In this document: positions 1 to 50,023 of the stretch, piece after piece | Layout of the letters: every line of letters starts with the position of its first letter | Numbering within the stretch: position 1 is the first letter of the stretch | Origin: an uncultured Hellea sp. | GTDB taxonomy: Bacteria; Pseudomonadota; Alphaproteobacteria; Caulobacterales; Maricaulaceae | Assembly: GCA_905477785.1 (NCBI GenBank) | Contig: CAJQGR010000019.1 | Span: 1-50,023 of the forward strand | Direction of reading: 5' to 3' | Length of the DNA stretch: 50,023 nt | Notes under the pieces: generated by a model | Databases searched by the model: none | The model's input: only the letters and a program-made list of their open reading frames with translations | What the model was told of the DNA's origin: nothing | Position numbers and translations under genes: made by a program

Positions 1-2
1 GA

Positions 3-518
3 TACGAGCCTAAAGATAAATGTAACCCATTAAATAAATATGGTATGAGTAAAAGAGAAGGAGAAAAAGCAGTAATAGCTACAGGAGGAAGATGCTTAAT
101 ACTCAGAACAAGCTGGGTATATGATGGCACTGGTAAAAACTTTCTCACTAATATTTTAAAACAGGCAGAAACAAAAAAAAGCTTAAATATTGTATCAGAG
201 CAAGTTGGAAGACCAACTTATGCAGGGCACCTGGCAGAGGCATGCTTATCAACATTTAGAAAAATTCCTGAAATACCAAAAATATATCATATTACAAATG
301 GCGGGAGCAAAACCAATTGGGCAAGTTTTGCTCAAAAAATACTAATGAAATCTGGAGCTCAAAATAAAATTAGACTTGTGAATGATAAATTTTTTGATTC
401 TATAAACCGTCCTAAAAATTCTATGTTAAACATAAATAGTTTTGAAAAAGATTTTCAGCATATTATGGAACCCTGGCAGGTTGGTGTCGATTTAGCCTTT
501 CTTGAAGTTAATAAATAA
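3..518 (+). CDS. rfbD: dTDP-4-dehydrorhamnose reductase, 3' part (5' end outside window)
   Basis: The product is the C-terminal part of an RmlD/RfbD-type short-chain dehydrogenase. This enzyme reduces dTDP-4-dehydro-L-rhamnose to dTDP-L-rhamnose for surface polysaccharide. The frame is open from base 3 and reads YEPKDKCNPLNKYGMSKREG, so the catalytic Tyr-x-x-x-Lys (YGMSK) lies across the ATG at 45. That ATG is therefore an internal Met, not the start. Downstream, the segment EQVGRPTYAGHLAEA matches the substrate-domain signature of the family, and a GSKTNWASFA segment follows. The NAD-binding N-terminus is missing because the window begins inside the gene. It ends 14 bp before the ABC ATPase gene on the same strand. 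The family call is firm; the sugar specificity is inferred from the family. Confidence 0.88.
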   Translation, partial: YEPKDKCNPLNKYGMSKREGEKAVIATGGRCLILRTSWVYDGTGKNFLTNILKQAETKKSLNIVSEQVGRPTYAGHLAEACLSTFRKIPEIPKIYHITNGGSKTNWASFAQKILMKSGAQNKIRLVNDKFFDSINRPKNSMLNINSFEKDFQHIMEPWQVGVDLAFLEVNK

Positions 519-532
519 GCTAGCCTTCTTAC

Positions 533-1474
533 ATGAAAGAACATCCAGTAATAGAAATAAACGGTCTGCAAAAAACCTATGCTAAAAGTAAAAAGTCACC
601 TCCTAAAAATGCATTAAAAGGAGTGGATCTATCTATTCCAAAAGGTTCAATTTTTGGTTTACTTGGGCCGAATGGAGCAGGTAAATCAACTTTGATAAAT
701 ATTTTAGCCGGATTAGTTAATAAAACAGCTGGAACTGCAGAAATTTGTGGCTATGATATTGAACGCCAAACCCGCCAGGCTAGAGCTTCTATAGGTATAG
801 TTCCTCAAGAAATAGCTATGGATGTTTATTTTACTCCATTACAAGCTTTAGAACTTCAAGCTGGGTATTATGGTGTCCCAAAAAAAGAAAGACGAAGTGA
901 AGAAATCTTATCGGCTCTTGGACTTTTAGACAAAAAAAATGCTTATGTTCGGCAATTATCAGGAGGAATGAAACGTAGGCTATTAATAGCCAAAGCACTT
1001 GTACATAATCCCCCCGTTTTAATACTCGATGAACCAACAGCGGGAGTGGATATTGAGTTACGGCGGCAATTATGGGCTTATGTAAAAGAATTACATAAAA
1101 GTGGAACAACAATCATTCTTACAACTCACTATTTAGAAGAAGCAGAAGCCCTTTGTGATAGAATAGCAATTATGCATCACGGAGAAATTGTAGCGAATGA
1201 AAGTAAGTCTAGTCTGATGTCACGTCTTGATAAGCGAACTTTACTAATAAACCCTAGCAGTCCTATAATAAAAATCCCATCAAAACTCAAAGGTTTCGAT
1301 ATATCAATAAATAAAGATGGAGCTATAGCAATAAATTATGAAAGTAGAAAAAATTCAATCTCCTCTATTCTTGACAAAGTTAAAGATTCTGGAATTTTAA
1401 TTAATGATTTAAAAACAGAACAGCCGGATCTAGAAGATGTGTTTTTATCTTTAACTTATTCCACTAATAGCTAG
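533..1474 (+). CDS. ABC-2 type transporter, ATP-binding protein
   Basis: This is a cytoplasmic ABC ATPase of the CcmA/DrrA/NodI type (313 aa) that would power a separate ABC-2 membrane permease. Visible motifs are Walker A GPNGAGKST (45-53), Q-loop PQE (91-93), signature LSGGMKRR (142-149), Walker B VLILDEPTAGVD (162-173) and the H-loop in TTHY (197-200). A C-terminal extension of about 90 residues follows the ATPase core, as is usual in this group. No permease gene is seen next to it: upstream is the rhamnose gene, and downstream is the convergent phosphate permease, 5 bp away. A role in polysaccharide or drug export is possible, but the substrate cannot be read from the sequence. The ATG at 533 has only a weak ribosome binding site. 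Confidence 0.9.
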   Translation: MKEHPVIEINGLQKTYAKSKKSPPKNALKGVDLSIPKGSIFGLLGPNGAGKSTLINILAGLVNKTAGTAEICGYDIERQTRQARASIGIVPQEIAMDVYFTPLQALELQAGYYGVPKKERRSEEILSALGLLDKKNAYVRQLSGGMKRRLLIAKALVHNPPVLILDEPTAGVDIELRRQLWAYVKELHKSGTTIILTTHYLEEAEALCDRIAIMHHGEIVANESKSSLMSRLDKRTLLINPSSPIIKIPSKLKGFDISINKDGAIAINYESRKNSISSILDKVKDSGILINDLKTEQPDLEDVFLSLTYSTNS

Positions 1475-1479
1475 AAATT

Positions 1480-3060
1480 TCAAATACCTACCATAAAGCC
1501 CCGAAGCATATAAAATAAAGCCGCAGCAAAAACACCTGAAACCGGTACAGTTACAACCCAAGCAATAATTATTTTTATCAATAGTGATCTCTGAACCAGT
1601 TGCTCAGTATATGCCCTTTTTAATTTTTTTCTTCTTCCACGTTTTCCACCAGCGGTTTTAAGTTCAAGTAAAATTCTTTGTTTTTCACTTACAGATGCCT
1701 TATCAAATTCTTTTACAAAAGAGTCAGCTTTTTCAGGGTTTTTACCTTTTTTCTCGATCATATACTCTCGAACAAGCTCCAATCTTTGTTTGTAACGATA
1801 TTTTAATGCTTCTCTCAGAAACCCTACTCCAAATATCGCACCTACCGCTATATGTGTCGAACTAACTGGTAGCCCAAAATGTGTAGCAATAATAACGGTG
1901 ATAGCGGCGGCTAAAGATACACAAAAAGCTCTCATCATATCTAATTCAGTTATCTCTGAACCAACTGTTCTTACTAATTTAGGACCATACAACGCTAGCC
2001 CAACAGCAATACCTAATGCGCCAACACCCATTACCCATAATGGTATTGCTGCTTTAGTTGCAATTTCCGCAGATCTGACTGCTTCATTAATTGCAGCCAA
2101 AGGACCAATTGCATTGGCCACATCATTAGCTCCATGAGCAAAACTAAGAAAACATGCGCCTACAATTAATGGAATGACAAATAATTTATCAATACTTTGG
2201 CTATTATTTTCTAACCTTAATGAGGCCTTAGCAATTAATGGCCGTGTAATTATGACAGTTATAACTGCTACTAAAAAACCTAAAGATAAAGCTATTGGCA
2301 TATCTACTTTGATAAGTTTTTTTATTCCTTTTAGGATTATATAGGTAGTAAATGACCAAGCCATAATTCCTAAAAGGAATGGAATTCGCGTTTTACCTGC
2401 TGAAATCATATCGTCTTTATATATTATAGTCTTTTTTATAATGTACAGAAAGCTAGCTGCAATCAGTCCCCCTAAAGCAGGGGATATAATCCAACTAGCC
2501 ACAATTTGCTGAACCTTTACCCAGTCCGCAATTGCCCATCCTCCTGCCGCTATTCCTGCACCTAAAACACCTCCTACTATTGAATGTGTTGTTGACACTG
2601 GGGCACCAGAGGCTGTTGCAATGTTTAACCAAACAGCAGCTGCTAGTAATGCAGCCAACATAGCCCATACAAAAGTTTGAGCATCTGGGATCAAGGACGG
2701 GTCGATTATACCTTTCTTGATTGTATTCACTACGTCCCCACCGGCAATTAAGGCACCTGAACTTTCAAATATAAATGCAAGAAATATAGCAGTTGATAAT
2801 GTTAAAGCACCTGAACCAACTGCAGGTCCTATATTATTAGCAACATCATTGGCACCTATATTAAGTGCCATATAAGCACCTACTACAGCTGAAATAATTA
2901 AAAATACTCTACCAGAAGAACTGGGAATATTTGCTATACCTGTACTGGTTACAAAAAGATAAACCCCAACCAAAAACCCCAATGCGAATAAAAATTTTAT
3001 AATTTCATTTTTTGATATTAAATGAGGCGACAGAGGCTTTTCGTTTTTTACGATTCGCAT
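1480..3060 (-). CDS. pit: PiT-family inorganic phosphate transporter
   Basis: This is a 526-aa polytopic inner-membrane permease of the PiT family (low-affinity phosphate uptake driven by an ion gradient). The two family signatures are present as internal repeats: GANDVANNIGPA (69-80) and GANDVANAIGP (310-320). Each is followed by a second paired motif (PVSTTHS at 154-160 and PVSSTH near 400). A hydrophilic stretch rich in Lys and Glu near the C-terminus (about 425-490) precedes the last membrane segment. The ATG has a good AAGGGAA ribosome site. It is transcribed divergently from the MATE gene, and a weak Pho-box-like site lies between them. No pst high-affinity system is present in the window. 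Confidence 0.93.
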   Translation of the reverse strand: MRIVKNEKPLSPHLISKNEIIKFLFALGFLVGVYLFVTSTGIANIPSSSGRVFLIISAVVGAYMALNIGANDVANNIGPAVGSGALTLSTAIFLAFIFESSGALIAGGDVVNTIKKGIIDPSLIPDAQTFVWAMLAALLAAAVWLNIATASGAPVSTTHSIVGGVLGAGIAAGGWAIADWVKVQQIVASWIISPALGGLIAASFLYIIKKTIIYKDDMISAGKTRIPFLLGIMAWSFTTYIILKGIKKLIKVDMPIALSLGFLVAVITVIITRPLIAKASLRLENNSQSIDKLFVIPLIVGACFLSFAHGANDVANAIGPLAAINEAVRSAEIATKAAIPLWVMGVGALGIAVGLALYGPKLVRTVGSEITELDMMRAFCVSLAAAITVIIATHFGLPVSSTHIAVGAIFGVGFLREALKYRYKQRLELVREYMIEKKGKNPEKADSFVKEFDKASVSEKQRILLELKTAGGKRGRRKKLKRAYTEQLVQRSLLIKIIIAWVVTVPVSGVFAAALFYMLRGFMVGI

Positions 3061-3100
3061 ATTATTTCCCTTAGGGCATTATTGATTTTACGATTTATAT

Positions 3101-3118
3101 CTGTCATCAATTGGTTCA
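3101..3118 (+). promoter_or_regulatory. weak Pho-box-like site between pit and the MATE gene
   Basis: The intergenic region holds CTGTCATCAATTGGTTCA, which agrees with the enterobacterial PhoB 18-mer (CTGTCAT repeated with a 4-bp spacer) at 12 of 18 positions. The first half-site, CTGTCAT, is perfect and the second is poor. It lies about 40 bp upstream of pit and about 45 bp upstream of the MATE ATG. In such AT-rich sequence this may be chance. The presence of phoB-like and pit genes in the same window is the only reason to record it. Confidence 0.2.
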
Positions 3119-3161
3119 TATCCCATAACCTGTATCTTCATATATTAAACTCGAGTCAACA

Positions 3162-4586
3162 ATGTTGCACGATAAAAACCTGAATAACATCCAATCTACA
3201 AAAATGCCAAAAACTTGGTCAAAAGAAATGGTTTTATTATTACGAATAGGCATTCCAATGGCCTTGGCTCAGTTTATTCAATTTTTTATATTTTTTATAG
3301 ATACAGTAATGATTGGACGTATAAGTCCTGAAGACTTGGCGGCTGCCGGTCTTGGATTGGTTATATATTTTGGATTTTGGATGCTATTTTCAGGTCCAGT
3401 TATGGCAGTAACTCCACTTATATCTCAAACTCTAGGTAAAAATAAGAAAAATATTCAAAAAACTCGATATTATGTTCGTATGGCTATTTGGGTTATATTT
3501 TTAATGATGCCAATTTTTATTTTCATTACTTCATTTACTGAAAATATATTAATTTTTTTAGGCCAAGACGCAGCAGTATCGGCAAAAGCTGGAAGGTATG
3601 TTTTTGTTCTCGCATTTGGGCTACCATTTGCATTAGCAATTATGGTTCTCAGAAATTTTCTAGCAGCTCTTGAAAAGACCTTAATCCCATTGTTCTTAGT
3701 TACATCGATTACAGGTTTAAATGCCCTATTAAATTATATTTTTATATTTGGTAATTTTGGTATGCCGCGCTTAGGTCTCACTGGTGCTGGTATAGCATCA
3801 TCATTATCATACTTCTTTGGTTTTTTTATATTTATATACTATATAAGCAAAGACAAACGCGCTCAAGAATTTCAAGTATTTCAAAATTTCTTTTCTATGA
3901 AATTTATACATTTAATTGAAATACTAAGATTAGGCGGCCCAATTAGTGTGACAACACTTTTTGAAGGTATGCTTTTTAATATCGCAATTATTATTATGGG
4001 TCTCATTGGAGTTATGGAGGCTGCAGCTTATCAAGTAGCGCTCAATATTGCTTCTTTGGCATTTATGTTGCCATACGGCATGTCAATGGCGGGAGCCGTA
4101 CGAATAGGGTTAGCTGCAGGAGCAGGAAATATTGAAGCTGCCAAGAGGGCCGCAAGCACAACAGTTATTGCTTGCATATTTGCCATAATGTTAATAGCAA
4201 TACCGGTTGCAATATTTCCAGAAATGACTACCTCCCTATTTCTTGATCTTGATAAGGAAATTAATAGAAATGTAATAAACTTGGTGATTGGCTTCTTGCC
4301 TATTGCTACAGGGTTTATGTTCTTTGACTCTGTTCAAGTTGCCGCTAATCAATTGTTAAGAGGCTTAAAAGATGTCGTTTGGCCTATGCTGTTAACAGGT
4401 ATTAGTTATTGGTTTTTCGGATTTCCAATTGCTTATATTTTAGCTTTAAAAACTGATGTTGGGCCCAATGGTGTTTGGTACGGTTTGATGGCAGGTCTGG
4501 CATTAGCTTCGGTACTATTAGGTGGAAGACTGTTATCTAAACTAAATAGTAACAATCAATTTTCTACAGGTTCCGTCAAAAAATGA
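3162..4586 (+). CDS. MATE family efflux transporter (NorM-like)
   Basis: This is a 474-aa multidrug and toxic compound extrusion protein of the inner membrane, which exports drugs or metabolites using a sodium or proton gradient. About twelve hydrophobic segments are visible. The N-terminal half carries the typical ALAQFIQFFIFFIDTVMIGR segment followed by LAAAGLG, and a second MATE half begins near residue 250 (LRLGGPISVTTLFEGMLFN). The length matches the family (about 450-480). No Shine-Dalgarno sequence precedes the ATG at 3162; an internal ATG at 3204 (MPKTWSKE) is an alternative start. The 3' end overlaps the convergent DUF1491 gene by 31 bp. The substrate is unknown. Confidence 0.92.
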   Translation: MLHDKNLNNIQSTKMPKTWSKEMVLLLRIGIPMALAQFIQFFIFFIDTVMIGRISPEDLAAAGLGLVIYFGFWMLFSGPVMAVTPLISQTLGKNKKNIQKTRYYVRMAIWVIFLMMPIFIFITSFTENILIFLGQDAAVSAKAGRYVFVLAFGLPFALAIMVLRNFLAALEKTLIPLFLVTSITGLNALLNYIFIFGNFGMPRLGLTGAGIASSLSYFFGFFIFIYYISKDKRAQEFQVFQNFFSMKFIHLIEILRLGGPISVTTLFEGMLFNIAIIIMGLIGVMEAAAYQVALNIASLAFMLPYGMSMAGAVRIGLAAGAGNIEAAKRAASTTVIACIFAIMLIAIPVAIFPEMTTSLFLDLDKEINRNVINLVIGFLPIATGFMFFDSVQVAANQLLRGLKDVVWPMLLTGISYWFFGFPIAYILALKTDVGPNGVWYGLMAGLALASVLLGGRLLSKLNSNNQFSTGSVKK

Positions 4587-4882
4587 TTTCTTTTTTTATC
4601 AATTATTTCAATAATCCATAGATCTGGGTCTTGGCGAACTTTTTTTGCTAATTCTTCATCGATAATACACTCTTTTAAAGGACCTTTAGAAAGCCAAGCA
4701 ATATCACCTTGGGTATTCCTAATCTGATTGTAAATAGTTGCATGACCCTCAAGGTCACAAACCTTAATTAAACATACTCCCGCATCGGCATCACCTTTCT
4801 TCAAAACAGCAGAAAAAGAACCAGCTATTTCAACACGCTTCATGAGCGCAGAAACCCAGATTTTAGTTTTTAATTTTGTCAT
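4556..4882 (-). CDS. DUF1491 family protein
   Basis: This is a small soluble protein (108 aa) that matches the DUF1491 family, which is common in alphaproteobacteria and has no known function. The matching parts are the opening LKTKIWVSALMKRVEIAG, a central KGDADAGVCLIKV segment and the ending DPDLWIIEI...HFLTEPVEN. There is no signal peptide or membrane segment. It lies downstream of the short histidine kinase on the same strand (gap 58 bp) and its 3' end overlaps the convergent MATE gene by 31 bp. The family call is from recalled sequence pattern; no function is claimed. Confidence 0.82.
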   Translation of the reverse strand: MTKLKTKIWVSALMKRVEIAGSFSAVLKKGDADAGVCLIKVCDLEGHATIYNQIRNTQGDIAWLSKGPLKECIIDEELAKKVRQDPDLWIIEIIDKKRNHFLTEPVEN

Positions 4883-4940
4883 TCAAAAAATCCATAAACT
4901 CATTTAGTAAATAAGAGGTTTTGGTATCATTATTCACGTT

Positions 4941-5597
4941 CTAGAGTTGCATATTAAACGGCAAAGTAATGACGGCTTTAGTGCCTATATCTTTTTTAGA
5001 TCTCATCTCTAACTTACCAAATTGTTGTTCCAATAAAGACTTAACAATAAATAAGCCTAAACCTTTACCTTCATTAAAGTTATAATCTCCTTCGAGACCT
5101 TTACCAAAATCTTGTACCGAAATTATTAGACTATCATTGTCAATTTTTCCTGATATTTTTATACTTCCTCTACAACTAGAAAATTTAATAGCATTTGATA
5201 TGAGATTAAACATTATTTGATTTAGGCTAGTTTTATCAAGAAAAACTGGAAGTAATACTTCTTCAATATTCGTGGAAATAATTACATTCTTTTTTGTAGC
5301 AAGAGGCTTTAAAATTTTTACTATTCCTAAAATTACTTCAGAGGCATCAAATTTTTTAGGGCTATATTTGGTTTTGACTGCAGCAATATTTATTGGGTTT
5401 AAAACTTCACTAACTAACTCTAGCATGAATAATGCACTTTCATGAACAGAGTGAGCATATTCTATATATTTCTCTGGTAAAGGGCCGTGTATCTCAGATT
5501 TAATCATATCTGAAAATCCGATAATGGAATTTAAGGGTGTACGGAATTCATGCGAAACTTCAGTTACTAAATTAGCTATTTTCTTTTCATTCCTCAT
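4941..5597 (-). CDS. short sensor-less histidine kinase
   Basis: The 218-aa product consists of little more than a histidine kinase catalytic core. It has the H-box SHEFRTPLNSIIGF (phospho-acceptor His16), the N-box NLISNAIKFS (131-140), G1 DFGKG (163-167) and G2 GKGLGLF (177-183). There is no input domain and no membrane segment. An in-frame TAA six codons upstream of the ATG shows that the frame does not continue. No response regulator is adjacent; the nearest is the PhoB-like gene about 10 kb away. It lies just past the terminator of the M13 peptidase gene, so it probably has its own promoter or depends on read-through. It could be a soluble phosphorelay or partner kinase, or the remnant of a longer kinase. 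Confidence 0.85.
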   Translation of the reverse strand: MRNEKKIANLVTEVSHEFRTPLNSIIGFSDMIKSEIHGPLPEKYIEYAHSVHESALFMLELVSEVLNPINIAAVKTKYSPKKFDASEVILGIVKILKPLATKKNVIISTNIEEVLLPVFLDKTSLNQIMFNLISNAIKFSSCRGSIKISGKIDNDSLIISVQDFGKGLEGDYNFNEGKGLGLFIVKSLLEQQFGKLEMRSKKDIGTKAVITLPFNMQL

Positions 5598-5627
5598 TAT
5601 TGAAATTCCTGCTTATTAGATATCTCC

Positions 5628-5657
5628 AAATAAAAATGGCTCCGCTGATGCGGAGCC
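5628..5657 (-). terminator. Rho-independent terminator of the efflux/M13 operon
   Basis: A perfect 8-bp GC-rich stem (GGCTCCGC / GCGGAGCC at 5638-5645 and 5650-5657) with a 4-nt loop is followed, on the minus strand, by a T-rich run (ATTTTTATTT). It begins 8 bp past the stop of the M13 peptidase gene, which is the last gene of the minus-strand pump operon. This is the strongest terminator I see in the window. Confidence 0.88.
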
Positions 5658-5664
5658 GGTATTA

Positions 5665-7716
5665 TTACCAAATTTTTACGCGCTCATCAGGAGCTAAATA
5701 AAGGGCATCACCAGGCTGAACATTAAAGGCTTCATACCATTTATCAAAATTTCTAACAATACCATTTGCTCTGTATTCACCCGGACTATGTGGATCTGAT
5801 TTTAAACGATTCCTAAGTGCCTCATCCCTGAATTTTCTTTGCCATATCTGGCCATAAGACAAGAAAAATCTTTGGTCACCGGTCATACCATCAATAACTG
5901 GTGCCTCCTCACCATTTAATGACTTTTTATATGCAGCATACCCCATAGTAAGCCCCGTAAGATCACCTATATTTTCGCCCAATGTAAATTTACCGTTTAT
6001 AAATTCTCCTGGTAATGGCTCAAATGCGTTGTACTGTTCGACTAAAGCCATAGATCTAGCTTCAAAGGCTTCACCATCCTTTTGAGTCCACCAATCTCTT
6101 TGCTCACCGTCTCCATCTGTTTTTCTGCCTTGGTCATCAAAACCATGGCCCATTTCATGACCAATTACAGCACCAATTCCGCCATAATTAACAGCAGGAT
6201 CTGCCGCAACATCGAAAAAAGGTGCCTGTAATATACCTGCAGGAAATACTATTTCATTTAAGTCAGGGCGATAATAGGCATTAACAGTTTGAGGATTCAT
6301 CCCCCATTCGTCTCTATCTATTGGGCCTCCTAATTTTTTAATCTCATTATTCCATAACCATGCATAAGCTGACTTTACTGTTCCGATTAAATCAGAACGA
6401 TTAACTGACAAATCAGTGTAATCTGTCCACTTATCAGGGTAACCAATTTTTGGATTAAATTTAGCTAGTTTATCTTGAGCCTCTACTTTGGTTTTATCAT
6501 CCATCCACTCTAGATTATCAATTCCATCTTTAAATGCAGCTCTTAGGTTTTCTATAAGCTTATCCATTTCATCTTTGGATTTCTGAGGAAAATATTTTTC
6601 GACATAAACTTTACCGACCATTTCACCCATGAATGAGTCGATTTGACTAACACCACGTTTCCATCTCTCACGCTGCACTTCAGTTCCCCTGAGAACTTTA
6701 CCGTAAAACTCAAAATTCGCATCGTCTAATGATTTAGGTAAATAAGAAGATTTCCCTCCCAAATAATTAATCAATAAATAATCTTGAAGAACATTTAAGT
6801 TTGTTTCTTGAAATACTTGTGCCGTTCCCTCTATGGCATCCGGTTCTCTGACAACAAAACTTACTTGCCCTTGTAATCCGGCCTGATCTAACATGGCATC
6901 CCACGGCAAACCAGGAGCTGAAGTTTTCAATTCATCTAAGCTTCGTTTGTTATATGTTTTACTACGATCCCTTCTTTCAGTTGGCGTCCAATGGTAATTG
7001 GCAATTTTTGTCTCAAACTCCATTAGCGCCTCAATACGGTCTGTAATATTTTCTTTAGAAACCATCTTAAGCAATGAAGTAAGATACGTTTTATAAGCTT
7101 CACGTATCTCCAGTGACTTTTCGTCTTCATCTAGATAGTAATCGCGGTTTGGCATCCCTAAGCCTGACTGAGTTAAGTAAACAATGTAATTAGTTACATC
7201 TTTAAGGTCCACGCCAATAAAAGGTGAAACCACTGAACTCAAACCTAATGATGGGTCCGACATAAGTCGCGCTATACCTTCATGATCAGAGGTGGATTTT
7301 ATGGTTTCTAAGTCAGCTAAAATAGGAGAAAGTCCAGCTTTTTCAATTGTATCAACATCCATAAACGCAGCAAAGAAATCTCCTATTTTTTGTTCATCAG
7401 AACCCACAACTGCATTTACTGATGAAGCTTCCTCAATTATTTTGCGGACACGCTCTTCGGAACGGTCACTTAATATTGAAAACCCACCATAAGTAGATTT
7501 ATCAGCAGGGATTTCTGTATTTGCAAGCCATGTACCATTTACATATTGAAAAAAGTTATCACCTGGCTTTATTGAAAGGTCCATATTTTCAGTAGCAATG
7601 CCATATGAGCCTAATACCGGGGTATTATTATCACTCTCAGCGTCTATATTATTACAAGCAGCTAAACTTATGCTTAAAGCAAATAAACTTGGAGCTATTA
7701 AACGTGATATTTTCAT
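5665..7716 (-). CDS. M13 family zinc metallopeptidase lipoprotein (neprilysin/PepO-like)
   Basis: This is a 683-aa endopeptidase of the M13 family. The N-terminus MKISRLIAPSLFALSISLAAC ends in a lipobox with Cys21, so the protein is predicted to be a lipoprotein facing the periplasm or anchored in the outer membrane. The zinc site is complete: HEMGH near residue 520 and ENIGD near 577 (third ligand Glu plus the conserved Asp). The substrate-binding segment NAYY is near 480, and the protein ends in a conserved Trp. The length fits the family (about 650-700). The gene begins 40 bp after the RND pump gene, on the same strand, and is followed by a strong terminator. It is therefore probably the last gene of the pump operon. 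The physiological substrate is unknown. Confidence 0.93.
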   Translation of the reverse strand: MKISRLIAPSLFALSISLAACNNIDAESDNNTPVLGSYGIATENMDLSIKPGDNFFQYVNGTWLANTEIPADKSTYGGFSILSDRSEERVRKIIEEASSVNAVVGSDEQKIGDFFAAFMDVDTIEKAGLSPILADLETIKSTSDHEGIARLMSDPSLGLSSVVSPFIGVDLKDVTNYIVYLTQSGLGMPNRDYYLDEDEKSLEIREAYKTYLTSLLKMVSKENITDRIEALMEFETKIANYHWTPTERRDRSKTYNKRSLDELKTSAPGLPWDAMLDQAGLQGQVSFVVREPDAIEGTAQVFQETNLNVLQDYLLINYLGGKSSYLPKSLDDANFEFYGKVLRGTEVQRERWKRGVSQIDSFMGEMVGKVYVEKYFPQKSKDEMDKLIENLRAAFKDGIDNLEWMDDKTKVEAQDKLAKFNPKIGYPDKWTDYTDLSVNRSDLIGTVKSAYAWLWNNEIKKLGGPIDRDEWGMNPQTVNAYYRPDLNEIVFPAGILQAPFFDVAADPAVNYGGIGAVIGHEMGHGFDDQGRKTDGDGEQRDWWTQKDGEAFEARSMALVEQYNAFEPLPGEFINGKFTLGENIGDLTGLTMGYAAYKKSLNGEEAPVIDGMTGDQRFFLSYGQIWQRKFRDEALRNRLKSDPHSPGEYRANGIVRNFDKWYEAFNVQPGDALYLAPDERVKIW

Positions 7717-7756
7717 TTCAATTCCCTTTTTTAAATTTTTTTATTATTGAACAAGC

Positions 7757-10700
7757 CTAATCTATTTCAATCTTATCCAGAGCTAAAGCAATTTCTGGAT
7801 TATAAGTTGAGCCTAAAGGAGGTTGTTTTTCTCGTTTTATTATGCCTTTAAAAAATCGTGAGATATCTACACCTACACCATACATTGCAGGAACCAACAT
7901 TAGTGTAAGGAAAAAGTCAAATAAAACTCCGAAGGCCAATGCTACAACCATAGGCTTTAAAAATTCAGCTTGGGCAGATGTCTCAAAAAGAATCGGCATA
8001 ATGCCAATAAAGGTTGTTACTGAAGTTAACAAAATAGGCCGAAAACGAGCAACGCAAGCGTCTAACAAGGCTTGATAAGCTCCTACACCCTTGGCTCTCA
8101 GGCGGTTTACATAATCAAGTAAAACAAGGTTATCATTAACAGCGACACCTGCGGCAGCGAAAAAACCAAACAGAGACAACATACCAAAGGGCACTCCGGT
8201 TACAATATTACCAAATATCATTCCAACTAGCGCAAAAGGTATTGCAACCATTATTAATAAAGGCTGTGAATATGATTTGAATGCAATAGCAAGTAAGCCA
8301 TACATAATAAATAAGACTGCTATCAAGGAAAGACGGATTTCTTTGATGAAATTAAGCTCTATTTCATCCTGACCAACTTCAATACGAGTCGCCTTTGGAT
8401 GACGTATTTCCCATTGAGGTAAGAAATTTTCTTTAATGTCTTTACTTATTTTCTGAACCTCAGCTTGTTCCCCGCGTATCCTAGCACCTGTGTACTCCAC
8501 ACGCTTTCTATCCCGACGCTGTATTCGAGTTATACCTTCTTCAAAAGAAACATCTGCCACTGAAAATAGAGGAACATCAACACCACTTGCGGATCTTATT
8601 CTTAATTTTTGCAAACTATCTATAGATTCACGAGCATCTTCAGGGTAACGAACCATAACCCTAACATCTTCACCGTTGCGAGGTAACCGCTGTACTTCTT
8701 TTCCATAAAACGCTTCCCTTACCTGACGAGTTACATCTGAAAGACTAATACCAAGGGTTTCTGCGCCTGGCTTTAATGTAAATCTTATTTCACGTGCTGA
8801 ACTTTCTAAACCATCCCATGCACCCGATACAGCACTGAAGCTTTCAATTTCAGATTTAAGGTCTAATATTGCAGACTTTAGTGCGTCTGGGTCAGCGGAG
8901 GCAACTCCGTAGTATAACCCACCTCCTCCTTGGCCCCCGGGACCGTAATCTACACCGTATCGAACCCTGTAGGCATCAGGAATTTCTCCAACATATTGCT
9001 CAAGTTTATCAGCAATATCTTTACTTGAAACAGTAGGTCTAGTTCTGGGGTCAGATAAAGAAAAGAAACCCTGAACACCACGATTTTCTGTAACTGTCCC
9101 GGCTCTTTCTATAATATTTGAATTTACATTAAATTCTTTTTTGGAATTTTTGTTGAGTTCCTCTACCCCAGCTTCAACTTGCTGTCTAACCTGCTCTCTT
9201 CTCTCAAAATTTGTACCTTCAGGAAAGCGAGCATTAAATTCTATCATATCTCCTTCGACTACGGGTATGAATGCCGTTGGAGCCACACCTGCTTGCAGTA
9301 GCATAATAGACATTGCAAATAACCCAACAAAAACTGAGATAGTTATATACCTAAACTTTATCAGTGCCGCTATTATCGGGCGGAATATATTTTGAGCAAA
9401 TAAAACCAGGCTATTCGCAATTTTTGTTTGCAAACGCATCAATTTTCCCTGTTCATTGATATTAACTGGCTTTAGGTGCCTTAAATGAGCAGGTAAAATG
9501 AAGAAGGCTTCTATTAATGAAAATATCAATACTGCGATTACTACTAGGCTTATCTGGCCAAGCATGGCCTGAATTGGGCCCGTCATTAATAAGAAGGGTA
9601 TGAACATTAATATAGTCGTTATAACAGCAAAATAGACTGGCTTAACGACCATACCAGCACCAGCTATAGCACCTCTGTTTCCTGATATTCCATTTTCCAC
9701 ATGGAAATGAATACTTTCACCGACGACAATCGCATCATCAACCACAATTCCAATAACAAGTAAAAAGGCAAAAAGTGATATCATGTTTAATGTGATACCT
9801 ATGTAAGGGGCTATCGCTATTGCACCCATGAATGCCGCAGCAATTCCTGCCGTTACCCAAAATGCTACCGCAGGCCTTAAGAAAAGCATTAAAATTATAA
9901 GGACTAAAATCATTCCCGATACTGCATTGCTTCCTATTAGCTCCATTCGACTATCAAACATTTCTGACCCATCAAACCATATTGAAAAAGTAAGGTCGGG
10001 AGGTAAGTTGGTGTTAATTTCTTCTTCAAATTTTCGAATAGACCTCCCAGCCTCAGTGACATTCATATTATCTGGAGATTGGACTTGAAATATTGCTGCA
10101 TTTTGACCATTAAATTTGGCAGCAAATTTAGCTGAGTCGAATCCGTCTATGACATTAGCTATATCTCGGACACGAATTACGCCCCCATTTAATGTTTGAC
10201 GAACGATAATATCATTAAAGTCTTCTTTATCATTTGCCAAAGATCTCGCTCTTAACTGAAGTTTACCAGCTGCAGTTTCAACAGTACCAGCAGATAAATT
10301 TATCGATGAACGAGAAATAGCGGCAGAGACATCTGAAAAAGTTAAGTTATACTGACGTAATGCGTCCTCAGATATTTCAATCGTTACTTGCTCATCAATT
10401 TTTGTCATTTGATTAGTTAACTGCAACCCAGGGAGTTTAGTTATTTCAAAACGTAGGTCAGTCGCCGCACGCTGTAGCGTTAGTCTGTCAACGTTGCCAT
10501 GAAGTGCAAAATAAAACGTATCTTCTCTAGCATCCCATCTAAAGACTTGAGGCCTGTAGGCATTGGGAGGAAGGTTTTGTATCCCATCAACACGGGATTG
10601 TACTTCATCTAATAGCTTATCGTAATCAATACCTAATTTAGTTCTTACATTGACATTGTAACTTCCTTCACGAGCTGTAGACTCAATATAATCTATCCCA

Positions 10701-10927
10701 TCAAGTCCATCTATGGACTCTTCAATACGGGTAACTATCTGCTCTTCCACATCTCTAGGAGAAGCTCCCGGCCAACCTGAGGATACTGTCATTCCATTGA
10801 TTGTAACTTTTGGAATAAACTCGCGGTCTAAATTACTATAACCAAACACTCCAGCCACAAACATTGTGAACATCATTAAATTCGAAGCTACAGGGTTTTT
10901 TACAAACCAACTTATCAAAGATTTCAT
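7757..10927 (-). CDS. RND efflux pump, inner-membrane subunit (HAE-1/AcrB type)
   Basis: This 1056-aa inner-membrane proton-driven pump is the energy-coupling part of a tripartite exporter. It has the RND layout: one N-terminal membrane helix (about 12-32), a large periplasmic porter region, a block of helices (about 335-550) including GIVVDDAIVVGE with the proton-relay Asp pair near 396, then a second periplasmic region and a second helix block (about 865-1035). The paired motif in the second half reads GVAVNDNLVLLDY. The gene follows the adaptor gene by 20 bp. The family cannot be narrowed to a substrate; hydrophobic drugs, bile-like compounds or lipids are usual for HAE-1 pumps. Confidence 0.94.
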   Translation of the reverse strand: MKSLISWFVKNPVASNLMMFTMFVAGVFGYSNLDREFIPKVTINGMTVSSGWPGASPRDVEEQIVTRIEESIDGLDGIDYIESTAREGSYNVNVRTKLGIDYDKLLDEVQSRVDGIQNLPPNAYRPQVFRWDAREDTFYFALHGNVDRLTLQRAATDLRFEITKLPGLQLTNQMTKIDEQVTIEISEDALRQYNLTFSDVSAAISRSSINLSAGTVETAAGKLQLRARSLANDKEDFNDIIVRQTLNGGVIRVRDIANVIDGFDSAKFAAKFNGQNAAIFQVQSPDNMNVTEAGRSIRKFEEEINTNLPPDLTFSIWFDGSEMFDSRMELIGSNAVSGMILVLIILMLFLRPAVAFWVTAGIAAAFMGAIAIAPYIGITLNMISLFAFLLVIGIVVDDAIVVGESIHFHVENGISGNRGAIAGAGMVVKPVYFAVITTILMFIPFLLMTGPIQAMLGQISLVVIAVLIFSLIEAFFILPAHLRHLKPVNINEQGKLMRLQTKIANSLVLFAQNIFRPIIAALIKFRYITISVFVGLFAMSIMLLQAGVAPTAFIPVVEGDMIEFNARFPEGTNFERREQVRQQVEAGVEELNKNSKKEFNVNSNIIERAGTVTENRGVQGFFSLSDPRTRPTVSSKDIADKLEQYVGEIPDAYRVRYGVDYGPGGQGGGGLYYGVASADPDALKSAILDLKSEIESFSAVSGAWDGLESSAREIRFTLKPGAETLGISLSDVTRQVREAFYGKEVQRLPRNGEDVRVMVRYPEDARESIDSLQKLRIRSASGVDVPLFSVADVSFEEGITRIQRRDRKRVEYTGARIRGEQAEVQKISKDIKENFLPQWEIRHPKATRIEVGQDEIELNFIKEIRLSLIAVLFIMYGLLAIAFKSYSQPLLIMVAIPFALVGMIFGNIVTGVPFGMLSLFGFFAAAGVAVNDNLVLLDYVNRLRAKGVGAYQALLDACVARFRPILLTSVTTFIGIMPILFETSAQAEFLKPMVVALAFGVLFDFFLTLMLVPAMYGVGVDISRFFKGIIKREKQPPLGSTYNPEIALALDKIEID

Positions 10928-10947
10928 TAGTTATTATTCCTTATTAA

Positions 10948-12273
10948 CTATGACTTTTTCTTGTTCTTTTTCTTAGATTTAGTCTCTTTACTCTTGTCTT
11001 CTTTATTGGCCTCAAGCTTTTTCATCCAATCAGGCTTGGGTGGATCTACAAGGATATTATCAGGGTTATTAACATCTAAAGCGCGTAAAGTCATTGATAC
11101 TCGCGACCTTTCCATTGGAGAAAGAACGACCAACTCTCCTTCATCAACACCGCCAAGAAGCACTGCTCTTTCACTATCAGAGTCAAGCACGTCAACTTTT
11201 CGAATATCAGTCTTGCCTTTATTATTAACTATATACACCTCATTATCAGGTCTTAATCCATCCCTCGGTAAAACAATTACTTCTTGATAAACTTTTCCTG
11301 CAATTTCTGCATCAACAAATAGACCAGGTGCAAGTGGATAGCCATTTTCTGATGCACCTAAACCATAAGGATCGACCACTTCAGCAATGGCAAATAAAGC
11401 ACGGGTCTGAGTATCATATGTACTTGCTGTGCGCATTATTTTACCACTCCAATATCTACGTTTACCCCCAATAATGGCACTTAATTTAACATCTATTGCT
11501 GACGCTCTATTTTTTGCCACATAAGCAACAGGAAGGTCCATTTTTGATAGATCTCTATCACTTAATGGAAGACGAACCTCAACTATGCTTGTAGAAAAGA
11601 TACGACCTAATGTGCGTCCTGGGGATACAAACTGTCCGATATCCGAATTTTTCGTTTTAACACGGCCAGTAAAAGGAGAGCGAACCTCAGTGCGTTTCAA
11701 TTGAAGATTAGCAGAAGCAAGCTCAGCCTCAGCAGCCTGCAAAGAAGCAAGTGCTTGGGCCTGTTGCGGCAAGCGCAGCGCTAAAGGGCTGGGTTCGCCG
11801 CGCCCTAACTCAAGGTAATCTTTTTTTGCTATTTCACCTTCAGCCTTTTCCCGAATTAAAGACTGTTCTGCCTGAGCCACTTGTGCTTGAGCCCTGATAA
11901 CAGATACTTTATAATCGGAGTCTTCAATTCGTAAAAGTACTTCACCTTTTTTAATTATTCCGCCTTCAATAAAATTAGGTGAAACAAATACAATTTTACC
12001 TCCAACTTCAGGTACTAGGTCGATTTCTGTTTGCGGCCTTGCTTCACCCTGAGTTTTAACTTCTAATTGTATATCATCTAAGACGGCGTAATCAGCAAGA
12101 ACTGCTAATGTATTAAATGCTCGCTTTTTTTCTTCTGGCTTGCTGTTATATTTTATTATAACAGACCCTAAAAATATAAATCCAATTATACAAAGAATTG
12201 GCACTATATAACTAAAAACTCTTTTCATAAAACTTACTTTTGAAAATTTTTTTATATTTGAATCTACTATCAT
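10948..12273 (-). CDS. efflux RND transporter periplasmic adaptor subunit (MFP)
   Basis: This is a 441-aa membrane fusion protein that bridges the inner-membrane pump and the outer-membrane channel. It has an N-terminal membrane anchor (about 18-42), a lipoyl-like half (DLVPEVGGKIVFVSPNFIEG), an Ala/Gln/Glu-rich helical hairpin (about 130-190), the returning half (TEVRSPFTGRVKTKNSDIGQ) and a beta-barrel region (about 225-330). The C-terminus is a Lys-rich tail, which is unusual but low in complexity. The ATG overlaps the stop of the upstream channel gene as ATGA, and an AGGA sequence sits at a suitable distance, so I keep this start. A second ATG at codon 16 is possible. Confidence 0.93.
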   Translation of the reverse strand: MIVDSNIKKFSKVSFMKRVFSYIVPILCIIGFIFLGSVIIKYNSKPEEKKRAFNTLAVLADYAVLDDIQLEVKTQGEARPQTEIDLVPEVGGKIVFVSPNFIEGGIIKKGEVLLRIEDSDYKVSVIRAQAQVAQAEQSLIREKAEGEIAKKDYLELGRGEPSPLALRLPQQAQALASLQAAEAELASANLQLKRTEVRSPFTGRVKTKNSDIGQFVSPGRTLGRIFSTSIVEVRLPLSDRDLSKMDLPVAYVAKNRASAIDVKLSAIIGGKRRYWSGKIMRTASTYDTQTRALFAIAEVVDPYGLGASENGYPLAPGLFVDAEIAGKVYQEVIVLPRDGLRPDNEVYIVNNKGKTDIRKVDVLDSDSERAVLLGGVDEGELVVLSPMERSRVSMTLRALDVNNPDNILVDPPKPDWMKKLEANKEDKSKETKSKKKNKKKS

Positions 12274-13721
12274 TTTAGTACGTCCTCTACGACCTCAGAA
12301 ACTAAAGCTTGTTTAACCGAAAGTTCATTAAGTATTTCTATGCCACCCCCCAATGCTACATGCATCCGCACTCGATTGGATAATCGCTCTTTACGAGAGC
12401 TAATAAGTTGTCCTTCCGCGGAAAAACTACGTGATTGTGAATCTAACAATTGGAGTATTGTTGCCAAACCTTCGGTATAACGAAGTTCTAAACGGCTTTC
12501 GGCCTTTTTTGCTTCATTGAGTGAAACCCTTAATGCATTTTCTTGCTCAAGAAGTCTCTGCTCGCTTTCGATAGCATTTTCTACCTCTAGGTAAGCGTTA
12601 AGAACTAATCCAGCATATGACTCCAATTGGGACTTCATAACCGATTTTTGTTGTGAAATATTTGCTTTAAGTCTTCCTCCTTGGAATAAAGGGGCAGATA
12701 TACCACCAACCAGCGAGGCAGCTAATGCATCTAGTTCAAAAAAGTCATTCAGGTTTCGAGAGGCTAAAGAGCCACTACCATCCAATGTTATTCGAGGAAG
12801 TAAGTTTTTCTTAGCAATTTCTATTTGAAATCCTTGAGACTTCAAACGGTATTCAGCTGCCAATAAATCAGGTCGCTTCCTTAAAACATATCCAGGGGTT
12901 CCAATTCCTTTTAGTTTGGGCAGTGTAGGAAGGTCTGAAGGCGCTTTAAGCTCTGCAGCTGGGTATCTACGTAAAAGTATTTCAACGCGACGGGTCGCTG
13001 ATGACAATCTTTGCATTTGTAGAGATTGTGAAGCTTGGGCGCTAGCTAAAGATGATCTTGCCAACCTGACATCTGACGATCCTGAAACACCCCCTTCAAA
13101 TCGTCTTTGCGTTAGCTCTAAAGCTCTTGTCTTGGTTGTAAGCGTACGGTCAGATAACTCTAAGAGCAATTGTGCTTCAATAAGGTCAAACCATGCTAAG
13201 CTCACTTGGCCAGCCACAGAAAGGCGAGCACTATCATAATCTGCTGAAACAGCTTTAAGGTCCGAGAGACTTGCATCTACGGTGTTTTCTATTCGTTCCC
13301 ACAAATCATACTCCCAGCTGGCAGAAAGTCCTGCAGACATATTTGTTGAACTTGGAAGAGTGCCAGCATTTTCATTTCTAGTTAATCTTGAGTTAGCACT
13401 TAAAGATGGAAATCGTTCAGACCTAGAAATATCCAAACGGGCATTGGCAGCTTCAACACGGTATCTTGCGGCAAGCATGCTTGGGTTTGATAAAAACGCT
13501 TCTTGAACAAGACTTATTAAGGCTGGGTCTGAAAAACTATCAACCCAATGTATAGTAGGCAATTCAGTTTGTGATGAATTGGTCCACATTTCGGAAACGG
13601 GGATTATGGAAACAGGTAAATTATTTCCAAATTCTGCGTTAGTGTTCTTAATATCACTTAGACTTGCGCAACTGGTAAGTAAAGTTCCTAACAGTAGAGA
13701 AATAATAGTCTTGTTAATCAC
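12270..13721 (-). CDS. outer-membrane efflux lipoprotein (NodT/OprM family)
   Basis: This TolC-like outer-membrane channel of the tripartite pump is about 483 aa. Two OEP repeats are visible (about 70-260 and 280-470), each with long Ala/Leu/Arg-rich helices. The start is chosen at the GTG at 13721, because AGGAG lies 5 nt upstream and it gives a clean lipoprotein signal, MINKTIISLLLGTLLTSC. A TTG at 13739 would add six residues but has no ribosome site. The acylated Cys fits the NodT family. It is the first gene of the minus-strand operon channel-adaptor-pump-peptidase, and the stop overlaps the adaptor start by 4 bp, which implies translational coupling. Confidence 0.93.
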   Translation of the reverse strand: MINKTIISLLLGTLLTSCASLSDIKNTNAEFGNNLPVSIIPVSEMWTNSSQTELPTIHWVDSFSDPALISLVQEAFLSNPSMLAARYRVEAANARLDISRSERFPSLSANSRLTRNENAGTLPSSTNMSAGLSASWEYDLWERIENTVDASLSDLKAVSADYDSARLSVAGQVSLAWFDLIEAQLLLELSDRTLTTKTRALELTQRRFEGGVSGSSDVRLARSSLASAQASQSLQMQRLSSATRRVEILLRRYPAAELKAPSDLPTLPKLKGIGTPGYVLRKRPDLLAAEYRLKSQGFQIEIAKKNLLPRITLDGSGSLASRNLNDFFELDALAASLVGGISAPLFQGGRLKANISQQKSVMKSQLESYAGLVLNAYLEVENAIESEQRLLEQENALRVSLNEAKKAESRLELRYTEGLATILQLLDSQSRSFSAEGQLISSRKERLSNRVRMHVALGGGIEILNELSVKQALVSEVVEDVLK

Positions 13722-13753
13722 AACCACTCCTCTCAACAAAATTCCATTAAAAT

Positions 13754-13774
13754 CTTAATTCTTAATTCTTAATT
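13754..13774 (+). repeat. three tandem CTTAATT heptamers in the efflux/phoR divergent region
   Basis: CTTAATT occurs three times head to tail, 33 bp upstream of the efflux operon start and about 210 bp upstream of the PhoR-like gene. It is the only clear short tandem repeat in this 264-bp divergent control region. It may be a regulator-binding array or simple slippage in AT-rich DNA. The 7-bp period does not fit the 11-bp period of PhoB sites. Confidence 0.6.
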
Positions 13775-13985
13775 ATAAACTTATATTATTATTTATTGTA
13801 CTAAGAGTAATACGCTATAGCTACTGCAAAAAGTTCATACAATCCCTAAAGTAAATGATTACAAGAATTTAATTAACTTAACTCCTAGTCGCTTATAACT
13901 AATAGACTGAGAAGTAAAGGTTACATTTTTATAATAATCTTAAAAGATCTATTTTTTTATTTAGAATTACAATATAATAAAACAC

Positions 13986-15113
13986 ATGAATAATCTGACA
14001 GACAACACATCAATAAATACGCTTCTAAAAATGATGGATAATATAAAAAATGGAGCTATTATAATTGATGATAATTGCAATATTAAACACACCAACAAAA
14101 CCGCAAAAAAATTATTAGGAAAAAATTATCACAATCAAGGAATTTTAGAATTTCTAGGTGATAAAGAAGTAAATTCCAATATAAAAAAGGTTTTTTCCGG
14201 AAAAATCCCTGAGCCAACTACCTATCGTATAGATAAGCCTGTCATTCAACATATACGTGTTTTAATTTCACCTTTTGAACCAGATATAAAGATATCACAA
14301 AAAAATCTAGCTCTAATTATTTTAAACGACATAACAGAATATATATTTATGCAAAGTCAAAGAAGTGATTTTCTAGCTAATGCCTCTCATGAACTAAAAA
14401 CTCCTGTGGCATCACTTTTAGGTTATATTGAAACACTTAAGGGGCACGCAAAAAATGATGAAGAGGCTCGTGAGAAATTTCTATCCATTATGCATACTCA
14501 GGCTGAAAGAATGCAACATCTCATAAATGATTTACTTTCTTTGCTTAAAATTGAACAAATAGAGCATATTGTACCTAATCAGGCTTTTGATTTATCTCAA
14601 GCAGTTGAAACAGCCCTAGAGACTCTTAGTCCCTTGGCTTTTAAGCGAAATATAAAAATTAATTTTCCTCCAAGTGGGACTAAGTTCGTTAAGGGAGATT
14701 ATGATGAAATAGTACAAGTAATAATAAACTTAGTTCATAATGCGATAAAAATTTCAAAAAAAAATACTCATATAAATATAATAATATGCTCTCAAAATGT
14801 ATGCAATTCTAGCTTTAGTACTAACTCAAAAGAAGTAAATTCAAGAGTAATAGTTCCTATTTACGAGCCAAATACTCCACATTATTGTTTACAGATAAAA
14901 GATAATGGTCCTGGATTTACAAAAAATCATATACCGCGAATTGGCGAAAGGTTTTACAGAATAGCCGGCGATCTAGATTCACAAGAAAAAGGCACAGGTT
15001 TAGGCTTAGCAATTGTAAAGCATATTATTATGCGGCATCGCGGGGGATTAGAGTTAAAAACTGCAGTGGGTAAAGGTTCTGAATTTTGCATTTCGCTGCC
15101 GGTCAACGAATAA
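13986..15113 (+). CDS. phoR: PhoR-like sensor histidine kinase without membrane anchor
   Basis: This 375-aa kinase resembles PhoR. It has a PAS-like N-terminal region (about 15-120), then HisKA with FLANASHELKTPVASLLGY (phospho-acceptor His135), N-box INLVHNAIKIS (247-257), G1 DNGPG (306-310), F-box ERFYR (321-325) and G2 GTGLGL (336-341). There are no membrane helices, and the frame is closed by a TAG a few codons upstream, so the protein is predicted to be soluble. A low-complexity insertion (about 272-299) splits the ATPase domain between the N and G1 boxes. It is followed 87 bp later by the PhoB-like regulator. The phosphate role is inferred from this pairing and from sequence type; another OmpR-type signalling role is possible. 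Confidence 0.82.
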   Translation: MNNLTDNTSINTLLKMMDNIKNGAIIIDDNCNIKHTNKTAKKLLGKNYHNQGILEFLGDKEVNSNIKKVFSGKIPEPTTYRIDKPVIQHIRVLISPFEPDIKISQKNLALIILNDITEYIFMQSQRSDFLANASHELKTPVASLLGYIETLKGHAKNDEEAREKFLSIMHTQAERMQHLINDLLSLLKIEQIEHIVPNQAFDLSQAVETALETLSPLAFKRNIKINFPPSGTKFVKGDYDEIVQVIINLVHNAIKISKKNTHINIIICSQNVCNSSFSTNSKEVNSRVIVPIYEPNTPHYCLQIKDNGPGFTKNHIPRIGERFYRIAGDLDSQEKGTGLGLAIVKHIIMRHRGGLELKTAVGKGSEFCISLPVNE

Positions 15114-15132
15114 TCCTGAAATATTCATCAAA

Positions 15133-15150
15133 ATGTCATATATTAATTAT
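15133..15150 (+). promoter_or_regulatory. weak Pho-box-like site upstream of phoB
   Basis: ATGTCATATATTAATTAT agrees with the 18-mer PhoB consensus at 12 of 18 positions, again with a good first half (TGTCAT) and a poor second half. It lies 50 bp before the PhoB-like start codon, where an autoregulatory site would be expected. The local AT content makes a chance match plausible. Confidence 0.2.
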
Positions 15151-15200
15151 AAACTTGATGATAATGGTTAACGGATTTTTAAGGAGCTAAAGATCTAAAT

Positions 15201-15890
15201 ATGAAACCATATGTTTTAGTAGTGGAAGATGAAGACTCACTAAGTACCCTCTTACAGTATAATTTTGAAAAAGAAGGTTATGAAGTAGAAATTGCCAAAG
15301 ATGGTGAAGAAGCATTATTGAAAATAAATGAGCGAAAGCCTGATATAATTCTTCTCGATTGGATGCTCCCAAAACTGTCGGGTATAGAAGTATGCCGCAG
15401 ATTAAGGCTTAATAAAAATCAACAGAAAATTCCTGTCATTATGTTAACAGCAAGGGGTGATGAAACTGATAAAATTACTGGTTTAGACTACGGAGCAGAT
15501 GACTACGTTCTTAAACCATTTTCTTTACCTCTACTATTTGCTCGAACTCGTGCTTTAATACGACGATCAAGCTCTTCAATAGTTGAAGAAATTTTAACTT
15601 CTGGTAATATCGAAATTGATACTAAAGCATTACGTGTTAAAATAAATCACAATCAAGTCCATCTTGGACCAACTGAATTTCGACTGCTAGAACATTTTAT
15701 TAGTAATCCTGGAAGAGTTTATTCCCGAGAGCAACTACTCGATTCGGTATGGGGACGTAATATATTCGTTGAGGCGCGAACAGTAGATGTTCATATTGGA
15801 AGACTAAGAAAAATACTTAAACAAAACGGAGCAAATGATACAATAAGAACTGTGAGATCCGCGGGATATTCTTTTGAAATAAAACAATAA
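15201..15890 (+). CDS. phoB: PhoB-like response regulator (OmpR family)
   Basis: This is a 229-aa DNA-binding response regulator. The receiver domain (1-120) has the acidic pocket VVEDED (7-12), phospho-acceptor Asp53 in LLDWMLP, and the conserved DDYVLKPFS with Lys near 106. The C-terminal winged helix (about 130-227) includes LGPTEFRLLEHFISNPGRVY and VDVHIGRLRKIL, typical of PhoB. It follows the PhoR-like kinase on the same strand. AGGAG lies 14 nt upstream of the ATG, a slightly long spacing. In many alphaproteobacteria pstSCAB-phoU separates phoR and phoB; here they are adjacent. Assignment to phosphate control is likely but not proven. Confidence 0.88.
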   Translation: MKPYVLVVEDEDSLSTLLQYNFEKEGYEVEIAKDGEEALLKINERKPDIILLDWMLPKLSGIEVCRRLRLNKNQQKIPVIMLTARGDETDKITGLDYGADDYVLKPFSLPLLFARTRALIRRSSSSIVEEILTSGNIEIDTKALRVKINHNQVHLGPTEFRLLEHFISNPGRVYSREQLLDSVWGRNIFVEARTVDVHIGRLRKILKQNGANDTIRTVRSAGYSFEIKQ

Positions 15891-16071
15891 AACTGTATAA
15901 TAACGCATAATAATTAAGGCTTAATAATATAATTTTTCTTACCAAGTTGTAATAAAATAATATTTGAAATTTATAATAAATTAAACTTTAATGAGCTAAG
16001 CTAGGTTGTTATTTTTTATTACTTACAAATTCAAACATATCTATATTAATTAAGACATTTAAGGGCATAAA

Positions 16072-16515
16072 ATGAAGAAATTTATATCGCTAATTACTTT
16101 AATATCTTTAACTTCTTGCGCAACGGCTTCTTTTGATATTTCATCTTATTCACCTGTTATGGATGTTAGAGAAGGCGAGTATGAAATTCATGCAAAAGAC
16201 CTTAAGGAATGTCGTTATTTAGGCATGAAAGCTCGTGACCAATATGAAAAGCAGAGAGATAAAGAAAAAAATAAGGCATTTAGTAATGCAGTTGTTGGCG
16301 CTTTAGTGGGTGCAACTTTAGGCGCTGTAATTGATGGTGGTGATGGAGCAGCGGATGGAGCAGTCATCGGAGGAGCAGTAGGTGTAGCATCAGGTGCTGA
16401 GCAAGTGGATTTCAGTCGCAAATTCGTCAAGCTAGGGCCCGCAGGAATAGTTGATGATTGTATGTCAGAACGTGGATGGTCTATCTTAAGCGCTAGAGGT
16501 ATGGGTGGTGGTTAA
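16072..16515 (+). CDS. glycine-zipper lipoprotein, function unknown
   Basis: This is a 147-aa predicted lipoprotein. The N-terminus MKKFISLITLISLTSC has a lipobox with Cys16. A charged segment (about 45-70) is followed by a glycine-zipper region (about 74-108: VVGALVGATLGAVIDGG then GAVIGGAVGVASG), which could insert into or pack against a membrane. This resembles glycine-zipper envelope lipoproteins, but I do not recognise a named family. It stands alone between phoB and rpmF, with about 180-200 bp of non-coding sequence on each side, so it is probably monocistronic. Confidence 0.82.
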   Translation: MKKFISLITLISLTSCATASFDISSYSPVMDVREGEYEIHAKDLKECRYLGMKARDQYEKQRDKEKNKAFSNAVVGALVGATLGAVIDGGDGAADGAVIGGAVGVASGAEQVDFSRKFVKLGPAGIVDDCMSERGWSILSARGMGGG

Positions 16516-16711
16516 TAAAAAATGATGGAAATATAAACTAACTTCAAGGCGTTATTTTTAGGCATAACATTTTTAAGATAAGCACAATTATTAAAAGCTC
16601 TCAAAATCTGTTGATATTAAGCTTGAAACCCATATCAGTTTACGCTAGTAGGCCGTCATTCAATAGGTAGTAAAACTACTTAATCATTTTATTAATCAAA
16701 TGGAGGCCCTG

Positions 16712-16891
16712 ATGGCTGTCCCAAAAAGTAAAATTTCTAACTCACGCCGCGGAATGCGCCGAGCTCATGACAAGCTCTCTGCAATTAATTACGTAGAAGA
16801 CAAAGATAGCGGTGAACTACGCCGGCAACACCACATTGACCTCAAGTCAGGCATGTATAGAGGTCGTCAAGTAATCGCACCTAAAGATTAA
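16712..16891 (+). CDS. rpmF: 50S ribosomal protein L32
   Basis: This 59-aa ribosomal protein of the large subunit begins [20 protein letters not shown], the L32 signature, and ends VIAPKD. It lacks the zinc-ribbon cysteines, so it is the Cys-less form. The start is the ATG at 16712 because GGAGG lies 5 nt upstream; an ATG at 16700 would add MEAL and overlaps that ribosome site. It is 29 bp upstream of eno and may be cotranscribed with it. In many alphaproteobacteria rpmF is near lipid genes rather than eno, so this position is mildly unusual. Confidence 0.96.
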
Positions 16892-16920
16892 AATGCATAT
16901 ATTCTTTAGGGTCTCTTTAA

Positions 16921-18201
<1,281 letters not shown>

Positions 18202-18250
18202 ATCATAAATATTAACTGCTTGCTAACCATAGTAAGTCAATACTCATGAC

Positions 18251-18559
18251 ATGAATCGTCTTGAATATATAAAAAACAAATGGCCTGTAATTTCACTTTC
18301 AGTTTTATATATATATTTGGTATTCCATGCGATTTCAGGATCGCAGGGTATCATAGGATATCTAGAATACGAAAAAAAAATAAAAATTCAAAAAGGCATT
18401 TTATTTGAACTATCAGAAGAACGCAAAAATTTAGAAAAGCATGCAATTAGTTTAAATTCATCCGATTTAGATTTAGATAAACTAGATATAAAAGCACGAC
18501 AATTACTTTTTGTTTCGGATCCAAAAGAAAAGACGATTTGGCTTGACCAAAGGGAATAA
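18251..18559 (+). CDS. ftsB: septum formation initiator family protein (FtsB/DivIC)
   Basis: This 102-aa bitopic division protein has a short cytoplasmic N-terminus, one membrane helix (about 13-31) and a periplasmic coiled coil (about 38-65, with charged heptads such as LSEERKNLEKH), then a short polar tail ending in a KTIWLDQRE segment. FtsB-type proteins join FtsL and FtsQ in the divisome. The identity rests on size, topology and the eno-ftsB-pdhA gene order more than on strong motifs. Confidence 0.82.
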   Translation: MNRLEYIKNKWPVISLSVLYIYLVFHAISGSQGIIGYLEYEKKIKIQKGILFELSEERKNLEKHAISLNSSDLDLDKLDIKARQLLFVSDPKEKTIWLDQRE

Positions 18560-18589
18560 AATAGTTCATATTATTTTCAATTAAAATTC

Positions 18590-18617
18590 AAAATTATAAT
18601 TTTACTTCGTATACGAA
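18590..18617. promoter_or_regulatory. paired palindromes before the pyruvate dehydrogenase operon
   Basis: Two perfect palindromes lie side by side just upstream of pdhA (ATG at 18635): an all-AT 14-mer, AAAATTATAATTTT (18590-18603), and TTCGTATACGAA (18606-18617). The second contains two CG steps in an AT-rich region and ends 17 bp before the start codon, overlapping where transcription or translation would begin. A regulator site is likely but the regulator is unknown; it does not match the E. coli PdhR operator. Confidence 0.45.
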
Positions 18618-18634
18618 ATAAATAAGGTAATAAT

Positions 18635-19636
18635 ATGACTAAAAAGAACAATAAGCCAATTATGCCTATAAAGAGTTCAAAAGATGAGCTTTTAAGTTTT
18701 TACAACGACATGTTACTCATTCGTAGATTTGAAGAAAAAGCAGGTCAACTATACGGAATGGGTCAAATAGCTGGATTTTGTCATTTATACATAGGCCAGG
18801 AAGCTGTCGTTATTGGAACACGAGCAAGCATGATTGAAGGTGATCAGATGATAACTGGCTACCGGGACCACGGGCACATGCTTGCCTGCGGTATGCAGGC
18901 CCGCGGTGTTATGGCTGAGCTGACTGGTAGAGCTGGAGGCTATTCTAGAGGAAAGGGTGGTTCTATGCATATGTTTTCAACAGAAAAACATTTCTATGGT
19001 GGCCACGGTATAGTTGGCGCACAGGTGCCTATTGGCGCTGGCTTGGCTTTATCTAATAAATACAAAAATAATGGAAATGTTAGTTTAGCTTTTTTTGGAG
19101 ATGGCGCTTCAAATCAAGGGCAAGTATATGAAGCATTCAATATGGCCAAACTATGGAGCTTACCAGTTGTTTTTGTTATTGAAAATAATCAGTATGCAAT
19201 GGGTACATCTGTAATTAGGTCTTCCGCAGAAACAGAGTTACATAAACGTGGTTCTAGTTTTGAAATAAAAGGCATACAGGTTGACGGCATGAATGTATTA
19301 GAAGTTAGAGATGCTACTAAGAAAGCCATTGAACATGCAAGAGGCGGTAAAGGGCCTATGATACTCGAGATGAAAACATATCGTTACCGCGGCCACTCAA
19401 TGTCAGATCCTGCAAAATATCGAACACGAGACGAAGTTACAAAAACTCGAAGCGAAAGAGATCCAATTGATATGGTAAAAAATAGATTAATTGAAGAAGG
19501 GTGGGCCACGGAAGATACACTTAAATCAATTGATAAAGAAATTAAGTTGATAGTTTCTGATGCAGCAGAATTTGCGCAGACATCACCAGAACCTGATGCG
19601 TCAGAACTTTATACCGATGTCCTTCTGGATGCTTAA
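18635..19636 (+). CDS. pdhA: pyruvate dehydrogenase E1 component, alpha subunit
   Basis: This 333-aa thiamine-diphosphate-dependent subunit decarboxylates pyruvate as an alpha2-beta2 E1 with PdhB. The diphosphate-binding motif runs from GDGASNQGQVYEAFNMAKLW (from about residue 155) to ENNQYAMGT. The active-site loop YRYRGHSMSDPAKYRTRDEV is complete. The N-terminal LLIRRFEEKAGQLYGMGQI and the gene order fit the alphaproteobacterial pdhA. It is the first pdh gene; a MAPEG gene follows by 36 bp. Confidence 0.97.
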   Translation: MTKKNNKPIMPIKSSKDELLSFYNDMLLIRRFEEKAGQLYGMGQIAGFCHLYIGQEAVVIGTRASMIEGDQMITGYRDHGHMLACGMQARGVMAELTGRAGGYSRGKGGSMHMFSTEKHFYGGHGIVGAQVPIGAGLALSNKYKNNGNVSLAFFGDGASNQGQVYEAFNMAKLWSLPVVFVIENNQYAMGTSVIRSSAETELHKRGSSFEIKGIQVDGMNVLEVRDATKKAIEHARGGKGPMILEMKTYRYRGHSMSDPAKYRTRDEVTKTRSERDPIDMVKNRLIEEGWATEDTLKSIDKEIKLIVSDAAEFAQTSPEPDASELYTDVLLDA

Positions 19637-19672
19637 TTAAAGGTTAAACACAATTTAAAAAGGGAGAATATT

Positions 19673-20074
19673 ATGCCTATTGAACTGAAATATTTATTAT
19701 GGAGCATAGCCTTATTTTTTATAATGATTTTGGCACAATCATTATCATCAATCTTTTCAGGAAAAGCATCTTTTTCTGAATTAGTTGGCAATAGAGACAA
19801 TTTGCCTAATGATGGGCTTACCGCATTCCATGGAAGAACAAAGCGTGCGCAAGTAAACTTTGTTGAAGGTCTTATTATGTTTGCGCCTTTGGTTTTGATA
19901 ACAGTTATTACTGAGAACTCCTCAGAACTAACTGCGTTAGGGGCTGCTCTATTCTTTTGGGGTAGGTTAACGTTTGCTCCATGCTATTGGCTTGGCATAC
20001 CTTGGATAAGAACTCTAGCATGGTTTGTGTCGATCATTGGAACTCTTATGATCTTCCTTGAGCTTATCAACTAA
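19673..20074 (+). CDS. MAPEG family membrane protein
   Basis: This 133-aa integral membrane protein has about four hydrophobic helices. The segment [22 protein letters not shown] carries the conserved Arg/Asn/Glu pattern of the bacterial MAPEG superfamily (eicosanoid and glutathione-type enzymes), and the ending [23 protein letters not shown] also fits. The catalytic role is unknown; bacterial members may act on glutathione or lipid electrophiles. It sits between pdhA and pdhB, has a strong GGGAG ribosome site, and its stop overlaps the pdhB start in TAATG, so it is translated as part of the pdh operon. Confidence 0.85.
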
Positions 20075-21444
20075 TGGCAATCGATATAAAAATGCCAGCC
20101 CTTTCTCCCACTATGGAGGAAGGGACACTTAGCAAGTGGCTAGTTAAAGAAGGTGATACTGTTACCTCAGGTGATATACTTGCTGAAATTGAAACAGATA
20201 AAGCAACTATGGAAGTAGAAAGCATAGATGATGGTATTGTTGGAAAAATTAATATTCCCGAAGGAACTGAAAACGTCAAAGTCGGAACCTTAATTGTTCA
20301 ACTATTAGAGAGTGGAGAAAAAATCGATGATCTTAATAAGCAAAATGACAACCCTATTAATTCTCCTATAAATTCTGAACAAAGTCAGACAACTAAAAAA
20401 GCTATTCCTACAAAAGATAGTTTGGATGAAAAACAATCCTTGGGGCAGCACCATATTAAGCATAGTGAAATTACTGTAAGAGATGCATTACGTGATGCAA
20501 TGGCAGAAGAAATGCGGCGTGATAAAAATGTCTTCGTAATGGGAGAAGAAGTAGCAGAATATCAAGGTGCCTATAAGGTTACTCGCGAATTACTTCAAGA
20601 ATTTGGAGAAAAAAGGGTTATTGATACGCCCATAACTGAATATGGGTTTGCAGGAATAGGTGTAGGCGCTGCAATGGGGGGGCTAAAACCTATTGTTGAA
20701 TTTATGACCTTTAATTTTGCTATGCAGGCAATTGACCATATTATTAACTCAGCAGCTAAAACTCTATACATGTCTGGTGGACAGATGCGCTGTCCCATAG
20801 TCTTTCGAGGACCTAACGGTGCAGCATCTCGAGTTGGAGCCCAGCATAGTCATGATTATTCTAGCTGGTACGCCAACGTCCCAGGCTTAAAAGTAGTTGC
20901 ACCCTATGATGCGGAAGATGCAAAAGGTTTACTCAAGTCAGCAATTCGTGATCCTAACCCAGTTGTATTTCTGGAACATGAGCTTCTATACGGAGAAATA
21001 TTTCAAATACCTGATGTTGATGATCTTATTATACCTATAGGCAAGGCTAAAATCAGACGAGAAGGTTCAGATATAACACTAGTAGCACATAGTAGGATGG
21101 TTGGTAAGTGTCTTGAAGCAGCAAAACAACTTTTGACTGAGGGTATTGATTGTGAAGTAGTTGATTTACGAACTATTCGCCCACTAGATAGTAAAACAGT
21201 TATAGAAAGTGTTAAAAAAACGAATAGACTTGTTTGTGCTGAAGAGGGTTGGGGGCAAAGTGGTATTGGCGCTGAAATTGTCTCCCGCGTTACCAAAGAG
21301 GCCTTTGACTTCCTGGATGCACCGCCTGAAAGAGTTTATCAGGCAGATGTTCCTTTACCATATGCTGCAAACCTCGAAGCCTTAAGCCTACCGGGTACTT
21401 TAGATATTATAAAAGCAGCAAAAAAAGTTTGCTATAAAGATTAA
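20074..21444 (+). CDS. pdhB: pyruvate dehydrogenase E1 component, beta subunit, with N-terminal lipoyl domain
   Basis: This 456-aa E1 beta subunit carries a lipoyl domain at its N-terminus (about 1-80; lipoylated Lys43 in [10 protein letters not shown]), a linker rich in Asn, Gln and Ser (about 85-130), and then the E1 beta transketolase-type domains from about [15 protein letters not shown] onward. The TPP-binding Glu lies in [16 protein letters not shown] lipoyl domain on E1 beta is known from several alphaproteobacteria (for example rhizobia and Zymomonas). The start shares a base with the MAPEG stop. The lipoyl segment is almost the same as that of PdhC. Confidence 0.97.
20182..20214 (+). 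repeat. lipoyl-lysine coding segment repeated exactly in pdhC (copy 1)
   Basis: The 33 bases encoding [11 protein letters not shown] are identical, with no mismatch, to 21562-21594 in pdhC. The flanking lipoyl-coding sequence has diverged at third positions, so the exact block stands out. Confidence 0.9.
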
Positions 21445-21453
21445 AGGTGAAAT

Positions 21454-22770
21454 ATGCCGATAGAAATTCTCATGCCTGCACTCTCACCAACAATGGAAGA
21501 AGGGACTCTTTCTAAATGGTTAGTGAAAGAGGGAGATCAAGTTAATTCAGGTGATCTATTAGCTGAAATTGAAACAGATAAAGCAACTATGGAAATTGAA
21601 GCGGTAGAGGAAGGAACTATAGTAAAGCTACTATTTCCTGAAGGGAGTACTAATGTTAAGGTCAACCGGCCAATTGCAATATTACTTGAAGATGGTGAAG
21701 ATATAAGTTCACTAAATAATTACAAAGACTCAACTAACCAAGCCCCAAATAGTAAATCTGTAGAAAAAACTATGGAAGCAACCATTAATGAAATAGATAC
21801 TCAAAAAGAAAAAGCTTCTGGAAAATTAGAAAAAATAAAGTCATCCCCCCTAGCTCGTCGTCTGGCAAAGAATTTAAATGTAGACTTAAGTCAAATTTCT
21901 GGCTCTGGGCCTAACGGCAGAGTTATAAAAATAGATATTGAAGCCTATATAAAAGACTTAGAGTCAAATATTATTCCATCTCAAACCAATCAACAAGTCT
22001 TTAGTGATAACTCTGCCTCAAAAGAAATAGGAGCGCTAAGGTATGGAGGTGCTGAGCATTTGACTAAATTAGGAATAGAACCAGGATCCTATGACCTAGT
22101 GCCCCTAAACAATATTCAAAAAGTTATATCGAAACGACTACTGGATTCTTCACAAAATGTACCTAGTTTTCCATTAACAATTGATTGTGAAATTGATGAA
22201 TTACTTAGACTTAGAAAAGAGCTAAACCAACAAGCAGGTGAGTTTGTTAAAATAAGTGTAAATGATATGCTCATAAGAGCTTCAGCGCTTTCATTAAAAC
22301 ACTGCCCAGAAGCTAACGCTAGCTATACACCGGATGGAATAGCAATACACAAACATGCAGATATCGCAGTTGCAGTCTCAATCGAAAGCGGTTTAATAAC
22401 TCCTATTATTCGACAAGCAGATAATAAAGGCTTATCACAAATTTCTACAGAAATGAAAGACTTAGCCTCTCGAGCCAGAGAGCGTAAGCTCAAGCCAACT
22501 GAGTACCAAGGAGGAACATTTTCAATATCTAACCTTGGGATGATGGGTATTAAAGAGTTTGGTTCAATAATCAATGAACCGCATGGAATGATACTGTCCG
22601 TAGGCGAAGGTAATCAGAGACCAATAGTTCGTGAAGGGGCTTTAGACCTAGCGACCATTATGACAGTAACCTTAACATGTGATCATAGAGTAATAGATGG
22701 AGCTTTGGGGGCAAAGTGGTTGCAACACTTTAAGAGATACATTGAAAAACCAATAACAATGATGCTTTAA
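21454..22770 (+). CDS. pdhC: pyruvate dehydrogenase E2, dihydrolipoamide acetyltransferase
   Basis: This 438-aa E2 core protein transfers the acetyl group to CoA. Domains in order are one lipoyl domain (1-80, Lys43), a charged linker, a peripheral-subunit-binding domain (about 129-168: [20 protein letters not shown] then [15 protein letters not shown]), a second linker, and the catalytic acyltransferase domain (about 205-438) with the active-site DHRVIDG near residue 410. It begins 9 bp after pdhB. The single lipoyl domain is usual for alphaproteobacterial PdhC when E1 beta carries its own. Confidence 0.97.
21562..21594 (+). repeat. lipoyl-lysine coding segment repeated exactly in pdhB (copy 2)
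   Basis: This is the second copy of the 33-base exact repeat described at 20182-20214. It lies 1380 bp downstream in the same orientation and at the same codon phase, so it could support gene conversion or looping-out deletion. Confidence 0.9.
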
Positions 22771-22781
22771 ACAAAGCTTTC

Positions 22782-22796
22782 ATGTTAACTTAACAT
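22782..22796. promoter_or_regulatory. 15-bp palindrome between pdhC and lpd
   Basis: ATGTTAACTTAACAT is a perfect dyad with a single central base, in the 45-bp gap between pdhC and lpd. There is no T-run after it, so it is not a terminator. It may be an operator for separate control of lpd or a chance AT-rich palindrome. Confidence 0.3.
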
Positions 22797-22815
22797 ACAA
22801 AAAGTAGATCAAAAA

Positions 22816-24207
22816 ATGTCTGATACAAACTTTGACGTCATCATAATAGGATCAGGTCCTGGTGGATATGTAACTGCCATCAGATCAAGTCAACTTGGTT
22901 TTAAAACAGCTATAATTGAAAAAGATAGTCTAGGCGGAGTTTGCTTGAACTGGGGCTGCATACCTACCAAAGCTCTCCTCAGATCAGCTGAAGTATATAG
23001 CAATATGAAGCACGCTGAGGACTATGGGTTATCGGCCTCTCCTGAATTTAATTTAAAGAGTATAGTTCAAAGATCTCGAAATATTGCTAACCAGCTTTCG
23101 GCAGGCATTAAACATCTAATGAAGAAAAATAATGTAACCGTTATAAATGGTTTCGCATCTCTGCAACCAGCTAAAGAAGCACCAGAGGTTCGTGTAGGAG
23201 AAAAAATATATAAAGCTAAGCATGTTATATTAGCAACAGGAGCAAGGGCTCGAACCATACCACAAGCTGGTTTAGAGCCAGACGGAAAGTATATATGGTC
23301 TGCAAAAGAGGCAATGATTCCTGACACTATGCCAAACAAACTTCTGGTTATCGGCTCTGGTGCCATTGGTATGGAATTTGCTTCATTTTATAATGCTTTT
23401 GGTTCAAAAGTTACAGTAGTTGAAATGGAAGATAGAATTTTACCTGCAGAAGATGAAGAAATATCTGCATTGGCAAAAAAAGCATTCTCTAAACGTGGGA
23501 TAAAAATTATAACAAACTCAAAAGCAACTTTAAAAGTTGTTGAAAATGGGGTTAAGGCAGTCCTTGAAAATATAAGTGAAAGTAATACAAAAACTTATGA
23601 CAGAGTAATTCTTGCAATAGGTATTGTAGGAAACACTGAAAATATAGGGCTTGAAAACCTGGGTGTTAAAATTGACAGAACTCACATTGTAGTTAATGAG
23701 TACAGCCAAACTTGTGTTGATGGATTATATGCAATAGGCGATGTAACTACTCCTCCTTGGTTAGCTCACAAAGCATCACATGAAGGAATAATATGCATTG
23801 AAAAAATAGCGGGCAGAAACCCAGAACCGCTCAATCCAATATCAATACCTGGCTGTACTTACTGCCACCCCCAAATTGCATCAGTGGGTCATACAGAAAA
23901 ACAAGCCATAAAAGCAGGCTATAGAGTAAAAGTTGGGAAATTTCCATTTGTAGGTAATGGTAAAGCAATAGCTTTAGGAGAGCCTGAGGGATTAATAAAG
24001 ACTATTTTTAATGAAGAAACAGGTGAGCTATTAGGAGCGCATATGATTGGAACCGAAGTCACTGAACTTATTCAAGGCTATACAATTGCACAAAAACTAG
24101 AAACAACTGAGCATGAATTAATGGAAACAGTATTCCCGCACCCTACTTTATCCGAAATGATGCATGAAGCTGTATTAAACGCATATAATAGAACAATACA
24201 CTTTTAA
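22816..24207 (+). CDS. lpd: dihydrolipoyl dehydrogenase (E3, pdh-linked copy)
   Basis: This 463-aa flavoprotein reoxidises dihydrolipoamide with NAD+. The N-terminal FAD motif is IIIGSGPGG (9-17), the redox disulfide is CLNWGC (Cys43, Cys48), the NAD-binding motif is VIGSGAIGMEFASF (from about residue 178), and the C-terminal catalytic His and Glu lie in FPHPTLSEMMHE (about 440-451). It belongs to the pdh operon, 45 bp after pdhC. A second E3 gene lies at 25539-26924 on the other strand with the 2-oxoglutarate dehydrogenase genes; the WGC variant of the disulfide motif marks this as the PDH-type copy. Confidence 0.96.
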   Translation: MSDTNFDVIIIGSGPGGYVTAIRSSQLGFKTAIIEKDSLGGVCLNWGCIPTKALLRSAEVYSNMKHAEDYGLSASPEFNLKSIVQRSRNIANQLSAGIKHLMKKNNVTVINGFASLQPAKEAPEVRVGEKIYKAKHVILATGARARTIPQAGLEPDGKYIWSAKEAMIPDTMPNKLLVIGSGAIGMEFASFYNAFGSKVTVVEMEDRILPAEDEEISALAKKAFSKRGIKIITNSKATLKVVENGVKAVLENISESNTKTYDRVILAIGIVGNTENIGLENLGVKIDRTHIVVNEYSQTCVDGLYAIGDVTTPPWLAHKASHEGIICIEKIAGRNPEPLNPISIPGCTYCHPQIASVGHTEKQAIKAGYRVKVGKFPFVGNGKAIALGEPEGLIKTIFNEETGELLGAHMIGTEVTELIQGYTIAQKLETTEHELMETVFPHPTLSEMMHEAVLNAYNRTIHF

Positions 24208-24217
24208 CTGATCTAGT

Positions 24218-25507
24218 TTACTGATTTTTAGTCATAGCAAATGCTAAAGCTCTAAATTCATCATGTATTTTTGGGTCCTCATCACTCAGGAACTGTAGCA
24301 ACAGTATACCGAATGAATTATTTTTTCGGTCAATCCAGAAAATTGTGCGAGCCGCTCCTGACCAACCCCAATGACCAATGCCTTTACCGTTTCTAGCTAA
24401 CTGCTCGGGTGTTTCGTTAATTTGAATAGATCCACCATAACCAAAACCTGACATAAAATCAGGACCCAACCATGGAATTAAATAAGGCTTATCTTGCCCC
24501 ATATGATCTTTTATCATTAAATCAATAGTTTCTTCATCTAATACTCTATGGCCTTTATATTTTCCCCCATCGAGTATAAGTTTAGCAAATATAGCAAAAT
24601 CATCTATTGTAGAAACAAGTCCTGCCCCTCCACTTTGGAATTCATTCAAAGGATTAGCAAAAGGGCTATTTTGTCCATCCTCTATTAAAATGAAATTTCC
24701 TTCCTTTGTTCTAAAGTAGTTTGAAGCAAATCGTTTTTGTTGCTCTGGTTTAATTGCAAAACTAGTATCAGTCATACCAAGCGGTTTAAACAGCCGCTCC
24801 TCCATTATCTCTCCTAATTTCTTACCTTCAATAACTTCAGCAACTCTACCAAGTACATCCATTGAGTAACTATAGTACCAAGCCTCACCAGGCTGAAATA
24901 ATAGAGGAAGTTTAGAAAGTTTGGTCATTTTTTTTTCCATGCTCTCTGATATTCCGGACTTTTTATCAACCACATAAAAAAGTTCAGCATCATTGTATAA
25001 GGACGTAAGGATGCTTTGAGAACCAAATATACCATAGCCCATTCCTGAACGATGCAACATTAAGTCTTCTAAAGTAATAGCTCTATTTTGTGACTCAAGA
25101 CTTACAAACCCATTTTCATCAATTCTTGCTACCTGCATATTATCAATTTCAGGAATATATTTAGAAACAGGGTCAGAAAGATTTAGTTTTTTTTCTTCTT
25201 TCAAATCCATAATTATTGTTGCAGTTACTGGTTTTGTCATGGAAAAAATTCTCCAAATAGTATCTACTTCTACCGGGATATTTCGTTCCCGATCACGTAA
25301 ACCATATGAATTTTTATAGATAACGCTTCCCTCATCGTAGATTAAAGCTGATACTCCAATTACTTCTTTATTTAAAACAGAAGTACGTAAAAGATTATCA
25401 ATTTCATTCATATTATTATGAGAAATTTTCTCAATATCGGATGCTGACAAGGTAAGAATTGCTGTTAAAAATATACTGAAAAGTCTTATAATTTTATGAA
25501 TACACAA
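24218..25507 (-). CDS. serine hydrolase, class C beta-lactamase / family VIII esterase type
   Basis: This 429-aa hydrolase of the beta-lactamase superfamily has a hydrophobic leader (about 5-22, ending near SASD), which suggests export. The nucleophile motif S-M-T-K is at 89-92 (in WRIFSMTKPVTA). A Tyr motif lies in WYYSYSMDVLGRV, and GHWGWSGAART near the C-terminus replaces the KTG box. These fit the carboxylesterase, D-aminopeptidase and beta-lactamase-like group (PF00144) rather than a true antibiotic beta-lactamase. The start is a TTG; no better start keeps the leader. It follows the 2-oxoglutarate dehydrogenase E3 gene by 31 bp and may be the last gene of that operon. The substrate is unknown. 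Confidence 0.87.
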   Translation of the reverse strand: MCIHKIIRLFSIFLTAILTLSASDIEKISHNNMNEIDNLLRTSVLNKEVIGVSALIYDEGSVIYKNSYGLRDRERNIPVEVDTIWRIFSMTKPVTATIIMDLKEEKKLNLSDPVSKYIPEIDNMQVARIDENGFVSLESQNRAITLEDLMLHRSGMGYGIFGSQSILTSLYNDAELFYVVDKKSGISESMEKKMTKLSKLPLLFQPGEAWYYSYSMDVLGRVAEVIEGKKLGEIMEERLFKPLGMTDTSFAIKPEQQKRFASNYFRTKEGNFILIEDGQNSPFANPLNEFQSGGAGLVSTIDDFAIFAKLILDGGKYKGHRVLDEETIDLMIKDHMGQDKPYLIPWLGPDFMSGFGYGGSIQINETPEQLARNGKGIGHWGWSGAARTIFWIDRKNNSFGILLLQFLSDEDPKIHDEFRALAFAMTKNQ

Positions 25508-25538
25508 ATGCGATTGACTTTCTAATTAATTAATAAAA

Positions 25539-26924
25539 TTAGCTTTGCATTGCCCAATCTTCAACATCCATAGCCGCCTGTCGGATAGCCTCAGTGATAG
25601 TAGGATGAGCATGGCATGTACGTGCTACATCTTCGCTCGAAGCCTTAAATTCCATAGCTAAAGCTATTTCAGCAATTAAGTCGCCGGCATGAGAACCAAT
25701 TATATGTGCACCTAAAATTTCATCTGTTTCCGCATGGGCAAGAATCTTTACAAATCCGGTAGTTTGATGATTTGCGCGAGCTCTAGAGTTTGCAGCAAAA
25801 GAAAATTTTCCTCGCTTAAAAGGTATATTAGCGTTTGTTAAATCCTGCTCTGTTTTACCAACAGAAGCAATTTCTGGAGATGTGTAAACCACACCTGGAA
25901 TTACTTCATAATTAACATGACCAGCCTTTCCAACTATAATTTCTGCAACTGCAACACCTTCATCCTCGGCTTTATGGGCCAACATTGGGCCTGTTGTACA
26001 ATCACCAACAGCATAAATATTCGATATATTTGTTTTGAAATTATCCGTTACTATAAAACCACGTTCATTTTTTTTAAGACCTATGGCGTCTAGTCCAAGG
26101 TCATCAGTATTAGGTTTTCGACCAATGCAAACTAAGACAACATCAGCATTAATAGTTTTTAAATTACCACCGGAGCTTGCTTCAGTTTGAACTTCTAAAC
26201 CATGACTTATTTTATTAACGCTTATAACTTTTCTACTAAGTTCAAATTTCATTTTTTGCTTTTTAAAAATACGCAAAGCTTGTTTTTGAACTTCAGAATC
26301 CATGCCTGGCATTATATGATCAAGATACTCTACTACTGTTACTTCAGAGCCCAAACGACGCCAGACAGACCCGAGTTCTAGACCTATAACACCACCGCCT
26401 ATAACAACTAATTTAGTTGGAACTTTATCTAATTTCAACGCGCCAGTCGAAGATACAATATTCTTCTCATCAATTTCTACATTCGGTAATTTTGTAACAT
26501 TAGAACCGGTAGCGATAACAATATTTTTAGTACTATAAGATGCTCCATCAATCATAACTGTAGAGTCATTAATAATTTTACCAGTTCCATTTATATGAAT
26601 AACATTATTTTTTTTAAATAAAAACTCAATTCCTGATGTGAGACCGTTAACTGTTTTTTCTTTAGCTGACATCATTTTTTTTAGGTCAAAACTAATATCA
26701 CCTATAAGACCCATATTTATAAAATCATTTTGAGCTGTTTCGAGCATTTCAGTCGAATGTAGCAATGCCTTTGAAGGAATACATCCCACATTTAAGCATG
26801 TCCCGCCTAGTGTTTTTCGACTTTCTACACATAATACCTTCAACCCTAGCTGCCCACAACGAATAGCACAATTATAGCCTCCAGGACCTCCACCAATAAC
26901 TATCACATCATAATTATTTGACAT
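25539..26924 (-). CDS. lpd: dihydrolipoyl dehydrogenase (E3, 2-oxoglutarate dehydrogenase-linked copy)
   Basis: This is a 461-aa E3 with FAD motif VIGGGPGG (9-16), redox disulfide CLNVGC (Cys43, Cys48), NAD motif VIGGGVIGLELGSV and C-terminal CHAHPTITEAIRQA. It lies 70 bp downstream of sucB on the same strand, the usual place for the OGDC-linked E3 of alphaproteobacteria. It differs clearly from the pdh-linked copy (VGC against WGC in the disulfide motif), so the two are old paralogues and not a recent duplication. Confidence 0.96.
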   Translation of the reverse strand: MSNNYDVIVIGGGPGGYNCAIRCGQLGLKVLCVESRKTLGGTCLNVGCIPSKALLHSTEMLETAQNDFINMGLIGDISFDLKKMMSAKEKTVNGLTSGIEFLFKKNNVIHINGTGKIINDSTVMIDGASYSTKNIVIATGSNVTKLPNVEIDEKNIVSSTGALKLDKVPTKLVVIGGGVIGLELGSVWRRLGSEVTVVEYLDHIMPGMDSEVQKQALRIFKKQKMKFELSRKVISVNKISHGLEVQTEASSGGNLKTINADVVLVCIGRKPNTDDLGLDAIGLKKNERGFIVTDNFKTNISNIYAVGDCTTGPMLAHKAEDEGVAVAEIIVGKAGHVNYEVIPGVVYTSPEIASVGKTEQDLTNANIPFKRGKFSFAANSRARANHQTTGFVKILAHAETDEILGAHIIGSHAGDLIAEIALAMEFKASSEDVARTCHAHPTITEAIRQAAMDVEDWAMQS

Positions 26925-26994
26925 TAAAACTCCGAAGGTGGTTAATTATTATTAATTCAGTCAATATTAAATTCCTACAACACAATTAAAATTA

Positions 26995-28476
26995 TTACAG
27001 GTCTAGCAATAAACGTTCAGGATCCTCTAAACACTCTTTAACTCTTACCAGAAAAGTTACAGCCTCTTTGCCATCAACTATACGGTGATCATAACTCAAT
27101 GCCAAATACATCATCGGTCTGATAACAATTTGATCATCTATTACAATAGGGCGCTTCTCTATTTTATGCATCCCTAAGATACCAACCTGCGGAGGGTTTA
27201 ATATTGGTGATGACATCAATGAACCATAGACTCCACCATTGGAAATAGTAAACGTGCCTCCCATCATATCATCCATTGAAAGCAATCCGTCGCGAGCCTT
27301 TGCTCCTAAGTCGCCTATACCTCTTTCAATACCTCCAAGTGAAAGACTATCGCAACTTCGCAGTACTGGAACTACAAGTCCTTTTGGTGTTCCAACAGCA
27401 ACACTAATATCATAATAATTCTTATAAATAATATCGGTACCATCTATTTCAGCATTAACAGCTGGAACATCTTTTAGTGCTTGTACGCATGCTTTAACAA
27501 AAAAGCTCATAAAGCCCAATTTTACACCGTGCTTTGAAACAAAGATTTCTTTATAATTATTTCTCATCCGAATTATGTTACTCATATCTACTTCATTATA
27601 GGTAGTAAGCATAGCAGCAGTGTTCTGAGCATCTTTCAAACGACGAGAAATTGTTTGGCGCAACCGAGACATTCGTACTCGTTCTTCTCTTAATTCTGAT
27701 ACTTTTAATCCAGTCCCATTTATATTGCTTTCGATAGAGTCTGGAGCATCTAAATTAGTATTTGCAATGGCAGACAAAGTGTCACCTTTGGTTATTCGGC
27801 CATCCTTACCCGTACCTTTCATAGATGATATATTGAGGTCCTTTTCTTTGATAAGCCTCTCAGCACTTGGCATAGGGGCTTTCTTAGGCTTCAATGCTTC
27901 TGCTTTATTATCAGATACTGCACTTTCTTTATTATTATCAGCGTTTTTATTTGAATCAATTGGCTTTAACTCGCAAAGAACTTGGCCGACTGATGCAGTT
28001 TCGCCTTCAATAACATTGATGGCAGTAATTATACCTGTAAAGGGGGCTACAATTTCTTGAGAGGCTTTATCAGTTTCTAATTCGACTATAGCCTCATCTT
28101 TAACTACTTTATCTCCAATATTTTTGCTCCAAGATGCAATAGTAACTTCCGATACTGATTCTCCTAAATTCGGAACTGTAATTTGAGTTGAAGAAGTATT
28201 ATTAGAAGCAGATATGTCTTTTTGTAGAGCAAGACTGGGATTATTCGAATTTATACGCGCTACTAAAGTTCCCACCGCAACATTATCGCCCTCTTTGGCT
28301 AATATTTCTTCTATGACACCGTCCGCAGGAGATACAATTTCTTGGGCAGCTTTATCGGTTTCGAGTTCAAGAATTGGATCATCTTTTTTTATTATATCAC
28401 CTACTTTTTTAAACCATTGAGCAATTGTGACTTCAGAAACACTTTCACCAACATTCGGTATGATAATATCAGTCAT
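26995..28476 (-). CDS. sucB: 2-oxoglutarate dehydrogenase E2 (dihydrolipoyl succinyltransferase) with two lipoyl domains
   Basis: This 493-aa protein transfers the succinyl group to CoA in the TCA cycle. It has two tandem lipoyl domains: 1-76 (Lys42 in [10 protein letters not shown]) and about 98-172 (Lys137 in [10 protein letters not shown]). After a polar linker comes a peripheral-subunit-binding domain (about 198-237: [19 protein letters not shown]) and the catalytic domain, with DHRIVDG near 463. Most SucB proteins have one lipoyl domain and about 400 residues; the extra domain accounts for the extra length here. The gene begins 9 bp after sucA. Confidence 0.96.
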
Positions 28477-28485
28477 ATATTCAAC

Positions 28486-31449
28486 CTATTTTGTAAAAGC
28501 ATTATCAATAATGCTTTGCTGTTCTCTTTTATGTTTAACTGCAATACCTGTTGCAGTCGAGGCTGCGGAGGCTCGTCCTATATAACGTATACGATCTTGC
28601 TTTACATTTATAGATAATAATGTTTCATCAATAAGTGGGTTTATAAAAGACCAAGCGCCCATATTTTTAGGTTCTTCTTGACACCAAACAAATTCTGCAT
28701 TGTTAAATCGCTTCAATTCTTTATTCATCGCATGCTCAGGGTAAGGGTATAATTGCTCTACTCTGAGTAGATAAACATCATTTCTATGCAATTTTTCTCT
28801 TGCTTCAAATAAATCATAATAAATCTTACCAGAGCAAATGATAACCCGTTTTACCTTATTATCAGAACATAGTTTTATATTAGTTACTTCTGGTCTAAAC
28901 TCTGCATCATCCCACAAAAGCCTATGAAAATCAGACCCTGTTGACATTTCTTCAAAGGTAGAAACACATAATTTATGACGAAGTAGAGACTTTGGGCTCA
29001 TATTTATTAAAGGCTTCCTAAAATTACGCTTAACTTGACGCCTCAAAACATGAAAGTAATTTGCAGGAGTAGTTACATTAGTTACTTGCATATTATCTTC
29101 AGCACACATTTGTAAATAACGTTCGAGCCTAGCTGAACTATGCTCAGGGCCTTGACCCTCATATCCATGCGGTAATAACATAACAAGACCCGACATTCGT
29201 AACCACTTTTGCTCAGCACTTGAAATAAATTGGTCGACCATGACTTGAGCACCATTAGCAAAATCACCAAATTGCGCTTCCCATATTGTTAAACCTTTAG
29301 GAGTTGCGGAAGAAAAGCCATATTCAAATCCTAAAACAGCTTCTTCCGATAAATGTGAGTTTAATACTTGATAATACTCTTGTGTATCGGAGATATTATT
29401 TAAAGGTGTATATTTCTCTTCAGTTACTTGATCTATTATATGTGACTGTCTTTGTGAAAAAGTACCTCTTTCTGAATCTTGACCAGATAGTCGTACAGGA
29501 TGTCCCTCGGAAATTAATGTTCCAAAGGCTAAATGCTCAGCTAGACCCCAATCAATATTTTTCTCTGCAATAATTTTTTCAAATCTAGCATTTATAATTC
29601 GTTTTAAAGTGCGATGAATATTAACAGTTTCAGGTATTGAAGTAATTTTTTTGCCAATTTCTCTTAGCGCTTCTAACTTTACCGATGTATCGCCTTGGCG
29701 TCTCTCATCTTTTGCTTCTGGCTGAGATAAGCCTTGCCAAACTCCTTGTAACCAATCTGGGGGTTGAGTTTTAAATGACTTTGCTTTTTCAAATTCAGAG
29801 TCTAGCTTTGCGTAAACATTGGCTACATCACCTTGATGTTCTTCTACAGTTAAATCACCCGCTTTGATTAAACGGTCTGCATAAATCTCTCTTGTTGTCT
29901 TTTTTCCATCAATTGCTTTATACATCAGTGGTTGAGTAAAAGAAGGATCATCACCTTCATTGTGTCCATATCTTCGGTAGCAAATGATATCAAGCACAAC
30001 GTCTTTTCCAAATTTCTGACGGTACTCAGTTGCCACCCGTGCAGCAAACACTACTGATTCTGGATCATCCCCGTTAACATGAAATACTGGTGCCTCAACC
30101 ATAAACGCCACATCAGAGCAGTATTGACCAGAACGGTACTCACTTGGTGTAGTTGTGAAGCCAATTTGGTTGTTTACTACTACATGAATAGTACCTCCAG
30201 TTCTGTAACCCACTAATTGGCTCATTTGGAAACATTCCATAACAACACCCTGACCAGCAAAAGCACTATCCCCATGAAGAATGACTGCCATTACTTTTTC
30301 GGGGTTATGGGATTGATATGTCCCAGAAGCCATTTGTTGCTTTGCTCTGGCCTTACCCATGACTACAGGTGAAACAACCTCAAGGTGCGAAGGGTTAGGC
30401 GCGAGAGAAAGGTGTACTTTATTTCCATCAAATTGACGGTCGTTAGATACACCTAAGTGATATTTTACGTCTCCAGAACCATAGTCATCGCCCCCTGATG
30501 ATACACCTCCTAAAAATTCATGAAAAATAGCAGAATAAGGCTTTTGCATTACTGAGGCCATTACATTTAAACGACCTCTGTGCGGCATACCAAAATTAAT
30601 ATCTTCAAGCCCTAACTGCCCTCCCCGTTTAATAATTTGTTCTAATGCTGGTAGCAAACTCTCAGCACCATCTAAACCGAAACGTTTTGTACCAGGGTAT
30701 CGTTTGTGAATAAGTTGTTCAAACGCTTCGCCCTCTATAAGTTTATGTAAAATTGCTCTTCTGCCTTCTTTAGAAAAACTAATTTCTTTATCTGGGCCCT
30801 CGATACGTTGTTGCAGCCAACTCTTTTCGTCTGGGTCAGATATATGCATAAATTGCATTCCAAAGGTCGAACAATAAGTACGCTTAACAATTTCTAGTAT
30901 TCGATTAATGGATGCAGTTTGTAATCCTAGAACTCCATCGATAAAAATCTCTCTATCCAAATCACTATCAGAAAACCCATATGTTGAAGGTTCGAGCTCC
31001 GAGTGTACTTCAGGTTTCTGCATATTTAGTGGATCTAGAGTAGCTATTAAATGCCCTCTCATACGGAAAGCTCTAATTAACATCAAAGCACGTAAACTAT
31101 CCTTAGTTGCCTGCCTAACATCGTCAATAGAAGCATTGGGCATATGTTTAGAAACTTTTTTTTCTAATGTAACATTTTCAATCCAGTCTGAAGTTAGAGC
31201 TGAAGTTATTTCTCCATTAATATCTTTAGGCCAATTTTCAGATTTCCAACTTGGGCCATTAGCATTTAATTTAGCATTTCCAGGATCTTCATCCAAAGAA
31301 AAGAAATATTGCTGCCAACTAGGGTCAACACTTTGAGGGTCAGCAAAATACTTAGCTTGCATTTTTTCAAGATAAGATGCGTTTCCGCCATCAAGAAATA
31401 ATGTCTCGAGCATTTCTTTATTTTTTTTACTACGACCTTTGTTAGTCAT
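28486..31449 (-). CDS. sucA: 2-oxoglutarate dehydrogenase E1
   Basis: This 987-aa thiamine-diphosphate-dependent enzyme decarboxylates 2-oxoglutarate in the TCA cycle. It has the N-terminal peripheral segment (SYLEKMQAKYFADPQSVDPSW), the HRGRLNVMASVM motif, a TPP-binding region HGDSAFAGQGVVMECFQMSQ to VVNNQIGFTT (about 390-430), and a C-terminal transketolase-type domain (FGDFANGAQVMVDQFISSAE). The length is typical for SucA. It lies between sucD and sucB on the same strand. Confidence 0.98.
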   Translation of the reverse strand: MTNKGRSKKNKEMLETLFLDGGNASYLEKMQAKYFADPQSVDPSWQQYFFSLDEDPGNAKLNANGPSWKSENWPKDINGEITSALTSDWIENVTLEKKVSKHMPNASIDDVRQATKDSLRALMLIRAFRMRGHLIATLDPLNMQKPEVHSELEPSTYGFSDSDLDREIFIDGVLGLQTASINRILEIVKRTYCSTFGMQFMHISDPDEKSWLQQRIEGPDKEISFSKEGRRAILHKLIEGEAFEQLIHKRYPGTKRFGLDGAESLLPALEQIIKRGGQLGLEDINFGMPHRGRLNVMASVMQKPYSAIFHEFLGGVSSGGDDYGSGDVKYHLGVSNDRQFDGNKVHLSLAPNPSHLEVVSPVVMGKARAKQQMASGTYQSHNPEKVMAVILHGDSAFAGQGVVMECFQMSQLVGYRTGGTIHVVVNNQIGFTTTPSEYRSGQYCSDVAFMVEAPVFHVNGDDPESVVFAARVATEYRQKFGKDVVLDIICYRRYGHNEGDDPSFTQPLMYKAIDGKKTTREIYADRLIKAGDLTVEEHQGDVANVYAKLDSEFEKAKSFKTQPPDWLQGVWQGLSQPEAKDERRQGDTSVKLEALREIGKKITSIPETVNIHRTLKRIINARFEKIIAEKNIDWGLAEHLAFGTLISEGHPVRLSGQDSERGTFSQRQSHIIDQVTEEKYTPLNNISDTQEYYQVLNSHLSEEAVLGFEYGFSSATPKGLTIWEAQFGDFANGAQVMVDQFISSAEQKWLRMSGLVMLLPHGYEGQGPEHSSARLERYLQMCAEDNMQVTNVTTPANYFHVLRRQVKRNFRKPLINMSPKSLLRHKLCVSTFEEMSTGSDFHRLLWDDAEFRPEVTNIKLCSDNKVKRVIICSGKIYYDLFEAREKLHRNDVYLLRVEQLYPYPEHAMNKELKRFNNAEFVWCQEEPKNMGAWSFINPLIDETLLSINVKQDRIRYIGRASAASTATGIAVKHKREQQSIIDNAFTK

Positions 31450-31479
31450 AACATACCGTCTTTCAGAGCAATTATGCTC

Positions 31480-32367
31480 CTATCCGTTGAGAACTTCCAT
31501 CATTGTAACACCGAGCTTTGCAGGCGAGTCAGAAACACGTATTCCTGCTTTTTCCATTGCCATTATTTTATCTTCAGCACCGCCTTTTCCGCCGGAAACT
31601 ATAGCTCCAGCATGCCCCATAGTACGACCTGGGGGAGCAGTACGCCCCGCAATAAACCCAACCATAGGTTTTTTGATACCCTTTTTTGCCATATGAGAAA
31701 CATATTCAGCAGCTTCTTCTTCAGCCGATCCTCCGATCTCACCAATCATAATTATTTGTTTGGTATCTTCATCGTTAAAAAATAGTTCCAAACAATCAAT
31801 GAAGTTTGTTCCATTAATAGGATCTCCTCCAATTCCAATGGCAGTGGTTTGACCCAAACCAACTTGAGAAGTTTGAAAGACAGCTTCATATGTTAATGTT
31901 CCTGAACGAGATACAACACCACAACTTCCTTTTTTGAATATTTTACCTGGCATAATACCAATCTTACATTCCTCTGGAGTTAAAACACCTGGGCAATTAG
32001 GGCCTATTAACCTTGAGTTTGAGCCTTGAAGTGCTCGTTTAACAGGTATCATATCAGCTACAGGGACTCCTTCAGTAATTGTAATAATTAATTCCATCTG
32101 AGCCTCTATAGCCTCTAGAATTGAGTCGGCTGCAAAGGGAGGTGGCACATAAATTACTGAAGCTGTAGCACCTGTAGCATGTTTAGCCTCAGCAACAGTA
32201 TCATAATTTGGTAAGCCAATATGAGTACTTCCACCTTTTCCTGGAGTAACGCCAGCAACCATTTTGGTGTCATAATAAGCAAGGGCTTGCTCTGTATGGA
32301 ATGTACCGGTTTTACCAGTCATGCCTTGAGTAATAATTTTTGTATCTTTATTAATAAGAACTGACAT
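31480..32367 (-). CDS. sucD: succinyl-CoA synthetase, alpha subunit
   Basis: This 295-aa subunit carries the CoA-binding fold ([20 protein letters not shown]) and the phospho-histidine in [12 protein letters not shown] (about residue 252). With SucC it makes succinate and a nucleoside triphosphate from succinyl-CoA. The start codon shares one base with the sucC stop (TAATG), so the two are translationally coupled. The size and motifs are normal. Confidence 0.98.
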
Positions 32368-33563
32368 TATATTGCTCCAACCGCTGCTACAATCTTCTGT
32401 GCAGCATCATCTAAGTCATCAGCAGCTATTACGTTCAAACCTGAGTCATTGATTATATCTTTACCCTCTTCTACATTTGTTCCTTCAAGCCTCACAACTA
32501 AAGGGACCTTAAGACCGACCTCTTTGACAGCATCTACAGTTCCTTGAGCAATAACATCACATTTCATTATTCCACCAAAAATATTAATAAGTATTCCCTT
32601 AACCTTGGAATCTGATGTCAAAATTTTAAAGGCAGCTACAATATTTTCTTTTGTGGCTCCTCCACCCACATCTAAAAAGTTTGCAGGCTCTGCTCCATAT
32701 AACTTTATGATATCCATAGTTGACATAGCCAGTCCAGCACCATTTACCATGCACCCAATATTTCCATCAAGTGCTACATATGATAAATCAAATTTCTTAG
32801 CCTCGGTTTCTTTAGAGTCCTCTTCTGTGGCATCGCGCAATTCTTGAATGTCTTTATGACGGAAAAGAGCATTCTCATCAAAACTAATTTTAGCGTCTAA
32901 ACAATGCAGTTTTTGACTCTCAGTAACAATTAATGGATTAATTTCTAACATGCTCATATCTTTAGACAGAAATCCGTCATATAATATGCGTCCAAGAGTA
33001 TTTGCTTGTTTTGCTAAATCTCCTTCCAGTTCTAAGGCTTTAGCAAGTCTGCGGCCGTGGTGGGGCATAAAACCAGTAGCAGGGTCAATGTCAAAATTAA
33101 TAACTTTTTCAGGAGTATCATGCGCAACTGCCTCTATGTCCATACCCCCTTCAGTAGAAACTATAAATGATACTCTAGAGGTTTCTCTATTTATTATAAT
33201 AGAAAGATAAAGCTCACGATCAATGTCAGAGCCATCCTCAATATATAACCTGTTAACTTGCTTGCCATCATTTCCAGTTTGAGCAGTCACAAGATGAGAC
33301 CCAAGCATTTGATGAGCATTTTCTACAACCTCTTCTACAGACCAAGCCAACCTGACACCGCCTTTTTCGCCAGCAGCGGTTTCTATGAAAGTACCCTTTC
33401 CACGACCACCAGCATGGATTTGCGATTTAACAACCCAAAGAGGTCCCCCTAATTCTATCGCTGCTGCTTCAGCTTCAGAGGCATCAAATATTGCTTTTCC
33501 CTTAGATACAGGTGCACCTATTTGTTTAAGTACAGATTTGCCTTGATATTCATGGATATTCAT
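32367..33563 (-). CDS. sucC: succinyl-CoA synthetase, beta subunit
   Basis: This 398-aa ATP-grasp subunit begins [19 protein letters not shown]. It has the nucleotide-binding segment [18 protein letters not shown], the metal-binding region [11 protein letters not shown] and the C-terminal [17 protein letters not shown], all standard for SucC. It is the first gene of the sucCDAB-lpd group, 198 bp downstream of mdh, with a candidate promoter in that gap. Confidence 0.98.
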
Positions 33564-33626
33564 GGAGTTTCTCTCAACTTTTATTTCAAATGGTCAGAAC
33601 TAAGTTTAATCCCAACTTGGATAGTG

Positions 33627-33655
33627 TCTATAAGGGTGCTATTTCTTACTAGCAA
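33627..33655 (-). promoter_or_regulatory. candidate sigma-70 promoter for sucCDAB
   Basis: Read on the minus strand, TTGCTA and TATAGA are separated by exactly 17 bp. Each agrees with the consensus at 4 of 6 positions. The predicted start of transcription lies about 55 nt before the sucC ATG. The 198-bp gap after mdh has no clear terminator, so the genes may also be reached from the mdh promoter. Confidence 0.35.
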
Positions 33656-33761
33656 CAGCCGAAAACATATTTTAATCAAAAAAATTTACCAAGTGCTTTC
33701 AAATCAGTTGAGGCAAATTAATTAATAAATGAAAATGTTTTGATTGTTGTAAAAAACCAAA

Positions 33762-34769
<1,008 letters not shown>

Positions 34770-34839
34770 CTAACTAAGCGAGTCGCAATAAGTATAACCC
34801 ATAAATAAAGTTTATTTTTTATTGATATTAATATTAGCC

Positions 34840-35925
34840 TTACTCTTCAATAAGTATTCGTCTTTGACTAAGATATTCAGTACTTCTCATCTCCATAAGT
34901 CTGCTTGATGTTCTTTCAAATTCAAACGCCCCATCACCTTTATTATAAAGTTCGTGCGGCTCCACCTCTGCACTTATTATTAATTTTGTTTTTGTTTCAT
35001 AAAGAGTGTCTATTAATGTAACAAACCTTTTAGCTTCATTACGATTATGGGCTCCTAGCTTAGGTACGTTTTCTAAGATTAATGTTTGAAAAGCATGGGA
35101 AAGCTTAAGATAATCTGCGGCTCCTAATGCATTAGCACAAAGATGGTTAAAAGTTGTTCTAGCAGTTCCTGCAGCAGTTTGGCTAATTATTAAATTGCGT
35201 CCCTGTATCCTTAAAATTGTTTCCCGTTCCCTAGCTACGCCTGTTAAGCGGTGCCACGCTTTATCTACAGCAGCAGCAGCTTTTTCACCTAATGGTGTGT
35301 AATATACCGGAGCTGCTTGTAATTGTCTTAGTCTGTGATCTGTAGCCCCCCCAAATTCATGAATTTTTAAATAGGAATGCATCAAATGAATAAAAGGTAA
35401 AAAAAGAGAGCGGTTTAATCCATTTTTATAAAGTTCTTCAGGAGATCTATTTGATGTAGCAACAACAACAATATCCTTTTTCCATAAAGCTTCAAAAAGA
35501 CGCGAAAGTATCATAGCATCAGTAATATCAGTGACATGAAATTCATCGAAGCATAATAATTTAGATTCCTGAGCTATTTCTTTAGCTACAGGTTTAATAG
35601 GATCACCTTCGCCAAACTTACGCCAATAGTTCATTCGTGAATGCACTTTAAGCATAAAAGAATGAAAGTGAACTCTATTCTTATTTTTAACCTCTGCCAT
35701 ATCAAAAAACCAATCCATTAACATTGATTTTCCTCTTCCAACACCGCCCCAAAGATATAAACCTTTTATAAATTTAGGGCGCAACCGAAAATTTCTGAAC
35801 GCAATTGAACGATTAGACAATCGTTCCAATAATTCGTCGAGATGTTTGGCTGCTTCTAATTGAGATTGATCAGAGGTTAGCTCACCAGTAACAACACGTG
35901 ATTTAAGTTCAGAAACTACGCTCAT
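34840..35925 (-). CDS. zapE: cell division protein ZapE / AFG1-like ATPase
   Basis: This 361-aa AAA-type ATPase has Walker A GGVGRGKS (60-67) and Walker B LLCFDEFHVTD (123-133). The RSLFLPFIHLM and YYTPLG segments are typical of the AFG1/ZapE family. ZapE acts with FtsZ at the division site in E. coli, and mitochondrial AFG1 helps protein quality control. Its position upstream of mdh and suc genes is common in alphaproteobacteria. The ATG overlaps the stop of a small membrane-protein gene (ATGA), so translation is likely coupled. Confidence 0.95.
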   Translation of the reverse strand: MSVVSELKSRVVTGELTSDQSQLEAAKHLDELLERLSNRSIAFRNFRLRPKFIKGLYLWGGVGRGKSMLMDWFFDMAEVKNKNRVHFHSFMLKVHSRMNYWRKFGEGDPIKPVAKEIAQESKLLCFDEFHVTDITDAMILSRLFEALWKKDIVVVATSNRSPEELYKNGLNRSLFLPFIHLMHSYLKIHEFGGATDHRLRQLQAAPVYYTPLGEKAAAAVDKAWHRLTGVARERETILRIQGRNLIISQTAAGTARTTFNHLCANALGAADYLKLSHAFQTLILENVPKLGAHNRNEAKRFVTLIDTLYETKTKLIISAEVEPHELYNKGDGAFEFERTSSRLMEMRSTEYLSQRRILIEE

Positions 35926-36098
35926 GACAAGTCAAGCAAAAGAAGAATAGCTAAAATAGGTAATCCAAAGCTGATAATTATTAAAAACAGCAAAAGTAAT
36001 TTATTTTTTATAGGTGCAGCACGCATAAATCTACCTAACGTGGCTCTGAATAAGGTCAAGAGGTAGTTAATAAGTAATTTCCTTAAGCTTTCGTTCAT
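35922..36098 (-). CDS. small single-span membrane protein, function unknown
   Basis: This 58-aa protein has a basic N-terminal half (RKLLINYLLTLFRATLGRFMRAAP) and one strong C-terminal membrane helix (about 34-57, Leu/Ile rich). I use the ATG at 36098; an upstream TTG at 36179 would reach to 1 bp from the divergent gene and leave no promoter. A perfect TATAAT on the minus strand (36110-36105) ends 7 bp before this ATG, so the mRNA may be leaderless. The stop overlaps zapE by 4 bp. I do not recognise a family. A role with ZapE at the membrane is only suggested by the coupling. Confidence 0.6.
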   Translation of the reverse strand: MNESLRKLLINYLLTLFRATLGRFMRAAPIKNKLLLLFLIIISFGLPILAILLLLDLS

Positions 36099-36104
36099 TT
36101 TCAG

Positions 36105-36110
36105 ATTATA
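36105..36110 (-). promoter_or_regulatory. candidate -10 element for the small membrane protein and zapE
   Basis: A perfect TATAAT on the minus strand lies just before the ATG at 36098. No good -35 is found at 16-18 bp. If used, transcription would start at or within a base or two of the ATG. Confidence 0.35.
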
Positions 36111-36180
36111 AAGTGTTGGCAACAGAAACAAATCACTACAGCTGTATTCTTTTGCATTAGGATATACCGGAGAGACCAAA

Positions 36181-37392
36181 ATGGAAAAAATTAGTCAATC
36201 AGTGGGAGACATCTTACCAAGTAATCTACAGTGGCTTTCAGGGCCCTTGATAGCTTTGGGGGTAATTATTATTGGATATTTCATATCAAAAATTGCACAA
36301 GCTGTAATTTCAAGTGCAATAAATCGAACTGGAATTGGACGCAAGGTAAAGACTACAGGGGGAAATATTGGAAAATCACTGTCAAAGGCAGTTTTTTGGG
36401 TTCTTTGGTTAATATTTATTCTTATGGGCCTTGGCGAATTTCCATTACTCTCCAGTCAACTCAGTTTTCTAAATGGTATGATGGATAATATTTTAAACTA
36501 TCTACCGCAGCTTGCTGTAGGTGCTTTTGTGCTCACAGTTGGTATTTTCTTGTCTCGAGTAGTAAAAGAGGCACTGACATCTACCTTAGAAGCAGCTCAA
36601 ATAGATAATCTAGTAACACGTTTTGGGTTAACTGGTGATGAAGATAAATCAACATCGCTAGCAAAAAGTTCAGGATTAATAGTAGCAGCTGTCGTGATCA
36701 TAACAGCTGCTGCGACTGCAATTGGGATTTGGAATATACCAGGGGTTTCAGCTCCAGTAGCAGATCTGTTAAATGCAATTTTGGGATATATACCAAGAAT
36801 TATTGGAGCTGCAATTATTCTATGTATATTTGTTTTTATAGGAAAATTTGTTTCTAATTTAGCTAAAAGCACATTGCCCGCTTTAGGTATCGATAACTCA
36901 TTATCATCTTTTGCAAGCTTGGATGGTAAGGGAACAAGTTTTATACCTTCTGTTATAATTGGAAATATAGGCTTTATAGGAGTAGCACTTACAGGGCTTA
37001 CAGCAGCTATGAAGGCTCTAGGCATTGATGAGCTAACTAACGTATTTAATACATTACTTGAAATTGGAGGAAGAGTTGTCCTAGGTGCAGTAATCATAGG
37101 TGCAGGTCTGTTTATAACTAATTTTATAGCTAAGATCGTTACACAGACATCCGGAGACCTCGCAGGTAAAATAATAAAGTATGCAACTATGATAATAGTT
37201 ATATTTATGGGCTTGGAAACCATGCAACTAGGTGAAGGCATAGTTGATACAGCATTTCGTTATTCCGCCATGGCTGCGGCAGTCGCAGCTGGAGCAGGAG
37301 GTGCAATTGCCTTTGGTCTTGGAGGTCGTGAATGGGCCGCAAAAAAACTAGAGTTATGGATGCCGAGTAATAAGAATACCAGAAAAAGGTGA
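36181..37392 (+). CDS. TM-helix-repeat protein related to mechanosensitive channels
   Basis: This 403-aa membrane protein is built from repeated amphipathic membrane helices of the 'conserved TM helix' type (PF05552-like): about 20-45 (GPLIALGVIIIGYFISKIAQ), 97-122 (LPQLAVGAFVLTVGIFLSRVV), 202-226 (IPRIIGAAIILCIFVFIGKF) and 298-322 (GGRVVLGAVIIGAGLFITNFIAKI). A Gly/Ala-rich helix near the C-terminus (AMAAAVAAGAGGAIAFGLGGREWA) resembles the pore helix of MscS-type channels, but no MscS beta domain follows. Such proteins are often annotated as small-conductance mechanosensitive channels, though channel activity is not certain. GGAG precedes the ATG. It is divergent from the small membrane protein and zapE. 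Confidence 0.82.
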   Translation: MEKISQSVGDILPSNLQWLSGPLIALGVIIIGYFISKIAQAVISSAINRTGIGRKVKTTGGNIGKSLSKAVFWVLWLIFILMGLGEFPLLSSQLSFLNGMMDNILNYLPQLAVGAFVLTVGIFLSRVVKEALTSTLEAAQIDNLVTRFGLTGDEDKSTSLAKSSGLIVAAVVIITAAATAIGIWNIPGVSAPVADLLNAILGYIPRIIGAAIILCIFVFIGKFVSNLAKSTLPALGIDNSLSSFASLDGKGTSFIPSVIIGNIGFIGVALTGLTAAMKALGIDELTNVFNTLLEIGGRVVLGAVIIGAGLFITNFIAKIVTQTSGDLAGKIIKYATMIIVIFMGLETMQLGEGIVDTAFRYSAMAAAVAAGAGGAIAFGLGGREWAAKKLELWMPSNKNTRKR

Positions 37393-37399
37393 CTGCTTG

Positions 37400-37876
37400 T
37401 TAATTACTAATACTTTGCAAAAGTGACTTATTACTCAAGCACTCTAACGGTAATGAAACCAATTTAGTTATACGGCTATAAAATATATCATAAACATCAC
37501 AGAATGATTTAGCACGCTCATCAGGATCGCCAATACTTACAGGATCAAAAGCAGGCCAATGAATTTTTATACCTTTCCCAGGAAATATAGGACACGATTC
37601 TTTTGCTGCGTTATCGCAAACAGTTATCACAATATCCATTGCAGGTCCGGCTGTAAATTCACTCCAAGATTTTGAACGATAAGACTCAATAGAGTGACCT
37701 CTATTAAATAACTCTCTCAAAGCATCAGGGTGTGGTTTTTTAGAGGGTTTGCTACCTGCTGACCAAGCAATAAAATTGTCTTTACCAATATCGTTTAATA
37801 TTGCTTCAGACATAATTGATCGAGCTGAATTTCCAGTACAGAGAAACAAAACATTAATTGGGTTAAATCTTAACAT
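37400..37876 (-). CDS. arsenate reductase / low-molecular-weight phosphatase-like protein
   Basis: This 158-aa protein of the LMW protein-tyrosine-phosphatase fold has the phosphate loop CTGNSARS (Cys13 to Arg19). The later VCDNAAKESCPIFPG segment supplies the extra cysteines typical of the ArsC-type arsenate reductases of this fold. It probably reduces arsenate to arsenite with thiol help. No other ars gene is seen nearby, so a phosphatase role cannot be excluded. Its 3' end lies 7 bp from the convergent TM-helix protein gene. Confidence 0.88.
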   Translation of the reverse strand: MLRFNPINVLFLCTGNSARSIMSEAILNDIGKDNFIAWSAGSKPSKKPHPDALRELFNRGHSIESYRSKSWSEFTAGPAMDIVITVCDNAAKESCPIFPGKGIKIHWPAFDPVSIGDPDERAKSFCDVYDIFYSRITKLVSLPLECLSNKSLLQSISN

Positions 37877-38004
37877 TTTTTAACTTTCTTAAGTTAATTG
37901 AACTTCTTACCTGCAGATCTATAAACATAATCAATAAATACTTTCAAGCTAGTGGCCTTCAATTTTATTTTCTTTTTTAGCGCAATAGTATTATAGAAAC
38001 TTAG

Positions 38005-38799
38005 ATGCATATTGTAGAAGAACTTATATCAGAACGTGCCCCTAAGATGATGAGCCATCCTGTCTTGTTTAAATTTTTTAAACCGTTTCTGTACAGGCTT
38101 CTAGCTTATGACGCTGCTGTATTTCTTACAGACGCGATCAAGAATAAAACTGGGCATGATGCGTTTAAATTAATGATCAAACATATAAACCCCAGAATAT
38201 CTGTACAAAACCTAGACCGCCTACCTAAAGAAGGAAAGTGTATCTTAATCAGCAATCATCCTACTGGGCTAGCGGATGGTATAGCAGTTCATCAAGCGAT
38301 TAAAGAAAGAAGGCCTGATCATATTTTTCTTGCAAACTCAGATGCCTTACGCGTTATGCCTCTAGCAACAGATTTATTTATTCCAGTTGAGTGGAAAAAA
38401 GAGAAAAGAAGTACTAAAAAAACTCGACAAACCCTTATTCTGCTTAAAAAAGCTTTGAAAGAAGATAAATGTATTGTTATTTTTCCTAGCGGAAGGCTTG
38501 CAAAAATTACTTGCAGAGGACTTATAGATAGGAGATGGGAAAACTCGGCAGCAATGCTAGCTAAAAAGTACGGAACACAAGTAATTCCTCTAAGAATGAA
38601 AGCCCGCAATAGCTTCTTATACTATTTATTTGCCTGGGCTAACCGAGAACTTAGAGATATTACTCTCTTTCAGGAACTTTTAAATAAAAAAGGGAAAACT
38701 TTTAAGTTAACGTTTGGTGAGCCTATAAGTGCGTCCAGTCTGTCAAAAAATGCTGCTAAGGCAACCAAAGATATCAGAGATATGGTAGAAAGTCTGTAA
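38005..38799 (+). CDS. lysophospholipid acyltransferase (PlsC-like)
   Basis: This 264-aa protein of the glycerolipid acyltransferase family has the active-site segment ISNHPTGLADG with His85 and Asp91. The spacing is five residues rather than the classical four, as in the NHP(F/T)G-type subgroup. A second motif, IVIFPSGRLAK (about 153-163), corresponds to the substrate-binding FPEG-like block. It probably transfers acyl chains to a lysophospholipid or related lipid at the inner membrane. No signal peptide or clear membrane span is present. It stands alone between an arsenate reductase-like gene and sdhB. Confidence 0.85.
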   Translation: MHIVEELISERAPKMMSHPVLFKFFKPFLYRLLAYDAAVFLTDAIKNKTGHDAFKLMIKHINPRISVQNLDRLPKEGKCILISNHPTGLADGIAVHQAIKERRPDHIFLANSDALRVMPLATDLFIPVEWKKEKRSTKKTRQTLILLKKALKEDKCIVIFPSGRLAKITCRGLIDRRWENSAAMLAKKYGTQVIPLRMKARNSFLYYLFAWANRELRDITLFQELLNKKGKTFKLTFGEPISASSLSKNAAKATKDIRDMVESL

Positions 38800-38810
38800 T
38801 TGCCTTTAAG

Positions 38811-39590
38811 TTAAGTTCTTGCAACCATCATTTTTTTAACTTCTGCAATAGCCTTTGCAGGGTTTAGGCCTTTCGGACATACATTCGCGCAATTCATGAT
38901 TGTGTGACAACGGTAAAGCTTAAAAGGGTCGTCAAGTTTTTCTAAGCGTTCATTTTTAGCATCATCCCGACTATCAACTAACCAGCGATGAGCCTGCAAT
39001 AGAGCCGCAGGGCCTAAATATCTATCACCGTTCCACCAATAAGATGGGCAAGACGTTGAACAAGATGCACACAAAATACATTCATAATAACCATCTAATT
39101 TATCTCTATCTTCTATTGTTTGAGTCAATTCCTCAGTTGGAAGTGGAGTAGAAGTGTGAAGCCATGGTTCAATCGAAGCGTATTGATTGTAAAAATTTGA
39201 CAAATCAGGAACTAAGTCACGTACAACAGGCATATGAGGCAGTGGTGAGATAGATATACTTTTACCTGATACATCTTCTATAGCTTTGGTGCAGGCAAGT
39301 GTATTACGACCCCCAATATTCATTGCACAGGAACCACAGACGCCCTCCCTACAAGACCTACGGAAGGCTAAGGTTGGATCTATTTCATTTTTAATTTTAA
39401 AAAGTGCATCAAGCACCATTGGTCCACATGCATCTAAATCAATGTGGTACGTGTCCCAATAAGGATTACTTCCGTCTTCAGGATCATAACGATAAATTTT
39501 GAAGGTTTTAATATTTTTCCCAGTAGCATTAGATGGCCAGTCTTTACCCTGAGCTATCTTAGAGTTTTTAGGAAGCGTAAGCTGTACCAT
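38811..39590 (-). CDS. sdhB: succinate dehydrogenase iron-sulfur subunit
   Basis: This 259-aa subunit carries electrons from FAD to ubiquinone in complex II. All cluster ligands are present: [2Fe-2S] Cys80, 85, 88 and 100; [4Fe-4S] [12 protein letters not shown] (171, 174, 177) and [3Fe-4S]-related Cys181, 228, 234 with Cys238. The quinone-site residues are also kept: Trp in PSYWWN and His229 in RCHTIMN. It is separated from sdhA by a crotonase gene and has its own 125-bp upstream region, so it may have a separate promoter. Confidence 0.97.
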
Positions 39591-39715
39591 TAAAAATATT
39601 CCTTATTTAAGTTACGTATAATAGGAACACACAAAGTATGCGACGGTTATTTTTTGTTTTTTTGTCGCGGCTCTAGTAAACCTATATATTAACTAGAAGT
39701 CCAAATAATCAAAAA

Positions 39716-40540
39716 TTATTCGTTGCACTTCCTATCTGAAAATCTTGGAGGCCTTTTCTCTAAAAAAGACTGCACCCCTTCTGCACAGTCTGCACTAGAA
39801 AAAGCTTCACTTAGCATTTCACTCTCTATCATATGCAAATCAAAAGGTCCCTTACCAAGCATAGACTGCCTCAATAGCTTTTTATTGTTAGATACACTAG
39901 TCGGAGAGCAATTAACTGCAATATCTCTGGCTAATTCAAGAGATCTTGTGAGCACGTCTTCCGGCTCGCAAATTTCTGAAATTAAACCACCCTCTAGTAA
40001 TTCTTGGGCCATCATAATGTTACCCTTTAAAATCCATTCATTTGCTTTGGAATAACCAACAAGTTTAGGTAGGAAAAAACTGGCTGCACCATCAAAAACA
40101 ATTCCACGACGTGCAAATGGAAAGGCAAATTTTGACTTTTTAGACGCAATTCTTATGTCCATAGCTAAAGTCATAGTTGCGCCTATCCCTACAGCTGCAC
40201 CATTTATGGCAGCAATAATTGGTGTATCACAATCGAATATTGCTAAATTTAAAATGCCTCCAGCGTCTCGGTTTATACCATTGACTGCATCAGCACCCAT
40301 GCCGCTATCTAAGTTTGCTCCGCCAAAACCTTGACTAATATCTGCGCCAGCACAAAATGCTCTTCCTGCACCTGTTACAATAATTACTCTTACAGAAGGG
40401 TCTTTATCAGCCGAAACAATCGCCTCCAGAAGCGCAGAGTGAAGTTCTATATTGTAGGAGTTCATTGTCTCAGGTTTATTCATTGTGAGAACAACAACAG
40501 AAGGTGTCTTCTGATCTCTAACAGAAAGTACAAGGGTCAT
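39716..40540 (-). CDS. enoyl-CoA hydratase/isomerase family protein (crotonase)
   Basis: This 274-aa crotonase-fold protein has FCAGADISQGFGG (oxyanion-hole loop) and NGAAVGIGATMTLAMDIRIASKKSKFAFPFARRGIVFDGAASFFLPKLVG. Glu of the classical first catalytic site is Thr here (GATMTLA), as in a known subgroup; at the second site an Asp (FDGAAS) stands where I expect Glu (PEAAS). The reaction therefore may not be simple hydration. The ATG at 40540 is chosen, with AGGA 7 nt upstream. It lies between sdhA (73 bp) and sdhB (125 bp) on the same strand. Confidence 0.87.
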   Translation of the reverse strand: MTLVLSVRDQKTPSVVVLTMNKPETMNSYNIELHSALLEAIVSADKDPSVRVIIVTGAGRAFCAGADISQGFGGANLDSGMGADAVNGINRDAGGILNLAIFDCDTPIIAAINGAAVGIGATMTLAMDIRIASKKSKFAFPFARRGIVFDGAASFFLPKLVGYSKANEWILKGNIMMAQELLEGGLISEICEPEDVLTRSLELARDIAVNCSPTSVSNNKKLLRQSMLGKGPFDLHMIESEMLSEAFSSADCAEGVQSFLEKRPPRFSDRKCNE

Positions 40541-40616
40541 CAAACAGTCCTTTTTTTAGTGTCCAACCTTATAAAAATCGAACAAGGGAAAATATATATT
40601 ATTTTAGCCAGAAAAC

Positions 40617-42401
40617 TTAATATACTCTTTTCTTTGGCTTAATATAATCTATTCCATCAGACATAGTATATTTATGAACAGGACGATAATTAATTTTAAC
40701 CTTGTTCTTCTCAGAATCATACCAAGCAAGAGTATGTTTCATCCATTTCTTATCATTACGGTCTGTATAATCCTCGTGGGCGTGTGCACCACGTGATTCT
40801 TTTCTATTGTTTGCTGAGGCCATAGTCACCATGGCCTGACAAATTAAGTTATCAAGCTCTAGAGCCTCCATAAGATCGGTATTCCAAACCATTGTCTTAT
40901 CAAAGACTGCTATATCCTTAATAGAATGAGCAATATCTGTAATTTTTTTTACTCCCTCTTCCATACTATCTTCGGTACGAAAAACAGCGCAATGCTCTTG
41001 CATGGCTTTTTGAAGCCGCAAGCGAATTTCAGATGTTTTCTTGGAACCATTAGCAGCTTTAAACCTATCAAGTCTCTCCATTGAAGCTGCACCAGCATCT
41101 TGAGCAAGCGGCTTTTGCTTAGCATTAGCTTTAACTGTTTCGCCACAGCGCATACCAGCTGCTCGGCCAAATACTACTAAATCAATTAAGCTGTTTGAGC
41201 CCAGGCGATTTGCACCATGAACGGATACGCATGCTGCTTCTCCAACCGCCATTAACCCTGGAACTATAGCATCAGGATCTTTGCCTTTTTTTGTTAAAAC
41301 CTCACCATAGTAATTAGTCTGTATACCACCCATATTATAATGACATGTAGGAAGAACGGGTATGGGCTCTCGAGTTACATCAACTCCGGAGAAAATCTTA
41401 GCAGTCTCTGAAATACCTGGTAGCCGAGCCGCTAAAACTTTTGGGTCTAAATGATCTAAGTGTAAATAAATATGGTCTTTATCCTTACCTACACCTCGAC
41501 CTTCTCGAATTTCCATAACCATAGCACGGCTAACCATATCGCGTGGTGCAAGGTCTTTGACACTAGGGGCGTATCGTTCCATAAAACGCTCACCTTCTGA
41601 ATTTGTTAAATAGCCGCCTTCTCCTCTTGCGCCTTCGGTGATTAGACACCCTGCTCCATATATACCAGTGGGATGAAACTGAATAAACTCCATATCTTGC
41701 AAAGGCAAACCTGCTCTGAGAACCATAGCATTACCATCACCAGTACATGTGTGAGCAGATGTAGCACTAAAGAATACTCTTCCGTAACCACCCGTTGCTA
41801 AAATAACTTTTTGCGATCGGAATCTATGTAATGTTCCATCATCTAACTTCCAAGCGGTTATGCCTCTACAGACACCATCTTCCATAATAAGGTCCAAAGC
41901 AAAATACTCGATGAAAAACTCAGCTTCATTACGTAATGATTGTCCATATAAAGTATGTAACATTGCATGACCTGTACGATCAGCAGCAGCACACGTTCTT
42001 TGAACTGGGGGTCCTTCACCAAATTCTGTTGTGTGACCACCGAAAGGTCGCTGATAAATCTTACCATCTTCATTACGGGAAAATGGCATTCCCCAATGCT
42101 CTAATTCATAAACTGCTTTTGGAGCTTCTCGACAAAGATATTCAATGCTGTCCTGATCCCCAAGCCAGTCAGAACCCTTAACGGTATCATACATGTGCCA
42201 TCGCCAATCATCCGGTCCCATATTACCCAAAGATGCAGCTATTCCACCTTGAGCTGCAACGGTGTGGGAGCGAGTAGGAAACACTTTAGTTACACAAGCT
42301 GTTTTTAGTCCCGCCTGAGCCGCACCCAATGTCGCTCTCAGGCCAGATCCACCGGCTCCAACAACAACAACGTCATATGTATGATCTATCCATTTTGTCA
42401 T
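40617..42401 (-). CDS. sdhA: succinate dehydrogenase flavoprotein subunit
   Basis: This 594-aa catalytic subunit oxidises succinate to fumarate. It has the FAD motif [12 protein letters not shown] (12-23), the covalent-FAD His46 in [10 protein letters not shown], the active-site region [21 protein letters not shown] and the C-terminal [16 protein letters not shown]. The length is normal. It follows sdhD by 6 bp in the sdhC-sdhD-sdhA order. Confidence 0.98.
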
Positions 42402-42407
42402 TGTTCT

Positions 42408-42737
42408 TTATCCTAGAATTAGTCTTGTGATAGTGTTCGCTACTGTAAACCATACGATCAAGGCGACTAATCGGTTGACGATTAAAGATGTTGAGCGCAA
42501 TTTTCCATCAAAATAGTCAAGTATTACCTCATCAAGCTCTAACTTGCAGTACCATATTGCTGCAGTAAAAAAGGCTAAAAAACCAATGCCGCCAACAGGG
42601 TTAGAAAGCCAAGTGGTAAAACCTTGTGAACCTCCTTTTATAGCTTCAACTGCACTGAGAAGAACTAGAGGTAAACTTATAATAACCCCATAACCAACAT
42701 ACTTGTGTAATTTATTATGTATAGAGTTTTTCGACAC
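42408..42737 (-). CDS. sdhD: succinate dehydrogenase membrane anchor subunit, lacking the heme-ligand histidine
   Basis: This 109-aa anchor has three membrane helices (about 15-31, 48-66 and 83-108). It aligns without gaps to the family around the second helix: AAIWYCKLELDEVILDY. The quinone-site Tyr75 (DY) is present, but the heme-ligand His, 12 residues before it, is Tyr63 (codon TAC at 42551-42549). The usual Gly at that helix face is Glu67. The start is a GTG with AGGAG upstream. It lies 10 bp after sdhC and 6 bp before sdhA. Subunit identity is firm from position, size and topology. Confidence 0.93.
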   Translation of the reverse strand: MSKNSIHNKLHKYVGYGVIISLPLVLLSAVEAIKGGSQGFTTWLSNPVGGIGFLAFFTAAIWYCKLELDEVILDYFDGKLRSTSLIVNRLVALIVWFTVANTITRLILG

Positions 42738-42747
42738 TTTTTATCTC

Positions 42748-43128
42748 CTAAACACTCATTGATAATATGCAAAAAGTCCAAATTACGGAAATAATTATTA
42801 TCAAATAAGATAGAATATTATTTTTAATTGGATCCATCATAAACCCCTTATCCCAGATGGCGTGTCGTACTTGCGCTAAGGCCATAAACATAAATGAAAA
42901 AATAAATATCCCAAAACCAACAAGACCAACCGGACTAAAAACAATAAACTCTAAAGGCAAACTCCCTTTTAATGATAAGTAAAAAATTCCAAATGAAACT
43001 ATTATCAGCCCAATGTAAGCAACTATAGAACTGACACGATGAAGAATTGAGCTTAACATAGCAGGATGCCATTTCCAAATTTGCAAGTGAGGCGCCATGG
43101 GGCGCTTATCATTCCATTGAGCTGACAT
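42748..43128 (-). CDS. sdhC: succinate dehydrogenase cytochrome b556-type subunit, lacking the heme-ligand histidine
   Basis: This 126-aa anchor has three membrane helices. The N-terminal HLQIWKWHPAMLSSILHRVSS is standard, and Ser27 and Arg31 of the quinone site are present. In helix 2 the family pattern YHxxxGIRHxxWD reads FMALAQVRHAIWD. The axial heme ligand His is Met82 (ATG at 42885-42883), the glycine is Gln86, and the propionate-side His89 is kept. It is the first gene of the sdhC-sdhD-sdhA group and is divergent from def. Confidence 0.94.
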   Translation of the reverse strand: MSAQWNDKRPMAPHLQIWKWHPAMLSSILHRVSSIVAYIGLIIVSFGIFYLSLKGSLPLEFIVFSPVGLVGFGIFIFSFMFMALAQVRHAIWDKGFMMDPIKNNILSYLIIIISVIWTFCILSMSV

Positions 43129-43272
43129 ACTATGTTTCCTTTAAACAGGCGAGCAAGTTAGCTGTAGATGAGTATGAGTCAACGATGAATTAGGTAGTAT
43201 TTTAGGTCAGAATGCCACGCTATCTAAAGTCAAATGCTTGACCTTTAACGCCCAGATGACTAGTTACGGGTA

Positions 43273-43791
43273 ATGACAGTCAGACCTATACTCACAGTGC
43301 CCAACCCTATATTGAAGCAAATTTCTAAACCTGTAGAGAAGGTGACGGATAATACTCGTAGGCTTATGGATGATATGCTTGAAACAATGTATGCAGCGCC
43401 TGGCATAGGGCTTGCAGCAATACAAATAGGTGTTCCTTCAAACATTATAGTTATGGATCTTGCGAGAGATGAGGAAAAACCTAAAGTAAAATATTTTGTA
43501 AATCCAGAAATTCTCGAAGTTGTTGAAAATTTATCAACTTATGAGGAAGGGTGTCTTTCGGTACCAGATGTATTTGATACAGTTGAAAGACCAGAAAAAG
43601 TTAAGCTTACATACTTAGATTACAATGGGAAAAGAGTAACAGAGTGGTGCGAAGGTCTTTACGCGACATGCATACAGCATGAAATGGATCATCTCAAAGG
43701 GGTTGTTTTCATAGACTATCTATCTCGCCTCAAAAGAGATCGCGCGGTAAAAAAAGTTCAAAAATTCAATAAATTAAAATCTGAAAATTAA
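43273..43791 (+). CDS. def: peptide deformylase
   Basis: This 172-aa metalloenzyme removes the N-formyl group from new proteins. The three motifs are complete: [10 protein letters not shown] (44-53), EGCLSVP (92-98, metal Cys94) and QHEMDH (135-140, His136, Glu137, His140). The length is normal. It begins the def-fmt-truA group, divergent from sdhC. Confidence 0.97.
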
Positions 43792-43846
43792 GTACATAAA
43801 AATTAATATTTATGATTTATAGAGTGCAATAAATAGGATCATAAAA

Positions 43847-44776
43847 GTGAGTTTAAGAATAGTTTTTATGGGAACACCTGAATTTGCGGTTCCTTCATTA
43901 GCCGAAATTATTGCTAACAGCTATGATGTGGTAAGAGTTTACACTAAACCACCGCGCGCTTCAGGACGTGGTAAAAAAATCACAAAATCTCCTGTTCATC
44001 AGTTTGCAGAAATTATGGGAATCCCCGTAGAAATCCCGGAAAAGTTTAATGAATGCGAAGTTCTTGATGAGCTTGAAGCATTAGAAGCAGATGTATGCTG
44101 CGTTGTAGCTTACGGACAAATTTTACCTAAAAGGGCATTAGAATCAACTAAATATGGATGCTTAAACCTTCACGCCTCACTTCTCCCTAGATGGCGGGGT
44201 GCTGCTCCAATACATCGCGCAATAATGGCTGGTGATGAGCAAACTGGGGTTCAGATACAAAAGATGAAAGAAAGCCTGGACACTGGTGATATTCTTTTAT
44301 CAGAACTCATAAAAATTAAAGATACGGATACAACTGGATCTTTGTTTCAGAGTGTTTCTAGAATTGGCGCTAGCATGTGGCCTAGGGTACTGGGTGCAAT
44401 TGAACGAGAGGGGCTAAGCCCACATAAACAGGAAGGCAAACCTACTTACGCCCATAAGATAAAAAAAACTGAATCAAGAATAAACTGGGATTTGCCTGCC
44501 GTTATAATTGATCGGCACATACGTGGTCTCTCTCCTTTTCCAGGAGCATGGTGTAAAATTAATGGAGAGCGCGTTAAAATTCACATGAGTAAATATGAAA
44601 ACTTCAAAAACTTAGAAAATGTTCAACCCGGAACCGTTATTGAAGAGGGTTTATTAATTGCATGCAAAGAAAACGCGGTGCGCTTAGTTGAAGTTCAGCC
44701 CGCAGGAAAGTCAAAAATGAATGTAAGAGAATTTTTAAAAGGTAGAAAAGTGCCATTAAACACTGAATTGAAATGA
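43847..44776 (+). CDS. fmt: methionyl-tRNA formyltransferase
   Basis: This 309-aa enzyme formylates initiator Met-tRNA. It has VFMGTPEFAVPSL at the start, the catalytic LNLHASLLPRWRGAAPIHRAI (Asn and His), and ESLDTGDILL (Asp). It starts with GTG, with AGGA about 7 nt upstream. It lies 55 bp after def, with which it works as a pair, and 30 bp before truA. Confidence 0.97.
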   Translation: MSLRIVFMGTPEFAVPSLAEIIANSYDVVRVYTKPPRASGRGKKITKSPVHQFAEIMGIPVEIPEKFNECEVLDELEALEADVCCVVAYGQILPKRALESTKYGCLNLHASLLPRWRGAAPIHRAIMAGDEQTGVQIQKMKESLDTGDILLSELIKIKDTDTTGSLFQSVSRIGASMWPRVLGAIEREGLSPHKQEGKPTYAHKIKKTESRINWDLPAVIIDRHIRGLSPFPGAWCKINGERVKIHMSKYENFKNLENVQPGTVIEEGLLIACKENAVRLVEVQPAGKSKMNVREFLKGRKVPLNTELK

Positions 44777-44806
44777 ATAAGTTCCAACAAATACAAAGTT
44801 ATTTTT

Positions 44807-45547
44807 ATGCCGCGTTATAAACTAACTATAGAATATGACGGAGCTCCTTATATGGGCTGGCAATGGCAAAACCATGGGCCAAGTGTTCAGGGCGTTCTTG
44901 AAAACGCAGGAAAAAAATTAAATCGTAATGAACCGGTTGAAGTATATGGTTCTGGACGCACAGATAGCGGAGTTCATGCATTAGGCCAAATAGCTCATAT
45001 GGATTTAAAAAAAGAATACCGAACAGATAAAATAAGAGATGCCATGAACTTTCATATGGCTGATGACCCTGTAACTATCTTGAAAGCAGAGATGGTTCCA
45101 GATGAATGGCACGCAAGGTTTGATGCAACAGAAAGAGAGTACTTATATCGTGTTATAGATCGACGAATGAAGCTATCATTAGATAAGGGTAGACTTTGGA
45201 GAATTCCAGTAAAATTAAACGTAGAATTAATGCATAAAGCTGCACAGCACCTTGTTGGACAACATGACTTCACAACATTTAGGGATACGCAGTGCCAAGC
45301 CAAAAGCCCTACAAAAACTATTGATAGAATAACTATTGCGCGTGAAGAAAAAGAAATTCATTTTTATTTTCGTGCCAGAAGTTTTCTTCATAAACAAGTT
45401 CGATCAATGGTTGGTACATTAGTTGAAGTTGGGCTTGAAAAATTAAACCCTGAATCAATTAAGGAAATTCTTGAGAGCAGAGATAGAACAAAATGCGGAC
45501 CTGTAGCACCGCCTGATGGATTATACCTCAAGTCAGTCAAATACTAA
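44807..45547 (+). CDS. truA: tRNA pseudouridine(38-40) synthase
   Basis: This 246-aa pseudouridine synthase modifies the anticodon stem-loop of tRNAs. The catalytic Asp53 is in GSGRTDSGVHALGQ, and RSFLHKQVRSMVGTLVEVG near the C-terminus is typical of TruA. It follows fmt in the def-fmt-truA order that is common in alphaproteobacteria; dapE is nearby on the other strand. Confidence 0.97.
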   Translation: MPRYKLTIEYDGAPYMGWQWQNHGPSVQGVLENAGKKLNRNEPVEVYGSGRTDSGVHALGQIAHMDLKKEYRTDKIRDAMNFHMADDPVTILKAEMVPDEWHARFDATEREYLYRVIDRRMKLSLDKGRLWRIPVKLNVELMHKAAQHLVGQHDFTTFRDTQCQAKSPTKTIDRITIAREEKEIHFYFRARSFLHKQVRSMVGTLVEVGLEKLNPESIKEILESRDRTKCGPVAPPDGLYLKSVKY

Positions 45548-45559
45548 GGTTTAAAACAA

Positions 45560-45573
45560 TGACAGCGCTGTCA
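45560..45573. promoter_or_regulatory. perfect LacI-family-type operator upstream of the GH16 gene
   Basis: TGACAGCGCTGTCA is a perfect 14-bp palindrome with a central CG, the form usual for operators of LacI-family sugar regulators. It lies between truA and the GH16 gene, 8 bp before a good -35 element. The GC-rich core stands out strongly in an AT-rich gap. Its place points to sugar-dependent control of the GH16 gene. No LacI-type regulator is encoded in the window. Confidence 0.7.
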
Positions 45574-45581
45574 CAAATTCA

Positions 45582-45611
45582 TTGACTTATATTTTAGATT
45601 TGATCTAAGTT
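45582..45611 (+). promoter_or_regulatory. candidate promoter of the GH16 gene
   Basis: A -35 element TTGACT (45582-45587, 5 of 6 matches) follows the LacI-type palindrome directly. A weak -10 element (TAAGTT at 45606-45611) lies 18 bp further. The strong half and the operator position make a regulated promoter here plausible. Confidence 0.35.
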
Positions 45612-45643
45612 ATTTAATTGAGGTTGATTTTTTAAGGTACTTA

Positions 45644-46702
45644 ATGATGAGTTTAAATAAAATATATACTTTATCTCTTACTATTATCGCGGCTCTATCC
45701 GCTTGCGGAGGGAATTCAGAAAACATAGCTCCACCTCCAATAACTGTTGTTACACCACCCGTAGTAACTACACCCCCCGGGGTTAATCGGCCTGCAATGC
45801 CAGAGGCAGCTCCCGATGGACCAAGTTACCATCCCTTAAATAAAGGATGGGAACTTATCTGGTCCGATGAATTCGATGGACCCTCAATCAATACTAATAA
45901 CTGGAACTTAAAAAATGAATGTTATGGTGGAGGCAATAATGAAAAACAATGCTACACGGATAGGGATGACAATATAGAAATAGTAAATGGCTTAATGCGA
46001 CTAGTAGCATTAGAGGAAACATTTACAGGGCCTAATAACGATTGGGATTCAACACAAAATACACAACCTTATACTTCAGGAAAGATAACAACTGAAGGAC
46101 TCCAAGCATGGACCTATGGTAGAATGGAATTTAGAGCTAAACTTCCAGAAGGACAAGGGAGTTGGCCTGCATTTTGGATGTTAGGTGCCTCGAATACATA
46201 TGGCGACAGCTGGCCTTTAAAAGGTGAAATAGATATAATGGAAGCAGTGAACTTGGGTGCACGATGTGACGAATGCACAGGCACAGATGGTGAAAATAGA
46301 ACAGTATATGCTCTGCATTTTGGAAGTCAGTGGCCAAATAATAGTTTGATAGATGGTAGAACACATTTAGCCGATAATTCTAATCCAGCAGACAACTATC
46401 ATGTTTGGGCTATCGAATGGGGTAAAGGTGTAATTAAATGGTTTCTTAATGGCGAGCTTTATGGAACTGTTAGAAATAACCAGTGGTATACAGATGGAGC
46501 ACCTGACAATATCAATGCTCCCTATGACCAACCTTTCTACCTTATATTAAATCTTGCTATTGGCGGTAACTTTCCTGAGCCATTAAATGACACAGGGATT
46601 TCTGATGATACAATTCCAAATCAATTTTTGATAGATTGGGTTAGAGTTTATCAATGTAGCACTGATTTAGTTGATGGTTTAGAATGCATGTCTTCCGAAT
46701 AA
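45644..46702 (+). CDS. GH16 family beta-glucanase lipoprotein (laminarinase-like)
   Basis: This 352-aa secreted glycoside hydrolase has a lipobox N-terminus (LTIIAALSACGG), so it is probably a cell-surface or periplasmic lipoprotein. A Pro/Val/Thr-rich linker (about 27-60) leads into the GH16 domain. Its catalytic motif GEIDIMEAV has Glu195 (nucleophile), Asp197 and Glu200 (acid/base). Other GH16 signatures are WELIWSDEFDG, TYGRMEFRAKLPEGQGSWPAFWML and DYHVWAIEWGKGVIKWFLNG. The likely substrate is a beta-1,3- or mixed-linkage glucan such as laminarin. It is preceded by a LacI-type operator and stands apart from other sugar genes. The ATG has AAGG at 6 nt. Confidence 0.94.
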   Translation: MMSLNKIYTLSLTIIAALSACGGNSENIAPPPITVVTPPVVTTPPGVNRPAMPEAAPDGPSYHPLNKGWELIWSDEFDGPSINTNNWNLKNECYGGGNNEKQCYTDRDDNIEIVNGLMRLVALEETFTGPNNDWDSTQNTQPYTSGKITTEGLQAWTYGRMEFRAKLPEGQGSWPAFWMLGASNTYGDSWPLKGEIDIMEAVNLGARCDECTGTDGENRTVYALHFGSQWPNNSLIDGRTHLADNSNPADNYHVWAIEWGKGVIKWFLNGELYGTVRNNQWYTDGAPDNINAPYDQPFYLILNLAIGGNFPEPLNDTGISDDTIPNQFLIDWVRVYQCSTDLVDGLECMSSE

Positions 46703-46712
46703 TTAAAGCAGG

Positions 46713-47273
46713 TTAATTAATACTAATTAATATTATTGAAAGACCAATTATATTAATACCACAACCAATTAAAATTGCAGGGCCATTCTTATAACAAAGA
46801 ATACTTTTTGCTAAGCAGATATCTATAAACAGAATATTTAAAAACCCAAGCAATGCGATAAAATTAGCAAAATAAAAAGAAATAAATCCAAGACTATGAA
46901 TGCTAAAGACTAAACCAATAATAATTGATAACCATATTACACACCAATGACGGGTTATTAACCAAGGTCTTAATCGATCTTGAAAATCAAAAACCATAGC
47001 AACAATTAGTGCCAGAGCTGAAAAACTAAGCAAATATATTGTTAAGGTTATTGTAATAGCAGATAGGGGTAATATTTCGGATAGATTATTATATACTTGG
47101 TCATACTTCTGACGTTGTACAACATAAGCAATTAAATAAAAGTTTGGCAGAATTAATAATAAACCATAAAAACTTCTTAATACCCCATCACGACTTAATT
47201 CAAAATAACTCTCCCAGCCCTCATGGCCCATAAGCACTTCGAAACATCCCTTTAAATTACGATAAATATTCAA
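46713..47273 (-). CDS. multi-spanning membrane protein of unknown function, coupled to dapE
   Basis: This 186-aa inner-membrane protein has about five hydrophobic segments (near 35-52, 67-90, 102-124, 126-150 and 160-184). The N-terminal part (NLKGCFEVLMGHEGWESYFELSRDG) is amphipathic and soluble. It starts with TTG, which overlaps the dapE stop as TTGA, so it depends on dapE translation. A later ATG at 47231 is possible. I do not recognise a named family. Its 3' end is 10 bp from the convergent GH16 gene. Confidence 0.7.
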   Translation of the reverse strand: MNIYRNLKGCFEVLMGHEGWESYFELSRDGVLRSFYGLLLILPNFYLIAYVVQRQKYDQVYNNLSEILPLSAITITLTIYLLSFSALALIVAMVFDFQDRLRPWLITRHWCVIWLSIIIGLVFSIHSLGFISFYFANFIALLGFLNILFIDICLAKSILCYKNGPAILIGCGINIIGLSIILISIN

Positions 47274-48433
47274 CGGAAGTAGCTCAATAAAACTTCTTTA
47301 TAAATTTTAGTTAGGGATAATATATCTTCAACATCTACTTGCTCATTAACTTGGTGCATTGTTGCGCCAACAAGACCAAACTCGGCAACTGGTGCATAAT
47401 GAGTTATAAAGCGAGCATCCGAAGTTCCGCCTGACGTAGACAGGGCCGGTTTTATTCCTAAAATTTTTTCAGCTGAGTTTTGTATGATATCTGTAAGTTT
47501 GCATGGCGGAGTTAAAAAACTTTCACCTGAAACTCTAACATTTAATTCAATTAATGCATCAAATTTTGTACGCGCATTATCAATAACTCCTTCAATCCAT
47601 TGTATGAGTTCAGCACTATTATGTTCAATATTAAATCTAATATTAAAGCGAGCACAAGCTCTCTCCGGTATCATGTTTTCAGTAGGATTGCCTACATCGA
47701 TAGTTGTAACCTCTAGATTAGAGGGTTGAAAAAACTCTGAACCATTATCTAAAAAACGTGACTGAAGTTCGCTAATTATACCCACTAAAATAGGAATTGG
47801 ATTTGTTGTGAGGTGTGGATAGGCGACATGCCCTTGCTTGCCTATGACTGTTATCTCGGCATTTAATGAACCACGTCTGCCATTTTTAATCATTTCACCC
47901 ATTCGCAATGGATTTGTTGGTTCGCCCACAAGGCAATGATCTATTTTTTCGCCCTCTTCTGTTATTGCAGAAAGTAATTTTTTTGTACCATTAATTGCGG
48001 GTCCTTCTTCATCACCCGTTATCAAAAAACTTACTGAACCTTCTGGCAGCCAACCAGTAGCAAGAAGCTCTGAAAGTCCTCCTACAAAAGCAGCTATAGC
48101 ACCTTTCATATCTGCAGCGCCGCGCCCTATAAGTTTACCGTTTTTAATTTCGCCTGCGAACGGATCAAGCTCCCATCCTTTTTTGTCACCAGGCGGCACA
48201 ACGTCCGTGTGACCCGCAAAACAAAAGTTTGGAGCCCTATCACCTAGGCGTGCGTACAAATTATCTACTCTGTCCTCTCCTGAGCCAAATGGATAACGGC
48301 GGCATCTAAACCCAAGCTCAGATAGCTGTTTTTCCAACCTATCAAGAGCCCCTTCATCCTTTGGTGTAATGGAAGGGTACGAAATCAAATCCGCTGCGAA
48401 TTTTACTGGGTCTATTGCATTTTTCATATTCAT
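47270..48433 (-). CDS. dapE: succinyl-diaminopimelate desuccinylase
   Basis: This dinuclear zinc hydrolase of the M20 family, 387 aa with the chosen start, acts in the lysine and diaminopimelate pathway. The metal-site motifs are AGHTDVVPPGD (His75, Asp77), GRGAADMKGA (Asp108), ITGDEEGPAINGT (catalytic Glu142 and ligand Glu143) and GGTSDARF. The ATG at 48433 is preferred because a longer frame up to 48529 would overlap msrA and adds a segment without family resemblance. No strong ribosome site is visible. It lies 40 bp after msrA. Confidence 0.95.
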   Translation of the reverse strand: MNMKNAIDPVKFAADLISYPSITPKDEGALDRLEKQLSELGFRCRRYPFGSGEDRVDNLYARLGDRAPNFCFAGHTDVVPPGDKKGWELDPFAGEIKNGKLIGRGAADMKGAIAAFVGGLSELLATGWLPEGSVSFLITGDEEGPAINGTKKLLSAITEEGEKIDHCLVGEPTNPLRMGEMIKNGRRGSLNAEITVIGKQGHVAYPHLTTNPIPILVGIISELQSRFLDNGSEFFQPSNLEVTTIDVGNPTENMIPERACARFNIRFNIEHNSAELIQWIEGVIDNARTKFDALIELNVRVSGESFLTPPCKLTDIIQNSAEKILGIKPALSTSGGTSDARFITHYAPVAEFGLVGATMHQVNEQVDVEDILSLTKIYKEVLLSYFR

Positions 48434-48473
48434 TATTTTAACTAAGCCTTGATGAATAATACATGCAAGTATT

Positions 48474-49055
48474 TTATCTCTCTGGTATTTCGCAAACGAT
48501 ACCTGTAGGACCATGCATGCAATATCCATTTGGGTTTTTGGCTAGATATTGCTGATGATAATCTTCTGCTGGGTAATAGGTCGGAGCGGCATTTAGTTCA
48601 GTTGTAATTGTCTTCCCATAAGCAATTTCATATCTAGAAATTGCCTCTTGCGCTTTAATCTTTTGAGTTTCTGTATAAGTGTAAATGGTGCTCCTATATT
48701 GTGGACCACGATCATTACCCTGTCTGTTACCTTGAGTTGGGTCATGATTTTCAAAGAAAACTTTTAATATTTTATCAAAACTAATAACCTCCGGGTCAAA
48801 AACTACATGAACAACCTCTGCGTGACCTGTTGTTCCTGTGCAAGTTTTAGGATAATCTGGGTCTTTAGTATGCCCTCCAGAGTAGCCAACTGAAGTTACA
48901 AAAACTCCGTCAAGCTTCCAAAATATTCTTTCAGCTCCCCAGAAACAACCCATACCAAGCTGAACTTGCTGCATATCATCTGGGATGGTTTCAAACATAT
49001 TTCTATTATTTAAGAAATGTGTAGGGTTTGCACAAAGTTGGTTATTAATAATCAC
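48474..49055 (-). CDS. msrA: peptide-methionine (S)-S-oxide reductase
   Basis: This 193-aa repair enzyme reduces methionine-S-sulfoxide. The catalytic Cys37 is in the GCFWGAER motif; downstream are VGYSGGHTKDPDY and HAEVVHVVFDP, and a C-terminal Cys pair (NGYCMHGPTGIVCEIPER) may resolve the sulfenic acid. The start is GTG at 49055, with AGGAG 5 nt upstream. It is the second gene of a four-gene minus-strand operon (FGase-like, msrA, dapE, membrane protein). Confidence 0.97.
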   Translation of the reverse strand: MIINNQLCANPTHFLNNRNMFETIPDDMQQVQLGMGCFWGAERIFWKLDGVFVTSVGYSGGHTKDPDYPKTCTGTTGHAEVVHVVFDPEVISFDKILKVFFENHDPTQGNRQGNDRGPQYRSTIYTYTETQKIKAQEAISRYEIAYGKTITTELNAAPTYYPAEDYHQQYLAKNPNGYCMHGPTGIVCEIPER

Positions 49056-49088
49056 AATGTCTCCTAAAGTCTTTATACCTGAATTTTA

Positions 49089-49811
49089 TTAACTCATTAT
49101 TGGCTTAATACAATTAGCCAGAATATTTGCCATTAAAATTGCTTTGTCATCAGTATCTACGTGGTCTTGACGTATCTCGATTGCAAGGTGTCGCAATGAA
49201 CGAGGCGCAACATTCACGTCTATTGTATGATTTAAATCATAAGCGGAATAAGGCTCATTAATACCAAGACTTAAATGAGCTCCATGTAAATTCAACTGAG
49301 TTTGAAATCTTTTGGCTGTTTGCTCATCATGTTTAACAAGCAGTCCGATATCAACAGTTCTTAGGTGCCCTAATTTTGGCTTTTTTGTGAAACTATGAAT
49401 TGATATTACAAGAGGCTTTTCAAGCTTATCTAAAGAACCATTAATTCCTTCATGATACGGCCTATAAAAGTTATCAATCCGTTCTTTTCGTTCTAACTCT
49501 GATAAATACATATTTCTTTTTATAGTGGTTCCATCACTTTTAATTGGAATTAAACTTGGAGAAGTCAAATGACGATTTAAGTCTATTACTAGGCGCGATA
49601 CTCCTGCTATTTGCCCTGAACATCCGAATGCTTCACATAATTCTCTTACAACAGTTTCAGTTCCTATATCCCATGCTATATGTCGATCTAAATCTTCAAC
49701 CTGAAGTCCTAGGTTATTATATTTCTCTGGAATATATCTTGAGGCGTGATCCCCAAAAATAAAAAGTGGCGTATTTCGTAGTGCCTTAATAACCTGAAAA
49801 TTCTGTTTCAT
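49089..49811 (-). CDS. N-formylglutamate amidohydrolase family protein
   Basis: This 240-aa predicted metallohydrolase of the FGase family (PF05013) has the opening FIFGDHASRYIPEKYNNLG, followed by DRHIAWDIGTETVV, SRLVIDLNRHLTSPSLIP and VISIHSFTKK, all family signatures. In histidine degradation FGase releases formate and glutamate. No hut gene is present here, so another N-acyl amino acid substrate is possible. It heads the operon with msrA and dapE (33 bp to msrA). Confidence 0.88.
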   Translation of the reverse strand: MKQNFQVIKALRNTPLFIFGDHASRYIPEKYNNLGLQVEDLDRHIAWDIGTETVVRELCEAFGCSGQIAGVSRLVIDLNRHLTSPSLIPIKSDGTTIKRNMYLSELERKERIDNFYRPYHEGINGSLDKLEKPLVISIHSFTKKPKLGHLRTVDIGLLVKHDEQTAKRFQTQLNLHGAHLSLGINEPYSAYDLNHTIDVNVAPRSLRHLAIEIRQDHVDTDDKAILMANILANCIKPIMS

Positions 49812-49874
49812 AGAGACATATATATCAAGTAATGCGTGATTAGTAACCGTTCATTTAAACTATGATAAAACAGC

Positions 49875-49902
49875 TTGAGAAGTCATAAAAACTCTTTATA
49901 TC
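49875..49902 (+). promoter_or_regulatory. candidate sigma-70 promoter of tRNA-Ser
   Basis: TTGAGA (5 of 6) and TATATC (4 of 6) are separated by 16 bp, and the predicted start of transcription is about 18 nt before the tRNA. The position is as expected for a stable RNA gene. Confidence 0.5.
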
Positions 49903-49926
49903 GCACTATCTCGAAACCGTTCTTGT

Positions 49927-50017
49927 GGTGAGGTGGCCGAGTGGTTTAAGGCGCACGCTTGGAAAGCGTGTTTAGGTTAATAGCCTAACGTGGGTTCGAA
50001 TCCCATCCTCACCTCCA
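49927..50017 (+). tRNA. tRNA-Ser (anticodon GGA)
   Basis: The gene folds as a class II tRNA. The acceptor stem GGTGAGG/CCTCACC is perfect; the D arm has three pairs; the anticodon stem CACGC/GCGTG holds loop TTGGAAA with anticodon GGA (reads UCC and UCU). A long variable arm (TTAGG/CCTAA) marks serine, and the T arm GTGGG/CCCAT has loop TTCGAAT. The 3' CCA is encoded. The discriminator base is T, where serine tRNAs usually have G. The window ends six bases later. Confidence 0.95.
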
Positions 50018-50023
50018 GAACAA

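Follow-up and report, generated by a model that had tools for sequence, protein, structure and literature searches.

Absence of both heme b ligands from the complex II anchor of the Hellea clade: a probable heme-free type C enzyme in bacteria

It has long been unclear what heme b does in complex II, given that the enzyme of Escherichia coli still works without it. Heme-free complex II as such is already known, from the type D fumarate reductase, from yeast and from two protozoa (PMC10238741, PMC13066397). In E. coli the distal heme propionate is held by SdhD Arg20, SdhC His91 and SdhB His207 and the proximal one by SdhC Arg31 and SdhD Gln78, and complex II without heme still has about half of its activity and allows growth on succinate (PMC3290573). 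The cryo-EM structure of the Saccharomyces cerevisiae complex (PDB 9qdl and 9qdm; 2026) has no heme in its map; yeast Sdh4 carries Tyr108 for the ligand His and Glu112 for the Gly, and Glu112 takes over from a heme propionate in a salt bridge with Sdh3 Arg97 (PMC13066397). The complexes of Tetrahymena thermophila and Perkinsus marinus are mitochondrial type C derivatives which have also been reported to be without heme (PMC13066397). Heme-free type C enzymes are listed in the 2026 yeast paper only for yeasts and some protozoa (PMC13066397), and a search of the open-licence literature brought to light no description of one from bacteria.

The sdh locus of Hellea and its heme-site substitutions

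The window, i.e., the whole stretch of DNA that was analysed, is 50,023 nt long and represents contig C19 of a Hellea MAG (Caulobacterales) with a genome of 1.83 Mb and 97% completeness, the nearest named relatives of which are Hellea MAGs and Hellea balneolensis. The genes for the two membrane anchor subunits, sdhC (42748-43128, minus strand; 126 aa) and sdhD (42408-42737, minus strand; 109 aa), are intact open reading frames upstream of intact genes for the flavoprotein subunit, sdhA (40617-42401, minus strand), and the iron-sulfur subunit, sdhB (38811-39590, minus strand). An enoyl-CoA-hydratase-like ORF (39716-40543, minus strand) lies between sdhA and sdhB. Such an ORF separates the two genes also in loci L048 and L061, and in Hellea balneolensis (L050) it is found downstream of sdhA, where sdhB was not found over the next 4 kb or so. 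By profile scores SdhA and SdhB are ordinary (975.5 bits with TIGR01816 sdhA_forward, cut-off 727, and 381.8 bits with NF004616, cut-off 228, respectively), and SdhB has conserved cysteines and keeps the quinone-site His (E. coli His207) within a YRCHTIMNC motif. SdhC scores 59.0 bits with TIGR02970 (cut-off 52.3) and 59.4 bits with PF01127, SdhD scores 22.8 bits with TIGR02968, which is below the cut-off of 41.8, and a Pfam search of SdhD gave no match; family models and SdhD-based heme predictions (TIGR02968, PF01127) miss such enzymes. A second, heme-type copy of SdhC was looked for in the whole genome and was not found, there being a single Sdh_cyt gene.

The anchor was analysed in an alignment of 97 distinct SdhC/SdhD pairs including the source pair, composed of 39 pairs of a His-less clade and 58 relatives (57 canonical pairs plus the half-lost L083). 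At the SdhC heme ligand His (E. coli His84) the source has Met82 (42883-42885, minus strand), a position with 36 Met, two Thr and one Leu in the clade and His in 58/58 relatives, and the packing Gly (E. coli Gly88) is replaced by Gln86 (42871-42873, minus strand; Gln in 39/39, against Gly in 57 of the 58 relatives). The ligand His of SdhD (E. coli His71; yeast Sdh4 Tyr108) is replaced by Tyr63 (42549-42551, minus strand), invariant in the clade (39/39) where 57/58 relatives have His, and the SdhD packing Gly (E. coli Gly75; yeast Sdh4 Glu112) by Glu67 (42537-42539, minus strand), again in all 39 members and against Gly in 57/58 relatives. On the minus strand 42871-42885 thus encodes SdhC M82-A-L-A-Q86 and 42537-42551 encodes SdhD Y63-C-K-L-E67, within the local sequences F-M82-A-L-A-Q86-V-R-H and W-Y63-C-K-L-E67-L-D-E-V-I-L-D-Y75; the heme-type relatives read YHxxNGIRH in SdhC and YHMRLGLQVVIEDY in SdhD. 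Both axial histidines are absent from 39/39 clade pairs and from 0/57 canonical relatives. These four replacements had been proposed by the sequence-only reading from ungapped alignments, and rereading of the DNA together with the 96 related pairs bears this out, as SdhC 82/86 and SdhD 63/67 fall on H/G and H/G of the relatives with no gaps needed. Its argument against random error also holds, given that the 39 distinct pairs are concordant, which rules out a sequencing error or an oddity of one genome. A ligand His moved to another place was sought by aligning close relatives, and no conserved His is left at a ligand-like place in helix 2 of either subunit; SdhC His30 and His89 and the SdhD His at position 7 are common to heme-type relatives too. 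A half-lost mirror case is seen in a Robiginitomaculum MAG (NORP13; L083:6001-6752), where the SdhC His is kept and its Gly is changed to Asp, while in SdhD the His is changed to Gln and the Gly to Ser.

The catalytic residues had been described as intact and were found to be so: SdhC Ser27, His30, Arg31, Arg88 and His89 and SdhD Asp74 and Tyr75 are kept in 39/39 members, as is SdhD Asp69. The propionate ligands that are kept, namely SdhC Arg31, SdhC His89 and the SdhB His, each serve the quinone site as well. SdhD helix-1 Arg12, which corresponds to E. coli Arg20, is lost, being present in 0/39 of the clade versus 56/58 relatives. Other positions are less uniform: SdhD Cys64 is found in 31/39 members (Ser, Ala or Val in the other eight), SdhC position 93 is Asp in 24/39, Asn in 13 and Gly in two, and SdhD Glu70 also occurs in 12/58 of the His-keeping relatives. 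Yeast has a bond between Sdh4 Lys73 and Sdh3 Asp167; SdhC position 93 was examined as the counterpart of the latter, and SdhD has a conserved Lys or Arg at position 9, three residues before the position aligned to Lys73. Columns conserved in the His-keeping set were lost in the clade in 6/29 cases in SdhC (including the ligand, Gly86 and Gly34), in 6/12 in SdhD (including the ligand, Gly67 and Arg12) and in 5/393 in SdhA, and the change is therefore concentrated in the anchor.

The AlphaFold models (AF2) are of single chains, so that the heme cavity between the subunits lies outside them. The SdhC model (pLDDT 86) matches E. coli and mammalian SdhC, and the SdhD model (pLDDT 92.7) consists of three long helices. 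In the PDB the SdhD model was matched to anchors of complex II, but weakly, every E-value exceeding 0.05. Heme-free yeast Sdh4 (9qdl_D) gave the best TM-score when scored on the query, 0.70, at 16% identity in the fold match. The 9qdl_D sequence (SYHWYMEK...LLGYCYMEFNSCITDYI) reads Y108-C-Y-M-E112-F-N-S-C-I-T-D-Y120, in the same register as SdhD Y63 to Y75. As the bacterial anchor differs from that of yeast in almost everything else, the likeness is best read as convergence. The architecture is that of a type C anchor, with two membrane subunits of three long helices each which match SdhC and SdhD chains in the PDB, SdhD falling below the TIGR02968 cut-off, and the type C quinone site is conserved in full (SdhC Ser27/Arg31, SdhD Asp/Tyr, SdhB His). 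The two His that hold the one heme b of type C, one from each subunit, are gone here, with Met82 and Tyr63 in their place and His in 0/39.

Lineage history and recurrence in the Alphaproteobacteria

Across 137 genomes of the family the SdhC matches separate clearly into one group of 50-80% and another of at most 44% identity, the one exception being an end fragment of 31 residues. The His-less group includes, by name, Hellea (with the type strain), Algimonas arctica and Litorimonas cladophorae, together with many marine MAGs; the His is kept in Maricaulis, Henriciella, Caulobacter and Phenylobacterium. SdhC/SdhD without the His group together in a single clade (100/100), the stem of which is long, at 1.14 changes per column; this indicates that the change happened once here, and the His-less anchor has been retained over at least six genus-level groups. 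Eight close pairs show purifying selection on the anchor (dN 0.02-0.25 versus dS 0.3-3, with one pair saturated). The RpoB organism tree does not unite the His-less carriers in a single clade (AU p 4e-6), and simple vertical inheritance along that tree is thus ruled out. Genus g18 contains both kinds of anchor: its members L070 (His-less) and L085 (His) are sisters in the SdhA tree (100/100), with SdhA 93.5% identical, SdhC 43% and SdhD 33%. Near-identical SdhA beside such divergent SdhC and SdhD indicates that the anchor genes were exchanged next to a conserved sdhA, and the same pair of sequences would imply that one soluble part works with both kinds of anchor.

A saving of iron or heme in seawater had been put forward as a possible benefit. 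This is not supported, in that the source genome retains ferrochelatase, cytochrome b and COX1, and a marine habitat is shared by Maricaulis, Henriciella and Robiginitomaculum, relatives which keep the His. The presence of the same three genes rules out a lost heme synthesis as the cause.

Other cases were looked for in a class-wide sample that was followed into the weakest-, mid- and some top-scoring genomes, and in this sample, weighted towards weak scorers, 147/163 alphaproteobacterial loci giving both subunits (two of the Hellea clade among the 163) were canonical H/G/H/G. Outside the Hellea clade one or both axial His are missing from eight loci of seven lineages, and sdhA adjoins all eight (69-82% identity). 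The SdhC ligand is Tyr in L172, L173 and L174, with the SdhD Gly changed to Glu, and also in L184/L185, where both Gly are Glu; L212 has Tyr as the SdhD ligand, with Gly changed to Ser. Both axial histidines are also lost in L181 and L283 (genomes G222 and G365, of 1.2 Mb each), by different residues: Tyr in SdhC and Val in SdhD of L181, with the SdhD Gly changed to Glu, and Gln in SdhC and Phe in SdhD of L283, with the SdhC Gly changed to Glu. Asp or Glu is present at a packing-Gly position in 6/7 His-losing lineages versus 3/153 loci with both His (Fisher p 2.7e-8, phylogeny ignored). It should be noted that L166, L216, L307 and L179 keep both His and have Asp, Glu, Arg, Val, Ala or Ser at packing-Gly positions. 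On balance we lean towards heme-free type C complex II being recurrent in the Alphaproteobacteria, having arisen several times by one rule, in which the axial His is lost and a carboxylate at the packing-Gly site stands in for a heme propionate, with the anchors acting as interchangeable modules.

Interpretation and comparison with described enzymes

We consider it very likely that the Hellea enzyme is a heme-free derivative of type C complex II, active and ubiquinone-reducing, with carboxylates in place of the heme propionates. As in E. coli, electrons would travel from FAD along the three Fe-S clusters and reach a quinone held by SdhC Ser27 and Arg31, SdhD Asp74 and Tyr75 and the SdhB His. 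The heme cavity would be filled by the side chains of SdhC Met82 and Gln86 and of SdhD Tyr63 and Glu67, which would also join the two subunits, and by analogy with yeast SdhD Glu67 would pair with SdhC Arg31 (yeast Arg97), replacing the propionate and keeping the quinone site in shape. SdhD Glu70, one turn past Glu67, may assist, since positions 63, 67, 70 and 74 would lie on one face of the helix. An active Hellea enzyme would be expected from the activity that E. coli retains without heme, and its activity is probably normal.

Loss of the ligands alone is no proof that the heme is absent, given the axial-ligand mutants of E. coli: heme is retained in these according to the title of Maklashina 2001 (cited in PMC3290573), and the PDB match 2WU2 is a crystallised E. 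coli SdhC His84Met variant, so that Met at the SdhC ligand site need not exclude heme. A heme b still bound by Met82 and/or Tyr63, an uncommon pair of ligands with which its potential would be shifted, would agree with these mutants, with the conservation of Tyr63 (39/39) and Met82 (36/39) and with the three of five propionate-network positions that are unchanged (SdhC Arg31, His89 and SdhB His). We nevertheless hold it to be improbable, as Thr or Leu occupies SdhC 82 in three members, which is how a packing residue, rather than a ligand, would be expected to vary, the porphyrin-packing glycines have given way in every member to Gln and Glu, both of them larger, the SdhD helix-1 Arg is lost throughout, and the yeast enzyme, which shares this Tyr and Glu, is heme-free (PMC13066397). 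The sequence-only reading had offered a natural complex either heme-free or Met/Tyr-ligated; the former is favoured and the latter has become the less likely, in view of the variation at position 82 and the filling of both glycine sites. For the lineage as a whole, the heme-free reading is well supported at the level of sequence by clade-wide conservation, loss of the propionate-binding Arg and the residue match to yeast.

That some other cofactor or a lipid sits in the heme cavity in a structural or redox role has precedents in an unassigned cofactor-like feature of class D enzymes, e.g., E. coli fumarate reductase (PMC10238741), and in yeast complex II, where a phospholipid is buried deeper in the core (PMC13066397), and SdhD Cys64 is common in the clade (31/39). 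We give another occupant very little weight, however, because Cys64 is Ser, Ala or Val in 8/39 members, the corresponding yeast Cys109 has no role (PMC13066397) and no new conserved metal-ligand pattern is seen; a lipid in the cavity would be compatible with the heme-free reading. A degenerate anchor in an operon heading towards loss of function might be suspected from the divergence of SdhC and SdhD, which is much faster than that of SdhA, and from the stem of 1.14 changes per column. It is scarcely credible for a single-copy operon in otherwise aerobic genomes with SdhA and SdhB intact, invariant quinone-site residues, low dN/dS and retention over at least six genus-level groups.

If the heme-free reading is true, a whole bacterial lineage lives without heme b by the same replacement chemistry as yeast, and the related heme-type and heme-free anchors on near-identical SdhA offer a natural comparison. 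As the Hellea-clade anchor is without both ligands and has Tyr and Glu as in yeast, the purpose of the heme becomes testable in culturable bacteria, type strains of the clade being in culture (Hellea balneolensis DSM 19091, Algimonas arctica KCTC 32513 and Litorimonas cladophorae KCTC 23968).

Among the described systems, the canonical bis-His heme b type C enzymes (E. coli SdhCDAB, 1NEK; mammalian) share with the Hellea clade the two three-helix anchors, the quinone-site residues and the same SdhA and SdhB, whereas the clade is without both heme ligands, both packing glycines and one propionate Arg, and Hellea SdhD falls below the family cut-off. Type D (E. coli FrdABCD) likewise has two anchor subunits and no heme (PMC10238741) but belongs to the fumarate reductase family, unlike Hellea SdhA, which scores 975 bits with TIGR01816 (cut-off 727) and fails fum_red_Fp TIGR01176 (525, cut-off 933). 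The Tetrahymena and Perkinsus complexes are highly divergent protozoan enzymes, set beside Hellea by description. The heme-free type C enzyme of yeast is alike in Tyr108/Tyr63, in Glu112/Glu67 four residues on, in the Cys beside the Tyr, in the quinone Tyr 12 residues on and in the kept Arg97/Arg31. It differs on the SdhC side, where yeast keeps His156 and the bacterial clade has Met (Thr, Leu) at this position and Gln at the SdhC glycine, so that the Tyr-His hydrogen bond of yeast would be absent from the clade.
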